Positions 1 through 64,000 of a stretch of DNA of 64,000 bases are shown here, piece by piece. Under the pieces are notes generated by a model. The model ran no database searches. It had not been told where the DNA came from and saw only the letters and a program-made list of their open reading frames with translations. Origin of the DNA: Pseudomonas sp. PSB18. Its GTDB lineage: Bacteria > Pseudomonadota > Gammaproteobacteria > Pseudomonadales > Pseudomonadaceae. The translations under genes and the position numbers were made by a program. The stretch covers positions 62,001 to 126,000 of the forward strand of contig NZ_NOIN01000015.1 of NCBI RefSeq assembly GCF_014596565.1, read 5' to 3'. Each line of letters opens with the position of its first letter. The first letter of the stretch is position 1.

Positions 1-427
1 TGGCGAAAGCGTGATGCTGGCTCAGCAGCTCGAAGCGCTTCTTCAGGAACGACACGCCTTTTTCGCCCTGCACGAAGCTCAGGTGCGGCACCGGCGCGAT
101 AAAGGACTTGGAGGAGCCGAACGTGCTTTTCTGGGTCAGGTACGTCCAGAACTGCTTCGACACCTCGAACTGGGTGTTGATGTGCACGGCTTTCTTGATG
201 TCGACACTGCCATCGGCCGCCTGCGGCGTGTAGTTCAGCTCACACAGCCCGGCGTGGCCTGTACCGGCGTTGTTCCAGGGGTTGGAACTCTCCGCGGCAC
301 CGGAATCCATCAGCTCGACGACTTCCAGCGAAATCGCGGGGTCGAGCTCCTTGAGCAGCACGGCCAGGGTGGCACTCATGATGCCGGCCCCTACCAGAAC
401 TACATCGACTGCTTCGTTATGCGCCAT
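1..427 (-). CDS. mqo: Malate:quinone oxidoreductase, N-terminal part (cut by window edge)
   Basis: Membrane-associated FAD enzyme that oxidises malate to oxaloacetate and passes electrons to quinone; it is the usual TCA-cycle malate dehydrogenase of pseudomonads. Only about 142 N-terminal residues lie in the window, and the gene runs off the left edge. The start is the ATG at 427 ([20 protein letters not shown]): a beta strand followed by the dinucleotide-binding GAGIMSATL turn near residues 13-21. [20 protein letters not shown], characteristic of Mqo, follows near residues 49-68. Identification is secure at family level. Pseudomonads can carry more than one mqo copy, and the fragment does not say which this is. 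Confidence 0.93.
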
Positions 428-1161
428 TTAACGCGTCTCCAAAATCTGCAGCACCAAATTGTCGGCATAGCGGCCAGGAGTGGCGGGGCAGGTCGGTTGC
501 GCCCCAGGTACCCATGGCCAGGATCGCCATGTCCGAATCTTCGCAATTTTTTGCAACTGCTACGGATGCATGCAGCCTGGCCTCAAGAGTCACATGAACT
601 CATTTAAGCGCCGGGCACACAATTCGACTTATGGCCGAGACATCCGTTCGTGCAACCAAATCCGTAGCGGACAGGCTTCAGGCGCCGGTTCTTGAGCGAT
701 ATCCGGTCCTGTGTCGTTGGGCTGTTTCAGACGCCAATGGTGCTTGTTCAGACGCAAAACTTTTCATTTGCTCGCCACACTCTTGTGAAGTTGTGAAAAC
801 CCGTTTTTTCACGCTCTTTTGAAGACGTGAACCTCAAAAAGGGCTGTCCCAGCCAGGCACCGTGTCCGGATTGTTTGCCCCATGCAGTACATGACAGGCA
901 AAACGGGCAGACAGCTCAGTGACCGAGCGTAATGACAGCTCTGCAGATTCGCGAAAAGTGGTGATTGGCCCGGAAACAGCGGGCGCGCCAGCTTCACTCG
1001 ATCTGTGTGGGCGGCTCTCTGTGGGCGGTGCGGGGTGCCAATACAAGCGCATCAGCGGCGTTGCGAGGCCCGATCAGGAGACGTCCTTATAATCGGGGGG
1101 AGATTGTAACGAAGAAACGCAGGAAAATGGTCGTGTTTAATGACTTTTATTAGCCATTCGG
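428..1161. other. 734-bp stretch without a convincing gene
   Basis: This is the upstream region of mqo. Open frames of 60-70 codons exist on both strands, but none has a recognisable protein, a good ribosome-binding site or coding-like composition. A 7-bp inverted repeat (GTGAAAA 793-799, TTTTCAC 806-812) followed by CGCTCTTTT could be a weak plus-strand terminator. Promoter elements for mqo must lie here, but I could not fix them. Confidence 0.5.
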
Positions 1162-1395
1162 TCAGATGGCTAACAACTGGCGGCTGCGCGCGCGACTGCG
1201 AAGCGGCTGTACGCGGGCGCTGGCGGGTAAAGGCTGATTCAGCCAGTTGAGACGGATTTCTTCGATTTCCACCCAGCCTTCGCCCATGGGTTGCAGGCTG
1301 CATTGTTTGAACGCCTGGCAACGGCCGTTGCGATCCAGCAGGGCAAAGCTGCGATGCTGTGGGCGTGGCGTGAACAAGGAGACGAGAAGACGCAT
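1162..1395 (-). CDS. Small hypothetical protein, 77 aa
   Basis: I do not recognise a family or function. The reading frame (MRLLVSLFTPRPQHRSFALL...) looks like real protein: a beta-like hydrophobic start, then QAFKQC, a central acidic GEGWVEIEEIRLNWLN segment, and a basic tail rich in R and S. There are no membrane segments or signal peptide. A GGAAAT stretch lies about six bases before the ATG. It is divergent from the YajG lipoprotein gene, with about 200 bp between them. It may be a lineage-specific cytoplasmic protein; conservation across Pseudomonas would be needed to be sure. Confidence 0.5.
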   Translation of the reverse strand: MRLLVSLFTPRPQHRSFALLDRNGRCQAFKQCSLQPMGEGWVEIEEIRLNWLNQPLPASARVQPLRSRARSRQLLAI

Positions 1396-1596
1396 GGTCG
1401 GATTTCCGTGTCGGGGGACTTATGAGCAGCCTGACAGCGAGCCATGACATGCCGGTGTAAGGACCGTGACAATGGAATGACAGGAACCGGCATTGGCGGT
1501 ACATGTCTGAAATTTCAGTATTCATTCGGCTGGTTCGCCGCGCTGGCGCACCGCTATACTGCGGGTCTGTCAGTGCCCGATTCTGGAGAGAAGCGC

Positions 1597-2181
1597 ATGT
1601 TGCAACGCCTGTTGTTCGGTTTGATCGCTGTGACCAGTCTGACCCTTGTCGGCTGCGCCCACAGCCCGCAACAACTTAACCCGGAACCCAAGCTCAACGC
1701 CCAGCTGGCGCCTGTGGGCCATGGCCAACCGGTGGTGGTACGGGTGGTGGACGGCCGTCCGTCGCCGACGCTCGGCACCCGTGGCGGTCTGTACCCGGAA
1801 ACCAGCGTCATCACGGTACAGGGTGCGCAGATCCTGCCCAAGCTGCAGGCCCAGGCTGAAGCCGCCGTGCGTCTGCTGGGGTTCACCCCGACCGCGAACG
1901 CAATGAATGCTCCGCAACTGACCGTTACCCTGGCCGAACTCAAGTATCAGTCGCCTAAGGAAGGCATGTACGTGACCGAAGCCACCATCGGCGCGACCTT
2001 CCGTTCCGATGTGCAGAATGCCAGCCGCCGTTACAGCGGCCGTTACGGTGCTTCCCTGGATCAGCGTTTCGGCATGGCGCCCAACCAGGACACCAATACC
2101 AAGCTGGTCAGCGACGTGTTGAGCGATGCCCTGACCCGGCTGTTCAAGGACCCGACCATCGGCCAGGTACTGGCTGAGTAA
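1597..2181 (+). CDS. YajG family lipoprotein, 194 aa
   Basis: Predicted outer-membrane or periplasmic lipoprotein of the YajG family; its function is poorly known. The N-terminus MLQRLLFGLIAVTSLTLVGC is a lipoprotein signal peptide with lipobox LVGC, so the mature protein starts at Cys20. The body contains the VVVRVVDGRPSPTLGTRGG segment and the repeating strand pattern typical of the family, and the length fits. The longer in-frame extension upstream to 1444 was rejected because GGAGAG lies just before this ATG and the signal peptide begins here. A REP pair follows immediately and may end or stabilise the transcript. Confidence 0.85.
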   Translation: MLQRLLFGLIAVTSLTLVGCAHSPQQLNPEPKLNAQLAPVGHGQPVVVRVVDGRPSPTLGTRGGLYPETSVITVQGAQILPKLQAQAEAAVRLLGFTPTANAMNAPQLTVTLAELKYQSPKEGMYVTEATIGATFRSDVQNASRRYSGRYGASLDQRFGMAPNQDTNTKLVSDVLSDALTRLFKDPTIGQVLAE

Positions 2182-2202
2182 GATCCGGGCCTGACCCCCC
2201 AC

Positions 2203-2294
2203 CTGTGGGAGCGAGCCTGCTCGCGATAGCGGTTTATCAGTCACATTGATTTCAGATGTGATGCCGCTATCGCGAGCAGGCTCGCTCCCACAGG
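2203..2294. repeat. REP pair (type A), arms outward
   Basis: Two inverted copies of the REP core CTGTGGGAGCGAGCCTGCTC flank a spacer of about 35 bp, so the CTGTGGG ends lie outside. In RNA this forms one long hairpin. The same core recurs at 5634, 8921, 25738, 28286 and inside the 34.5-35.4 kb repeat. This is the layout of a REPIN mobilised by a RAYT transposase encoded elsewhere. Confidence 0.9.
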
Positions 2295-2313
2295 TTTTTT
2301 TTTGCGCGATTTC

Positions 2314-2520
2314 CTAGGCGGCCTGTGAATACAGTTCCAGCACACTGATGCCTGTCAGCAGATCTGTCTCCGGCAGGTCGGCATGTTGATGGCCACCGAG
2401 GGCGCAATACACCAGCCAATGTGGGTCCTGTACGTTGAAGGACAGGCTGCCGACGAGATTCTGCTGTTCGTCGCTTGGGGTGATGAGGTAGAGGCGATCC
2501 TGGTTTTCGGCGTGAAGCAT
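2314..2520 (-). CDS. Hypothetical protein, about 68 aa, start uncertain
   Basis: Unrecognised protein. From the ATG at 2520 it reads MLHAENQDRLYLITPSDEQQ and ends LTGISVLELYSQAA. The mix of acidic, aromatic and aliphatic residues is protein-like. The frame stays open upstream to 2631 with plausible sequence (VLRHGLVIWISHPVALQTC), so the true start may be one of several TTG codons further up; none has a clear ribosome-binding site. It is divergent from the small membrane protein gene at 2733. It could be a spurious frame, but its composition is better than that of neighbouring shadow frames. Confidence 0.42.
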   Translation of the reverse strand: MLHAENQDRLYLITPSDEQQNLVGSLSFNVQDPHWLVYCALGGHQHADLPETDLLTGISVLELYSQAA

Positions 2521-2732
2521 GACGGGGTCCGTGCAGGTTTGGAGGGCGACAGGGTGGCTTATCCAGATGACCAAACCGTGACGGAGAACATAAATCCATA
2601 GCTCAGCCCGCAGCAACGAAGCTCTGGGCAAGCCTTGCTCCCACAGGTCGGAAAAAATGGGGCAGGGTGCTGGGCTTTCGGTAGAATCCGCGCCCTGTCC
2701 GAAGGTCCCGCCTGTTTTGCTTGAGGTTTGTG

Positions 2733-3017
2733 ATGTCGCTGCATCTGCTTTCGTTGTTCGCTGCCCACCCGGCCAAACTGATCAACCTGTTCGCCTTGCT
2801 GTTTGCCTGCCCTGGCGGTTGGGTACTGCATGCGACGCGCCGCCGTGAGCAGCGGGCGCGAGCGAGCCTGCAAGCAGGCAATCGCAATAGCGAAGAACGG
2901 TTCGAAGCGTTGCTGGACTTGGCGACGCAGCGCATGAACCGGTTTTTCTACCGATTCGGCTTTGGCTGCCTGGCGTTGGCGTTGCTGGTGTCGTGGATCA
3001 GCACGCAGATCAGTTGA
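2733..3017 (+). CDS. Small membrane protein of unknown function, 94 aa
   Basis: MSLHLLSLFAAHPAKLINLF begins a hydrophobic segment (about residues 5-33) containing LFALLFACPGGWVLHA. A charged central helix rich in R, E and Q follows (about 38-72), and a second transmembrane stretch, FGFGCLALALLVSWIST, ends the protein. The layout suggests two membrane passes with a basic cytoplasmic loop. The ATG at 2733 follows TTGAGGTTTGTG, where GAGG is a reasonable ribosome-binding site; an in-frame TTG at 2721 is less likely. No family is recognised. Confidence 0.65.
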   Translation: MSLHLLSLFAAHPAKLINLFALLFACPGGWVLHATRRREQRARASLQAGNRNSEERFEALLDLATQRMNRFFYRFGFGCLALALLVSWISTQIS

Positions 3018-3045
3018 GATGACCTGACCTGTAGCAAAGTTGCTC

Positions 3046-3180
3046 TTGTGGCGAGGGGATTTATCCCCGCTGGGCTGCGAAGCAGCCCTAAAACCAGCTA
3101 ACCCGATGGGTCAGACAGATTGAGTCGATAGCGATAGGGCCGCTTTGCAGCCCAGCGGGGATAAATCCCCTCGCCACAAG
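3046..3180. repeat. REP pair (type B), about 135 bp
   Basis: Inverted copies of GTGGCGAGGGGATTTATCCC, each continued by CGCTGGGCTGC, flank a non-conserved middle. The same element recurs at 18248 and 58611, and a minimal version sits at 11952. It lies between the convergent genes at 2733 and 3194, where its hairpin could serve both as a terminator. Confidence 0.9.
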
Positions 3181-3193
3181 GCCCTGCGTTGGC

Positions 3194-4357
3194 TTACAGC
3201 GCCAACCCCGCCTTGACCCGATACTGATTACGCACCGGCGTCGCATATTGCAGTACCAGGAACGGTCGGTGTTCCGCCGGGCACGCGTCCAATCGGCGCT
3301 GCCATTCTTCCTGGGCCTTGGCCAGTTCATCGGCGCCGAATACCTCGGCCGCTTGCGGAACCTGTAGCTGCGGATCGGCGTCGGCCCATTGGGCGTAAGC
3401 CAGGTAATGCACAGGGAACAGGCGGTAGCCGCCGAGAATCTGCCGATCCATCTCCTGGGCCAATTGCTTGGTGTCTTCGAACAGCTCGGTGATCGGCGCG
3501 GCAAAGTTCACGTGCACCCGGCCTTTGTAGCCAGTGATGCCCTTGGCGATGCTCACGTCATCTTCGCCCGGCGCCTTGGTGTAGGTGCCGGTGGTGGCGC
3601 GGATATACAGCTCGCGGGCCTTGGCCTGGTCACACGGGTCATATTCGTAGCTGATCGACACGGGGGTGAGGTTCAGCGACTGGATGACCTCGCCGAATGG
3701 CTCGTCCTTGCGGCTCATATGGAACATCTTGAGGATGGCCGATTCGGTGCGGTCGTCGCCGTCCTTGGCCCGCCCTTCGGCCTGGGCGATCCAGATCGAG
3801 GCGCAGTCGTTGCGGATCGAGTGGTTGATATACGCTGACAGCAACTGGTAGGCCGCCATCTTCTCCCGCCGCCCGGTGATGGAGCGGTGCACGATGAAGC
3901 TCTTGTTCAGGCGCATCAGGTCGCTGACAAAAGGTTTTTGCAGCAGGTTGTCGCCAATGGCGATGCGCGGCGTCGGCAGGCCGGCGTGGTACACCGCATA
4001 GTTGACGAAGGCCGGGTCCATCACGATGTCGCGGTGGTTGGCGATGAACAGGTATGCGCTGCCGGACTTGAACTGCTCCACCCCGGTATAGGTCACGCCG
4101 TCGGTGGCGCGCTCGATGGTGTGGTCGACGTAGAACTCCACTTTGTCCTGCAAAGTGGCGACCGACGTCACGCCGGCGAACTCACGGCGCAATCTTTGCG
4201 CTATAAGAGGTTTGAGCATCCAGCCGAAGGCGCCGGCCAGGCGTGGGAAGCGGAAGTGGGTGAGGATATCTAGAAACGCCTTGTCGCCGAGCAGCCGGGC
4301 CAGCACCGCTGGGACTTCGCTGTCGTCGTAAGGTCGGATGGCATCGAATTCGCCCAT
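3194..4357 (-). CDS. PlsC-type 1-acylglycerol-3-phosphate acyltransferase-like protein, 387 aa
   Basis: Probable membrane acyltransferase of the glycerol-phosphate acyltransferase fold, transferring an acyl chain to a lysophospholipid-type acceptor. The core motif is LFIANHRDIVMDP near residues 103-113. The usual catalytic motif is NHxxxxD; here His and Asp are separated by five residues (HRDIVMD), a variant I associate with a subfamily. Further on are FIVHRS, IWIAQAEGRAKDGDDRTE and PVSISYEYDPCD, the expected acceptor and substrate blocks. The start was set at the second of two adjacent ATGs (4357), four bases after AAGAGAG; the 4360 ATG or the open frame up to 4480 are alternatives. The acceptor is unknown. 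Confidence 0.8.
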   Translation of the reverse strand: MGEFDAIRPYDDSEVPAVLARLLGDKAFLDILTHFRFPRLAGAFGWMLKPLIAQRLRREFAGVTSVATLQDKVEFYVDHTIERATDGVTYTGVEQFKSGSAYLFIANHRDIVMDPAFVNYAVYHAGLPTPRIAIGDNLLQKPFVSDLMRLNKSFIVHRSITGRREKMAAYQLLSAYINHSIRNDCASIWIAQAEGRAKDGDDRTESAILKMFHMSRKDEPFGEVIQSLNLTPVSISYEYDPCDQAKARELYIRATTGTYTKAPGEDDVSIAKGITGYKGRVHVNFAAPITELFEDTKQLAQEMDRQILGGYRLFPVHYLAYAQWADADPQLQVPQAAEVFGADELAKAQEEWQRRLDACPAEHRPFLVLQYATPVRNQYRVKAGLAL

Positions 4358-4500
4358 CATGCTCTCTTGTTGGAAACGGCTAGGGTAAGTTAAAGGTTCG
4401 ATCGAAAAAACGACGGGGCACGGCCTGGAAGATAAGCCAGACGAAAATTGCCCTGCAAATAGACCGGCGATTATACGCACAAGTCACCTGGGAGACCGCG

Positions 4501-4683
4501 ATGCTGGAAGCCGCTTGTTATGATTGTCCGTATTGCGGTGAAGAGGTCGAGACGACTGTGGATCTGTCGGGCGGGGATCAGGTCTATATCGAAGACTGTC
4601 AGGTGTGCTGTCGACCGATCACTTTCAACCTGCAAGTGCATGGCGAGGAGTGGCATCTCGAGGTCTTCAGCGAAAACGATTGA
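4501..4683 (+). CDS. CPXCG-motif cysteine-rich protein, 60 aa
   Basis: Tiny cytoplasmic protein with two cysteine pairs: CPYCG near residues 9-13 and CQVCC near residues 33-37. This is the pattern of the CPXCG family and suggests a zinc ribbon. The rest is acidic, with [14 protein letters not shown] at the end. Function is unknown for the family. The ATG at 4501 follows GGGAGACCGCG. It overlaps or abuts the DUF2007 gene downstream, and in pseudomonads these two small genes are commonly neighbours, so co-transcription is likely. Confidence 0.85.
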
Positions 4684-4694
4684 TGGGGATGCCC

Positions 4695-4955
4695 ATGCAA
4701 AGAATCTACGAACTGGAAAGCCTGATGGAGGGCGAGCTGCTGCAAGGCATGCTCGCCAGCGAGGGCATCACGGCGCATCTGGTGGGGCGCGACCTGGTGG
4801 GCGGCGCGGGTGAGTTGCCGATGCAAGGCCTCCTGGGCCTGGCGGTAGAAGACGACCAGGCGCAGTACGCCCGGGAGCTCATCGTTGCGTACAATGCCGC
4901 GATGCCAGTGCCCGGTGATGAGCCGGAGAGCTATCCCGGCACGTTGGTCTGTTAG
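4695..4955 (+). CDS. DUF2007 family putative signal-transducing protein, 86 aa
   Basis: Small cytoplasmic protein beginning MQRIYELESLMEGELLQGML. The pattern of a short strand, an amphipathic helix, then ITAHLVGRD and LLGLAVEDDQAQYARELI is that of the DUF2007 ferredoxin-like fold (PII-like signalling proteins, function unproven). Three in-frame ATGs lie at 4683, 4689 and 4695. The last is preferred because GGGG lies six bases upstream and family members begin at this point. It follows the CPXCG gene directly. Confidence 0.82.
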   Translation: MQRIYELESLMEGELLQGMLASEGITAHLVGRDLVGGAGELPMQGLLGLAVEDDQAQYARELIVAYNAAMPVPGDEPESYPGTLVC

Positions 4956-4990
4956 GCTGGCAGCCATTCGATCAAGAGTCGTGTTGCCCC

Positions 4991-5614
4991 ATGTGTGGAC
5001 GTTATGCCCTGTTTCGCTGGAACCCCGCTTTCGCGGCCTTGCCCGGCTTTCCTGCCGACCAGAAGGCCCAATGGAATATTTCGCCCAATGATTCGGTGCT
5101 GATGCTGCGTGCCGGTGCCGACGGGCAGCGCGAGCTGGCACGGGCGCGCTGGGGCCTGACGCCCGCGTGGCTGACCGACCTGTCCCGTACTCCGGCCCAC
5201 GCCCGGGCCGAAACCGTGGCCGAGCAGCCGATGTTCCGTGAAGCCCTGCGTCTGCGGCGCTGCCTGCTGCCGGCCAACGGCTTCTACGAATGGCGCGGCG
5301 GCACACGCAAGCGGCCCTACTGGCTGACGCCGGGAGAGGGTTCGTCGTTGTGCTTTGCCGCGATCTGGGAAGCGTATCCCGTGCAGGAGCAGGTGTGGTT
5401 GAGCACGGCGGTCATCACTCAGCCGGCGGCGGGGCAGCGCAGGCCGTTGATCCTGGACGAAGAGGGCCAGCGCCTGTGGCTCGACCCCGAAACGCCGCTG
5501 CACACCCTGCAAGGGCTGCTGGCAAGCGAGCCGGCGCAATTGCGCGAGCGGGTGCTGGCCAACATGGTCAATGACCCGAAGCTCAATGGGCCGGAGTGTC
5601 TGACTCCGGCTTGA
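4991..5614 (+). CDS. SRAP (YedK/HMCES-like) family protein with altered active-site residues, 207 aa
   Basis: SRAP proteins use Cys2 to bond covalently to abasic sites in single-stranded DNA and shield them. This protein begins MCGRYALFRW, so Cys2 is present, and has WNISPND (the usual NIAPT strand), ARAETV, RCLLPANGFYEW with the expected Glu near residue 99, and PLILDEEGQRLWLDPET. Two positions look changed: the Asn normally just before ARAET is His (residue about 70), and the His normally two residues before the R-M-P-V-I-L strand is Gly (GQRRPLIL, about residue 148). It may be a divergent paralogue with altered chemistry. The gene stands alone between the DUF2007 gene and a REP pair. Confidence 0.85.
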   Translation: MCGRYALFRWNPAFAALPGFPADQKAQWNISPNDSVLMLRAGADGQRELARARWGLTPAWLTDLSRTPAHARAETVAEQPMFREALRLRRCLLPANGFYEWRGGTRKRPYWLTPGEGSSLCFAAIWEAYPVQEQVWLSTAVITQPAAGQRRPLILDEEGQRLWLDPETPLHTLQGLLASEPAQLRERVLANMVNDPKLNGPECLTPA

Positions 5615-5633
5615 GTTCCGTTGTGCTTTTACT

Positions 5634-5712
5634 GTCGCTATCGCGAGCAGGCTCGCTCCCACAGGGGCATTTCCGCAATCTCCTGTGGGAGCGAGCCTGC
5701 TCGCGATAGCGG
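5634..5712. repeat. REP pair (type A), arms inward
   Basis: Two copies of the TGTGGGAGCGAGCCTGCTCG core in inverted order, here with the CGCTATCGCGAG ends outside and a spacer of about 20 bp. The orientation is opposite to the pair at 2203. It lies between the convergent SRAP gene and the chemoreceptor gene, where it could act as a two-way terminator. Confidence 0.9.
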
Positions 5713-5719
5713 TTCTGGA

Positions 5720-7858
5720 TCAGACCCTGAACTGATTGATCAACCGCCGCTGCTGTTCCGCCAGTTTGGTCAAGCCGGCACTGGCCGCGCTGGACTCATC
5801 CGCGCCGCCCGCCACTTCGTTCGCCACTTGCCCGATGTTGATGACGTTGCGGTTGATGTCATCGGCCACGGCGCTTTGCTCCTCGGCGGCGCTGGCGATC
5901 TGGGTGTTCATGTCGTTGATCACCGACACTGCCTGGGTGATGGTTTCCAGGGCCTGGGCCGCTTTTGCCGCATGCTGCACGCTTTGATCGGTGCGGTGCT
6001 GGCTGTCTTCCATCACCCGTACCACGTCCCGGGTACCCTGCTGCAATTGCTGGATCATCGACTGGATTTCTTCCGTGGCCTGCTGCGTTTTCTGCGCCAG
6101 GTTACGCACTTCATCAGCCACTACAGCGAATCCGCGACCCTGCTCACCGGCCCGGGCGGCTTCGATGGCCGCGTTGAGGGCCAGCAGATTGGTCTGTTCG
6201 GCGATGCCACGGATGGCGGTGAGAATCGCGTTGATGTTCTCGCTGTCCTTGGCCAGGGTCTGCACCACGCCCACCGCCTTGCCGATTTCCACGGCCAGGG
6301 CGCCGATGGACGTGGACGTGTCCCGTACGATCTGCATGCCCTGGCTGGCGGCCTGGTCGGCGTGACTGGCGGCCTGGGCGGCCTGGGTCGCGTTGCGGGC
6401 CACGTCCTGGGCCGTGGCGGTCATCTCGTGCACGGCGGTGGCGACCTGGTCGATCTCCGACATTTGCTTATGCACGCCCTGGTTGGTGCGGATTGCGATG
6501 TCGGCGGTGTGCTCCGACGAATCGCTGACGCTCTGCACCGAGGTCACCACTTGGGTGATCATCCCCTGCAGCTTGCTCAGGAACGTGTTGAAGCCCCTGG
6601 CAATCGCGCCCAATTCGTCGGCGCGGTCACTCACCAGGCGCCGGGTCAGGTCGCCTTCACCCTGGGCAATGTCATCGAGCATTGCCACCATTTGCTTGAG
6701 TGGCCGGGCAATGCCATGGCCCACCAGCCAGATCACCAGCAGACCGATGCCGGCAATTACCAGACCCACCATCGCCATGCCGAAAATGTCAGACTGGCGC
6801 CGATCGTTCAGGTCTTTCTGCAACGCTTGCAGATCGGCCATCACCGCGTTCAGCGGCAATTGCAGCATCAGCGTCCAGCGGGCATTGGTCTCGCCAATGC
6901 CGAATGGCATATACACTTCGATGTGCCCGTGTTCCTCATCGATGTCGTAACGCACCTCGCCCATACCGAGCTTGCCCAGGTTGTCCAGCTCACTGGCGTC
7001 GAGCAGGTCGCTGGCCTTTTCCCCGAGCTTGCCCGGATCCTTCGTGAACGCCACGAATCGGTTATTGCTGGAGAGCAGCGCCAACTCCCCGGCGCCGTTG
7101 TACAGCTTGGCATCGGCGGCCACGAGCATGTCCTGGATGAAGTTCACCGACAGATCCGCCCCGGCGATGCCCTGGAATTTGCCATCGATGAGGATCGGCT
7201 CGATGAACGAGGCGAGCATGGTCATGGTGTCGCCGACACGGTAGGGCGCCGGGTCGATGACGCAGGCTTTCCTGCTGTCCTGGGAACACAGGTAGTACTC
7301 GCTGGCGCGGATACCGGTGGACAGCAACTTCTGATCAGTCACGTCGGCCAGTTTTTCCAGGCCCAGGGTGCCGTCCTGATTGCGGAACCACCACGGCAGG
7401 AAGCGCCCGTTGGTTTCCATGCCCACGACGGAGCTGTTCACGTAGTTGGCGTCATCGTGGTCGATGGCGTTCGGTTCCCAGGCGATGTAGGCGCCAAGGA
7501 CTTTGGGATTGCGCACTACGGTTTCCCGCAGCAGGCTGATCATCTGCTCGCGAGCAATCTTCAACGGTGGGGTGCCGTCCGTGCCCTTCATGCCCATCAG
7601 CGCGTTCGTGGTGGCAAGTCCCTTGGCGAGCAGCAGTGGGGCTTCCAGTTCCCGTTGGATCAGGCTGGCCTGGGTACGGGCCAGGGCGCTGAGACGTTGT
7701 TCGATGAGTTGTTCGAACTGCGCCTTGGTCCGTTGTTGCACCATGTCCTGGGTGCGGGCCCCGGCGAACAACGCATAGAGCACGAGGGCACCGACCACGC
7801 TGAGCACGATGGCGCCGGCCAGGGCGGCCACGGAAAACTGGATCGACTTGAATTTCAT
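5720..7858 (-). CDS. Methyl-accepting chemotaxis protein with periplasmic dCache-type sensor, 712 aa
   Basis: Inner-membrane chemoreceptor that signals through CheW and CheA to the flagellar motor. Order of parts: membrane segment at about residues 10-32; a large periplasmic domain to about 355 containing [29 protein letters not shown] and KWxx-free strands typical of double Cache sensors; a second membrane segment ([20 protein letters not shown]); a HAMP region beginning RPLKQM near 386; and the cytoplasmic coiled coil with the canonical tip [20 protein letters not shown] (about 548-567) and [12 protein letters not shown]. Two cysteines in [12 protein letters not shown] may form a periplasmic disulphide. 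The ligand cannot be read from sequence; amino or organic acids are usual for this sensor type. Confidence 0.93.
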
Positions 7859-8075
7859 AAAGGCTCCGGACGCGGAAATGACGTCTGGAGTTTGTATCGG
7901 CGTTCAGATGGCCCGGCATGAGGCGCTATTCGTCGGGTGACTGTTTTTGAATCGTGAGTGTCGCTAATGGAGTTGGGGTGGGCTCTGTCCGAAATAGCTG
8001 TAATCCATCGTTGTATATCTGGCGTCGATACCCATCACCGCATAGGATACGACCACGTTTCCAGGGAGCTTTTAT

Positions 8076-8891
8076 ATGCACAAGACGTTGATGGTGAGTG
8101 TCCTCGGCACGAGCCTGTTGCTTGCCGGTTGCCAATCGGTGAATACCACCAGCGGCGGCGCCGTGGGCGTGGAACGCAAGCAGTACATGTTCAGCATGCT
8201 GTCGACCGATGAGGTCAACCAGATGTACGCCCAGTCCTACCAGAAGACCGTAGGCGAGGCGAGCACCCAGGGTGCGCTGGACAAGACCAGCAGCGAAGCC
8301 AGGCGCGTCCAGGCCATTGCCGACCGACTGATTGCCCAGGCGCCGGTGTTCCGCCCGGACTCGGCGCAGTGGAAGTGGGAAGTGAACCTGATCAAGAGTG
8401 ACGAGCTCAATGCCAACTGCGGCCCAGGCGGCAAGATCATTTTCTACACCGGGTTGATCGACTCGCTGAAGCTGACCGACGATGAGATCGCCGCGGTCAT
8501 GGGGCATGAGATCGCCCACGCCCTGCGCGAGCACGGGCGTGAAGCGATGTCCAAGGCCTATGGCATCGAGATGGCCAAGCAGGGCGCCGGCGCCCTGTTC
8601 GGCCTGGGCCAGGATAGCCTGGCGCTGGCCGACACCGTGGCCAACTACGGCATGACCTTGCCCAACAGCCGTGCCAACGAGAACGAAGCCGACCTGATCG
8701 GCCTCGAACTGGCTGCCCGCGCCGGCTATAACCCGAACGCCGCCATCACCTTGTGGAACAAGATGAGCAAGGCTTCAGAAGGCGCGCCACCGGAGTTCAT
8801 GAGCACTCACCCTGCATCCAGCAGCCGGATCGCTTCGTTGCAGGCAGCGATTCCGAAGGTGATGCCGCTTTACCAGCAAGCCAAGAAGTAA
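8076..8891 (+). CDS. M48 family lipoprotein metalloprotease (LoiP/YcaL-like), 271 aa
   Basis: Periplasmic zinc protease tethered to the envelope, of the group that takes part in outer-membrane protein quality control. The N-terminus has a lipoprotein signal with lipobox LLAGC (Cys at about residue 19). The zinc and catalytic motif GHEIAH lies near residues 143-148, and the third ligand is in RANENEADLIG near residues 200-210. NANCGPGGKIIFYTGLID precedes the helix, as in the family. The C-terminus HPASSSRIASLQAAIP is typical. The ATG follows AGGGAGCTTTTAT. It is monocistronic and followed by a REP pair. Confidence 0.92.
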   Translation: MHKTLMVSVLGTSLLLAGCQSVNTTSGGAVGVERKQYMFSMLSTDEVNQMYAQSYQKTVGEASTQGALDKTSSEARRVQAIADRLIAQAPVFRPDSAQWKWEVNLIKSDELNANCGPGGKIIFYTGLIDSLKLTDDEIAAVMGHEIAHALREHGREAMSKAYGIEMAKQGAGALFGLGQDSLALADTVANYGMTLPNSRANENEADLIGLELAARAGYNPNAAITLWNKMSKASEGAPPEFMSTHPASSSRIASLQAAIPKVMPLYQQAKK

Positions 8892-8920
8892 CCGTTCTTA
8901 TGCGGTGAGGCGACTGGCCT

Positions 8921-9012
8921 CATCGCGAGCAGGCTCGCTCCCACATTGGGCGCGGTGCTCACAAAAAAGTGGGCACTGCATATCCCCTGTGGGAGCGAGC
9001 CTGCTCGCGATG
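8921..9012. repeat. REP pair (type A), arms inward
   Basis: Inverted cores (GCGAGCAGGCTCGCTCCCAC and its complement) with CATCGCGAG ends outside and about 40 bp between. It separates the convergent M48 protease gene and the GDT1 transporter gene. Confidence 0.9.
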
Positions 9013-9042
9013 AACGATGGCACGGTATTCTTGCCTACCTGA

Positions 9043-9627
9043 TCAAACCCATCCACTGCTCTGCATTGCCTTGTACACCGCCACAATCGCCAGGATGAAG
9101 AATGCCGAGGCGGCCAGGCGGCGGATCAGGGTGAGCGGCAGTTTATCGGCGGCGAAATTGCCGGCCAGTACCACCGGCACGTTGGCAATCAGCATGCCCA
9201 CGGTGGTACCGATGATCACCAGCCACAATTCCGGGTACTGCGCGGCGAGCATCACGGTGGCGATCTGGGTCTTGTCGCCGATTTCCGCGAGGAAGAACGC
9301 GATCAGCGTGGTCAGGAAGGGGCCGAACTTGCGCGCGGTGCTCGCTTCTTCGTCGTCCAGTTTGTCGGGAACCAAGGTCCACAGCGCAGTGGCGGCGAAG
9401 CTCGCGGCCAGGATCCAGTGCAACACCGCATTCGAGAAAATACTGCCCACCCAGGCCCCGACAGCTCCGGCTGCCGCATGGTTGGCCAGGGTCGCGGCGA
9501 CAATGCCGGCGATGATCGGCCAGGGTTTGCGAAAGCGAGCCGCAAGCACGAGCGCAAGCAGTTGCGTCTTGTCGCCGATTTCGGCCAGCGCAACGATGGT
9601 GGTGGGTACGAGGAAAGAGTCCAGCAT
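9043..9627 (-). CDS. TMEM165/GDT1 (UPF0016) family transporter, probable Mn2+ exporter, 194 aa
   Basis: Inner-membrane cation transporter of the GDT1 family; bacterial members tied to manganese riboswitches export Mn2+. Both hallmark motifs are present: EIGDKT at residues 16-21 and again at 115-120, each in the first helix of a three-helix half. About six membrane segments are visible, with a short acidic loop (DKLDDEEAST) between the halves. The start is the ATG at 9627, after AGGAACCACCTG; the in-frame extension to 9657 overlaps the leader and is rejected. A yybP-ykoY riboswitch lies directly upstream on the same strand, so expression should rise with manganese. Confidence 0.9.
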   Translation of the reverse strand: MLDSFLVPTTIVALAEIGDKTQLLALVLAARFRKPWPIIAGIVAATLANHAAAGAVGAWVGSIFSNAVLHWILAASFAATALWTLVPDKLDDEEASTARKFGPFLTTLIAFFLAEIGDKTQIATVMLAAQYPELWLVIIGTTVGMLIANVPVVLAGNFAADKLPLTLIRRLAASAFFILAIVAVYKAMQSSGWV

Positions 9628-9640
9628 CAGGTGGTTCCTA

Positions 9641-9708
9641 GAGGGGCGGGTCGACACGGCTATGACACGTACAGCCTCCCCGCCCCGGGTAAGGTGTGCG
9701 TGTCATAG
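9641..9708 (-). promoter_or_regulatory. Expression platform of the Mn riboswitch
   Basis: Two alternative pairings can be read. CTATGACACG (complement of 9699-9708) is the 3' side of the aptamer closing stem but is also perfectly complementary to CGTGTCATAG (complement of 9660-9669). Further on, GGGGCGGG (within 9678-9686) can pair with CCCGCCCC (9643-9650), which sits just before the AGGAA ribosome-binding site. There is no run of U, so control of translation is more likely than termination. Structures were inferred by eye. Confidence 0.6.
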
Positions 9709-9832
9709 GTCTTGTCAAACCCTGCGACCGGTTCCGGACGCTTGGGCCGCATACGCCATGGTCTGCTGACCAAGTATGTTGACGTATGCCGGGCGAGCAG
9801 GGTGCTCGCGGGAGACTACTCCCCTAGGACGC
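9698..9832 (-). promoter_or_regulatory. yybP-ykoY manganese riboswitch aptamer
   Basis: On the minus strand the leader carries the two conserved blocks of this class: GGGGAGTAG (9816-9824) and GTCAACATACT (9773-9783), in that order and spacing, ending with ACAAGACC. The ends form a closing stem, GCGT..TAGG with CCTA..ACGC. The downstream gene is a GDT1 transporter, a known regulon member for this class. Known biology: Mn2+ binds between the two conserved loops and switches the gene on. Confidence 0.88.
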
Positions 9833-9887
9833 TGCGGATTCTGCCTAGGCAAATCCGATTGGGCAAGTGCTGTGTCTTAAAAAGCTT

Positions 9888-10886
9888 TCAACCGCGCTTG
9901 GCCCGGTAGATGCGAAAACCCTGGCCCTCGGCCTTGATGGTGCACACGCCCAGATGCTCTTCGATCAGCGGTTGGTACTTGAGAAAACTGTTCGCGACCA
10001 AGCGCAATTCCCCACCGTTCTTCAGATGTTTGGCCGCTTTTCGCAGCAGGTTTTCCGTCGCGTAGTAATCGGTGTGGACGCCGACATGGAACGGTGGATT
10101 ACTCAGGATCGCGTTCAGGCCCATCGGCGCGGCGTCGATACCGTCACCGGTCAGCACCTCGGCTTCGAGGCCGTTGGCAACCAGGGTCAAACGACTGCTG
10201 GCGGCGGCGAAAGCATCCACATCCAGCAATGTGACGGTGTTATGGGGATAGCGGCGCTTGACGGCCGCCCCGAGCACACCGGCACCGCAACCGAAGTCCA
10301 GCAGGTGGCCGCTGGGCAATTTATCCAGGTGTTCGAGCAATAGTGCGCTGCCGCGATCCAGGCGACCGTGGCTGAACACCCCCGGCAGGCTGATGACCTT
10401 CAGCGGACCTTCCTCCAAGGGCAGCTCATAGGTCTGGGCCAGGCTTTCCAGGGGCTTGGCCTCTGGAGCGTTGGCGACGGTGACCTGCCACAGTTGGCAA
10501 TGCCGTGCGCTGTCGAGCTTGCGCGGTTTGCCGAACGGGTTGAGCTGCTTGGAAGCGCCTTCGATGCCGCTGCGCTTTTCCCCCACCAGGAACACCTCCC
10601 GGCCGCCCAGGCGTGAGGCCACGGCATTGAGAATGTAGTCCGTCAGGTCCTTGGCCTTGGGCAGGAACACCACTGCGCTGTCGAACCCACGAGAAGGGAC
10701 GTCCACGCCAAAGTGGCTGCGCTCGGGGAAGCGGGCGTCCAGTGCGGCCTGATCGCCCGCGTGCCAGCACCAGCCATGGGCGTCGGGCAAGCGACCGAGC
10801 AGGTCGTCGGCGGGCAGGCCTGCCAGCAGGACCGTCCCCTGGAATAGTTCGGGCTGACGAAGCAGTACTTCACTGCGTGGATCCAT
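9888..10886 (-). CDS. rsmC: 16S rRNA (guanine1207-N2)-methyltransferase RsmC, 332 aa
   Basis: SAM-dependent enzyme that methylates G1207 of 16S rRNA in the 30S subunit. It has the duplicated architecture of RsmC/RlmG: a degenerate N-terminal methyltransferase-like half (about 1-160) and an active C-terminal half with the SAM-binding [10 protein letters not shown] (197-206), the acidic LLDVDA (220-225) and the catalytic NPPFH (263-267). The length and ending FRIYRAKRG fit. RlmG is a related possibility but is longer. The start ATG at 10886 follows AGGAGCAGACC on the minus strand. Confidence 0.88.
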
Positions 10887-10919
10887 GGTCTGCTCCTTGA
10901 AAAAAAGTGCGGCAGTTTA

Positions 10920-11885
10920 TCAACTGACGACCCGTCGCGCTGTACCCCGGAAAAAGCCTTGGGCGTTTTCCGTCAGTTGGCCAACGATTCGTTGCCGCGC
11001 CTCGCGACTGCCCCAGGCGTTGTGCGGCGTGATGATCAGGCGGGGAATGTCGCTGGCCAGCAGCGGATTGCCCTGGATTGGCGGCTCCACGCTCAGCACA
11101 TCGGTGGCCGCGCCGCCCAGGTGACCGTTGCGCAGGGCGTCAGCCAGGGCTTGTTCATCGATCAGGCCGCCACGGGCGGTGTTGACCACGAAAGCGCCGG
11201 GCTTGAGCATCGCCAGCTCCCGCGCGCCAATGAAGTGGCGGGTATGCTCATTGAGCGGGCAGTGCAGGGTCAGGGCATCGACTTGCGGTAACAGCTGATC
11301 CAGCGGCAAGCGGTCAGGACGGGCAGGACGTCCGGGGATCTGGCCCAACAGCACGCGCATGCCGAAGGCTTCCGCCAGCCGCCCGACGGCACTGCCCAGT
11401 TCGCCGTGGCCCAGCAGGCCCAGGGTCTTGCCTTGCAGTTCGACGATGGGATAGTCCAGCAGGCAGAATTGTGAAGCCTGTTGCCAGCGCCCGTCGCCCA
11501 CCGCCTTCTGATAATCGGCCAGTCGCGTCGCCAGGTTCAGCAACAGCATGATCGTGTGCTGGGCGACCGATGGCGTCCCGTAGCCCTGGCAGTTACACAC
11601 TGTAATGCCGTGATGGCGAGCGGCCGTAAGGTCGACGTTGTTGGTGCCGGTGGCGCTGATCAGGATCAACTTCAATGCGGGGCTGGCGGCCATGGCGGCG
11701 GCATCGATCACGACCTTGTTGGTGATTGCCACGGTGGCGTCTTTGAGTCGTTCGATCACTTGGTCCGGTGTGGTGTGGGCAAACAGTTGCAGTTCGTCGA
11801 AGCAATTGCGCAACGACGCCAGATCCAGGTCGCCGAGATCCAGGGAAGGGTGGTCGAGAAAAACGGCGCGGACGGAGTTCGTCAT
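10920..11885 (-). CDS. D-2-hydroxyacid dehydrogenase (glycerate/hydroxypyruvate reductase type), 321 aa
   Basis: NAD(P)-dependent dehydrogenase of the D-isomer-specific 2-hydroxyacid family, probably reducing hydroxypyruvate or glyoxylate. The nucleotide-binding GHGELG lies at 159-164. The catalytic triad is complete: Arg238 in NTARGGLID, Glu267 in SVEPP and His288 in TPHNAWGS. Total length is normal for the family. Substrate cannot be fixed; HprA-like glycerate dehydrogenase is the closest fit. The start at 11885 follows AAGGTACAGTTG. It lies 33 bp upstream of rsmC on the same strand, so the two may be co-transcribed. Confidence 0.85.
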   Translation of the reverse strand: MTNSVRAVFLDHPSLDLGDLDLASLRNCFDELQLFAHTTPDQVIERLKDATVAITNKVVIDAAAMAASPALKLILISATGTNNVDLTAARHHGITVCNCQGYGTPSVAQHTIMLLLNLATRLADYQKAVGDGRWQQASQFCLLDYPIVELQGKTLGLLGHGELGSAVGRLAEAFGMRVLLGQIPGRPARPDRLPLDQLLPQVDALTLHCPLNEHTRHFIGARELAMLKPGAFVVNTARGGLIDEQALADALRNGHLGGAATDVLSVEPPIQGNPLLASDIPRLIITPHNAWGSREARQRIVGQLTENAQGFFRGTARRVVS

Positions 11886-11951
11886 CAACTGTACCTTTTG
11901 TGTCAGAAGCCGAAGGCGTAAGGTGACGAGCCTACCAGATGAATTGCAGCC

Positions 11952-11984
11952 CTGTGGCGAGGGGATAAATTCCCTCGCCACAGG
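11952..11984. repeat. Minimal type B REP hairpin
   Basis: CTGTGGCGAGGG and its exact complement are separated by 8 bp (GATAAATT), giving a 12-bp perfect stem. It looks like the two ends of a type B REP pair with the whole middle deleted. It lies between the divergent dehydrogenase and LysE genes, inside their promoter region, where a terminator is not expected. Confidence 0.8.
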
Positions 11985-12023
11985 AGTCGATGTCCGTTTC
12001 GAAATTGAGTCAAGGAGCCCGCC

Positions 12024-12653
12024 ATGTACCTCACCGAATTCCTCACCGTCGCCCTGATCCACCTGCTGGCGGTTGCCAGCCCCGGGCCGGATTTTGCCGT
12101 GGTGGTGCGCGAAAGCGTGACCCATGGCCGCCGCGCCGGGACCTGGACGGCGCTCGGCGTCGGCACGGCGATTTTCCTGCATGTAGGGTATTCGCTGTTG
12201 GGCATCGGCCTGATCGTGTCGCAGTCCATCGTGCTGTTCAACGCGCTGAAATGGGCCGCCGCCGCATACCTGTTGTACATCGGCTTCAAGGCGCTGCGGG
12301 CGCAACCGGCCAAGCCGAGCGATGAGAATCTGCACAAGGAAGCGGGTGAGCGCACCGCCCGCGGCGCATTCACTTCAGGCTTCGTCACCAATGGCCTGAA
12401 CCCCAAGGCGACGCTGTTCTTCCTGTCGCTGTTCACCGTGGTGATCAACCCTCATACGCCGCTGGCGATCCAGGCCGGTTACGGTGTGTACCTGGCCGTC
12501 GCAACGGCCGCCTGGTTCTGCCTGGTGGCCATGCTGTTCAGCCAGCAGCGGGTGCGCGCCGGTTTCGCCCGCATGGGCCACTGGTTCGATCGGACCATGG
12601 GCGCGGTCCTGGTGGCTATTGGTGTGAAGCTGGCGTTTACCGAAGCGCATTGA
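12024..12653 (+). CDS. LysE/RhtB family amino-acid exporter, 209 aa
   Basis: Inner-membrane translocator that exports amino acids or related metabolites. The family signature SPGPDFAVVVRES lies near residues 19-31, and GFVTNGLNPKATLFFLSLF near 116-134 is the second conserved block. Six hydrophobic segments are visible with a charged loop (RAQPAKPSDENLHKEAGE) after the third. The ATG follows AAGGAGCCCGCC, a strong ribosome-binding site. It is divergent from the hydroxyacid dehydrogenase. The substrate cannot be told from sequence. Confidence 0.9.
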   Translation: MYLTEFLTVALIHLLAVASPGPDFAVVVRESVTHGRRAGTWTALGVGTAIFLHVGYSLLGIGLIVSQSIVLFNALKWAAAAYLLYIGFKALRAQPAKPSDENLHKEAGERTARGAFTSGFVTNGLNPKATLFFLSLFTVVINPHTPLAIQAGYGVYLAVATAAWFCLVAMLFSQQRVRAGFARMGHWFDRTMGAVLVAIGVKLAFTEAH

Positions 12654-12901
12654 CTGGTCGACCTCTCTTTCTTGCCGCCACTGCAGAAGGTTGCGATCTT
12701 CTTGATTTCTGCAGCTTGGCCTCTGGCGGTGGCAGTCCCGGCGGGATTGCAGACTCAAAGTATCCGGGATGGGTGGGTGGATGGCTCTGGGCCAGTATTT
12801 TGCCGGCTGATCAAATCATTCCTTTGGCTGATTTGAACCGTGTATAAGCCCTCTAGAGTGCTTACTTTCAGTCACGACCATGCAGTCAGAAAAGGATTCT
12901 T

Positions 12902-14584
12902 ATGTTGCAGACTCGCGTTATTCCTCCCGCCGAAGGCGCTTATCGATATCCACTGTTGATCAAGCGGCTACTGATGTCTGGTGTGCGTTACGAGAAAACC
13001 CGCGAGATCGTCTACCGTGACCAGTTGCGCTATAGCTATCCGACGCTGATCGAACGGGTGGCACGGTTGGCCAACGTGCTGACCGAGGCCGGGGTCAAGG
13101 CGGGCGATACCGTGGCGGTGATGGACTGGGACAGCCATCGTTACCTGGAATGCATGTTCGCGATCCCGATGATCGGCGCGGTGATCCACACCATCAATGT
13201 GCGGCTGTCACCGGAACAGATTGTCTACACCATGAACCACGCCGAGGACCGCTTCGTGCTGGTCAACAGCGAGTTCGTCGGGTTGTACCAGGCCATTGCC
13301 GGCCACCTGACCACGGTGGACAAGACCCTGCTGCTGACCGACCTGCCGGAAAAAACCGCCGACCTGCCGAACCTGGTGGGCGAATACGAGCAGTTGCTGG
13401 CGGCTGCCAGCCCCGTCTACGACTTCCAGGACTTCGACGAAAACTCCGTCGCCACGACCTTCTACACCACCGGCACCACGGGCAATCCCAAGGGTGTCTA
13501 CTTCACCCATCGGCAACTGGTGCTGCACTCCCTGGGCGAGGCGACCATCATGGGCGCCATCGACAGTGTGCGATTGCTGGGCACCAACGACGTGTACATG
13601 CCGATCACGCCGATGTTCCATGTCCATGCCTGGGGCCTGCCGTATGTGGCGACCATGCTCGGCCTCAAGCAGGTCTATCCGGGCCGCTACGACCCCGAGT
13701 TCCTGATCCAGTTGTGGCGCAAGGAGAAGGTCACCTTTTCCCATTGCGTGCCGACCATCCTGCAGATGGTCCTCAACGCCAAGAGTGCCCAGGGCGCCGA
13801 TTTCGGCGGCTGGAAAATCGTCATTGGCGGTAGCGCCCTGAATCGCAGCCTGTACGAAGCCGCCAAGGCCAGGGGGATCCAGCTCACCGCCGCCTATGGC
13901 ATGTCGGAAACCGGCCCGCTGGTCTCCTGCGCCCACCTCAACGAGGAATTGATGGCCGGCAGCGAAGACGAACGCATCAGCTACCGGATCAAGGCCGGCG
14001 TGCCGGGCCCCTTGGTGGAGGCGGCGATTGTCGACGCCGAAGGCCGGTTCCTGCCTGCCGATGGCGAGACCCAGGGCGAACTGGTGCTGCGCGCGCCTTG
14101 GCTCAGCGAAGGCTATTTCAACGAACCGCAGAAGGGTGCCGAACTCTGGGCCGGTGGCTGGCTGCATACCGGTGATGTGGCCACGCTGGACAGCATGGGC
14201 TTCATCGACATCCGCGATCGTATCAAGGACGTGATCAAGACGGGGGGTGAATGGGTCTCGTCCCTGGACCTGGAAGACCTCATCAGCCGTCACGTGGCGG
14301 TACGCGAAGTAGCAGTGGTGGGCATTCCCGATCCGCAGTGGGGCGAGCGCCCGTTTGCCTTGCTGGTGATTCACGAAGGGCATCAGGTCGGGGCGCGCGA
14401 GCTCAAGGAACACCTCAAGCCTTTTGTCGAACAGGGACACCTGAGCAAGTGGGCAATCCCGAGCCAGATAGCCCTTGTTACGGAAATTCCCAAGACCAGT
14501 GTCGGCAAGCTCGACAAGAAACGCATCCGCGTCGACATCGCCGAATGGCAGAGCAACAACAGCGCCTTCCTGTCCACGCTTTGA
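12902..14584 (+). CDS. AlkK-like fatty-acid-CoA ligase (medium/long chain), 560 aa
   Basis: ATP-dependent ligase that activates fatty acids as CoA thioesters through an acyl-adenylate. ANL-superfamily motifs in order: TTFYTTGTTGNPKGVYFTH (about 186-204), the ATP loop; YGMSETGP (about 330); GWLHTGDVA (about 418); the hinge DRIKDVIKTGGEWVSS (about 440); and the C-terminal TSVGKLDKK with the catalytic Lys. The overall sequence resembles the AlkK type of Pseudomonas. The start is the ATG at 12902; the nearest upstream purine stretch is AAAAGGATTCTT. It heads a same-strand group with DUF1302, DUF1329 and a LuxR activator, which suggests it activates an acid released or imported by that module. Confidence 0.9.
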   Translation: MLQTRVIPPAEGAYRYPLLIKRLLMSGVRYEKTREIVYRDQLRYSYPTLIERVARLANVLTEAGVKAGDTVAVMDWDSHRYLECMFAIPMIGAVIHTINVRLSPEQIVYTMNHAEDRFVLVNSEFVGLYQAIAGHLTTVDKTLLLTDLPEKTADLPNLVGEYEQLLAAASPVYDFQDFDENSVATTFYTTGTTGNPKGVYFTHRQLVLHSLGEATIMGAIDSVRLLGTNDVYMPITPMFHVHAWGLPYVATMLGLKQVYPGRYDPEFLIQLWRKEKVTFSHCVPTILQMVLNAKSAQGADFGGWKIVIGGSALNRSLYEAAKARGIQLTAAYGMSETGPLVSCAHLNEELMAGSEDERISYRIKAGVPGPLVEAAIVDAEGRFLPADGETQGELVLRAPWLSEGYFNEPQKGAELWAGGWLHTGDVATLDSMGFIDIRDRIKDVIKTGGEWVSSLDLEDLISRHVAVREVAVVGIPDPQWGERPFALLVIHEGHQVGARELKEHLKPFVEQGHLSKWAIPSQIALVTEIPKTSVGKLDKKRIRVDIAEWQSNNSAFLSTL

Positions 14585-14917
14585 GGTGATCCTGCCGTGC
14601 CCGAAAGGGTGCGGCAGCCCCACCGAGCAAGCGCTTGCCTTGTCAAACTGCAAATTTCAGCCATTCTTGCGGGGCCGATATCCGTCGGCCTGGCAAAGGA
14701 CTGTTCCAGAGTGGTCGGGGGCTGCAAATCACACTTTAGAGGGATCAAGCCGTACTACCTGCTGGCTATAGTCCGCTCAAGGATTTTCAAGAATGGGGCA
14801 CCTGCACGAACGGGCTATGCGACTTTGAATGAGTGCCGCAAGCCTGTCGCTGGACGCCGAAGACGTTCCTTGGAAATACCCCCTGCCATAACAATAAAGA
14901 ACATGGAGTAGCGTCGA
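14585..14917. other. 333-bp spacer before the DUF1302 gene
   Basis: No gene seen. It probably holds the promoter of the DUF1302-DUF1329 pair and binding sites for the MalT-type LuxR activator encoded downstream. I could not identify a clear sigma70 or sigma54 promoter. The AACATGGAGTAG stretch at its end is the ribosome-binding region of the next gene. Confidence 0.5.
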
Positions 14918-16777
14918 ATGACCTCTGCAAACACGTTCTGGCGCCGGGCAAAATTGCCTCTGGCGGTCAGCCTCGCCTCTTCGCTCGCCGGGCCTGCATT
15001 CGGTGTCAGTTTCAACATCGGTGAAATCGAGGGCCAGTTCGATTCCTCCCTGTCGGTGGGGGCGAGCTGGTCCACGGCCAATGCCAACAAGGACCTGATC
15101 GGTGTCAACAACGGCGGCCGGGGCCTGTCCCAGACCTCCGATGACGGCCACTTGAACTTCAAGCGCGGGGAAACCTTCTCGAAGATCTTCAAGGGCATTC
15201 ATGACCTGGAGCTGAAGTACGGCGATACCGGCGTGTTTGTGCGAGGCAAGTATTGGTACGACTTCGAACTCAAGGACGAGAATCGTCTGTACAAGGACAT
15301 CAGCGACAACAACCGCAAGGAAGGCGCCAAGTCCTCCGGCGGGCAGATTCTCGATGCTTTCGTCTATCACAACTACGCCATTGCCGATCAGCCAGGCTCC
15401 GTTCGCTTGGGCAAGCAGGTGGTCAGTTGGGGTGAAAGTACCTTCATCCAGGGCGGCATCAACTCCATCAACCCGGTCGACGTGTCGGCGTTCCGTCGCC
15501 CCGGTGCCGAGATCAAGGAAGGCCTGATCCCGGTCAACATGTTCTATGTGTCCCAGAGCCTGACGGACAACCTGTCGGCTGAGGCGTTCTATCAGTTGGA
15601 GTGGGACCAGACGGTTGTCGATAACTGCGGGACGTTCTTTTCCCAGCCGGATGTGATTGCCGATGGTTGTACGGATAATCTGCGGGTGTTGAACAAGCGT
15701 TCCACGATTCCTGGTGCTGCCTTGCCGGCCCTGACCGCGCGAGGGGTCGACGTCAACGAAGAGGGCGTGCTGGTGCGTCGTGGCCCGGACCGCGACGCCC
15801 GTGACAGCGGCCAGTGGGGCGCGTCCATGAAGTACATGTTCGAGCCTCTGGACACCGAATTCGGTGCCTACTTCATGAACTACCACAGCCGGGCGCCGAT
15901 TTTCAGCGCCACGGGCGCGCCGGCGCAGTTCTACACGGCTCCGTTGGGTCCGTTGGCGGCACTGCGTCCCCTGATCGTGGCCGGCAACTCCAACTATTTC
16001 GTTGAGTATCCGGAAGACATTCGTCTCTATGGCCTGAGTTTCTCCACCACCCTGCCTACCGGCACGGCGTGGAGCGGTGAACTGAGCTATCGCCCGAATG
16101 CGCCGGTACAACTGAGTACCACCGACATTCTTTTTGCTGGCGTCCGTCCGATCGGTGGTCCCTTGGCCAACGCTTCGGTGCTCACGGGGGTACCGGGCCA
16201 GGATCTGCATGGCTATAGCCGCAAGGAAATCACCCAGTTTCAAACGACCTTCACCCATTTTCTCGACCAGGTCATGGGCGCCAGTCGCCTGACCCTGGTG
16301 GGTGAAGTGGGCGTAACGCATGTGGGGGGGCTGGAAAGCAAGTCCGAGGCCCGCTACGGTCGTGATCCGGTGTTTGGCCCAGGTAAACTGCCTAACGGAG
16401 CCTGTCAGACGCTCAATGCCTCCACCGCAGCAGGTGGCGGTCAGACCCTCGGCGGCGTGAACAGCAACTGCGACAACGACGGCTTCACCACCGCCACTTC
16501 CTGGGGCTACCGCGCGCGCGCCATCTGGGAGTACCCGGATGTCTTCGCTGGCGTGAACCTCAAGCCCAACGTGGCCTGGTCCCATGACGTCAAAGGCTAC
16601 TCGCCAGGCCCTGGCGGCAACTTCGAGGAAGGCCGCAAGGCCGTCAGCCTCGGGCTGGATGCCGAGTACCAGAACACCTACAACGCGAGCCTGGCCTACA
16701 CCAACTTCTTTGGTGGCGACTTCAGCACCGTGGATGATCGCGACTTCCTGGCGCTCAGCGTCGGCGTGACCTTCTAA
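14918..16777 (+). CDS. DUF1302 family outer-membrane protein, 619 aa
   Basis: Exported protein, probably an outer-membrane beta-barrel. The signal peptide ends near AGPAFG (about residue 27), and the mature chain opens VSFNIGEIEGQFDSSLSVGA, the hallmark start of the family. Alternating strands continue to the end, which closes with LALSVGVTF: an aromatic last residue, as in barrel proteins. RLGKQVVSWGESTF and INSINPVDVSAFRRPGAE are conserved blocks. Two Cys pairs lie in extracellular-type loops. It is 24 bp upstream of the DUF1329 gene, its constant partner in gammaproteobacteria. A role in uptake or handling of a hydrophobic substrate is inferred, not shown. Confidence 0.9.
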   Translation: MTSANTFWRRAKLPLAVSLASSLAGPAFGVSFNIGEIEGQFDSSLSVGASWSTANANKDLIGVNNGGRGLSQTSDDGHLNFKRGETFSKIFKGIHDLELKYGDTGVFVRGKYWYDFELKDENRLYKDISDNNRKEGAKSSGGQILDAFVYHNYAIADQPGSVRLGKQVVSWGESTFIQGGINSINPVDVSAFRRPGAEIKEGLIPVNMFYVSQSLTDNLSAEAFYQLEWDQTVVDNCGTFFSQPDVIADGCTDNLRVLNKRSTIPGAALPALTARGVDVNEEGVLVRRGPDRDARDSGQWGASMKYMFEPLDTEFGAYFMNYHSRAPIFSATGAPAQFYTAPLGPLAALRPLIVAGNSNYFVEYPEDIRLYGLSFSTTLPTGTAWSGELSYRPNAPVQLSTTDILFAGVRPIGGPLANASVLTGVPGQDLHGYSRKEITQFQTTFTHFLDQVMGASRLTLVGEVGVTHVGGLESKSEARYGRDPVFGPGKLPNGACQTLNASTAAGGGQTLGGVNSNCDNDGFTTATSWGYRARAIWEYPDVFAGVNLKPNVAWSHDVKGYSPGPGGNFEEGRKAVSLGLDAEYQNTYNASLAYTNFFGGDFSTVDDRDFLALSVGVTF

Positions 16778-16801
16778 GCACCGTATTCAGGACGACACAC
16801 T

Positions 16802-18166
16802 ATGAAAATAACAAAGAGTCTGTTGCAGGCCGGCGCACTGGGACTGTCCCTGCTGGCCGCCAGCGTCATGGCCTCGGTGCCTGCGGGCGAGGCCGACAAA
16901 CTGGGCAAGAGCCTGACGCCGATGGGCGCCGAAATGGCCGGTAATGCCGACGGTTCGATTTCTGCCTGGAAACCCATGGCGAAGAACGCCGGTAGCGTGG
17001 ACAGCAAGGGGTTCCTCGCCGACCCGTATGCCAGCGAAAAACCACTGTTCATCATCACCGCGCAGAACGTCGAGCAGTACAAGGACAAGCTCGCACCGGG
17101 TCAGTACGCGATGTTCAAGCGCTATCCGGAAACTTTCAAGATGCCGGTCTACCCGACCCATCGTGGCGCCACCGTGCCGGATGAAGTGTTCGCCTCCATC
17201 AAGAAGAACGCGGTCAACACCAAGCTGGTATCCGGCGGCAACGGTCTGGAAAACTTCGAGACGGCGGTGCCGTTCCCGATTCCCCAGAGCGGCGTCGAGG
17301 TGATCTGGAACCACATCACCCGCTATCGTGGCGGCAGCGTGACGCGCCTGGTGACCCAGGCCACGCCGCAACCCAACGGCTCCTATAGCCTGGTGTACTT
17401 CCGCGATCAGTTCGTGTTCCGCGACAAGATGAAGGATTTCGATCCGGCCAACCCCGGCAACATCCTGTTCTACTTCAAACAGCAAGTGACGGCGCCGGCA
17501 CGCCTGGCCGGTGGCGTGCTGCTGGTGCACGAAACGCTCGATCAAGTGAAGGAACCGCGTTCGGCCTGGGTCTACAACGCCGGCCAGCGTCGTGTGCGTC
17601 GTGCGCCACAGGTCTCCTACGACGGACCGGGTACCGCTGCCGACGGCCTGCGTACCTCCGACAACCTGGACATGTACAACGGTGCGCCGGATCGCTACGA
17701 CTGGAAGCTGGAAGGCAAGAAAGAGCTGTACATCGCCGCCAACAGCTACAAGATCGACTCGCCGCAACTCAAGTACGCCGACATCCTCAAGGCCGGCCAC
17801 ATCAACCAGGACCTGGCGCGCTACGAGCTGCGTCGTGTCTGGCATGTCACCGCGACCCTCAAGGAAGGCCAACGCCACATCTACGCCAAGCGTGATTTCT
17901 TCATCGACGAAGACACCTGGCAGGCGGCAGTGATCGATCATTATGACGGTCGTGGCCAACTGTGGCGCGTTGCCGAGGCCCATGCCGAGAACTACTACGA
18001 CAAGCAAGTGCCGTGGTACGCCCTGGAAACCCTCTACGACCTGCAGTCCGGTCGCTACCTGGCCCTGGGCATGAAAAACGAAGAGAAATCGGCCTACGAC
18101 TTCGGCTTCACCGCCACTACCGCGGATTTCACGCCGAACGCGCTGCGCCAGGACGGTATCCGCTAG
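16802..18166 (+). CDS. DUF1329 family exported protein, 454 aa
   Basis: Periplasmic or outer-membrane-associated protein. The signal peptide is at residues 1-24 (LGLSLLAASVMA), followed by SVPAGEADKLGKSLTPMGAE, typical of the family. No catalytic motif is known. Its LolA/LolB-like fold has been proposed for relatives, which would suit binding of a hydrophobic ligand. The tail contains YALETLYDLQSGRYLALGMK. It forms an operon with DUF1302 (24-bp gap) and ends at a strong terminator, so the pair is transcribed apart from the LuxR gene that follows. Confidence 0.9.
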   Translation: MKITKSLLQAGALGLSLLAASVMASVPAGEADKLGKSLTPMGAEMAGNADGSISAWKPMAKNAGSVDSKGFLADPYASEKPLFIITAQNVEQYKDKLAPGQYAMFKRYPETFKMPVYPTHRGATVPDEVFASIKKNAVNTKLVSGGNGLENFETAVPFPIPQSGVEVIWNHITRYRGGSVTRLVTQATPQPNGSYSLVYFRDQFVFRDKMKDFDPANPGNILFYFKQQVTAPARLAGGVLLVHETLDQVKEPRSAWVYNAGQRRVRRAPQVSYDGPGTAADGLRTSDNLDMYNGAPDRYDWKLEGKKELYIAANSYKIDSPQLKYADILKAGHINQDLARYELRRVWHVTATLKEGQRHIYAKRDFFIDEDTWQAAVIDHYDGRGQLWRVAEAHAENYYDKQVPWYALETLYDLQSGRYLALGMKNEEKSAYDFGFTATTADFTPNALRQDGIR

Positions 18167-18197
18167 ACCGCTTCACCCCGAGGCCGCATCCTCGGAT

Positions 18198-18230
18198 AAA
18201 CGCCCCGACTGGTTCGGGGCGTTTATTTTT
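18198..18230 (+). terminator. Rho-independent terminator after the DUF1329 gene
   Basis: AAACGCCCCGA and its complement TTCGGGGCGTTT form a GC-rich stem with a short loop, followed by ATTTTT. Confidence 0.92.
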
Positions 18231-18247
18231 CAGGTTTAAACACAGGA

Positions 18248-18382
18248 TTGTGGCGAGGGGATTTATCCCCGCTGGGGTGCGAAGCAGCCCTAAAGCCAGT
18301 CACCTTGGTGAATCAGAAAGAACAACTTTTTTCTTTTTGGGGCTGCTTCGCACCCCAGCGGGGATAAATCCCCTCGCCACAG
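18248..18382. repeat. REP pair (type B)
   Basis: Inverted copies of TGTGGCGAGGGGATTTATCC followed by CCGCTGGGGTGCGAAGCAGC at one end and its complement at the other, with a divergent middle. It lies between the terminator and the LuxR gene promoter. Confidence 0.9.
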
Positions 18383-18496
18383 TTGAGTTGTAGTCTTTTT
18401 GTAGCCATTTGTAGCACTCCCTTCAATACCTCTTCGTTTACAGCTAGGCTGCGGACATCTGCAACGCCGTCACCTGCATTTAAACAAGAGCCGGCC

Positions 18497-21232
18497 ATGA
18501 CCGATCTGTCTTCACTTCCGGATTCTGCCCGCGCAGCCATCGCGGTACAGGACGGGCGCTTCTACCGACCGCCTCTGCCCGATGGGCACGTCGTGCGGCC
18601 GCGGTTGTGCGAGCGTTTGAGTGCGGGGCTCGGCGGCCGATTGCTGTTGGTCAGTGCGCCGGCGGGGTTCGGCAAAAGCTCCCTCGCGGTGGAGTTCTGC
18701 CAGAGCCTGCCGGTTCATTGGCAAAGCCTCTGGTTGGGGCTCAACGCCAGGGACAATGATCCGGGACGTTTTCTGGAGCGGTTGCTCGAAGGGCTCCAGG
18801 CGCTCTTTCCACAGTTGGGCGGCCGGGCGGCGGGGCTGCTGAAAATGCGTCAGCGCCACCAGCCCTTCGCGTTCGAAGAATGGCTCGACGGCCTGCTGGA
18901 TGAGTTGACCAGTCACCTGACGCTCCGCAATCCCTTGCTGTTGGTGCTCGACGATTACCACCTGGCTCAAGGTCCGGTACTGGACCGTTGCCTGCAGTTT
19001 TTCCTCAATCACCTGCCCGACGGCTTGCTGGTACTGGTCACCAGCCGCCAGCGACCGAACTGGCATCTGGCGCGCCTGCGCCTGTCGCGGCAGTTGCTCG
19101 AGCTGAACGAACAGGACCTGCGCCTGACCCATGGCGAAGCCCTGACACTGCTCGAACATCACAGCAGCTCATTGCGCGGTGAAGCGTTGGAAAACCTCAT
19201 CCAGCGCAGCGAAGGCTGGGTGGCCGGGCTGCGTTTCTGGCTGCTGGCCGCCTCCGAAGCCGGCTCCGAGGGCCGGCTGCCCCAGGCGTTGCACGGTGGG
19301 GAAGGGCTGATCCGCGATTATCTGCTTGAAGAAGTCATCGACTGCCTGCCCGCCGAGGTGCAGGCGTTTCTCTACGACACCGCGCCACAGGATCGCTTTT
19401 GCAGCGAACTGTGCGATGCGGTGCGCGAAGCCCATGACAGCGCCGAGATCCTGCGATACCTGGCGGCCCATCAGGTATTCCTGGTGCCTCTGGACGAACA
19501 CGGTCACTGGTATCGCTATCACCACCTGTTCTCCGATCTGCTGCGCAGCCGCCCCAGCGCGCCGGCCATGGTGCCGGCCGCGACCCTGCACTTGCGCGCC
19601 TGTCGCTGGTTCAACGCCCAGGGCTTGATCGACGAAGCCGTGGAGCAGGCGTTGCGGGCCGGGCACCTGGATGTGGCGGCGAACCTGGTGCAGACCCTCT
19701 CGGAGGAGCAACTGCTGGCCGAACAGAACGTCGGCATGTTGTTGCGCTGGAAGATGGATTTGCCCGACAGCCTGCTCATCAGTACCCCGAGACTGATCGT
19801 GCTCTACAGCTGGGCGTTGGGACTGGCCTGTCAGCTGGACGCCGCCGAAGAGCTGGCCGCCCACCTGAGCCGTTTTCTGCCGGCCCCGTCGGCCACCGCG
19901 CAAAAGTCCATGCTCGCTCAATGGTTGGCCCTGAGCGGGATCGTCGCCCGTGGCCGTGGGGATCGTGAAGCCACGGTGCGTTATTGCACCGAAGCCCTGG
20001 AGAGCCTGCCGCAAAAACGCTACGGCCAACGCCTGATGTGCTTGTCCACGTTGTCGAACCTGGCGATTGCCGACGGTGACCTGTGGCGGGCCCGTGGTCT
20101 GAATCGCGACTCCCTGGAACTGGCACAGCGGGTCGGCAACCCCTTGTTCGAGGCGTTGGCCCACTACGATCGCGCCCGGGTCCTGCAGGCGCGGGGAGAG
20201 ATCCTGCGGGCGCTGGATGAAGTGCGCCAGGGTCTGCAACGTTTGCACAAACTCTCGCCCCAACGGCTTTATGCGGTACGGGCGCGATTGATCCTGTACG
20301 AGGGGTTCCTGCTGACCTTGCGCATGCAGCCCCAGGCCGGACTGGCGCGGTTGCAGGCCGGTCTTACCGAAGCACGGGCCTGCCGCGACATCAGCGTGCT
20401 ACTCGGTCATTGCGTGATCGCCCGTATCGAAGGCAACAATGGCGAGTTCGCCAGGGCCTTTGCCGAACTGGCCGAAGCGGAGCGCCTGATGCATATCTGG
20501 GATGTTCCGCCGATCTACTACCTGGCGATGATCACCCTGGTCAAATGCGAGCTCTGGCTGGCCCAGGGTCGCACCGAGCTGGCCGAAGCCTGGCTGGCGC
20601 GGCTGGGGCGCACCTACACCGGCGAACAGGCCGCCGCGCCGCCAGAGTTCCACCCGCAACTGCCGCTGCATGTCGAACTGCAGCAGGCGCTGCTGGAATC
20701 TATCCGGGGCCAGCCGATGCTGGCGGAAGGGCGGCTCAACGCTTTGCTTGAACACGGCCAGCAAACCGGCCGGCAGATGCTCAGCGTGATGGCGCTCAAC
20801 CAGAAAGTCGCCTTGTTGCTGAGTATTGGCCGCGAGCCGGCGGCCCGCAGCACCCTGCTCCAGGCTTTTGAAGCCGCCGCCGGCGGTGTGCTGCAACCGT
20901 TCGAATGGCTGCTGGGCGACGAGCATCGTGAATGGCTGCGCGAGCAACTGCTGCACGCACCCTCCAGCCCCTTGTGCCAGAATCTGCTCGAACGCCTGCC
21001 GACGTCGACACAACCGGCCGACTCCCCGGCACCTGTCGAAAGCCTCAGCAGCCGCGAACGGGCGGTACTGCAACTGATTGCCCAGGGCTGTTCCAACCAG
21101 GAAATCAGCGAGCAGCTGTTCATTTCGTTGCACACCGTCAAGACCCATGCCAGTCATATCAACAGCAAGCTGGGCGTGGAGCGCCGTACCCAGGCCGTGG
21201 CGAGGGCCAAGGAGCTGGGGTTGTTGGGCTGA
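18497..21232 (+). CDS. MalT-type LuxR family transcriptional activator, 911 aa
   Basis: Large ATP-dependent activator of the LAL/MalT class. The Walker A motif SAPAGFGKSS lies near residues 51-60, with LLLVLDDYHL as Walker B near 150. A long helical-repeat region (about 400-830) of the TPR-like type senses the inducer, and the C-terminal LuxR helix-turn-helix (about 846-911) reads LSSRERAVLQLIAQGCSNQE then LFISLHTVKTHASHINSKLG. The ATG at 18497 was chosen over the open frame upstream because the promoter and REP lie there. It is placed straight after the ligase/DUF1302/DUF1329 genes and probably activates them; the inducer is unknown. Confidence 0.92.
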   Translation: MTDLSSLPDSARAAIAVQDGRFYRPPLPDGHVVRPRLCERLSAGLGGRLLLVSAPAGFGKSSLAVEFCQSLPVHWQSLWLGLNARDNDPGRFLERLLEGLQALFPQLGGRAAGLLKMRQRHQPFAFEEWLDGLLDELTSHLTLRNPLLLVLDDYHLAQGPVLDRCLQFFLNHLPDGLLVLVTSRQRPNWHLARLRLSRQLLELNEQDLRLTHGEALTLLEHHSSSLRGEALENLIQRSEGWVAGLRFWLLAASEAGSEGRLPQALHGGEGLIRDYLLEEVIDCLPAEVQAFLYDTAPQDRFCSELCDAVREAHDSAEILRYLAAHQVFLVPLDEHGHWYRYHHLFSDLLRSRPSAPAMVPAATLHLRACRWFNAQGLIDEAVEQALRAGHLDVAANLVQTLSEEQLLAEQNVGMLLRWKMDLPDSLLISTPRLIVLYSWALGLACQLDAAEELAAHLSRFLPAPSATAQKSMLAQWLALSGIVARGRGDREATVRYCTEALESLPQKRYGQRLMCLSTLSNLAIADGDLWRARGLNRDSLELAQRVGNPLFEALAHYDRARVLQARGEILRALDEVRQGLQRLHKLSPQRLYAVRARLILYEGFLLTLRMQPQAGLARLQAGLTEARACRDISVLLGHCVIARIEGNNGEFARAFAELAEAERLMHIWDVPPIYYLAMITLVKCELWLAQGRTELAEAWLARLGRTYTGEQAAAPPEFHPQLPLHVELQQALLESIRGQPMLAEGRLNALLEHGQQTGRQMLSVMALNQKVALLLSIGREPAARSTLLQAFEAAAGGVLQPFEWLLGDEHREWLREQLLHAPSSPLCQNLLERLPTSTQPADSPAPVESLSSRERAVLQLIAQGCSNQEISEQLFISLHTVKTHASHINSKLGVERRTQAVARAKELGLLG

Positions 21233-21285
21233 ACCCAGCTCCGCGAGAACCCGCCACAAAAGTCAGTCAGTAAAGGAATGACTCG

Positions 21286-21786
21286 ATGTTACCCCGGTAC
21301 AAAACCATCCAATCCCCGGTCGGCCAACTGATCCTCGTCGCCCGAGGTGCGAGACTGGCCGCCATCCTGTGGGAAAACGAGCGACTCAATCGCGTGCGCC
21401 TGGGCCCCTTGGAAGAAGACATCCATCACCCGCTGCTCAAGGAAACCGAGCGCCAACTGATGGAGTATTTCGCCGGTCAGCGGCGCCGCTTCGAGCTGGA
21501 GCTGGACTTTGTCGGCACTGATTTCCAGAAGCGGGTCTGGCAGGCGCTGCTGACCATTCCCTTCGGCGAGACCCGCAGTTACCGCGACATCGCCATCCAG
21601 ATCGGTCAGCCGACTGCTGTTCGGGCGGTGGGCGCAGCCAACGGCCGGAACCCTATTTCGATCATCGCCCCCTGCCACCGCGTCATCGGCACCTCCGGCA
21701 GCCTCACCGGCTTCGCCGGCGGACTCGCAGCCAAGCAATTGCTGCTCAGCCTCGAAGGCCAGCAGAGCCTTCAATTGGCGTTCTGA
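21286..21786 (+). CDS. ogt: Methylated-DNA-protein-cysteine methyltransferase, 166 aa
   Basis: Suicide DNA-repair enzyme that moves the alkyl group from O6-alkylguanine or O4-alkylthymine to its own cysteine. The active site IIAPCHRVIG is intact with Cys130. The helix-turn-helix before it (FGETRSYRDIAIQIG) and the AVRAVGAANGRNP strand with the arginine finger are present. There is an Ogt-sized N-terminal domain and no Ada transcription-factor part. The start ATG follows AAGGAATGACTCG. It ends at a two-way terminator shared with zapG. Confidence 0.92.
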   Translation: MLPRYKTIQSPVGQLILVARGARLAAILWENERLNRVRLGPLEEDIHHPLLKETERQLMEYFAGQRRRFELELDFVGTDFQKRVWQALLTIPFGETRSYRDIAIQIGQPTAVRAVGAANGRNPISIIAPCHRVIGTSGSLTGFAGGLAAKQLLLSLEGQQSLQLAF

Positions 21787-21828
21787 TCTCAGCGGACTGG
21801 CCTCACCGATGGAAAACCTGCGCCCATG

Positions 21829-21868
21829 AAAAAAGCCCGCCCGATCACAGGATCGGGCGGGCTTTTGG
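21829..21868. terminator. Bidirectional terminator between ogt and zapG
   Basis: AAAAAAGCCCGCCCGATC and GATCGGGCGGGCTTTT form a long GC stem with A and T runs on both sides, suiting both converging genes. Confidence 0.93.
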
Positions 21869-21881
21869 TGTTGCTTGCAGC

Positions 21882-22316
21882 TTACTTCTTCAAACCGTAA
21901 TGCTCATCGAGCATGCCGGGCGAATTCGGTGCCTTGGGTGCGTAGTCCCGAGGTGGCTCCTGATCCCTTGGTGGAGTCAGGCGTTCCCGTGGTGCCTGCG
22001 CCGAGTCGGCGTGCAGGGCGGCCAGCAGGCGCTGGCGAGTCTGTTCGTCCAGGGCCAGGCGGTTGGCGCCTTCGGACAAATGATCCTGAACATCCTGGTA
22101 GCTCTGGGTCAGTTTCTTCACCAGAGAGGCGGTGGCGTTGAAGTGGGTCACCACTTCATTCTGATAACTGTCGAAACGTTCCTGAATGTCGTCCAGCTGA
22201 CGTTGCGTGCTGTTGGGCACTGCGTTGGGCAGCAGTCGGGCAAGCAGGAATCCAATGGCGACACCGGCAACCAGGGCAAGAGTCGGCAACAACCAAACTA
22301 AGAGCGAGTGTTCCAC
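21882..22316 (-). CDS. zapG: YhcB/ZapG family division-associated membrane protein (DUF1043), 144 aa
   Basis: Small inner-membrane protein linked in E. coli to cell division and envelope growth. A single N-terminal membrane segment (residues about 6-27, LLPTLALVAGVAIGFLLARL) is followed by a long coiled coil (STQRQLDDIQERFDSYQNEV to about 95) and a disordered, proline-rich tail (TPPRDQEPPRDYAPKAPNSP). This is the standard YhcB layout, and the length is normal. It is divergent from the alpha/beta hydrolase gene. The family name is sound; the division role is carried over from E. coli. Confidence 0.88.
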   Translation of the reverse strand: MEHSLLVWLLPTLALVAGVAIGFLLARLLPNAVPNSTQRQLDDIQERFDSYQNEVVTHFNATASLVKKLTQSYQDVQDHLSEGANRLALDEQTRQRLLAALHADSAQAPRERLTPPRDQEPPRDYAPKAPNSPGMLDEHYGLKK

Positions 22317-22464
22317 GAGTCCTTCCTCTATAAACGGCTTTGCTTTACGTTAACGGCTCGGACCTGCGCTGTATACCGCGAAGAACATCGCAATCATGCC
22401 AGGCACAGACTTTTAGCTAGACGAGTCGACCCTATTCGGGGTCACGGAGTTCTTTCCCTTGCTT

Positions 22465-23094
22465 ATGCGCGAAACCCCTGTAGTCATCGAAGGCCCGGTG
22501 GGCCAACTGGAAGCCTTGTACCTGGACAGCGAGGCGCCCCGTGGCCTGGCGCTGATCTGCCATCCTAATCCGGTGCAGGGCGGAACCATGCTCAACAAAG
22601 TGGTCTCGACCCTGCAACGCACTGCCCGGGACGCTGGCCTGGTCACATTGCGTTTCAATTATCGCGGTGTCGGCGCCAGTGCCGGCAGCCATGACATGGG
22701 CACCGGTGAAGTGGACGACGCCGAGGCCGCCGCTGCTTGGCTGCGGGAAAAACATCCGCAACTGCCCTTGAGCCTCTTCGGTTTTTCCTTCGGCGGCTTC
22801 GTCGCTGCCAGCCTGGGTGGACGGCTCGAGGCCCAGGGGCAATCGCTCAAGCACCTGTTCATGGTGGCCCCAGCGGTGATGCGCCTGGACGAGCAGTCGC
22901 CTTTGGCGAAGAGCGGCGAGTTGACGGTGATCCAGCCGGAAAATGATGAAGTCGTCGATCCCCAACTGGTCTACGATTGGTCCGACGCGCTCCAACGCCC
23001 CCATGAGCTACTGAAAGTGGCAGAATGCGGGCACTTTTTTCATGGCAAGCTGACCGATCTGAAGGATCTGCTCCTGCCGCGCCTTTCGAATTGA
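22465..23094 (+). CDS. Alpha/beta hydrolase, 209 aa
   Basis: Soluble hydrolase of unknown substrate. The nucleophile elbow GFSFGG puts Ser at residue 108. The oxyanion region ICHPNPVQGGTMLNKVV and LRFNYRGVGASAG mark the widespread small serine hydrolase family related to YfhR-like proteins. The acid is probably in PENDEVVDPQ and the base is the His in ECGHFFHGKL. The ATG at 22465 lacks a well-spaced Shine-Dalgarno; a GGAG lies 9 bases before an in-frame TTG at 22459, so translation may begin two codons earlier. It sits 24 bp upstream of trpS on the same strand. Confidence 0.85.
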   Translation: MRETPVVIEGPVGQLEALYLDSEAPRGLALICHPNPVQGGTMLNKVVSTLQRTARDAGLVTLRFNYRGVGASAGSHDMGTGEVDDAEAAAAWLREKHPQLPLSLFGFSFGGFVAASLGGRLEAQGQSLKHLFMVAPAVMRLDEQSPLAKSGELTVIQPENDEVVDPQLVYDWSDALQRPHELLKVAECGHFFHGKLTDLKDLLLPRLSN

Positions 23095-23118
23095 CTGCAG
23101 TCTGACAAGCGATAATTC

Positions 23119-24474
23119 ATGACGACTCGTACCCGTATCCTGACCGGCATCACCACCACCGGCACCCCGCATCTGGGCAACTACGCTGGCGCCATCCGCC
23201 CGGCGATTCTCGCCAGCCGCGACAGCAATGCCGATTCGTTCTACTTCCTGGCCGACTACCACGCCCTGATCAAATGCGATGACCCGCTGCGCATCCAGCG
23301 CTCGCGCCTGGAAATCGCCGCGACCTGGCTGGCCGGCGGCCTGGATGTGAATCGCGTGACCTTTTATCGCCAGTCCGATATCCCCGAGATCCCGGAACTG
23401 ACCTGGCTGCTGACCTGTGTCGCCGCCAAGGGCCTGCTCAATCGCGCCCATGCCTACAAGGCCTCGGTGGACAAGAATGTCGAGACCGGCGAAGACCCGG
23501 ACGCCGGCATCACCATGGGCCTGTACAGCTACCCGGTACTGATGGCCGCTGACATTCTGATGTTCAACGCTCACAAGGTGCCGGTCGGCCGCGACCAGAT
23601 CCAGCACGTGGAGATGGCTCGGGACATCGGCCAGCGCTTCAACCACCTGTTTGGCCAGGGCAAGGAATTTTTCACCATGCCCGAGGCGCTGATCGAAGAG
23701 AGCGTCGCCACGCTGCCAGGGCTCGATGGTCGCAAGATGTCCAAGAGCTACGACAACACCATCCCGTTGTTCAGCAGCGCCAAGGAGATGAAGGACGCGA
23801 TCTCGCGGATCGTCACCGACTCCCGTGCACCGGGCGAAGCGAAGGATCCGGACAACTCGCACCTGTTCACGCTGTTCCAGGCCTTCGCCACCCCGGCCCA
23901 GTCAGCCGAGTTCCGCAGCGAGCTGTTGCAAGGCCTGGGTTGGGGCGAAGCGAAGAATCGTCTGTTCCAGTTGCTCGACAGCGAACTGGGTGAATCCCGC
24001 GAGCGTTATCACCAGTTGATCGAACGCCCGGCGGACCTTGAAGACATCCTGCAACTGGGCGCGAAAAAAGCCCGGGCCGTGGCCACGCCGTTCCTTAACG
24101 AACTGCGTGAAGCCGTTGGCCTGCGTTCGTTCGTCAGCCAGGTCCAAGTGGCGGCCAACACGAAGAAAAAAGCCACCAAGGCGGCACGCTTCGTCAGCTT
24201 TCGCGAAGACGACGGCAGTTTCCGCTTCCGCTTGCTGGCCGCCGACGGCGAACAACTGTTGCTGTCTCGCCATTTTGCCGATGGCAAGACCGCGGGCCAG
24301 GTGACCAAGCAACTGCAAGCCGGCCAGCCACTGGACGTGCGCAATGAAGCGGCGGGTTTCAGCGTCTGGCTCGAAGGTGAGTGCGTGGCGGACAGCCCGG
24401 CTTTTGCCGACGATGCTGCGCGGGATGCGGCTATCGATGCGCTGCGCGTCGCGCTGACGCCCGTGCAGGATTGA
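23119..24474 (+). CDS. trpS: Tryptophan-tRNA ligase, long form, 451 aa
   Basis: Class I aminoacyl-tRNA synthetase charging tRNA-Trp. The HIGH-type motif is TPHLGN at 16-21, and the KMSKS motif appears as GRKMSKSYDN near residues 206-215. The catalytic core ends near residue 335. About 115 extra C-terminal residues follow, with a lysine-rich linker (NTKKKATKAARF) and a small domain (SFREDDGSFRFRLLAADGEQ). E. coli TrpS is about 334 residues, so this is the extended form found in pseudomonads; the role of the extension is not known to me. It ends at a clear terminator. Confidence 0.95.
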   Translation: MTTRTRILTGITTTGTPHLGNYAGAIRPAILASRDSNADSFYFLADYHALIKCDDPLRIQRSRLEIAATWLAGGLDVNRVTFYRQSDIPEIPELTWLLTCVAAKGLLNRAHAYKASVDKNVETGEDPDAGITMGLYSYPVLMAADILMFNAHKVPVGRDQIQHVEMARDIGQRFNHLFGQGKEFFTMPEALIEESVATLPGLDGRKMSKSYDNTIPLFSSAKEMKDAISRIVTDSRAPGEAKDPDNSHLFTLFQAFATPAQSAEFRSELLQGLGWGEAKNRLFQLLDSELGESRERYHQLIERPADLEDILQLGAKKARAVATPFLNELREAVGLRSFVSQVQVAANTKKKATKAARFVSFREDDGSFRFRLLAADGEQLLLSRHFADGKTAGQVTKQLQAGQPLDVRNEAAGFSVWLEGECVADSPAFADDAARDAAIDALRVALTPVQD

Positions 24475-24526
24475 TCCAAAGCATCATCCGACCATCGGCC
24501 CTGAATAAGGGCCGATTGCCATTCTT

Positions 24527-24558
24527 ACGGGCCGTCGCTACAGTGACGGCCCGTTTTT
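24527..24558 (+). terminator. Terminator after trpS
   Basis: ACGGGCCGTCG and TGACGGCCCGT pair around a short loop and are followed by TTTTTG. It lies just before zapE. Confidence 0.9.
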
Positions 24559-24576
24559 GTTGCCTTGCTAACGAAT

Positions 24577-25671
24577 ATGACGCCCCTAGAACGATATCAA
24601 GCTGATCTGAAACGCCCGGAGTTCTTCCACGACGCAGCCCAGGAAACGGCGGTGCGGCATTTGCAGCGCCTGTACGACGACCTGATCGCCGCGTCGAACA
24701 ACAAGCCGGGCTTGTTGGGAAAACTGTTCGGCAAGAAGGACCTGGCACCGGTCAAGGGCCTGTACTTCTGGGGTGGCGTGGGCCGTGGCAAGACCTACCT
24801 GGTGGACACCTTCTTCGAGGCGCTGCCGTTCAAGGAAAAGACCCGCACGCACTTCCACCGCTTCATGAAGCGTGTGCACGAAGAGATGAAGACCCTGGGT
24901 GGCGAGAAGAACCCATTGACCATCATCGCCAAGCGTTTCGCCAGTGAAACGCGGGTGATCTGCTTCGATGAATTTTTCGTGTCCGACATCACCGACGCCA
25001 TGATCCTTGGCACCTTGATGGAAGAGCTGTTCAAGAATGGCGTGACCCTGGTCGCCACCTCGAACATCGTGCCGGACGGCTTGTACAAGGACGGCCTGCA
25101 GCGGGCGCGTTTCCTGCCAGCCATCGCGTTGATCAAGGAACACACCGAAATCGTCAACGTCGACAGCGGCGTCGACTATCGCCTGCGCCATCTCGAACAG
25201 GCGGAGCTGTTCCATTTCCCACTGGACGCCGCTGCCGAGGAAAGCCTGCGCAAGAGTTTCCGCGCCTTGACCCCGGAATGCACCCAGGCGGTCGAAAACG
25301 ATGTGCTGATGATCGAGAATCGCGAGATCCGCGCCATCCGCACCTGTGACGATGTGGCCTGGTTCGATTTCCGTGAGCTGTGCGACGGCCCTCGCAGCCA
25401 GAACGACTACATCGAGCTGGGCAAGATTTTCCATGCCGTGCTGCTCAGCGGCGTCGAGCAGATGAGCGTTACCACCGACGACATCGCCCGTCGCTTCATC
25501 AATATGGTGGACGAGTTCTACGACCGTAACGTGAAGCTGATCATCTCGGCCGAAGTCGAACTCAAGGACCTCTACACCGGCGGTCGCCTGACGTTCGAGT
25601 TCCAGCGGACCTTGAGTCGTCTGCTGGAAATGCAGTCCCACGAGTTCCTGTCGCGGGCGCATAAGCCTTAG
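24577..25671 (+). CDS. zapE: Cell division protein ZapE (AFG1-like ATPase), 364 aa
   Basis: AAA-type ATPase that in E. coli acts at the Z-ring during constriction. Walker A is GGVGRGKT (66-73), and Walker B is VICFDEFFV (about 128-136). The sensor region TLVATSNIVPDGLY follows, and the ending LSRLLEMQSHEF is typical. The ATG at 24577 (MTPLERYQADL) is preferred over an upstream in-frame codon at 24565 because relatives start here. It is a single-gene unit between two terminators. Confidence 0.93.
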   Translation: MTPLERYQADLKRPEFFHDAAQETAVRHLQRLYDDLIAASNNKPGLLGKLFGKKDLAPVKGLYFWGGVGRGKTYLVDTFFEALPFKEKTRTHFHRFMKRVHEEMKTLGGEKNPLTIIAKRFASETRVICFDEFFVSDITDAMILGTLMEELFKNGVTLVATSNIVPDGLYKDGLQRARFLPAIALIKEHTEIVNVDSGVDYRLRHLEQAELFHFPLDAAAEESLRKSFRALTPECTQAVENDVLMIENREIRAIRTCDDVAWFDFRELCDGPRSQNDYIELGKIFHAVLLSGVEQMSVTTDDIARRFINMVDEFYDRNVKLIISAEVELKDLYTGGRLTFEFQRTLSRLLEMQSHEFLSRAHKP

Positions 25672-25688
25672 GCTGATTCGGAAAGCAC

Positions 25689-25717
25689 AAAGGGCCTGCG
25701 ATTGCAGGCCTTTTTTA
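25689..25717 (+). terminator. Terminator after zapE
   Basis: AAAGGGCCTGC and GCAGGCCTTT pair with a 4-5 base loop and are followed by a T run. Confidence 0.92.
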
Positions 25718-25737
25718 TGGCTGATCCACCGCATAAC

Positions 25738-25832
25738 CCTGTGGGAGCGAGACTGCTCGCGATGGCGGTGGGTCAGCTTGCTACGATTCTGAATGTGCTG
25801 CCGTCATCGCGAGCAGGCTCGCTCCCACATGG
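25738..25832. repeat. REP pair (type A), arms outward
   Basis: CCTGTGGGAGCGAGACTGCTC (one base off the core) and an inverted exact copy ending GCTCCCACATG flank about 45 bp. It lies between the convergent zapE and the GlxA-type regulator. Confidence 0.9.
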
Positions 25833-25851
25833 GGTAGTGGGCTCCGAAGCC

Positions 25852-26847
25852 TTACGCCGCCTGCTGAAATTGCTGCCGGTACTGGTTCGGCGACAGGTCC
25901 GTGTGCTGCCGGAACAGCCGCGCGAAGAAGCTCGCGTCGTCGTAGCCCACTTCGTAGCTGATGGTCTTGATGCTCTTGCGGCTCCCGGAGAGCAGGCCCT
26001 TGGCGGTTTCGATGCGCAGCCGTTGCAGGTAATGCAGCGGTTTGTCGCCAGTGGCGGTCTGGAAGCGGCGCATGAAATTGCGAATGCTCATGCCGTGTTC
26101 CCGGGCGACGTCTTCGAAACGGAACTTGTCGGCGAAGTGCTCTTCGAGCCAGTGCTGGATCTGCAGGATGATCACGTCCTGATGGAGTTTCTGTCCGCCA
26201 AAACCGATCCTGCCCGGTGAATAGTTGCGCTGCACTTCATACAGGATGTCCCGCGCCACGGCCTGGGCCACGTTGGCGCCGCAGAAGCGTTCGATGAGGT
26301 AGATGTAGAGATCGCACACCGAAGTCGTGCCGCCGGCGCAGAACAGGTTGTCGGCGTCGGTCAGGTGCTTGTCCTGGTTCAGGTGCACCTGGGGAAAGCG
26401 CTCCCTGAAGGCGTTGAAGAAGCGCCAGTAGGTGGTGGCTTCCTTGCCATCGAGCAGCCCGGCTTCGGCAAGCCAGAATACCCCGGTGGCTTCTCCGCAC
26501 AGTACAGCGCCGCGGGCGTGCTGTTCTCGCAGCCAGGGCAGGACCTGGGGATAACGCTGGCAGAGGGTGGCGAAGTCGTCCCAGAACGCCGGCAGGATAA
26601 TCACATCGGTGTTTTCCAGGCCGCCATCCACCGGCATGATCACTTCGCTGAAGCTGTTCACCGGTTTGCCATCAGGGCTGACCAAGCGGATTTCAAACGC
26701 CGGTGTCAGGCCCAGGCCCAGTTGCTTGCCGTAGCGCAGGCTGGCCAGGTGGAAGAAATCCTTGGCCTGCATGAGAGTGAAAGCGAAAACCCGGTCGACT
26801 GCCAGGATGCTGACGCGCCGCAAGGGCGTGGAGGGGTGCATAGACAT
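25852..26847 (-). CDS. GlxA-type transcriptional regulator (DJ-1/PfpI plus AraC domains), 331 aa
   Basis: Two-domain regulator. Residues about 10-190 form a DJ-1/PfpI-like amidotransferase fold (VSILAVDRVFAFTLMQAKDF; nucleophile-elbow position GAVLCGEATGVFWLAEAGLL with a Cys) that probably binds a small metabolite. Residues about 230-328 form the AraC helix-turn-helix pair (FRFEDVAREHGMSIRNFMRR, then IKTISYEVGYDDASFFARLF). It is divergent from an acyl-CoA dehydrogenase gene with 144 bp between them, so it may control that gene. Relatives regulate quaternary amine or amino-acid catabolism, but the inducer here is unknown. Confidence 0.88.
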   Translation of the reverse strand: MSMHPSTPLRRVSILAVDRVFAFTLMQAKDFFHLASLRYGKQLGLGLTPAFEIRLVSPDGKPVNSFSEVIMPVDGGLENTDVIILPAFWDDFATLCQRYPQVLPWLREQHARGAVLCGEATGVFWLAEAGLLDGKEATTYWRFFNAFRERFPQVHLNQDKHLTDADNLFCAGGTTSVCDLYIYLIERFCGANVAQAVARDILYEVQRNYSPGRIGFGGQKLHQDVIILQIQHWLEEHFADKFRFEDVAREHGMSIRNFMRRFQTATGDKPLHYLQRLRIETAKGLLSGSRKSIKTISYEVGYDDASFFARLFRQHTDLSPNQYRQQFQQAA

Positions 26848-26991
26848 AATTTCATCTTGTTTTTATAGGGGAAAGTGGTCACCAGACGGCTGGATCGTCT
26901 TATTTTTTGTCGGATGTGTCCAGTGTCCTATGGTACCTCCCGGGCTTAGGCTCATCGGATGACCCCCTCCAACTCTAACCAAAGGTGCGCC

Positions 26992-28128
26992 ATGATCCCC
27001 AGAACCCTGTTCAGCCCCGAGCACGAATTGTTTCGCGACAGCGTGCGAACGTTCCTGGAGAAGGAGGCCGTTCCGTACCACAGCCAGTGGGAAAAGCAGG
27101 GTCATGTCGATCGCCGGCTCTGGAACAAGGCCGGGGAGGCGGGGATGTTGTGTTCGCATCTGCCGCAAGCCTATGGCGGGCTCGATGCGGACTTCCTCTA
27201 CAGTACGGTCGTGATCGAGGAGATCGGCCGCCTGGGGCTGACGGGCATCGGCTTCTCACTGCATTCGGATATCGTTGCGCCGTACATCCTGCATTACGGC
27301 AGTGAAGCGTTGAAGCAGAAATACCTGCCGAAACTGGTTTCCGGCGAAATGGTCACGGCCATTGCCATGACCGAACCCGGCGCCGGTTCCGACCTGCAAG
27401 GGGTGAAAACCACGGCGGTCCTGGACGGTGATGAATACGTCATCAACGGTTCGAAGACCTTCATCACCAATGGCTTTCTCGCCGACCTGGTGATCGTGGT
27501 CGCCAAGACCGACCCGAAAGCCGGCGCCAAGGGCACCAGCTTGTTCCTGGTGGAAGCGGGCACGCCTGGCTTTGAGAAGGGCAAGCGCCTGGAGAAAGTC
27601 GGCATGAAGGCTCAGGACACGTCGGAATTGTTCTTCCAGGATGTCCGCGTGCCGAAGGAAAACCTGCTCGGGCAGGCTGGAATGGGGTTTGCCTACCTGA
27701 TGCAGGAGCTGCCCCAGGAGCGCCTGACCGTCGCGATTGGTGGCCTGGCCTCGGCCGAAGCGGCGCTGCAATGGACATTGGACTACACCCGCGATCGCAA
27801 GGCCTTCGGCAAATCCATCGCGGAGTTCCAGAATACCCGCTTCAAGCTGGCGGAAATGGCCACCGAGATCCAGATCGGCCGGGTCTTCATCGACCGTTGC
27901 CTGGAGCTGCACCTGCAAGGCAAGCTCGACGTGCCGACGGCGGCGATGGCCAAGTACTGGGGCACGGACCTGCAATGCAAGGTGCTCGACGAATGCGTGC
28001 AGTTGCATGGCGGCTACGGCTTCATGTGGGAGTACCCGATTGCCCGGGCGTGGGCGGATGCGCGAGTACAGCGGATCTATGCAGGGACCAATGAAATCAT
28101 GAAGGAGATCATTGCGCGGTCGCTTTGA
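26992..28128 (+). CDS. Acyl-CoA dehydrogenase, long-chain (LCAD) type, 378 aa
   Basis: FAD enzyme that makes the trans-2 double bond in acyl-CoA and feeds electrons to ETF. AIAMTEPGAGSDLQGVKTTA and the FAD-binding tail CVQLHGGYGFMWEYPIARAW ...YAGTNEIMKEIIARSL match the LCAD/isovaleryl branch. As in that branch, the Glu of MCAD at YEGT is replaced (YAGT), while a Glu stands in LASAEAAL, where LCAD carries its catalytic base. The ATG at 26992 follows AAAGGTGCGCC; the longer frame to 26959 lies in the divergent promoter. Chain-length preference cannot be read, and branched substrates are possible. Confidence 0.92.
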   Translation: MIPRTLFSPEHELFRDSVRTFLEKEAVPYHSQWEKQGHVDRRLWNKAGEAGMLCSHLPQAYGGLDADFLYSTVVIEEIGRLGLTGIGFSLHSDIVAPYILHYGSEALKQKYLPKLVSGEMVTAIAMTEPGAGSDLQGVKTTAVLDGDEYVINGSKTFITNGFLADLVIVVAKTDPKAGAKGTSLFLVEAGTPGFEKGKRLEKVGMKAQDTSELFFQDVRVPKENLLGQAGMGFAYLMQELPQERLTVAIGGLASAEAALQWTLDYTRDRKAFGKSIAEFQNTRFKLAEMATEIQIGRVFIDRCLELHLQGKLDVPTAAMAKYWGTDLQCKVLDECVQLHGGYGFMWEYPIARAWADARVQRIYAGTNEIMKEIIARSL

Positions 28129-28147
28129 TTGCGTTGTGGTCCGGGGG

Positions 28148-28277
28148 GATCGTTCCCACGCTCTGCGTGGAAACGCCGCCAGGGACGCTCTGCGTTCCGC
28201 TCTGGTGACGCGGAGCGTCACCGGATGCATTCCCACGCAGAGCGTGGGAACGATCACGCTGTGCGTGGGAACGATCA
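28148..28277. repeat. Palindromic intergenic element (GATCGTTCCCACGCTCTGCG family)
   Basis: GATCGTTCCCACGCTCTGCG at 28148 faces its complement ending at 28255 (CGCAGAGCGTGGGAACGATC). The interior carries GACGCTCTGCGTTCC and GTGACGCGGAGCGTCAC sub-palindromes. A partial third end, GTGCGTGGGAACGATC, is appended to 28277. I associate this sequence with a third Pseudomonas repeat family, distinct from the two REP types in this window. Confidence 0.8.
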
Positions 28278-28285
28278 GCAACCCT

Positions 28286-28311
28286 TGTGGGAGCGAGCCT
28301 GCTCGCGATGG
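28286..28311. repeat. Single type A REP
   Basis: One unpaired copy, TGTGGGAGCGAGCCTGCTCG followed by CGATG, directly next to the palindromic element and before the tas stop codon. Confidence 0.85.
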
Positions 28312-28325
28312 GGGCTGCGGGTCGA

Positions 28326-29366
28326 TCAAGGCGCCGGGTTAGGCTGATCCTTGTGAATCGCCTCGATCCCCGCCAGCACTTCGTCCGACAGCTTCAGGTC
28401 GAAACTGGCGATGTTGCTGTCCAGTTGCTCAAGGGTGGTGGCGCCGATGATGTTGCTGGTCACGAACGGTTGTTGCGTGACGAACGCCAGGGCCATCTGT
28501 GCCGGGTCCAGGCCATGTTCGCGGGCCAGCGCCACATAACGGCTGCATGCCGCTTCCGACTGGGGATTGAAGTAGCGCATGAAGCGGCTGTAGAGCGTCA
28601 GGCGGCCCTTGGCCGGCCGTGCGCCGCCTTCATATTTGCCCGACAGGAAGCCGAACGCCAGCGGTGAGTAGGCCAGCAGCCCGCATTGTTCGCGCAGGGC
28701 GACTTCCGCCAGGCCGATCTCGAAGCTGCGGTTGAGCAGGTTGTACGGATTCTGGATCGACACCGCTCGCGGCCAGCCACGGGCTTCGGCCAGGGCGAGG
28801 AATTTCATGGTGCCCCACGGCGTCTCGTTGGACAGGCCGATATGGCGGATCTTGCCGGCACGGACCTGTTCGTCGAGGGCCTCGAGGGTTTCCTCCAGCG
28901 GGGTGAACGCTTCATCGGCCTTGTGCTGGTAGCCCAGTTGCCCGAAGAAATTGGTGCTGCGTTCCGGCCAGTGCAACTGGTAAAGATCGATCCAGTCGGT
29001 CTGCAGGCGCTTGAGGCTGGCGTCCAGCGCTTCGACGATGTGGCGGCGGTTGTGCTTGAGATTTTTGTCGCGGATGTAATCGATGGTGTTGCCGGGGCCG
29101 GCGATCTTGCTCGCCAGGATCCAGTCGGCGCGGTCGCCACGGCTCTTGAAATAGTTGCCGATGTAGCGCTCGGTGGTGGCATAGGTCTCGGCCTTGGGCG
29201 GGACCGGGTACATTTCGGCGGTGTCGAGGAAGTTGATGCCGGCACCCTTGGCGCGTTCGATCTGGGCAAAAGCCTCGGCCTCGCTGTTCTGCTCGCCCCA
29301 GGTCATGGTTCCGAGGCACAGGGCACTCACGTTCAGATCGGTACGGCCTAGCTGGCGATAGTCCAT
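28326..29366 (-). CDS. tas: Tas-like NADP(H)-dependent aldo-keto reductase, 346 aa
   Basis: Aldo-keto reductase of the TIM-barrel type, NADPH-dependent. The N-terminal YRQLGRTDLNVSALCLGTMT and LDTAEMYPVPPKAETY carry the catalytic Asp and Tyr, ASKIAGPG the Lys, and YQLHWPER the His. The whole length closely follows E. coli Tas (346 aa), including IQNPYNLLNRSFEIGLAEV and PAQMALAFV. The start ATG at 29366 follows GGAGCCACCG; an upstream in-frame codon was rejected. E. coli Tas can suppress tyrosine auxotrophy, but its natural substrate is not known. Confidence 0.92.
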   Translation of the reverse strand: MDYRQLGRTDLNVSALCLGTMTWGEQNSEAEAFAQIERAKGAGINFLDTAEMYPVPPKAETYATTERYIGNYFKSRGDRADWILASKIAGPGNTIDYIRDKNLKHNRRHIVEALDASLKRLQTDWIDLYQLHWPERSTNFFGQLGYQHKADEAFTPLEETLEALDEQVRAGKIRHIGLSNETPWGTMKFLALAEARGWPRAVSIQNPYNLLNRSFEIGLAEVALREQCGLLAYSPLAFGFLSGKYEGGARPAKGRLTLYSRFMRYFNPQSEAACSRYVALAREHGLDPAQMALAFVTQQPFVTSNIIGATTLEQLDSNIASFDLKLSDEVLAGIEAIHKDQPNPAP

Positions 29367-29541
29367 CGGTGGCTCCTTGGGCAAAACAATCATAAAAGCA
29401 GGTTGAAATATTTTTCGCAATCTGCATAATTGCGCACCTCTTTCTGCAGTGGAAGTGATGCGCCGCCGCCGAAGAATCTTGCCGTTGAACGGACGCGCCG
29501 ACCCGAGCCCCCGAAAGCGTCTGTATCCGGCTGCCTTTGAC

Positions 29542-29570
29542 TTGTCAAAGTACGCACTATTCAGTAAGAT
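29542..29570 (+). promoter_or_regulatory. Putative sigma70 promoter of rplM-rpsI
   Basis: TTGTCA (29542-29547), a 17-bp spacer and TAAGAT (29565-29570). An overlapping TTGACT begins five bases earlier but has poor spacing. It leaves a leader of about 35 nt before the rplM ATG. Confidence 0.6.
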
Positions 29571-29611
29571 CCGCCGTCTAATTTACAGGGCGGCCCCTGA
29601 GGCTATAAAGA

Positions 29612-30040
29612 ATGAAAACTTTTACTGCTAAACCGGAAACAGTACAGCGCGACTGGTTCGTCGTCGACGCTGCTGGTCAGACCCTGGGTCGTCTGGCCAC
29701 CGAAATCGCGAGCCGTCTGCGTGGCAAGCACAAGCCTGAGTACACCCCTCACGTTGACACCGGTGACTACATCGTCGTGATCAACGCTGAGCAAGTACGT
29801 GTTACTGGCGCTAAAACCACTGACAAAATGTACTACTCCCACTCCGGTTTTCCGGGCGGCATCAAGTCGATCAACTTTGAAAAGCTGATCGCCAAAGCCC
29901 CTGAGCGCGTGATCGAGACCGCGGTTAAAGGCATGCTGCCTAAGAACCCACTGGGTCGCGACATGTATCGTAAGCTGAAGGTTTATGCGGGCGCTGCTCA
30001 CCCTCATACTGCTCAGCAGCCCCAAGAACTGAAGTTTTAA
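29612..30040 (+). CDS. rplM: 50S ribosomal protein L13, 142 aa
   Basis: Early-assembly large-subunit protein. [20 protein letters not shown] and [20 protein letters not shown] are characteristic, with [20 protein letters not shown] near the end and the HPHTAQQP tail. Length is standard. Codon use is strongly biased towards highly expressed codons. It lies 14 bp upstream of rpsI in the classic two-gene operon. Confidence 0.98.
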
Positions 30041-30054
30041 CGGAATAGTTCATT

Positions 30055-30447
30055 ATGTCGGCGACTCAAAATTACGGCACTGGCCGTCGCAAGACTGCAA
30101 CCGCACGCGTTTTCCTGCGTCCGGGCACTGGTAACATCTCCATCAACAACCGCTCCCTGGATAACTTCTTCGGCCGCGAAACTGCCCGCATGGTAGTTCG
30201 TCAGCCGCTGGAACTGACCGAGACCGTCGAAAAATTCGACATCTACGTCACCGTTATCGGTGGTGGTGTAAGTGGTCAAGCTGGCGCAATCCGCCACGGC
30301 ATCACTCGCGCTCTGATGGACTACGACGAAACCCTGCGTAGCGCACTGCGCAAAGCTGGCTTCGTGACTCGCGACGCTCGCGAAGTTGAACGTAAGAAAG
30401 TCGGTCTGCGTAAAGCGCGTAAGCGTCCGCAGTACTCGAAGCGTTAA
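30055..30447 (+). CDS. rpsI: 30S ribosomal protein S9, 130 aa
   Basis: Small-subunit protein whose basic C-terminal tail reaches the P-site t[23 protein letters not shown] at the start, [20 protein letters not shown] in the middle and the [17 protein letters not shown] tail (ending in the conserved Lys-Arg) are all intact. Co-transcribed with rplM and followed at once by a terminator. Confidence 0.98.
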
Positions 30448-30464
30448 TTTCGCTTCCGCTTTCA

Positions 30465-30503
30465 AAAGGCGCCCAGTTTCCTCACGGAGCTGGGCGTTTT
30501 TTT
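30465..30503 (+). terminator. Terminator after rpsI
   Basis: GGCGCCCAG and CTGGGCG pair around TTTCCTCACGGAG and are followed by seven Ts. Confidence 0.92.
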
Positions 30504-30704
30504 ATGGGCGAAATAAATGCTCTGTGACAACTTGCCACATTCGTAGAGCCCCTATACTACAAGGCTTGGCGGTAGGGCCGCTTGGTAATTACCTTGTCAG
30601 AATTGGGGGTTTTCATTACCATTCGGCAAAATTTTTATAAGTTCAGATTTTTACTTAGTAGACGCCTGATCTAACAGGCCACAAAGCTGATGGGAGAGGA
30701 CTGA

Positions 30705-31298
30705 ATGAGCAATGACGGCGTGAATGCAGGCCGGCGTCGCTTCCTGGTAGCAGCCACATCCGTGGTGGGTGCTGCAGGAGCGGTGGGGGCTGCGGTCCCG
30801 TTCGTGGGGTCATGGTTTCCCAGTGCCAAGGCGAAAGCTGCAGGTGCACCGGTGAAAGTGAATGTCAGCAAGATCGAGCCAGGCCAGCAGATGATTGCTG
30901 AATGGCGCGGCCAGCCGGTGTTCATCGTCCGCCGTACAGAGGAAATCCTGGGGAATCTGAAAAAGATCGAGGGCCAGCTGTCCGATCCCTCTTCCAAGAA
31001 CTCGGTCCAACCGGAATACGTCAATCCAGAAACGCGTTCGATCAAGCCTGAACTCCTGCTGTTGATCGGGATCTGCACGCACCTGGGTTGCTCGCCAACA
31101 TTCCGTCCCGAAGTGGCTCCTGCCGATCTGGGCAAGGACTGGGTAGGTGGCTATTTCTGCCCTTGCCACGGCTCCCACTACGACCTGGCGGGTCGCGTCT
31201 ACAAATCGCAGCCTGCACCTCTGAACCTGCCAGTTCCCCCGCATTCCTATGAGTCGGATGACATCATTGTCATCGGCGTCGACACGGAGAAAGCGTGA
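30705..31298 (+). CDS. petA: Ubiquinol-cytochrome c reductase Rieske iron-sulphur subunit, 197 aa
   Basis: Rieske protein of the bc1 complex; it takes the first electron from ubiquinol at the outer face of the inner membrane. The N-terminus has a twin-arginine motif (RRRFLVAATS) and one membrane anchor (about 15-35). The 2Fe-2S ligands are complete: CTHLGC at 124-129 and CPCHGSH at 152-158. Start ATG after GGGAGAGGACTGA. Its stop codon overlaps the petB start. The 257-bp spacer upstream carries the operon promoter, with possible elements TTGCCA and TATACT near 30532-30558 at poor (15-bp) spacing. Confidence 0.97.
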   Translation: MSNDGVNAGRRRFLVAATSVVGAAGAVGAAVPFVGSWFPSAKAKAAGAPVKVNVSKIEPGQQMIAEWRGQPVFIVRRTEEILGNLKKIEGQLSDPSSKNSVQPEYVNPETRSIKPELLLLIGICTHLGCSPTFRPEVAPADLGKDWVGGYFCPCHGSHYDLAGRVYKSQPAPLNLPVPPHSYESDDIIVIGVDTEKA

Positions 31299-32509
31299 TG
31301 AGCAAACTTATGGATTGGGTTGATGCGCGCTTTCCCGCGACCAAGATGTGGGAAGACCATCTCAGCAAGTATTACGCTCCGAAAAACTTCAACTTCTTCT
31401 ATTTCTTTGGTTCCCTGGCATTGCTCGTTCTGGTCAACCAGATCGTCACCGGTGTCTGGCTGACCATGAGCTACACCCCGTCGGCGGAAGAAGCGTTCGC
31501 TTCCGTCGAGTACATCATGCGTGACGTCGAGTACGGCTCGATCCTGCGCCTGCTGCACTCCACCGGCGCTTCGGCGTTCTTCATCGTGGTTTACCTGCAC
31601 ATGTTCCGTGGCCTGCTCTACGGTTCGTACCAGAAGCCTCGTGAGCTGGTGTGGGTCTTCGGCATGTTGATCTACCTGGCGCTGATGGCCGAAGCCTTCA
31701 TGGGCTACCTGCTGCCATGGGGCCAGATGTCCTACTGGGGGGCCCAGGTGATCATCTCGCTGTTCGGTGCGATCCCGGTCATCGGCAACGACCTGACCCA
31801 GTGGATCCGTGGTGACTACCTGATCTCGGGCATTACCCTGAACCGCTTCTTCGCCCTGCATGTGGTAGCCCTGCCGATCGTGATCCTCGGCCTGGTGGTG
31901 TTGCACATCCTGGCGCTGCACGAAGTCGGCTCGAACAACCCGGATGGCGTGGACATCAAGAAGCACAAGGACGAAAACGGCGTACCGCTGGATGGCATCG
32001 CCTTCCACCCGTACTACACCGTGAAGGATATCGTCGGCGTGGTGGTGTTCCTGTTCATCTTCTGCTCCATCGTGTTCTTCTTCCCGGAGATGGGCGGCTA
32101 CTTCCTCGAGAAGCCGAACTTCGAACAGGCGAACGCTTTCAAGACACCTGAGCACATTGCCCCGGTCTGGTACTTCACGCCGTTCTACGCGATTCTGCGG
32201 GCGATCCCGGACAAGCTGATGGGCGTTATTGCCATGGGCGCAGCCATCGCCGTGTTGTTCGTCCTGCCATGGCTGGACCGCAGCCCGGTCAAGTCGATGC
32301 GCTACAAAGGCTGGCTGAGCAAGATCTGGCTCGTGGTGTTCTGCATCTCGTTCATGATCCTGGGTGTGCTGGGCGTACTGGCACCGACTCCTGAGCGCAC
32401 GTTGCTGTCGCAGGTCTGTACGTTCCTGTACTTCGCCTACTTCATTCTGATGCCGTTCTATACCAGGCTCGAGAAGACCAAACCGGTTCCGGAAAGGGTG
32501 ACTGGCTGA
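31298..32509 (+). CDS. petB: Ubiquinol-cytochrome c reductase cytochrome b, 403 aa
   Basis: Integral membrane core of the bc1 complex carrying both b haems and the two quinone sites. The two His pairs lie in helices containing SAFFIVVYLHMFRGLLYGSY and FFALHVVALPIVILGLVVLH; the Qo-site PEWY-type motif is APVWYFTPFYAILRA. Eight or nine membrane segments are seen. It is full-length and not split into b6 and subunit IV. The ATG at 31298 overlaps the petA stop (GTGATGA); an adjacent GTG at 31295 is possible. Its stop overlaps the petC ATG. Confidence 0.97.
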   Translation: MSKLMDWVDARFPATKMWEDHLSKYYAPKNFNFFYFFGSLALLVLVNQIVTGVWLTMSYTPSAEEAFASVEYIMRDVEYGSILRLLHSTGASAFFIVVYLHMFRGLLYGSYQKPRELVWVFGMLIYLALMAEAFMGYLLPWGQMSYWGAQVIISLFGAIPVIGNDLTQWIRGDYLISGITLNRFFALHVVALPIVILGLVVLHILALHEVGSNNPDGVDIKKHKDENGVPLDGIAFHPYYTVKDIVGVVVFLFIFCSIVFFFPEMGGYFLEKPNFEQANAFKTPEHIAPVWYFTPFYAILRAIPDKLMGVIAMGAAIAVLFVLPWLDRSPVKSMRYKGWLSKIWLVVFCISFMILGVLGVLAPTPERTLLSQVCTFLYFAYFILMPFYTRLEKTKPVPERVTG

Positions 32510-33291
32510 TGAAAAAGCTATTTGCTGTACTGATTCTTGCTGCCATGCCTGTCTTGTCCTTCGCGGCTGAACACGGTGGTCCAGAGCTGGAAAAAGTCGA
32601 CATCGACGTTTCCGATAAAGCCGCCATGCAGGACGGCGCACGGACGTTCGCCAACTACTGCATGGGTTGCCACAGTGCCAAGTTCCAGCGTTACGAGCGT
32701 GTGGCCGATGACCTGGGCATTCCCCATGAGCTGATGCTCGAGAAGCTGGTGTTCACCGGTGCCAAGCTGGGCGACCACATGACCATCGGCATGCAGCCGG
32801 CAGATGCCAAGACCTGGTTCGGCGCTGCGCCGCCCGACCTGACCCTCGTCGCCCGTGTACGCGGTACCGACTGGCTCTATGGCTACCTGCGTTCGTTCTA
32901 TGAAGACCCTGCGCGTCCATGGGGCGTGAACAACAAGGTCTTCCCGAACGTCGGCATGCCGAACGTCCTGGTCGGCCTGCAGGGTCGTCAGGTGGTAGGC
33001 TGCAAACAGGTGCAGGTCGTCGAGCACGGCAAGAAGCAATACGACCCGCTGACCGGTACCGCGTTGACTCACGAAGCCTGTGATCAGTTGACCATCGTGC
33101 CGAACAGCGGCACCTTGACGCCTGAGCAGTTCGACGAGAAGGTCAAGAACCTGGTGACCTTCCTGGCCTACTCGGCCAACCCGGTGAAGCTGCAGCATCA
33201 GCGCATCGGTACGTATGTATTGCTGTACCTGGCGTTCTTCTTCGTATTCGCTTATCTGCTCAAGCGTGAATACTGGAAAGACGTACATTGA
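32509..33291 (+). CDS. petC: Ubiquinol-cytochrome c reductase cytochrome c1, 260 aa
   Basis: Periplasmic haem c protein that hands electrons from Rieske to soluble cytochromes. The signal peptide MKKLFAVLILAAMPVLSFAA is followed by the haem-binding CMGCH at 51-55; the sixth ligand Met is probably in NVGMPNVL. A C-terminal anchor (GTYVLLYLAFFFVFAYLL) ends in KREYWKDVH. It is the last gene of the petABC operon and is followed by a large hairpin terminator. Confidence 0.97.
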   Translation: MKKLFAVLILAAMPVLSFAAEHGGPELEKVDIDVSDKAAMQDGARTFANYCMGCHSAKFQRYERVADDLGIPHELMLEKLVFTGAKLGDHMTIGMQPADAKTWFGAAPPDLTLVARVRGTDWLYGYLRSFYEDPARPWGVNNKVFPNVGMPNVLVGLQGRQVVGCKQVQVVEHGKKQYDPLTGTALTHEACDQLTIVPNSGTLTPEQFDEKVKNLVTFLAYSANPVKLQHQRIGTYVLLYLAFFFVFAYLLKREYWKDVH

Positions 33292-33320
33292 TAAAGCGGT
33301 AAGCTGTTGCTGTTAATCGT

Positions 33321-33407
33321 GCGCGCCCAAGGGCGTCTCTGAAGGTGTAACGAGCCTGGTCAGCCAGGTGTTACGGGAGACGCCCTCTGGGCGCGCTCGT
33401 TTTTCTT
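33321..33407 (+). terminator. Three-tier hairpin terminator between petC and sspA
   Basis: GCGCGCCC (33321-33328) pairs with GGGCGCGC (33389-33396), GGGCGTCTC (33331-33339) with GAGACGCCC (33377-33385), GTAAC (33047+ 300, i.e. 33347-33351) with GTTAC (33370-33374), and CCTGG (33355-33359) with CCAGG (33364-33368). TCGTTTTTC follows. It is longer than any other terminator here and might also be a stable 3' RNA. Confidence 0.85.
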
Positions 33408-33439
33408 TCCTAAAATTTCAACAAGCGAGGAGGATCGCC

Positions 33440-34057
33440 ATGGGCGTGACCAATCGGTTGGCCTGTTACTCCGACCCCGCCGACCACTATTCCCACCGGG
33501 TACGTATCGTACTGGCAGAAAAGGGTGTCAGCGCCGAGATCATTTACGTCGAGGCCGGCCGTCAGCCGCCGAAGCTGATCGAGGTGAACCCCTACGGCAG
33601 CCTGCCCACGCTGGTCGATCGTGACCTGGCATTGTGGGAGTCGACGGTGGTGATGGAATACCTGGATGAGCGTTATCCGCATCCACCCTTGCTGCCGGTA
33701 TACCCTGTGGCGCGCGCCAACAGCCGTTTGCTGATCCATCGTATCCAGCGTGACTGGTGCGGGCTGGTGGATCTGATCCTGGATCCACGGACCAAGGAGC
33801 CGGCGCGGGTGGTGGCGCGCAAGGAGTTGCGTGAAAGCCTGACGGGCGTATCGCCGCTGTTCATCGACAGGCCGTTTTTCCTCAGTGAGGAACAAAGTCT
33901 GGTGGATTGCTGCCTATTGCCCATACTCTGGCGTTTGCCGATTCTGGGTATCGAACTGCCGCGGCCCGCCAAGCCGCTGCTTGATTATATGGAGCGCCAA
34001 TTTGCGCGTGAGACTTTCCAGGCGAGCCTGTCTGGTGTCGAACGCGACATGCGCTAA
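33440..34057 (+). CDS. sspA: Stringent starvation protein A, 205 aa
   Basis: RNA-polymerase-associated regulator with a GST fold, lacking GST activity; it affects stationary-phase and virulence gene expression. N-terminal thioredoxin-like domain: [34 protein letters not shown] and [20 protein letters not shown], the last a strong SspA signature. The C-terminal helical domain ends VERDMR. The ATG at 33440 follows GCGAGGAGGATCGCC; the in-frame extension into the hairpin region is rejected. It is 16 bp upstream of sspB. Confidence 0.95.
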
Positions 34058-34073
34058 GGCTTAGGGAGCCGCT

Positions 34074-34487
34074 ATGAACTCCAGTCGACCTTATCTGGTC
34101 CGCGCGCTCTACGAGTGGATTGTGGACAATGATTGCACCCCGCACATGCTGGTCAATGCCGAGTATCCATCGGTACAGGTGCCGCAGGGGTTTGCCAATG
34201 ATGGGCAGATTGTCCTGAACGTTTCGCCGGCCGCCGTGCGCCATCTGCACATGGACAACGATGCCGTGAGCTTCGAAGGCCGCTTCGGCGGTGTGCCGCA
34301 CACGCTGTATGTGCCTATCGCTTCGATCCTGGGGATTTATGCCCGGGAGAATGGCCAGGGCATGGTGTTTGAGTTGGAAGCGCCGTTGGATGGCGAGGAA
34401 GAGTACGAGGTGGATGATGACCTGCCGCCACCGGATGACGAGCCGCCGCGGCCTAGTGGTCGGCCTAGTCTTAAGGTGGTGAAGTAA
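34074..34487 (+). CDS. sspB: ClpXP specificity-enhancing factor SspB, 137 aa
   Basis: Adaptor that delivers ssrA-tagged proteins to ClpXP. The substrate-binding domain (about 1-105) opens SSRPYLVRALYEWIVDNDCT and includes HMLVNAEYPSVQVPQGF and ILGIYARENGQGMVF. An acidic, flexible linker follows (EEEYEVDDDLPPPDDEPPRP), and the C-terminal ClpX-binding tail RPSLKVVK is intact. It is co-transcribed with sspA. No terminator is seen; a giant inverted repeat starts six bases after the stop. Confidence 0.95.
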   Translation: MNSSRPYLVRALYEWIVDNDCTPHMLVNAEYPSVQVPQGFANDGQIVLNVSPAAVRHLHMDNDAVSFEGRFGGVPHTLYVPIASILGIYARENGQGMVFELEAPLDGEEEYEVDDDLPPPDDEPPRPSGRPSLKVVK

Positions 34488-34492
34488 GGATT

Positions 34493-35358
34493 GGTGTACA
34501 TATCCGTTTCTTTGGTAATGGCTGCTTATGGTTCCGCCCTTACGGCGGGTCACTTTTGGCAAACGCCCGGAATGCCGGCCCAGCCAAAAGTAACCAAAAA
34601 GTCTTTGCCCCACCACTGGGCACCTCGCCAAGGCTCGGTGTTCCCTCACTCCGGCATTGCTCCGTGGGCCCGCCGCGAAGGGCCATCCATGGCCCAGCGC
34701 GGCTATCCCGGCATCCATGCCGGGTTGCCCACTACGCAACGCCTGCGTTCGGCCCTTGTGGTTTACGGGGCGTCCAAGATCAAAAGCCAAAGCCAAAGCC
34801 AAAGCCAAAGCGAGGCGGCCTAATGGCCGGCCTGACTCTTCCGGCTGCACCTGAATCCACCTGTGGGAGCAAAGCTTGCTCGCGAGGCGACCGGCTGTCC
34901 CCGATCAATTGTGGGAGCGAGCCTGCTCGCGATGGCGTCAGGTCAGCAGCATTGATGTAGGTTGACACATCGCAATCGCGAGCAGGCTCGCTCCCACAGT
35001 GGGATTGAGGTGCAGCCGTAAAGACAGGCCGGCCGTCACACCTCCTCGCTTTTGCTTTTGCTTTTGCTTTTGATCTTGGGCGCCCCATTAACCACAAGGG
35101 CCGAACGCAGGCATTGCGTAGTGGGTATCCCGGCATGGATGCCGGGATAGCCGCGCTGGGCCATGGATGGCCCTTCGCGGCGGGCTCACGGAGCAATGCC
35201 GGAGTGAGGGAACACCGAGCCTTGGCGAGGTGCCCAGTGGTGGGGCGAGGCGCTTTTGGTTACTTTTGGCTGGCCGGCACCCCGGGCCTTTTCAAAAGTA
35301 ACCCGCCGTAAGGGCGGAACCTTAAGTGGCCGTTACCGAAGAAACGGATATACACACC
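34493..35358. repeat. 866-bp imperfect inverted repeat with nested REPs
   Basis: Left arm 34493 to about 34880 and right arm about 34985-35358 are inverted copies, judged by eye to be near 90 percent identical, with long identical blocks such as CCACTGGGCACCTCGCCAAG. Each arm contains shorter palindromes (GGGCCATCCATGGCCC; CCCGGCATCCATGCCGGG) and ends inward in a hexamer tract, AAAGCC on the left and AAAAGC on the right, then a type A REP. The roughly 100-bp centre holds another REP. No real gene lies inside. It fills the gap between sspB and dolP, which converge here. Small frames within it are artefacts. Confidence 0.9.
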
Positions 35359-35444
35359 AACCACCTCCAAAAAAAACGGCGCTTCCCCGTCTTGAAGAAG
35401 CACCGTTTTCTAGCCAAGCGCAGCATCAAGAACCGCAACTACCC

Positions 35445-36637
<1,193 letters not shown>

Positions 36638-36722
36638 TTATCGGCACAAGCGTGTGCGGCGCGCAAAGCAAAGAGCAAGTTGAGTGAAGGTGTCCGGCTC
36701 GGTTCGTCATGGACGCAGGCGT

Positions 36723-37085
36723 TCAGCTGTCGAAGGCGTTCTGCAGCCAATTCAACTGATCGGCGTTGCTGTCGATGGCAACCACGTCGAAACGGCAGGG
36801 GTGATCGGCCCAGCGAGATTCGTTTTGCAGGAAGTACTGCGCGGCGAAAACCAGTTTCTGGCGCTTGCGCTCGTCGATGCTATCGAGCGCGCCACCCCAT
36901 TGGGTATTTTTTCTGTAGCGGACTTCGACGAATACTACTGTATCGCCGTCAAGCATGACCAGATCAAGCTCGCCGCGTTTACACAGCCAGTTCTGCGCCA
37001 CCAGGCGCAGGCCTTGCTGCTGGAGATGCGCGAGGGCCTGGCCCTCGGCATCCCGTCCGCTTTGCCGGCGTGATCGTTCGGGCAT
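36723..37085 (-). CDS. yraN: YraN family (UPF0102) endonuclease-like protein, 120 aa
   Basis: Small protein with the fold of Holliday-junction-resolvase-like nucleases; its role is unknown. The motif RSGRDAEGQALAHLQQQGLR then GELDLVMLDGDTVVFVEVRYR (the D...E-V-R core) is complete, and RFDVVAID follows. Start ATG at 37085 overlaps the lpoA stop by one base; longer frames upstream run inside lpoA and are rejected. A 109-bp gap separates it from gmhA. Confidence 0.92.
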   Translation of the reverse strand: MPERSRRQSGRDAEGQALAHLQQQGLRLVAQNWLCKRGELDLVMLDGDTVVFVEVRYRKNTQWGGALDSIDERKRQKLVFAAQYFLQNESRWADHPCRFDVVAIDSNADQLNWLQNAFDS

Positions 37086-38896
37086 CAGCGCTGGGTGTCC
37101 GGCAGGCGCTGTACCTGGCCGTTGACGAACTGGGCCCAAGGCAGTTGACGCTGAACCCGTTGGGACTGGGACACCGCCAGGCTGCCCGTCAGGCCTTCGA
37201 TGCGGCTGTCCGGCAGCGTCTTCAGCTGGCCCAGGCGCGGCGCCAGGCGATAGGCATCTGCCCCCATCGCATACAACCGGCCGAGGCTGCCGGCAGCTTG
37301 TGGCCACTGGGCAGTGACCTGCTTGCGCAGTGGGTCGTTGGCATCAAGCAACCACGGGGTTTCGCAGAAGCGAATACCGTTCATGTCGTTGTACTGGTTC
37401 TGATCGCCGCTGGCGCTGAACACCTGGGACGTCGCATAGACCGGCACGTCTCCAGCGTACTGGAAGTTCAGGGTCGGCTTGATTTGCTGGGCCTGCTGTG
37501 GGGTCGATGCCAGGAAGATGAACTCGATATCCTGGCGACGGGAAGGCTGGGCCGCGACCGTGGTGCCCACGGTGTTCTGCAGGCTCTTGGCGCGACCTTC
37601 GCTCTGACGCAGTTGGAACATGTCGGCGATCTGCTGGGCCAGTTGTACTGGCTGGTCGACACGCTCAATGGCGAGAATGGAACCGCCGGTCGCTTGCCAG
37701 TCCTGGCTGAAGGCTTTCAATACGCGATCACCCCATTCGCCTTTCGGCACCATGACCGCTGCGCGATGCAGGCCATCGGCGCGGGCGCGACGAGCGACTT
37801 CGCGGGCTTCATCCTCGGGTGCCAGGCCAAACTGGAACAGCTGGGGTGGGCCTTGCTCGCCTTCGCTGTAGTTCAATGCAAGGGTGGTGATCGGTAGCTG
37901 CGGGCGCGTGCTGATCTGCTTGACCAATGGTTTTTCCAGGGGACCAACCACCAGTTGCACGCCGTCGGCCTGGGCCTTGCGATAGAACTCGTCCATGGAG
38001 GTCAGGGTCGAGCTGTCGTAGAACTGGATGCTCGGTGGGTTCTGTCCGGCCTGCTGGGCCTGGTAGTGCGATGCCATGAAGCCTTCACGCAGCGCTTTGG
38101 CGACGGCGGCCAACTGGCCATTCTGCGGCAACAGCAGGGCGATCTTGCTCAGGGGCTGGCTCGCCAGTTCCTTGAGCTTGACCAGGGGTGTCGGCAGCTG
38201 GAGGGCGGCCGGATGCTTCGGGTTCTGTTCGCGCCAGTGGTCGATAGCCGCTTGCTGCTGTTCCAGGGTGCCGGCGGTTTTCACGGCGCGAGCCAGGCTC
38301 AGCCAGCCACCGAGGTCGTCGGTGGTGGTCGGTTGCAATTGATCGGTGGGCAACGAGGCAATCAGCGACCAGATCGCTTCGTGGTTTTTGGCCGCCGCTT
38401 CGTTTTCAAGCAGGGGCGCAATGAAAATGCGTTCCTTCGCGGCCGCCAGGGTCTGGCCATCGGCTTCGAGGGCGCGGGCACGGATGGTCCCGGTGCGGAC
38501 CTGCTGTTCCACCGGCATTTCGCTCAAGTGTTGCAGGCTTGGGTGGCTCAGGGCGGTCAGCGCTGCCTTGGGCTGATTGCGCGTCATTGCCAGTTCTGCC
38601 GCCAGGGTGCTGGCGAAAATCTGCTGGCCTGGCTTGAGCTGTTCCATCGGCACTTGTTGCAGGATCTGTGCGGACTGGCCGGCATTGCCCTGGCGGTAGG
38701 CCAGGTCTGCCGCGCTCAGGCGCAGCAGGGCGGCCTTTTCCGGTGTCTTGCTTTGGGCGGCCTGTTCGAGCAGTTGCTCGATACTGGCATCCGGGGTCCG
38801 AGGGAGTTCGCCAAGGCTGGACGAGGGCGAGCTGACGCAGGCCGCCAGAAGGGCGGCGAGGCAAAGGGCGGAGAGCAGCCGCAGGCAAGCGATCAT
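37085..38896 (-). CDS. lpoA: Penicillin-binding protein activator LpoA (LppC), 603 aa
   Basis: Outer-membrane lipoprotein that activates the peptidoglycan synthase PBP1a across the periplasm. Lipobox LLAAC with Cys20. The N-terminal half is TPR-like helices (AALLRLSAADLAYRQGNAGQ). The C-terminal half (about 250-590) has a periplasmic binding protein fold, opening SKIALLLPQNGQLAAVAKAL and including GPLEKPLVKQI and GMGADAYRLAPRL-like blocks. The start at 38896 follows AGGACATTTAC. It is divergent from rsmI. Confidence 0.93.
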   Translation of the reverse strand: MIACLRLLSALCLAALLAACVSSPSSSLGELPRTPDASIEQLLEQAAQSKTPEKAALLRLSAADLAYRQGNAGQSAQILQQVPMEQLKPGQQIFASTLAAELAMTRNQPKAALTALSHPSLQHLSEMPVEQQVRTGTIRARALEADGQTLAAAKERIFIAPLLENEAAAKNHEAIWSLIASLPTDQLQPTTTDDLGGWLSLARAVKTAGTLEQQQAAIDHWREQNPKHPAALQLPTPLVKLKELASQPLSKIALLLPQNGQLAAVAKALREGFMASHYQAQQAGQNPPSIQFYDSSTLTSMDEFYRKAQADGVQLVVGPLEKPLVKQISTRPQLPITTLALNYSEGEQGPPQLFQFGLAPEDEAREVARRARADGLHRAAVMVPKGEWGDRVLKAFSQDWQATGGSILAIERVDQPVQLAQQIADMFQLRQSEGRAKSLQNTVGTTVAAQPSRRQDIEFIFLASTPQQAQQIKPTLNFQYAGDVPVYATSQVFSASGDQNQYNDMNGIRFCETPWLLDANDPLRKQVTAQWPQAAGSLGRLYAMGADAYRLAPRLGQLKTLPDSRIEGLTGSLAVSQSQRVQRQLPWAQFVNGQVQRLPDTQR

Positions 38897-39094
38897 GTAA
38901 ATGTCCTGATACGAGATCAAATTAGCGTCGAATTGTACCCAAGCGCTGGCCGGGGCGCGATGTCAGTGGTGTGAATCGATCAATTTAGGTATTTCAAATG
39001 TTGCGGTGCAGCACAAAAGGTTGCCGGGCCCCGAACAGCCTACACGGTCACTACGCGCTACAATGGCGGTTTTACCGATTGTGAGGTGCGCGTT

Positions 39095-39967
39095 TTGACT
39101 GCTCCAGGTGCTTTGAATTCCGCTGCGGGCTCGCTTTATGTGGTGGCGACGCCCATCGGCAACCTGGACGACATCAGTGCGCGGGCGCTGAAGATCCTGC
39201 GGGAGGTCGCCCTGATCGCGGCGGAAGACACCCGTCATTCCCAGCGGCTGCTGCAGCATTTCGGCATCTCCACGCCGCTGGCCGCTTGCCACGAACATAA
39301 TGAGCGGGACGAGGGCAGTCGTTTCATCACGCGCCTGTTGGCGGGTGATAACGTCGCGCTGATCTCCGATGCGGGCACGCCGCTGATTTCCGACCCCGGC
39401 TACCACCTGGTGCGCCAGGCCCGCGCGGCGGGCATCAACGTGGTGCCGGTGCCTGGCGCCTGTGCCTTGATCGCGGCGTTGTCGGCGGCCGGCCTGCCAT
39501 CGGACCGCTTCATCTTCGAAGGCTTCCTGCCGGCCAAGGCCGTGGGGCGTCGGGCGCGCCTGGAGTCTATAAAGGAAGAGCCGCGCACGCTGATCTTCTA
39601 CGAGGCGCCGCACCGTATCCTCGAGTGCCTGCAAGATATGGAGCTGGTGTTCGGCCCCGAGCGTCCGGCGCTCCTGGCGCGTGAGCTGACCAAGACCTTC
39701 GAAACCCTCAAGGGATTGCCGCTGGCGCAGTTGCGAGCCTTCGTCGAAAGCGACAGCAACCAGCAGCGTGGCGAATGTGTCGTACTGGTGGCGGGTTGGA
39801 CCGCGCCGGAGAGTGAAGAGGCCGTCAGTAGCGAAGCGATGCGCATCCTGGATCTGCTGCTCGAGGAGATGCCGCTCAAGCGTGCGGCCGCCCTGGCTGC
39901 GCAAATCACCGGCGAGCGCAAGAACGTGCTGTATCAGGTCGCGCTGGACCGGCAGAAGACCCGGTAA
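39095..39967 (+). CDS. rsmI: 16S rRNA (cytidine1402-2'-O)-methyltransferase, 290 aa
   Basis: Tetrapyrrole-methylase-fold enzyme that methylates C1402 in the ribosomal P site, working with RsmH (also in this window). GSLYVVATPIGNLDDISARA at the start, EDTRHSQRLLQHFGI, ISDAGTPLISDPGYHLV and PGACALIAALSAAGLPSDRF are the standard blocks. The start appears to be TTG at 39095: GAGG (39083-39086) is eight bases upstream. A GTG at 39086 in frame is the alternative but lacks room for a ribosome-binding site. Confidence 0.92.
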   Translation: MTAPGALNSAAGSLYVVATPIGNLDDISARALKILREVALIAAEDTRHSQRLLQHFGISTPLAACHEHNERDEGSRFITRLLAGDNVALISDAGTPLISDPGYHLVRQARAAGINVVPVPGACALIAALSAAGLPSDRFIFEGFLPAKAVGRRARLESIKEEPRTLIFYEAPHRILECLQDMELVFGPERPALLARELTKTFETLKGLPLAQLRAFVESDSNQQRGECVVLVAGWTAPESEEAVSSEAMRILDLLLEEMPLKRAAALAAQITGERKNVLYQVALDRQKTR

Positions 39968-40003
39968 AACCGGACAGGCAACATGGCCAAAGGCTTTTAG
40001 CGC

Positions 40004-40032
40004 TTGTTCTTCAGGCGCTCTGCCGTTAACCT
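40004..40032 (+). promoter_or_regulatory. Putative promoter of rnpB
   Basis: TTGTTC (40004-40009), 17 bp, TAACCT (40027-40032). It would start RNA near 40040, which agrees with the 5' end of the RNase P RNA inferred from its closing stem. Confidence 0.55.
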
Positions 40033-40040
40033 TCGCGGCG

Positions 40041-40393
40041 GAGAGTCGATCGGACAGTCGCTGCCCTCTATGAGAATTGGAGGGGGGAGGAAAGTCCGGG
40101 CTCCATAGGGCGAAGTGCCAGGTAATGCCTGGGAGGCGTGAGCCTACGGAAAGTGCCACAGAAAATAACCGCCTAAGCGTTTCGGCGCCGGTAAGGGTGA
40201 AAAGGTGCGGTAAGAGCGCACCGCACGGCTGGCAACAGTTCGTGGCTAGGTAAACCCCACTTGGAGCAAGACCAAATAGGGTCCCAAGGCGTGGCCCGCG
40301 CTGGGACCGGGTAGGTTGCTAAAGATGTCCAGTGATGGCCATCGTAGACGAATGACTGTTCAAGACAGAACCCGGCTTACAGATCGACTCTCC
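40041..40393 (+). ncRNA. rnpB: RNase P RNA (M1 RNA), bacterial class A
   Basis: Catalytic RNA that trims tRNA 5' ends. The closing stem is GAGAGTCGAT at the 5' end with ATCGACTCTC at the 3' end. The universally conserved GAGGAAAGTCCGGGCTCC lies near 40085-40103. GTGCCACAGAAAATAACCGCC, CGGTAAGGGTGAAAAGGTGCGGTA and GGTAAACCCCACTTGGAGCA match the core of proteobacterial rnpB, and CAGAACCCGGCTTACAG closes it. It is about 353 nt long and lies between rsmI and mraZ, as in P. aeruginosa. Confidence 0.97.
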
Positions 40394-40598
40394 ACCTTTT
40401 CCCTTCCTGCCGAAATCACTGGCAGACGCATTTCCTAAGACCAAAAAAATCTTACTCTTAACAAATCACTTTAACTTGTGAGCGCAGCTTCCTGTGGTTG
40501 CTCGGGTTGAGGTGAAAAATCCTACGTCAGATTCTTGTTGGCCCTCCTAAAACGCTCCTAAATCTCCGATCTATAAGGCTTTTCCTTCAATCCGCGCC
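40394..40598. other. 205-bp spacer between rnpB and the mra promoter
   Basis: AT-rich relative to its surroundings. It contains a weak T-rich stretch after rnpB (CCTTTTCCCTTCC) that may end that transcript. No gene or repeat is seen. Confidence 0.5.
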
Positions 40599-40628
40599 TT
40601 GACGGTGCGGTAGGCGCATTCCTATAGT
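40599..40628 (+). promoter_or_regulatory. Putative sigma70 promoter of the mra/dcw cluster (Pmra)
   Basis: TTGACG (40599-40604), an 18-bp spacer and TATAGT (40623-40628). Transcription would begin near 40635, at the first AGTGG repeat, leaving a leader of about 68 nt before mraZ. Confidence 0.75.
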
Positions 40629-40635
40629 GTGCGCG

Positions 40636-40660
40636 AGTGGAGGAAAGTGGCATGAAGTGG
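40636..40660 (+). promoter_or_regulatory. MraZ operator: three AGTGG repeats at exact 10-bp spacing
   Basis: AGTGG at 40636, 40646 and 40656, the last two within AAAGTGG and GAAGTGGG. MraZ is known to bind arrays of such boxes spaced by one helical turn just downstream of its own promoter. Position across the likely start site fits autorepression. Confidence 0.8.
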
Positions 40661-40702
40661 GTTTTTTGGACGTAAAACGCTAGATTTTGGAGAAACGCTG
40701 AC

Positions 40703-41158
40703 GTGTTTCGCGGAGCCAACGCTATCAGTCTCGATGCAAAGGGCCGTCTCGCCATGCCGAGCCGGTACCGTGACGAGCTCGTTTCGCGTAGTTCCGGTCA
40801 GTTGATCGTCACGATCGATGCCGTTGACCCTTGTCTATGTGTCTACCCGTTGGATGAATGGGAAATCATCGAAACCAAACTGCGCGCACTGCCTTCGCTG
40901 CGTGAAGAAAACCGCCGGCTGCAACGTTTGCTGATCGGTAATGCCGTCGACCTGGAGCTCGATGGCAGCGGTCGTTTCCTGGTTCCACCGCGCCTGCGCG
41001 AGTACGCCAAGCTGGACAAGCGCGCGATGCTGGTGGGCCAACTGAACAAGTTCCAATTGTGGGACGAAGATGCCTGGAATGCGGTTTCCGCCGCCGACCT
41101 CGCTGCTATTCAACAACCGGGCGCCATGCCCGATGAACTGCGTGATCTGATCCTGTGA
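40703..41158 (+). CDS. mraZ: Transcriptional regulator MraZ, 151 aa
   Basis: AbrB/MazE-fold DNA-binding protein that autoregulates the dcw cluster. It has two tandem SpoVT-AbrB-like repeats: [20 protein letters not shown] (about 1-22) and [20 protein letters not shown] (about 77-96), each with the DxxGR signature. Starts with GTG at 40703, after TTGGAGAAACGCTGAC. Its stop overlaps the rsmH start (GTGA). Its likely binding boxes are present upstream. Confidence 0.96.
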
Positions 41159-42098
41159 CTATAAATAGCGGCTTTAACCACATCACCGTACTGCTTGACG
41201 AGGCCGTCGAGGCCCTCGCCGTACGTCCTGATGGCTGCTATCTGGACGGCACGTTCGGGCGCGGTGGGCACAGCCGGCTGATTCTCAGCCAGCTCGGGCC
41301 GGATGGCCGGCTGCTGGGATTCGACAAGGATCCTCAAGCGATTGCCACCGGGCAAGCGCTGGCGGCCGAAGACGGCCGCTTTGTCATTGTGCAGCGCAGC
41401 TTTGCGGAGCTGGGTTCGGAGGTCGCCGAGCGGGGCCTGGCCGGCAAGGTCAACGGGATCCTGCTCGACCTGGGTGTCTCTTCGCCACAACTGGACGATC
41501 CTGAGCGCGGTTTCAGTTTCCTCAATGATGGCCCGCTGGACATGCGCATGGATCCGTCTCGCGGAATCAGCGCCGCCGAATTCGTCAACACCGCGCCGGT
41601 GGAGGAAATCGCCCGTGTCTTCAAGGAGTACGGCGAAGAGCGTTTCTCCGGACGCATGGCGCGCGCCGTTGTGGAGCGCCGTGACATCAAGCCATTCGAG
41701 CGCACCGGCGACCTGGCCGAAGTGCTGAAAGTCGCCAACCCGGCGTGGGAGAAGGGCAAGAACCCGGCGACCCGAGCCTTCCAGGGATTGCGCATCCACG
41801 TCAATAACGAACTGGGCGACCTCGAGGCCGGCCTTGAAGCCGCCCTGGAAGTGCTGGAGATCGGCGGTCGCCTGGTGGTGATCAGCTTCCATTCCCTGGA
41901 AGACCGCATCGTCAAGCTGTTCATGCGCAAGCTCACCAAGGGCGAGGCCGACAACCTGCCGCGCAACCTGCCGGTGCGTTTCGAGGCCTTCGTGCCGAAA
42001 ATCAAGATCCATGGCAAGGCGCAGTTTGCCTCCGAGGCGGAGCTCAAGGCCAATCCCCGGGCCCGTAGCGCCGTCATGCGTGTTGCGGAGAAGTTGCG

Positions 42099-42102
<4 letters not shown>
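41155..42102 (+). CDS. rsmH: 16S rRNA (cytosine1402-N4)-methyltransferase RsmH, 315 aa
   Basis: SAM-dependent enzyme methylating N4 of C1402, next to the site modified by Rsm[21 protein letters not shown] and [11 protein letters not shown] (SAM loop) open the protein; [20 protein letters not shown] and [13 protein letters not shown] are the other family blocks. GTG start at 41155 overlapping mraZ. Ends [12 protein letters not shown], and its stop overlaps the ftsL GTG by four bases. Confidence 0.96.
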
Positions 42103-44130
<2,028 letters not shown>

Positions 44131-44131
<1 letters not shown>

Positions 44132-45594
44132 TGTCCCTGAGCCTGAACAAGATTTTTGCCCACGCCGGTCACGATCTGCTGATTCGCGAACTGGCCCTGG
44201 ACAGCCGCAACGTCCGCGCCGGGGACCTGTTCCTGGCCGTGCCGGGCGGACGGTACGACGGCCGCGCCCACATTGCCGATGCCTTGCAGCGCGGCGCGGC
44301 TGCCGTGGCGTATGAAGTGGAAGGCGCGACTGTGCTGCCGATCACCGATGTGCCGCTGATTCCGGTCAAGGGCCTTGCGGCGCAGCTATCGGACATCGCC
44401 GGGCGCTTTTATGGCGAGCCGAGCCGTCACCTGAACCTGATTGGCGTGACCGGTACCAACGGCAAGACCAGCGTCACCCAACTGGTGGCCCAGGCGCTGG
44501 ACCTGCTGGGGCAGCATTGCGGCATTGTCGGAACGCTGGGCAACGGCTTCCACGGTGCACTGGTGAGCGGCCTGCACACCACGCCAAACCCGATTGCCGT
44601 GCAGGCGACCTTGGCCGACCTGAAAAAGGCCGGCGCCAAGGCGGTTGCGATGGAAGTTTCCTCTCATGGCCTGGACCAGGGGCGCGTTACCGCCCTGGCG
44701 TTCGACATTGCCGTATTGACCAATCTGTCCCGGGATCACCTGGACTATCACGGCACCATGCAGGCCTATGGCGAAGCCAAGGCCAAGCTGTTTGCCTGGA
44801 ACAACCTGAAGTGCCGGGTCATCAACCTCGACGATGAGTTCGGCCGGCAATTGGCGGCCAAACAGGCCGAGTCCCGGTTGATCACCTACAGCCTGGAAGA
44901 TGCCAGCGCGCACCTTTATATACGCCAGGCGCAATTCGACGACGAGGGCGTGCGAGCCACGCTGGTCACGCCGCAGGGCGAGCACCATCTGCGCAGCACC
45001 TTGCTGGGGCGCTTCAACCTGAGCAATGTATTGGCCGCCATCGGCGCCTTGCTGGGGCTGGACTACGCGCTGGATGAAATCCTCAAGGTCCTGCCGAAGC
45101 TCGAAGGCCCGGCCGGTCGCATGCAGCGCCTGGGTGGCGGTACTCAACCGCTGGTGGTGGTTGATTACGCCCACACCCCCGACGCCCTTGAAAAAGTCCT
45201 GATGGCCCTGCGGCCTCACGCCAAAGGCAAACTGCTTTGCCTGTTCGGCTGCGGCGGCGACCGTGATCGCGGCAAGCGCCCGCTGATGGCCGAGGTGGTG
45301 GAGCGGTTGGCCGATGGCGTACTCGTCACCGACGACAACCCACGCAGCGAAGACCCGATGCAGATTTTCGATGACATCCGTGCCGGATTTTCGGCGGCGG
45401 ACAAGGTGACCTTCGTGGCGGGTCGCGGCCAGGCGATTGCCCAGTTGATCGCCAGCGCTTCGGCGGACGATGTGGTCGTCCTGGCTGGCAAGGGGCACGA
45501 GGATTACCAGGAAATCAACGGCGTGCGCCATGACTTCTCCGATCTGGTCGAGGCCGATCACGCCTTGACCGCCTGGGAGGTGGCCCATGCTTAA
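44131..45594 (+). CDS. murE: UDP-MurNAc-L-Ala-D-Glu:meso-diaminopimelate ligase, 487 aa
   Basis: Adds meso-diaminopimelate to the growing muropeptide, using ATP. N-terminal UDP-binding domain (ELALDSRNVRAGDLFLAVPG), ATP loop GVTGTNGKTSVTQ (about 107-119), and the DDNPRSEDP motif (about 405-413) whose DNPR tetrad specifies diaminopimelate over lysine. ATG at 44131 overlaps the ftsI stop; its end overlaps murF by eight bases. Confidence 0.97.
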
Positions 45595-46954
45595 AGCCTT
45601 GAAACTCAGCGAGCTGACCAGCGCCCTGAATGCGCGACTCATCGCGGCGGACGCCCGTTTCGACGGCGTCAGCATCGACAGCCGGGCCATTGCCCCGGGA
45701 CAACTGTTCGTCGCCTTGGCCGGGCCGCGTTTTGACGGCCACGATTACCTGAATGACGTGGCGGCCAAAGGTGCGGTCGCGGCATTGGTCGAGCGCGAAG
45801 TCACCAACAGTGCGCTGCCACAACTGCTGGTTGGCGATACCCGCCAGGCCCTGGGCCAGCTCGGCGCACTGAACCGTGCGGCATTCGGCAATCCGGTCGC
45901 GGCCATCACCGGTTCCAGCGGCAAGACCACGGTCAAGGAAATGCTCGCCAGCATTCTGCGTACCCGTGGTCCGGTGCTGGCGACTCGGGGCAACCTGAAC
46001 AATGACCTCGGCGTACCGTTGACCCTGCTCGAACTGGCGCCGGAGCACAGCGCGGCCGTCATCGAGCTGGGTGCCTCGCGGCTGGGCGAGATTGCCTACA
46101 CCGTGGGCATGACCAAGCCTCACGTCGCCGTGCTCAACAACGCCGGGACCGCCCATGTCGGCGAGTTCGGCGGCCCGGAAAAAATCGTCGAGGCCAAGGG
46201 TGAAATCATCGAAGGGCTGGAAGCCGATGGCGTCGCCGTATTGAATCTCGACGACAAGGCGTTCGACATCTGGAAGACGCGGGCGGGTGAGCGCAAGGTG
46301 CTGACGTTTGCCCTGAGCAACCTCGCCGCGAACTTCTACGCCAGCGACCTGGACCGCGATGCCCGTGGTTGCCCGGCCTTCAACCTGCACAGTCCCGACG
46401 GTTCGGAGCGGGTCCAGTTGAACCTGCTCGGCACCCATAACGTCGCCAATGCCCTGGCTGCCGCCGCTGCCGCCCATGCGCTGGGCGTGTCCCTGCCGGG
46501 CATCGTCGCAGGCTTGAACGCCGTGCAACCGGTCAAGGGGCGCACGGTTGCGCAACTGGCCAGCAACGGCATGCGAGTGATCGACGACACCTACAATGCC
46601 AACCCGACGTCCATGTGCGCGGCGGTGGATATCCTCGCCGGTTTCTCCGGCCGCACCGTGCTGGTGCTGGGAGACATCGGCGAATTGGGGGATTGGGCGC
46701 AACAGGGGCACCACGATGTCGGTGCCTATGCCCGTGGCAAAGTCGATGCGCTGTATGCCGTCGGCCCGCTGATGGCCCATGCCGTCGCCGCGTTCGGCGA
46801 ACACGCACAGCATTTCACCACTCAGGCCGACCTGATCCAGGCCCTGGGTGCCGAGCAGGACCCGAACACCACCTTATTGATCAAGGGCTCTCGTAGCGCA
46901 GCGATGGAAAACATCGTCGCAGCGCTGTGCGGCACCCGTACGGAGAAACATTGA
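45587..46954 (+). CDS. murF: UDP-MurNAc-tripeptide:D-Ala-D-Ala ligase, 455 aa
   Basis: Completes the UDP-MurNAc-pentapeptide. [14 protein letters not shown] (about 106-119) is the ATP loop; [13 protein letters not shown] and [15 protein letters not shown] follow. The C-terminal domain has [12 protein letters not shown] and [10 protein letters not shown], both typical of MurF rather than MurE. Overlaps murE at the start and mraY at the end. Confidence 0.97.
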
Positions 46955-48036
46955 TGCTGCTGCTGCTAGCGGAGTACCTGCAACAGTTCTACAAAGGCTT
47001 CGCGGTCTTCCAATACCTGACCCTGCGCGGGATCCTGGGTGTGCTGACCGCGTTGTCGTTGTCGCTGTTCCTGGGCCCGTGGATGATCCGCACCCTGCAG
47101 AACCTGCAAATCGGCCAGTCGGTGCGTAACGACGGGCCGCAGTCGCATCTGTCCAAATCCGGCACCCCGACCATGGGCGGCGCGTTGATCCTGTCGTCCA
47201 TCGGCGTCAGCACCTTGCTCTGGGCCGACCTGGCGAACCGCTATGTCTGGACCGTGCTGCTGGTAACCCTGTTGTTCGGCGCCATCGGCTGGGTCGACGA
47301 CTACCGCAAGGTCATCGAGAAGAACTCCCGTGGGCTGCCGAGCCGCTGGAAGTATTTCTGGCAGTCGGTGTTCGGCCTGGGCGCGGCGATCTTCCTTTAT
47401 ATGACCGCCGCTTCGCCGGTGGAAACCACCCTGATCCTGCCGATGCTCAAGGACTACAGCATTCCGCTGGGCGCAGGCTTCGTCGTGCTGACCTACCTGG
47501 TGATCGTCGGTTCGAGCAACGCGGTCAACCTCACGGACGGCCTCGACGGCCTGGCGATCATGCCAACGGTCATGGTCGGCGGCGCGCTGGGGATCTTCTG
47601 CTACCTGTCGGGCAACGTGAAATTCGCCGAATACCTGCTGATCCCCTACGTGCCTGGGGCGGGTGAGCTGATCGTGTTCTGCGGCGCATTGATCGGCGCC
47701 GGCCTGGGTTTCCTCTGGTTCAACACCTATCCGGCCCAGGTCTTCATGGGTGACGTCGGCGCGCTGGCGCTGGGCGCCGCCCTGGGCACCATCGCCGTCA
47801 TCGTTCGCCAGGAAATCGTCCTGTTCATCATGGGCGGCGTGTTCGTGATGGAGACCCTGTCAGTGGTCATTCAGGTTGCATCCTTTAAATTGACCGGCCG
47901 CCGCGTATTCCGCATGGCGCCGATCCACCACCATTTTGAACTCAAGGGCTGGCCGGAGCCGCGCGTGATCGTCCGTTTCTGGATCATCACCGTGATTCTG
48001 GTGCTGATCGGCCTTGCCACCCTGAAGCTGAGGTAG
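46954..48036 (+). CDS. mraY: Phospho-MurNAc-pentapeptide transferase MraY, 360 aa
   Basis: Ten-helix membrane enzyme that loads phospho-MurNAc-pentapeptide onto undecaprenyl phosphate to make lipid [39 protein letters not shown] (catalytic Asp pair), [14 protein letters not shown] and [20 protein letters not shown] are the family blocks. ATG at 46954 overlaps the murF stop; the longer frame lies within murF. Confidence 0.97.
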
Positions 48037-48041
48037 AACGA

Positions 48042-49388
48042 GTGTCCCTGATCGCTTCTGACCACTTCCGCATCGTTGTCGGCCTCGGCAAGAGCGGCAT
48101 GTCCCTGGTTCGCTTCCTGGCGAGCCGGGGCGTGTCGTTTGCCGTGGCCGATACGCGGGAGAATCCGCCTGAGCTGGCCACGCTGCGGCGTGACTATCCG
48201 CAGGTGGACGTGCGTTGTGGCGAGCTGGACGTCGAATTCCTGTGCCGCGCCGACGAGCTCTACGTGAGCCCCGGCCTGGCCCTCGCGACGCCGGCCCTGC
48301 AGGCCGCTGCTGCCCGTGGCGTGAAATTGTCCGGTGATATCGAGCTGTTCGCGCGTAACGCCAAGGCGCCGATCATCGCCATCAGCGGCTCCAATGCGAA
48401 AAGCACCGTCACCACCCTGGTGGGCGAAATGGCCGCGGCGGCCGGCAAGCGGGTCGCCGTGGGCGGCAACCTCGGTACCCCGGCGCTGGACCTGCTCAGC
48501 GACGACGTCGAGCTGTACGTGATGGAGCTGTCGAGCTTCCAGCTCGAGACCACTGATCATCTCGGCGCCGAAGTGGCGACCGTGCTCAACATCAGCGAAG
48601 ACCACATGGACCGCTACAGCGGCCTGCCGGCTTATCACCTGGCCAAGCACCGGATTTTCCGGGGAGCCCGGCAAGTGGTGTTCAACCGCCAGGATGCCCT
48701 GACCCGTCCGCTGCTGGGCGAGGGCATGCCGTGCTGGTCCTTCGGCCTGGGCGTACCGGACTTCAAGGGCTTCGGGTTGCGTGAAGAGAACGGCGAGAAA
48801 TACCTGGCCTTCGAATTCCAGAACCTGATGCCGGTGCGCGAGCTGAAAATCCGTGGCGCCCATAACCAGGCCAACGCGTTGGCGGCCCTGGCCCTTGGGC
48901 ATGCGGTCGGCCTGCCGTTCGACGCCATGCTGTCGGCGCTGCGGACCTTCGCCGGTCTCGAACACCGCTGCCAGTGGGTTCGCGACCTGGATGGCGTGGC
49001 CTGGTACAACGACTCCAAGGCCACCAACGTGGGAGCCGCGCTGGCCGCCATCGAGGGCCTGGGTGCAGACATCGAAGGCAAGCTCGTGCTGATCGCCGGT
49101 GGCGATGGCAAGGGTGCCGACTTCAAGGACCTGCGCGATCCGGTGGCGGCCAACTGCCGTGCCGTGGTGTTGATGGGACGTGACCGCGAATTGATCGCCA
49201 AGGCCATTGGCGACGGCGTACCGCTGGTTCGCGTCGGTTCGCTGGACGAAGCCGTGCAGCAATGCCGCGCCCTCGCTCAACCGGGCGATGCCGTCCTGCT
49301 GTCGCCGGCCTGCGCCAGTTTCGACATGTTCAAGAACTACGAAGAGCGCGGGCAGTTGTTCGCCCGGGCCGCGGAGGACTTGGCATGA
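48042..49388 (+). CDS. murD: UDP-MurNAc-L-Ala:D-glutamate ligase, 448 aa
   Basis: Adds D-glutamate to UDP-MurNAc-L-Ala. The N-terminal nucleotide-binding fold reads IVVGLGKSGMSLVRFLASRG; the ATP loop is ISGSNAKSTVTTL (about 113-125, Ala where many have Gly); LEHRCQWVRDLDGVAWYNDS and LLSPACASFDMFKNYEERG are diagnostic. GTG start after GAGGTAGAACGA. Five bases after mraY; overlaps ftsW by four. Confidence 0.96.
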   Translation: MSLIASDHFRIVVGLGKSGMSLVRFLASRGVSFAVADTRENPPELATLRRDYPQVDVRCGELDVEFLCRADELYVSPGLALATPALQAAAARGVKLSGDIELFARNAKAPIIAISGSNAKSTVTTLVGEMAAAAGKRVAVGGNLGTPALDLLSDDVELYVMELSSFQLETTDHLGAEVATVLNISEDHMDRYSGLPAYHLAKHRIFRGARQVVFNRQDALTRPLLGEGMPCWSFGLGVPDFKGFGLREENGEKYLAFEFQNLMPVRELKIRGAHNQANALAALALGHAVGLPFDAMLSALRTFAGLEHRCQWVRDLDGVAWYNDSKATNVGAALAAIEGLGADIEGKLVLIAGGDGKGADFKDLRDPVAANCRAVVLMGRDRELIAKAIGDGVPLVRVGSLDEAVQQCRALAQPGDAVLLSPACASFDMFKNYEERGQLFARAAEDLA

Positions 49389-50602
49389 GCCTGAGAAACG
49401 TCATCAAGCCGTATCCGTCGCCACTGATCACCGGACGTGGCATCGACCTGGATTTCCCGATGCTCGCCGGTTGCCTGGCATTGCTGGGCCTGGGTCTGGT
49501 GATGATCACTTCCGCGTCGTCGGAAGTGGCTGCCGTGCAATCCGGCAACACCCTGTACCACATGATCCGCCACCTGGTTTACCTGGTGATCGGCCTGGGC
49601 GCCTGTGTCGTCACCATGATGGTGCCGATCGCCACCTGGCAGCGCCTGGGCTGGATGATGCTGCTCGGCGCCTTTGGCCTGCTGGTGATGGTGCTGGTGC
49701 CGGGTATTGGCCGCGAGGTCAACGGTTCGATGCGCTGGATCGGTTTCAGTTTCTTCAACGTACAGCCCTCGGAAATCGCCAAGGTCTTCGTGGTGCTTTT
49801 CCTCGCCGGTTATCTGGTGCGTCGCCAGAAAGAAGTGCGCGAGAGCTGGATGGGCTTCTTCAAGCCGTTCATCGTGTTGCTGCCCATGGCGGGCCTGCTG
49901 CTGATGGAACCCGACTTCGGCGCCACGGTGGTGATGATGGGCGCGGCGGCGGCGATGCTGTTCCTGGGCGGGGTCGGGCTGTTCCGCTTCATTCTGATGG
50001 TGGCGCTGGCGGTGGCTGCCGTGACGGTACTGGTGCAGGCGCAACCCTATCGGATGGCGCGCCTGATCACCTTTACCGACCCGTGGGCCGACCAGTTCGG
50101 TTCCGGTTATCAACTGACCCAGGCGCTGATCGCCTTCGGGCGCGGCGAATGGCTGGGCGTGGGCCTGGGCAACAGCGTGCAGAAGCAGTTCTACCTGCCG
50201 GAAGCCCACACCGACTTCGTGTTCTCGGTGCTGGCCGAAGAACTGGGCGTGGTGGGGTCGTTGTGCACCGTGGCCCTGTTCGTGTTCGTCTGCGTGCGCG
50301 GCATGTACATCGGCTTGTGGGCCGAGAAGGCCAAGCAGTTCTTCGCCGCTTATGTGGCCTATGGCCTGTCGTTCCTGTGGATTGGTCAGTTCCTGATCAA
50401 CATCGGTGTGAACGTCGGCCTGCTGCCGACCAAGGGCCTGACGCTGCCTTTCCTCAGTTATGGCGGCAGCTCCCTGGTGATCTGCTGTGCCTGCCTCGGT
50501 TTGCTGCTGCGCATCGAATGGGAGAGCCGGACGCACCTGGGCAGCGAAGAGATGGAATTCCAGGAGAGCGACTTCGCCGAGGAGCCGACTCATGGGCGCT
50601 AA
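49385..50602 (+). CDS. ftsW: Septal peptidoglycan polymerase FtsW, 405 aa
   Basis: SEDS-family glycosyltransferase that polymerises lipid II at the septum with FtsI. About ten membrane segments. REVNGSMRWIGFSFFNVQPS and the catalytic-Asp region, EPDFGATVVM, are present, with AEELGVVGSLC and GLTLPFLSYGGSSLVICC near the end. ATG at 49385 chosen because it overlaps the murD stop; upstream frame is inside murD. Overlaps murG by 11 bases. Confidence 0.96.
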   Translation: MSLRNVIKPYPSPLITGRGIDLDFPMLAGCLALLGLGLVMITSASSEVAAVQSGNTLYHMIRHLVYLVIGLGACVVTMMVPIATWQRLGWMMLLGAFGLLVMVLVPGIGREVNGSMRWIGFSFFNVQPSEIAKVFVVLFLAGYLVRRQKEVRESWMGFFKPFIVLLPMAGLLLMEPDFGATVVMMGAAAAMLFLGGVGLFRFILMVALAVAAVTVLVQAQPYRMARLITFTDPWADQFGSGYQLTQALIAFGRGEWLGVGLGNSVQKQFYLPEAHTDFVFSVLAEELGVVGSLCTVALFVFVCVRGMYIGLWAEKAKQFFAAYVAYGLSFLWIGQFLINIGVNVGLLPTKGLTLPFLSYGGSSLVICCACLGLLLRIEWESRTHLGSEEMEFQESDFAEEPTHGR

Positions 50603-51654
50603 CGTGCTGATCATGGCCGGTGGCACCGGCGGGCATGTCTTCCCGGCGTTGGCCTGTGCCCGGGAATTCCAGGCGCGTGGCTACACCGTGCACTGGCTGG
50701 GCACGCCACGGGGCATCGAGAACGAACTGGTTCCCGGTGCGGGTCTGGAATTGCACCGGATCAATGCCAGCGGTCTGCGGGGTAAGGGCAAGCTGTCCTT
50801 GCTCAAGGCGCCCCTGATGCTGCTCAAGTCGGTCTGGCAGGCACGGGCGATCATTCGTCGGTTGCGGCCGGTCTGTGTGGTCGGGTTCGGTGGTTATGTG
50901 ACCGGTCCTGGCGGTGTTGCGGCGAAACTGGCCGGCGTGCCGGTGATCGTTCACGAGCAGAACGCCGTCGCCGGTACCGCCAATCGGTTACTGGTGCCGT
51001 TGGCCGCCCGGGTCTGTGAAGCCTTTCCCGACACCTTTACCCTGTCGGGCAGCCGCCGCACCACCGGCAATCCGGTGCGTAACGAGCTGTTTCTCGACAC
51101 TCCGCGCCCGGCCTTGGCCGGACGCAAGGCGCGTTTGCTGGTCCTGGGTGGAAGCCTGGGGGCAGAGCCGTTGAACAAATTGCTGCCCGAAGCCTTGTCG
51201 CAGGTCGCTTCCGAACTGCGGCCGGAAGTCTTTCACCAGGCCGGCAAGCACCACGATGAAGTGACCGCCGAGCGCTACCGCGCCGCAGGCGTCGAGGCGC
51301 AAGTGCAGCCTTTCATCAAAGACATGGCCCAAGCCTATGGCTGGGCCGACCTGGTGATCTGTCGCGCCGGCGCGCTGACCATCAGTGAACTGGCTGCCGC
51401 CGGTCTGCCCTCGATGCTGGTGCCTTTGCCCCACGCCATCGACGATCACCAGACCCGCAATGCCGATTATTTGGCCCGCGAAGGCGCTGCCTTCCTGCTG
51501 CCGCAAAGAACGACCGGCGCCGCGGATCTTGCCGCCCGCCTGACAGAGGTCTTGATGCAACCGCAACGACTTGAAGACATGGCCCGCGCTGCGCGCCGCC
51601 TGGCCAAACCCGATGCAACGGCCCAAGTGGTCGATACCTGCCTGGAGGTGGCCC

Positions 51655-51662
<8 letters not shown>
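50592..51662 (+). CDS. murG: Lipid II synthase MurG (GlcNAc transferase), 356 aa
   Basis: Peripheral inner-membrane GT-B enzyme that adds GlcNAc to lipid I. N-terminal glycine loop [33 protein letters not shown] and [15 protein letters not shown]-terminal UDP-sugar site [34 protein letters not shown] and [15 protein letters not shown]. Start ATG at 50592 lies inside the end of ftsW. Ends overlapping murC. Confidence 0.97.
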
Positions 51663-54077
<2,415 letters not shown>

Positions 54078-54080
54078 GCC

Positions 54081-54947
54081 ATGCAAGGCGCATCGCTTCG
54101 TCATCAGCCATCCGCACCCGGCCGCAAGCCGGTGCCGCGGGGTGCCAGCCGAATGGTGGCCAAAGAGCCGATGTCGGCGCGCTTGCCGAAAGCCAACTTT
54201 GGTTTTCTCAAGAGCCTGTTCTGGCCGGTGCTGCTGGTGGTGTTGGGGTTCGGTACGTATGAAGGCGCCCAACGGTTGCTGCCTTACGCCGATCGGCCGA
54301 TTGCCCGGATCAACGTCCAGGGCGACCTGAGCTACATCAGCCAGCAGGCGGTGCAACAGCGGATCGCCCCGTTCGTGGCGTCGAGCTTCTTCACCATCGA
54401 TCTGGCGGGCATGCGCACGGAACTGGAGCAGATGCCCTGGATTGCCCATGCCGAAGTCCGGCGCGTGTGGCCCGATCAGGTCTCGATCCGCCTGGAAGAA
54501 CAACTGCCGGTGGCCCGCTGGGGCGACGAATCGCTGTTGAACAACCAGGGCCAGGCGTTCACGCCGCGGGAACTGGCCAACTACGAACATTTGCCACAGT
54601 TGTTCGGCCCGCAGCGGGCTCAGCAGCAGGTGATGCAGCAATACCAGGTATTGAGTCAGATGTTGCGGCCGTTGGGCTTCTCCATCGCACGCCTGGAATT
54701 GCGCGAACGCGGCAGCTGGTTCCTGACCACTGGCGCGGGCAGCTCGGGGCCGGGCATCGAGCTGCTGCTCGGGCGCGGCAACCTGGTGGAAAAGATGCGC
54801 CGTTTCATCGCCATCTATGACAAGACGCTCAAAGAACAGATTACGAACATCGCGCGCATCGATCTGCGCTACGCCAATGGCCTGGCTGTTGGCTGGCGGG
54901 AACCGGTAGCGCCCACGACGGCCCAACCCGCCGTCGCGAAGAATTAA
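54081..54947 (+). CDS. ftsQ: Cell division protein FtsQ, 288 aa
   Basis: Bitopic hub of the FtsQLB complex. A long basic cytoplasmic tail (about 1-45) is followed by a membrane segment ([17 protein letters not shown], about 50-66), the POTRA domain ([20 protein letters not shown]) and the FtsQ/DivIB beta domain with [20 protein letters not shown]. The C-terminus [14 protein letters not shown] is typical. ATG at 54081. Confidence 0.95.
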
Positions 54948-54961
54948 GAAGAGGCAGGACC

Positions 54962-56221
54962 ATGGCAAACGTGCAAAGCGGAAAAATGATCGTCGGGCTG
55001 GATATCGGCACTTCCAAGGTGGTTGCGCTGGTAGGCGAGGTCGCGGACGACGGCACGCTGGTCATCGTCGGGATCGGTACCCATCCGTCCCGTGGCCTGA
55101 AGAAAGGGGTGGTGGTGAACATCGAGTCCACCGTGCAGTCGATCCAGCGCGCCATCGAAGAAGCGCAGCTGATGGCCGGTTGCCGGATCCACTCGGCGTT
55201 CGTTGGCGTGGCGGGCAATCACATCCGCAGCCTGAACTCCCACGGTATCGTCGCGATCCGTGATCGCGAAGTCAGCTCCGCCGACCTCGAGCGGGTGCTC
55301 GACGCGGCACAGGCCGTGGCGATTCCGGCCGACCAGCGGGTGCTGCACACCCTGCCGCAGGATTACGTGATCGACAACCAGGAAGGCGTGCGCGAGCCCC
55401 TGGGCATGTCCGGCGTGCGCCTGGAAGCCAAGGTCCACGTGGTGACCTGCGCCGTGAACGCTGCGCAGAACATCGAGAAATGCGTGCGCCGTTGCGGCCT
55501 GGAAATCGACGACATCATCCTCGAGCAACTGGCTTCGGCCTACTCGGTACTGACCGACGACGAGAAAGAACTGGGCGTGTGCCTGGTGGACATCGGCGGC
55601 GGCACCACCGACATCGCGATCTTCACCGAAGGCGCCATTCGTCACACCGCGGTGATCCCGATTGCCGGTGACCAGGTGACCAACGACATCGCCATGGCGT
55701 TGCGCACCCCGACCCAGTATGCCGAGGAAATCAAGATCCGCTATGCCTGCGCCCTGGCGAAACTGGCCGGTGCCGGTGAAACCATCAAGGTGCCGAGCGT
55801 CGGCGACCGTCCTCCGCGCGAGCTGTCCCGCCAGGCCCTGGCCGAGGTGGTCGAGCCGCGCTACGACGAACTGTTCACGCTGATCCAGGCCGAGCTGCGC
55901 CGCAGCGGCTACGAAGACCTGATCCCGGCCGGCATCGTGCTGACCGGCGGTACGTCGAAAATGGAAGGCGCAGTCGAGCTGGCCGAGGAAATCTTCCACA
56001 TGCCGGTACGCCTGGGCGTGCCCCATGGCGTCAAGGGTCTGGATGACGTGGTGCGCAACCCGATCTATTCCACCGGCGTGGGCCTGTTGATGTACGGCCT
56101 GCAGAAGCAGTCCGACGGGATCTCGTTCTCGGGCATCGGCAGCCGCGACAGCTACAGCAGCGACGAGCCGAAGGCGCCGCTGTTCGAGCGGCTCCAGGCG
56201 TGGGTCAAAGGCAATTTCTGA
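54962..56221 (+). CDS. ftsA: Cell division protein FtsA, 419 aa
   Basis: Actin-like ATPase that ties FtsZ to the membrane. VGLDIGTSKVVALVGEV is the phosphate-1 loop, CLVDIGGGTTDIAIF phosphate-2 and GIVLTGGTSKMEGAVELAEE the adenosine loop. The C-terminal amphipathic membrane helix LFERLQAWVKGNF is complete. ATG after AAGAGGCAGGACC. Followed by a 100-bp spacer before ftsZ. Confidence 0.97.
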   Translation: MANVQSGKMIVGLDIGTSKVVALVGEVADDGTLVIVGIGTHPSRGLKKGVVVNIESTVQSIQRAIEEAQLMAGCRIHSAFVGVAGNHIRSLNSHGIVAIRDREVSSADLERVLDAAQAVAIPADQRVLHTLPQDYVIDNQEGVREPLGMSGVRLEAKVHVVTCAVNAAQNIEKCVRRCGLEIDDIILEQLASAYSVLTDDEKELGVCLVDIGGGTTDIAIFTEGAIRHTAVIPIAGDQVTNDIAMALRTPTQYAEEIKIRYACALAKLAGAGETIKVPSVGDRPPRELSRQALAEVVEPRYDELFTLIQAELRRSGYEDLIPAGIVLTGGTSKMEGAVELAEEIFHMPVRLGVPHGVKGLDDVVRNPIYSTGVGLLMYGLQKQSDGISFSGIGSRDSYSSDEPKAPLFERLQAWVKGNF

Positions 56222-56223
56222 TA

Positions 56224-56261
56224 CAGGTTTCAGGCTTCGGGCGGCAGGTTTCAGGCCTGCC
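56224..56261 (+). repeat. Direct repeat and hairpin in the ftsA-ftsZ spacer
   Basis: CAGGTTTCAGGC occurs at 56224-56235 and again at 56245-56256 (21-bp period). The second copy lies in a small hairpin, GGCAGG (56243-56248) with CCTGCC (56256-56261). The ftsZ ribosome-binding site (AAGGAGAGGGAAA) is about 50 bp further on. Confidence 0.7.
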
Positions 56262-56321
56262 ACCGGAAGGGCAACAAACGCAGTAGGCGAAAAAAAACTA
56301 GAGAATGTAAGGAGAGGGAAA

Positions 56322-57515
56322 ATGTTCGAACTCGTAGACAACATCCCCGCTAGCCCGGTTATCAAAGTAATCGGTGTCGGCGGTGGCGGCGGCAACGCTG
56401 TCAACCACATGGTCAAGAGCAACATCGAAGGCGTCGAGTTCATCTGCGCCAACACCGATGCTCAAGCGCTGAAGAACATTGGCGCGCGGACCATCCTGCA
56501 ACTGGGTACCGGCGTGACCAAGGGCCTGGGTGCCGGCGCGAATCCCGAGGTTGGCCGTCAGGCTGCCCTGGAAGACCGCGAGCGCATCGCTGAAGTCCTG
56601 GCCGGCACCAATATGGTGTTCATCACCACGGGCATGGGCGGTGGTACCGGTACCGGTGCAGCGCCGATCATTGCCGAAGTGGCCAAGGAAATGGGCATCC
56701 TCACCGTTGCGGTAGTGACCCGTCCGTTCCCGTTCGAAGGCCGCAAGCGCATGCAGATTGCCGATGAAGGCATCCGCGCGCTGAGCGAAAGCGTCGACTC
56801 GTTGATCACCATTCCCAACGAGAAACTGCTGACCATCCTCGGTAAAGACGCCAGCCTGCTGTCGGCTTTCGCCAAGGCCGATGACGTACTGGCCGGTGCC
56901 GTTCGTGGTATCTCCGACATCATCAAGCGTCCGGGTATGATCAACGTCGACTTCGCCGACGTACGCACCGTAATGTCCGAAATGGGCATGGCGATGATGG
57001 GCACTGGCTGCGCCAGCGGTCCGAACCGTGCTCGCGAAGCCACCGAAGCGGCCATCCGCAACCCGTTGCTCGAAGATGTGAACCTGCAGGGCGCCCGTGG
57101 CATCCTGGTGAACATCACCGCAGGTCCCGACCTGTCGCTGGGCGAGTACTCCGACGTGGGTAGCATCATCGAAGCGTTCGCTTCCGACCACGCCATGGTC
57201 AAGGTCGGCACCGTGATCGATCCGGACATGCGTGACGAGCTGCACGTGACCGTGGTTGCCACCGGCCTGGGTGCGAAAATCGAGAAGCCGATGAAGGTCA
57301 TCGACAACACCGTCCAGACCACAATGGCCTCGCAGCCTCAGCAGCAAGCCCCCGTTCGTCAGGAACAGCCTGCGGTGAACTACCGCGACCTGGACCGTCC
57401 GACCGTCATGCGCAACCAGGCCCAGGCCGGTGCTGCGACTGCCGCGAAGATGAATCCGCAAGACGATCTGGACTACCTGGATATCCCGGCCTTCCTGCGT
57501 CGTCAGGCCGATTGA
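56322..57515 (+). CDS. ftsZ: Cell division GTPase FtsZ, 397 aa
   Basis: Tubulin-like GTPase that forms the Z-ring. VIGVGGGGGNAVNHMV, the tubulin signature GGGTGTGAAP (about 107-116) and the T7 loop NVDFADVRTVM (about 208-218) are intact. A variable linker rich in Q and P follows residue 320, and the C-terminal peptide DDLDYLDIPAFLRRQAD that binds FtsA and ZipA is complete. Strong ribosome-binding site. Confidence 0.98.
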   Translation: MFELVDNIPASPVIKVIGVGGGGGNAVNHMVKSNIEGVEFICANTDAQALKNIGARTILQLGTGVTKGLGAGANPEVGRQAALEDRERIAEVLAGTNMVFITTGMGGGTGTGAAPIIAEVAKEMGILTVAVVTRPFPFEGRKRMQIADEGIRALSESVDSLITIPNEKLLTILGKDASLLSAFAKADDVLAGAVRGISDIIKRPGMINVDFADVRTVMSEMGMAMMGTGCASGPNRAREATEAAIRNPLLEDVNLQGARGILVNITAGPDLSLGEYSDVGSIIEAFASDHAMVKVGTVIDPDMRDELHVTVVATGLGAKIEKPMKVIDNTVQTTMASQPQQQAPVRQEQPAVNYRDLDRPTVMRNQAQAGAATAAKMNPQDDLDYLDIPAFLRRQAD

Positions 57516-57546
57516 TGAAATGTATCAGGGGTATTCGGGTGATTGG

Positions 57547-57575
57547 TGTTCAGCAAAGGTCTGGTCTGCTATCAT
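57547..57575 (+). promoter_or_regulatory. Putative extended -10 promoter of lpxC
   Basis: TGCTATCAT (57567-57575) is an extended -10 element; 17 bp upstream of TATCAT is TGTTCA (57547-57552), a weak -35. It would give lpxC a leader of about 45 nt and expression independent of ftsZ. Confidence 0.5.
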
Positions 57576-57591
57576 CGCCAGCCTTTGTTGA

Positions 57592-58539
<948 letters not shown>

Positions 58540-58562
58540 GCAAAAAACCTCTCTAGTTTTTT

Positions 58563-58591
58563 AAGGGCTGCCTTCGGGTGGCCTTTTTTTA
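58563..58591 (+). terminator. Terminator after lpxC
   Basis: AAGGGCTGCC, a TTCG tetraloop and GGTGGCCTT followed by a T run. G-T pairs are present in the stem. Confidence 0.88.
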
Positions 58592-58610
58592 TGGCTGTCA
58601 GAGAAGTATT

Positions 58611-58780
58611 TGTGGCGAGGGATTTATCTGTGGTGGGGGGATTTATCTGTGGCGAGGGGATTTATCCCCGCTGGGCTGCGTAGCAGCCCTATCACTATGG
58701 ACTCAATCCGTCTGACCCACCGAGTTGCCTGGTTTTGGGGCTGCTCCGCAGCCCAGCGGGGATAAATCCCCTCGCCACAG
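58611..58780. repeat. REP pair (type B) with one end repeated three times
   Basis: The left end is tandemly repeated: TGTGGCGAGGGATTTATC (58611), TGTGGTGGGGGGATTTATC (58629) and TGTGGCGAGGGGATTTATCC (58648). Only the third continues into the full arm. The right arm ends once, at 58780. It lies between the convergent lpxC and diguanylate cyclase genes. Confidence 0.9.
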
Positions 58781-58793
58781 GAGCACCGGGGCA

Positions 58794-60287
58794 TTACATC
58801 GCGCAGACCACGCAATTGCGTCCGCTGGCCTTGGCCTGGTACAGCGCCTTGTCGGCGGCGAACAGGAGCTGTTCGAAGTCGTCATACGGTCCCTGTGACC
58901 AAGTCGCGATGCCGATGCTGACGGTCATGGGCGCCTCGCCCGGCCGGACGGGCAGTTGTTCCACTGCTTCGCGAATGCTCTGGGCCAGGGCAAATGCTCC
59001 GGCAGTGTTGGTTTCCGGCAACACCACCGAAAACTCTTCACCGCCATAGCGGGCGGCCAGGTCGGCTGGACGACGGACACGTTCACCGATCAGTCGCGCC
59101 AAGGCCCGCAGTGCTTCGTCACCCTGTTGATGGCCATGGCGATCATTGAATGCCTTGAAGTGGTCGGCATCGACCATCAGCACCGACAACGGTTGGCCCG
59201 AGCGCAAGGCCCGTAGCCATTCTCTTTGCAGTGTCTCATCCAGGGCCCTGCGGTTGGCCAGGCCCGTCAGCGGATCAGTCGCCGCCCGCTTGGCCAATTC
59301 CCGTTCAGCACGATGGCGGCGTCTCAATTCGCGGCGCAGTAGCCAGGTGAGCCAGAGCAGGCCGACGCACAGCGCGCCGGTAGCGCCGCTGACGATCAGC
59401 GTTGTGCGTAGCCATGAAGCAAAGACCTCTTCGGAGGAGAGCGCCACTACGACGATCAAGGGCAAGTCGCCGACCTGGGAAAAGGTGTAGAGGCGTTGTT
59501 TCTGGTCAAAACCGGAGATGCTGGTGAAGCTGCCGTTACCTTCATGCAGGATGCGCACGAAATTCGGCCGGTTGCTGAAGTCCCTGCCGATCATGTCCTC
59601 GGCCAGGGGCGGTTCCTGTGCCAGCAGGATTCCGTCGCGGCTGATCAGGTTGACCGTACCGCCATGCCCGATGTTCAAGCTTCTGAACAATTGACTGAAG
59701 TAGCTCAAGCGCATCGCGGCTTCGGCCACGCCCAGGAAATCGCCTCGTTCGTCGCTAAGTCGTCGACTGAAACTGATACGCCAGTCGTGCTCGCCACTCC
59801 GGGCTCGGAAGGGGCGGCTGATCATCATCTCCGGGCTTGGGTTCTGGACGTGGGACTGGAAATACTCCCGCTCAGCATAATTACCGACACGTGGTTCGAC
59901 CGAGGCCGAGTCAGCGATGACATCGCCTTGTTTGTTCAGTAGCAGGATGTCGCCTTTGTAAGGCGCAGCGGTGGAACGGTCGAACAGGGCCAGATGCCGG
60001 ATGGCCGGGGAAACGTCTTTCAGGTCGTCGCGCTTGGCCGCGGCAATCAGGCCTTGCACCGACAAGTCGTAGAGTTCGACGTTGCGCAGCACATCGGCAT
60101 CGATTAACTGCACGATATTGCTGGCCGCTCGTATCGCTGCTTCACGGGCGCTGGCGTGTTCGCGAATCAGCAGGAAGGTGACGATGCCCAGGATGGCAAT
60201 GACAACCAGTGAGCTGGCCAGTACGAGGACCCGCTCTGAACGTATCGAAGGCGGGGTGCTGCCGGTTGTCGCACTGCTGGTGCTCAT
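58794..60287 (-). CDS. Membrane diguanylate cyclase (Cache-type sensor plus GGEEF), 497 aa
   Basis: Makes cyclic di-GMP from two GTP. Membrane segment at about 19-39, a periplasmic sensor to about 290 (SNIVQLIDADVLRNVELYDL; GDILLLNKQGDVIADSASVE), a second membrane segment (TTLIVSGATGALCVGLLWLT), then a GGDEF domain from about 330: DPLTGLANRRALDE, VDADHFKAFNDRHGHQQGDE and the active site RYGGEEF. RPAD lies five residues before GGEEF, so the inhibitory site is intact. The start at 60287 (MSTSSATTG) is preferred over the longer frame to 60392. A same-strand, probably separate unit. Signal unknown. Confidence 0.9.
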   Translation of the reverse strand: MSTSSATTGSTPPSIRSERVLVLASSLVVIAILGIVTFLLIREHASAREAAIRAASNIVQLIDADVLRNVELYDLSVQGLIAAAKRDDLKDVSPAIRHLALFDRSTAAPYKGDILLLNKQGDVIADSASVEPRVGNYAEREYFQSHVQNPSPEMMISRPFRARSGEHDWRISFSRRLSDERGDFLGVAEAAMRLSYFSQLFRSLNIGHGGTVNLISRDGILLAQEPPLAEDMIGRDFSNRPNFVRILHEGNGSFTSISGFDQKQRLYTFSQVGDLPLIVVVALSSEEVFASWLRTTLIVSGATGALCVGLLWLTWLLRRELRRRHRAERELAKRAATDPLTGLANRRALDETLQREWLRALRSGQPLSVLMVDADHFKAFNDRHGHQQGDEALRALARLIGERVRRPADLAARYGGEEFSVVLPETNTAGAFALAQSIREAVEQLPVRPGEAPMTVSIGIATWSQGPYDDFEQLLFAADKALYQAKASGRNCVVCAM

Positions 60288-60509
60288 GATTCCGATGTCT
60301 ATAGTGTCGATCCATTCCGAAGGGAGCATAGCTGGCAATTCAGCGGATGCTGGCCTTTTGCGGATTGTGCTTGGATCGGCGAGAGGGGGCAATCAGTGTT
60401 CGCGAAAAGCCGTAGCCGCCGGAGGCCAAGGTCTGCTGATTCTGGGCTAGTAGCCTTTCGCCCAGCATTCAATAGCCTGAAAAAAGGCGTCCGGATCGCT
60501 CGGTGCACG

Positions 60510-61871
60510 TCAGGTCGGTAACCGGATCCCGAAGGTGTTGGCACCCCGGTCGCTGTGCACGAATACATCCCCACCGTGCATCAGGGCGATTGCCCTGACG
60601 ATGGCCAGCCCGAGTCCGTGGTTGGCGCCGCTGTTACTGCGGGAGGCATCGACCCGGTAGAAGCGTTCGAACAGCCGCGGCAGGTGTTCGGTGGCAATCG
60701 GTTCGCCAGGGTTGGTGACGGCGAGGGAGATCTGGTCGGCCTGGGCTTCGATGGTGACGTCGATGATTTGTCCCGGCGCGGTGTGCTGCACGGCGTTGCT
60801 CAACAGGTTGATCAGCGCCCGGCGCAGATGGGCGATCTCGATGCTGGCCTGGGCGTCACCATTGACCCGCACCTGGACCTGGGCGTCTTCGAGAATGAAG
60901 TCCAGGTAATCGAGGGTGGTGGCCACTTCGTCGGCCAACGATGTGGTGGTCAGCTTGGTGGCCTTGCTGCCTTGGTCGGCGCTGGCGAGGAAGAGCATGT
61001 CATTGATGATCGAGCGCAGTCGTTCCAGTTCCTCGAGGTTCGATTGCAGCACTTCGAAATAATGTTCGGCCGAACGGCCACGGGTCAGCGCTACCTGGGT
61101 CTGGCCGATCAGGTTGGTCAGGGGCGAGCGCAGTTCATGGGCGACATCGGCGTTGAACGACTCCAGGCGTGAGTAGGCCTGTTCGACCCGGTCGAGGGTG
61201 GCATTGAAAGAACTGACGAACTGACTGAGTTCCGGTGGCAACGGCGATAGCCGCAAACGCCCGGACAGGCGCGGAGGGGCCAGGCGCCGGGCTTCATCGG
61301 ACAGCCTGATCAATGGCTTGAGGCCGATATGCGCGACCCAGTAGCCCAACAGGGACGCCAGCAGCACTCCGATAATCGCCAGGCTCACCAGGGCCACCAG
61401 CAGACGATGCTGGGTCTGGTAGAACGTCTCGGTGTCGATGCCGATCATGAAACGCAGCGGCGGTCGTTGGTCCTTGGCCGGAAACTGGCTCAGCAGCACT
61501 TTCATCGGGTAATGGCGGTTGGGCAATTGCAGGTCGCGTTTACCCAGTGGCCCTTGGGTGAAGGCACGGATCTGCGGGTCGGGATCGCCATATTCGAAGT
61601 GTGGATCACCGCTGACGATCCAGAAGTGGATGCGCTTGTCTTCCTCCCCCAGCAAACGCAGTTTGTTGTGGATCTTCACCCAGTGCTCGGGCGTACCGTA
61701 ACGGCCCACCGTGGATTCGAGCACGCTGTAGCGGGCATCGAGTTCGGCTTCGGGCAACAGGCCCAGGCCTTTTTCGACCTGCTGGTACAAGGCGCCGCCG
61801 ATCAGCAGGAATATCAGCGCGGCGACCAGGGTGAACAGGCCGCTGAGGCGTAGCGCGATACTGTTACTCAC
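60510..61871 (-). CDS. Heavy-metal-type sensor histidine kinase, 453 aa
   Basis: Inner-membrane kinase of the CusS/CopS/CzcS class. Two membrane segments (about 10-30 and 165-187) enclose a periplasmic loop beginning QQVEKGLGLLPEAELDARYS. Then come HAMP, the H-box FNADVAHELRSPLTNL, the N-box NLLSNAVQHTAPG and the G-box HGLGLAIVRAIALMHGGD. GTG start at 61871 overlaps the regulator's TAA; GGAAAG lies six bases before it. Partner of the response regulator next to it. Metal specificity is not shown. Confidence 0.9.
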   Translation of the reverse strand: MSNSIALRLSGLFTLVAALIFLLIGGALYQQVEKGLGLLPEAELDARYSVLESTVGRYGTPEHWVKIHNKLRLLGEEDKRIHFWIVSGDPHFEYGDPDPQIRAFTQGPLGKRDLQLPNRHYPMKVLLSQFPAKDQRPPLRFMIGIDTETFYQTQHRLLVALVSLAIIGVLLASLLGYWVAHIGLKPLIRLSDEARRLAPPRLSGRLRLSPLPPELSQFVSSFNATLDRVEQAYSRLESFNADVAHELRSPLTNLIGQTQVALTRGRSAEHYFEVLQSNLEELERLRSIINDMLFLASADQGSKATKLTTTSLADEVATTLDYLDFILEDAQVQVRVNGDAQASIEIAHLRRALINLLSNAVQHTAPGQIIDVTIEAQADQISLAVTNPGEPIATEHLPRLFERFYRVDASRSNSGANHGLGLAIVRAIALMHGGDVFVHSDRGANTFGIRLPT

Positions 61872-62538
61872 TGCGACTTTCCAGTACATAACCCATCCCG
61901 CGAATGGTGTGCAGCAACTTCCGCTCGAACGGCCCGTCGAGCTTGGCTCGCAGGCGTTTGATCGCCACTTCCACGACGTTGGCGTCGCTGTCGAAGTTGA
62001 TGTCCCAGACCATTTCGGCAATGGCGGTCTTGGAGAGGATTTCACCCTGGCGGCGAGCCAGGACACTGAGCAGCGAGAACTCCTTGGCCGTCAGGTCCAG
62101 GCGTTGGCCGGCGCGGGTGGCCTTGCGGCTGATCAGATCGATCCACAGGTCGGCGATGCTCACCTGCACCGGTTCATGGCCGCCGCTGCGGCGGGTCAGG
62201 GCTTGCAGGCGAGCCACCAGTTCCAGGAAGGAGAACGGTTTGCCCAGGTAGTCGTCGGCGCCGTCGCGCAGGCCCTTGATGCGGTCTTCGACCCGTTCCC
62301 GGGCGGTGAGCATGATCACCGGGGTCTGCTTGCGAGCGCGCAGGGCGCGCAGCACGCCGAAGCCATCCAGGCCCGGCAGCATCACGTCGAGCACGATCAC
62401 CGCATATTCGCTTTCCAGGGCCAGGTGCAGCCCTTCGACGCCGTCGGGGGCTACGTCCACGATGTAGCCCTGTTCAGTCAGGCCACGATGCAGGTAGTCC
62501 GCGGTTTTTTCTTCGTCTTCGATGATCAGAACGCGCAT
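61864..62538 (-). CDS. OmpR-family response regulator (CopR/CzcR-like), 224 aa
   Basis: DNA-binding regulator with receiver domain (acidic pocket IIEDEEKT, phospho-acceptor Asp51 in VLDVMLPGLDGF, Lys101 in GKPFS) and winged helix (LDLTAKEFSLLSVLARRQGE ... NVVEVAIKRLRAKL). It closely resembles heavy-metal regulators. Starts nine bases after the RND gene stop, with its ribosome-binding site GAGGCGGGGCC in the gap, so it is in the same operon. Probably controls that pump and perhaps the operon itself. Confidence 0.92.
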   Translation of the reverse strand: MRVLIIEDEEKTADYLHRGLTEQGYIVDVAPDGVEGLHLALESEYAVIVLDVMLPGLDGFGVLRALRARKQTPVIMLTARERVEDRIKGLRDGADDYLGKPFSFLELVARLQALTRRSGGHEPVQVSIADLWIDLISRKATRAGQRLDLTAKEFSLLSVLARRQGEILSKTAIAEMVWDINFDSDANVVEVAIKRLRAKLDGPFERKLLHTIRGMGYVLESRSE

Positions 62539-62547
62539 GGCCCCGCC

Positions 62548-64000
62548 TCAGTCTGTAGTCGCCAGCGCCGTAGCTGACGCAGGCCCGGAACGATGGGCGG
62601 GCCGATGGAACAACCGCTCGAGCCACAAGTATATGACCGGTGTGGTGAACAGCGTCAGCGCCTGGCTCACCAGCAGGCCGCCGACCACCGCAATGCCCAG
62701 GGGCTGGCGCAACTCCGCGCCGGGGCCATGGCCGAGCATCAGCGGCAGGGCGCCGAGCAGGGCGGCCAGGGTCGTCATGATGATCGGACGGAACCGGGTC
62801 ATGCCCGCCTGGAAAATCGCTTCCTGCGGTGTCAGTCCGCCATTGCGCTGTGCGTCGAGGGCGAAATCGATCATCAGGATACCGTTCTTCTTGACGATCC
62901 CGATCAGCAGCACCAGCCCGATCAGCGCCATGATCGAAAAATCCTGGCCCAACAGCCACAGCATGATCAGGGCGCCGAGGCCGGCCGAAGGCAGGGTGGA
63001 TATGATGGTCAGCGGATGCACGAAGCTCTCGTAGAGCACGCCGAGAATGATGTACACCGCCACCAGCGCGGCGAGGATCAGCCACGGCTGGCTTGCCAGG
63101 GAACTCTGGAACGCCTGCGCCGCACCCTGGAAGTTGCCGCTGATGGCGGCCGGCATGCCGATCTCGTTCTTCGCCTGGTCGAGCATGCGCACCGCGTCTC
63201 CCAGTGCCACGCCTGGCGCCAGGTTGAACGACAGGTTGGCGGCCGGGAACATGCCATCGTGGGCAATGGACAGCGGACCGTTGGCGGGTGGATCAAAGCG
63301 GGCCAGGGCCGAGAGCGGCACCATTTCCCCGCTCAGGGGCGAGCGTAGGTAGAAGTAGGCCAGGCTTTCGGCCTTGCCACGTTGCCGGGTGTCGAGTTCC
63401 AGGATCACGTTGTACTGGTTGGTCTCGGTCTGGAATTCGTTGATCTGCCGCTGGCCGAAGGCGTCGTACAGTGCCTGGTCGACATCGCTGGCGGTCAGGC
63501 CGAAGCGTGCCGCCGCGCTGCGGTCGATGTTGATGTGGGTAATGCTGCCGCCCAGTTGCAGGTCGTTGGAGATGTCTCGGAACGCCGGGTTACTGCGCAG
63601 TCTGTCGGTGAGTTTCTGTGCCCAGGTGTTGAGGGTTGGCCCGTCGTTGCTCTTGAGGACGTACTGATACTGGGCGCGACTGGGACCGGAGCTGAGGTTG
63701 ATGTCCTGCCCGGCCCTGAGGTACAGCGCCACGCCAGGAATTTTCTGCAACTTGGGGCGGATCCGGTCGATGAAGCCGCTGGCGGTGACGTCACGCTCGC
63801 TTTGGGGCTTGAGGGCAATCCAGAAACGGCCGTTGGCGATGGTCTGGTTGCTGCCCGAGACGCCGACGGAGTGGGAGAACGTCTGCACCGCCGGGTCGGC
63901 GGCGACGATTTCGGCCAGGGCCTTGTGCTTGGCCACCATGTCGGGGAATGACACGTCGGCGGCCGCTTCGCTGGTGCCCAGTACCAGGCCGGTGTCCTGT
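62548..64000 (-). CDS. RND efflux transporter permease (MdtC/MuxC-like), C-terminal part (cut by window edge)
   Basis: Inner-membrane proton-driven efflux pump subunit, about 484 C-terminal residues in the window. The porter domain is largely visible (LNTWAQKLTDRLRSNPAFRD; ALYDAFGQRQINEFQTETNQ), then the membrane half with LVAVYIILGVLYESFVHPLT, GIVKKNGILMIDFALDAQ and MTRFRPIIMTTLAALLGALP. The sequence best fits MdtB/MdtC or MuxB/MuxC heteromeric pumps for drugs rather than CzcA metal pumps. No outer-membrane channel gene follows; the regulator pair does. Confidence 0.9.
   Translation of the reverse strand, partial: QDTGLVLGTSEAAADVSFPDMVAKHKALAEIVAADPAVQTFSHSVGVSGSNQTIANGRFWIALKPQSERDVTASGFIDRIRPKLQKIPGVALYLRAGQDINLSSGPSRAQYQYVLKSNDGPTLNTWAQKLTDRLRSNPAFRDISNDLQLGGSITHINIDRSAAARFGLTASDVDQALYDAFGQRQINEFQTETNQYNVILELDTRQRGKAESLAYFYLRSPLSGEMVPLSALARFDPPANGPLSIAHDGMFPAANLSFNLAPGVALGDAVRMLDQAKNEIGMPAAISGNFQGAAQAFQSSLASQPWLILAALVAVYIILGVLYESFVHPLTIISTLPSAGLGALIMLWLLGQDFSIMALIGLVLLIGIVKKNGILMIDFALDAQRNGGLTPQEAIFQAGMTRFRPIIMTTLAALLGALPLMLGHGPGAELRQPLGIAVVGGLLVSQALTLFTTPVIYLWLERLFHRPAHRSGPASATALATTD

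Follow-up and report, generated by a model that had tools for sequence, protein, structure and literature searches.

The TwoAYGGAY motif (Rfam RF01731, of the Csr-Rsm binding clan) has been reported from the human gut, gammaproteobacteria and Clostridiales (PMC2864571), and binding of CsrA has already been proposed for it. For RsmE, a hexaloop ANGGAX placed directly on its stem is a high-affinity target that tolerates variation at N and X, both of them looped out, while stem-loops 3 and 4 of RsmZ, which are without the N, are bound less tightly (PMC4005645). RsmE of strain SBW25 effectively bound both ATGGA and AGGGA presented as single-stranded DNA hairpins (PMC9928087). Intergenic repeats, for their part, are abundant in fluorescent Pseudomonas; the P. 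fluorescens families R0 to R200 have been described, and the explanations given for such repeats include transposition and termination (PMC2718517).

We analyzed a 64,000-nucleotide stretch of DNA from Pseudomonas sp. PSB18 (the window), in which a large palindrome lies between sspB and dolP. We consider it probable that the palindrome represents, in composite form, one copy of a repeat that is interspersed and non-coding, and that each arm encodes an RNA whose structured core is about 120 nt long. An earlier note, made from the letters alone, had described the palindrome and missed the paired RsmA/CsrA-type hairpins in the structured RNA of its arms, which give the element a testable function.

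The palindrome between sspB and dolP

The whole element (34494-35357, no strand; about 860 bp) is bounded by the inverted conserved ends of its family and separates two convergent genes, sspB upstream (34074-34487, plus strand; SspB, PF04386) and a gene for a BON-domain protein at the dolP position (35445-36023, minus strand). Arm 1, on the sspB side (34494-34837), has its RNA sense on the minus strand, and arm 2, on the dolP side (35022-35357), has its RNA sense on the plus strand. The earlier note had described two facing arms, near 90% identical, between convergent genes, and we found that the arms, each about 300 nt, are 90.8% identical over 315 nt (BLAST), with 60 nt from 34607 as the longest block identical between them. 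As inverted repeats they are 93% complementary over 226 nt (34580-34805 with 35048-35273) and 88% complementary over 68 nt (34491-34558 with 35293-35360). The start that had been placed six bases past the sspB stop also stands (about 6 bases), as does the view that the element holds no real gene: two ORFs tested across it had no Pfam match (E 0.001), and we rejected protein coding on that basis. The hexamer tract that the earlier note saw in each arm is present (AAAGCC repeats at 34783-34810 in arm 1; CTTTTG repeats at 35048-35073 in arm 2), but the REP that it placed at each inner end is borne out only in part: the center holds one inverted, REPIN-like REP pair (34910-34998; halves 34910-34937 and 34971-34998), with a further REP-like half near 34864-34885. 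The central REP pair matches dozens of other places in the same genome, in which REP pairs also occur without arms. Read-through had been expected to make a very long double-stranded RNA, and a full window transcript is indeed predicted to pair 337 of 399 arm-1 bases into arm 2.

Two possibilities that would have undone this description, an assembly error and arms that are unique in their genome and missing from relatives, fared poorly: both arms are present at the same site in the separate assemblies G194, G010, G231 and G060, which makes an artifactual palindrome unlikely, and the repeat is found in many copies and in many genomes. Elsewhere in the window, there are matches to a class A bacterial RNase P RNA (40042-40395, plus strand, 335.5 bits) and a Mn2+ riboswitch (yybP-ykoY; 9717-9837, minus strand, 56.4 bits).

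The structured RNA core and its GGA hairpins

Read outward from the center, both arms exceed the TwoAYGGAY gathering score of 43. The structured core of arm 1 (34637-34755, minus strand) contains a match to RF01731 at 34666-34730 (51.1 bits), and that of arm 2 (35098-35216, plus strand) contains one at 35123-35187 (51.6 bits). The window arms cover positions 45-113 of the 168 in the model; many other Pseudomonas copies cover all of it (1-168).

We aligned 122 arms spanning the core (120 distinct), whose cores comprise 109 distinct sequences. Thinning these to 68 (<97% identity) and removing 5 rows of a subfamily that lacks the hairpins left 63 rows (alignment A1). In A1, 90.1% of cells are paired and 32 of 42 pairs are doubly changed, the structure tested having been drawn from these same sequences. 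None of 500 shuffles reached any of five measures of covariation, and versions of the structure slid along the alignment paired at most 41.5% of cells. RNAalifold, run unaided on the core, gave 34 pairs, 26 of them with double changes. The mispairs differ between strands, in that G.U occupies 86 cells and A.C only 11 (in 21 and 7 of the 42 pair columns). Since an A.C on the sense strand would be a G.U on the other, the molecule under selection is the RNA read outward from the center. Judged from these patterns of change, selection is acting on the sense-strand RNA of the arm, branched with covarying helices.

Each core contains two short hairpins, all four of them with the loop AUGGAU closed by a C-G pair: hairpins A and B of arm 1 (34707-34724 and 34680-34695, minus strand) and hairpins A and B of arm 2 (35129-35146 and 35158-35173, plus strand, with loops at 35135-35140 and 35163-35168). 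Among the 120 arms, loop A is CATGGATG in 47, CA-GGACG in 33, CAGGGATG in 31 and something else in 9, and loop B is CATGGATG in 89, CAAGGATG in 12, CAGGGATG in 11, CAGGGACG in 2 and something else in 6. Both GGA triplets are retained in 113 of 114 Pseudomonas arms (with the 6 hairpin-less arms of the 120 left out), and their spacing in the window is 28 nt, as it is in 58 of the 63 rows of A1; the other 5 rows have 29 nt. The tips of both hairpins are A(N)GGA with C-G closure, matching the published RsmE target, and the common variants belong to the two published RsmE kinds, the ANGGAX hexaloop and the N-less loop. The genome itself has three genes of the CsrA family.

One subfamily (L132, L133, L134, L136 and L138; 6 of the 120 arms, in 5 genomes) has the usual outer arm and a different core without both GGA hairpins. 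From this, the Rsm module looks exchangeable.

Distribution, inheritance and mobility of the repeat

With an RNA model of the core built from the 63 arms (R1), we counted 15 arms in the genome that contains the window, 15 each in G010 and G194, 14 in G145, 30 in G082, 38 in G017, 62 in G120 and at least 148 in G134; the eight were chosen for having hits, and up to 150 candidates were scored in each. The earlier note's mention of large intergenic repeats in pseudomonads is borne out by this multicopy family. A DNA search with the arm found it in 28 of 57 genomes, the window's own included, all 28 of the same genus (the unit of the search tool, presumably the GTDB genus). RF01731 matched 95 of 149 sampled genomes of the genus at E 0.001 (83 over the cut-off) and none of 14 control genomes. 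The other 54 of the 149 gave no match at E 0.001, and thus the element is not essential to the genus. All 80 loci among the matches listed from a scan of named GTDB genomes with a 33-letter pattern (at least 118 stretches) are from Pseudomonas, the pattern itself having come from Pseudomonas copies.

The RNA model reached further. Among 369 genomes sampled from the class it matched at least 41, one of them G000, in 38 of 272 genera and often several times per genome, in a scan that lost weak matches to its filters and scored the best 9 candidates per genome. Outside the genus, 40 of 368 other genomes examined had matches, and 60 loci taken from these 40 gave 75 aligned matches, or 70 after 5 opposite-strand echoes were dropped. 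In the 75 matches (74 distinct), 92.0% of cells are paired and all 42 pairs are doubly changed, in an alignment fitted to the structure. The 70 sense copies again have more G.U than A.C (127 to 28), and 65 of them have A(N)GGA in both loops, a conservation that was partly selected for because R1 scores the loops, which does not apply to the variety of the stems or the free N position. The two loops, together with the C-G pairs that close them, make up the 12 least variable of 118 columns (70 copies, 40 genomes), with a clear rise in variability at the next column. In an Rfam scan of 15 outside-genus loci, 5 reached the RF01731 cut-off (6 matches). The plasmid and phage collections gave one partial match each: a partial arm amid type III secretion genes on P. 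antarctica plasmid NZ_CP015601.1, and a partial arm adjoining an annotated transposase in phage record MT121968.1.

To follow the site itself, we sought sspB in 398 genomes of the genus and compared 30 loci from among the closest. Among the 20 loci with sspB identity of at least 89.1% (the window's own included), 15 have at least one substantial arm after sspB, and at identity of 87.7% or less, none of 10 has an arm; sites without the element, for which the earlier note had proposed a test downstream of sspB, are thus present in relatives. Two of the other five (L193 in G361 and L196 in G301) have only a short palindrome of the two outer ends, and L190 (G146) has an end remnant; these look like products of collapse (probably so for L193 and L196) or decay of the long palindrome. 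L194 has no arm in the stretch examined after sspB, and L197, also counted among the five, is cut by a contig end. In G010, a stretch carrying an IS110-type transposase gene (L112, 1425-2453) breaks into the orthologous element next to its central REP.

The earlier note had taken the long identical blocks as a sign of gene conversion or recent spread. We compared eight G010 loci, which together contain 12 of that genome's 15 arms: seven match a site of the window's genome on both flanks and one on a single flank. Thus, the copies compared are old and vertically inherited, and recent spread is not supported for them. Wholesale recent gene conversion of the window arms is likewise unsupported, since arms at the sspB-dolP site resemble their G010 and G194 counterparts more closely (93.5 to 94.9%) than they resemble each other (90.6 to 92.5%). 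What remains likely, from their placement in a tree, is some older exchange or homogenization among arms. The dolP-side arms of G000, G194 and G010 group together (local support 0.965), with the sspB-side arm of G318 among them; the sspB-side arms of G000, G145, G133 and G010 group together (0.876) in a group that also holds arms of another site; the G194 sspB-side arm is placed close to arms from another site; and G060, G231 and G409 form a group (0.986) that mixes arms of the two sides.

Paired arms almost always point away from each other. In 196 distinct Pseudomonas clusters, we counted 115 single arms, 76 divergent pairs, 2 same-direction pairs and 3 complex arrangements, so that 76 of 78 two-arm clusters are divergent, in a set with 41 clusters near a locus edge and some loci chosen for being doubles. 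The whole G134 genome has 34 single arms and 57 pairs, every pair divergent. Of the 10 two-arm loci in other genera, 9 are also divergent, and the remaining one is convergent (echoes left out). The consensus of 40 G134 doubles keeps the GGA loops in both arms, as a consensus. These doubles (L411-L450) are about 700-900 bp long, have a different conserved end, TTGATACCGGACTGGCAAG, and are often in recurring flanks.

We considered that the family might be a selfish miniature transposon, in which the RNA structure and GGA hairpins would work for the mobility of the element itself (for instance, through a transposase or an Rsm protein acting on a single-stranded DNA or RNA intermediate) with no gain to the host. 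This fits the inverted ends, the absence of a gene with a known domain, the recurring ends in G134, the at least 148 arms of that genome, and the binding of single-stranded DNA hairpins by RsmQ and RsmE in vitro (PMC9928087). It also fits G017, where all 11 doubles combine a 117-nt core with one of 120 or 121 nt (among the 29 of 38 places listed), as if the double had spread there as one unit. The element thus has the terminal inverted repeats and lack of known-domain ORFs of a MITE, but the target-site duplication, which the earlier note had thought worth looking for, did not turn up: none of 5 nt or more was found in the 36 of 40 G134 elements with placeable ends, and none by eye in the other doubles inspected. 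Since the compared G010 copies are also at orthologous sites and the loops obey the Rsm rules, we regard a purely selfish element as unlikely.

Gene context bears on another explanation, in which the palindrome would keep the sspB and dolP transcripts apart, as a bidirectional terminator or a substrate of RNase III. With RNA sense taken as plus, 32 of 70 single arms are in convergent gaps, 24 in tandem-sense, 12 in tandem-antisense and 2 in divergent ones, while background adjacent gene pairs are ++ in 136, -- in 104, divergent in 72 and convergent in 66; these counts are indications, as genes were called by our own codon score and loci share ancestry. Thus, single arms prefer convergent and shun divergent gaps (32 to 2, against 66 to 72), as would suit a boundary and as the tail-to-tail bias reported for P. 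fluorescens repeats would lead one to expect (PMC2718517); their tandem sense bias is weak (24 to 12, P = 0.065). The predicted long duplex and the 4 terminator-like sites in 34300-35600, compared to 1.4 expected, point the same way. Doubles, however, have no clear bias in gene orientation (n = 51; convergent 15, ++ 10, -- 15, divergent 11), a terminator-like hairpin is seen by eye at the sspB site in relatives without the element and remains on the dolP side of the window element, and a boundary role leaves the strand asymmetry and the fixation of the loops unexplained, which together make it distinctly improbable. A function at the DNA level, in which a DNA protein (gyrase, IHF or RAYT) binds the cruciforms or palindromes and recombination keeps the arms alike, would account for the strong palindromes and the central REP pair, but is very improbable given the excess of G.U over A.C (86:11, and 127:28 outside the genus), the fixation of loops on one strand and the existence of REP pairs without arms.

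Proposed Rsm binding and comparison with known systems

We therefore return to the reading that we think probable, that of an old, once mobile intergenic repeat whose transcripts would bind RsmA/RsmE; transcription, binding and titration are all inferred. The two GGA hairpins of the core would be expected to be bound by RsmA/RsmE/RsmI-type proteins, and one Rsm dimer might bind both hairpins of an arm using both of its faces. Single arms would probably be transcribed by read-through from the upstream gene, because the window copy yielded no sigma-70-type promoter (no sigma-70-like site in 34300-35600), and in a divergent double, whichever neighbor reads through would yield one arm in the sense direction. 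We considered an arm promoter of its own with a GacA box, of the RsmX/Y/Z sRNA type, and set it aside, as boxes with up to 3 mismatches to the motif are no more frequent than chance (6 in the window compared to 7.8 expected; one overlaps the sspB stop). The arm copies might serve as 3'-UTR anchors, or as a distributed sponge shifting the set point of the Gac/Rsm system, with protection of 3' ends as an alternative to titration; the gene context suits a 3'-UTR role for single arms, short of proof. The arms probably spread as non-autonomous mobile elements, with the copies compared in this lineage now inherited vertically.

The strongest point against the proposal is the predicted arm-to-arm duplex, which should hide the loops at equilibrium. 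In that case, exposure of the sites would be limited to co-transcriptional folding, to processed transcripts, and to single or unlike arms.

If each arm does bind RsmA/RsmE, there would be tens to hundreds of extra sites per genome, beyond RsmX/Y/Z, for a regulator that governs secondary metabolism, motility and biofilm; CLIP-seq and RNA-seq data of kinds that already exist could test the role of the repeat directly, and an Rfam motif of unknown role would gain a concrete setting. A bolder version, which we hold to be unlikely, is that a mobile family seeded Pseudomonas and other gammaproteobacteria with orientation-independent docking cassettes for Rsm/Csr proteins, such that copy number (14 to at least 148 arms in eight genomes, with two sites each) sets free RsmA and tunes the Gac/Rsm switch of each species, and the spread of a repeat rewires a global regulon.

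Compared to known systems, the arm shares A(N)GGA loops on short stems with the Rsm/Csr sponge sRNAs (RsmX, RsmY, RsmZ and CsrB/C), and differs from them in that no promoter or GacA box was found for it, in having two sites rather than many, in being dispersed and multicopy, and in its branched core. With MITEs and with REPIN/BIME elements, it shares its non-coding nature, inverted ends and central REP pair, but it differs in its selected RNA module, in its length of about 860 bp and in that no target-site duplication turned up. Two of the P. fluorescens families, R200 (320 bp, 47 copies) and R26 (352 bp, 20 copies), resemble the arm in size, intergenic position and tens of copies, a likeness drawn from sizes and counts (PMC2718517); the tail-to-tail bias in that report, a further resemblance, is given for the repeats as a whole. 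In the titles and abstract openings listed from the open-licence PMC literature, we found no link of TwoAYGGAY or Rsm binding to Pseudomonas repeats. With TwoAYGGAY itself, the arms share the core of two AYGGAY hairpins, at scores above gathering in both arms; the portions of the published description that we draw on present that motif as a candidate RNA of unknown role, and not as a high-copy repeat or a divergent double. Against the literature searched, what appears to be new for this known motif is its character as a repeat and its divergent double form, to which we add the test of strand.
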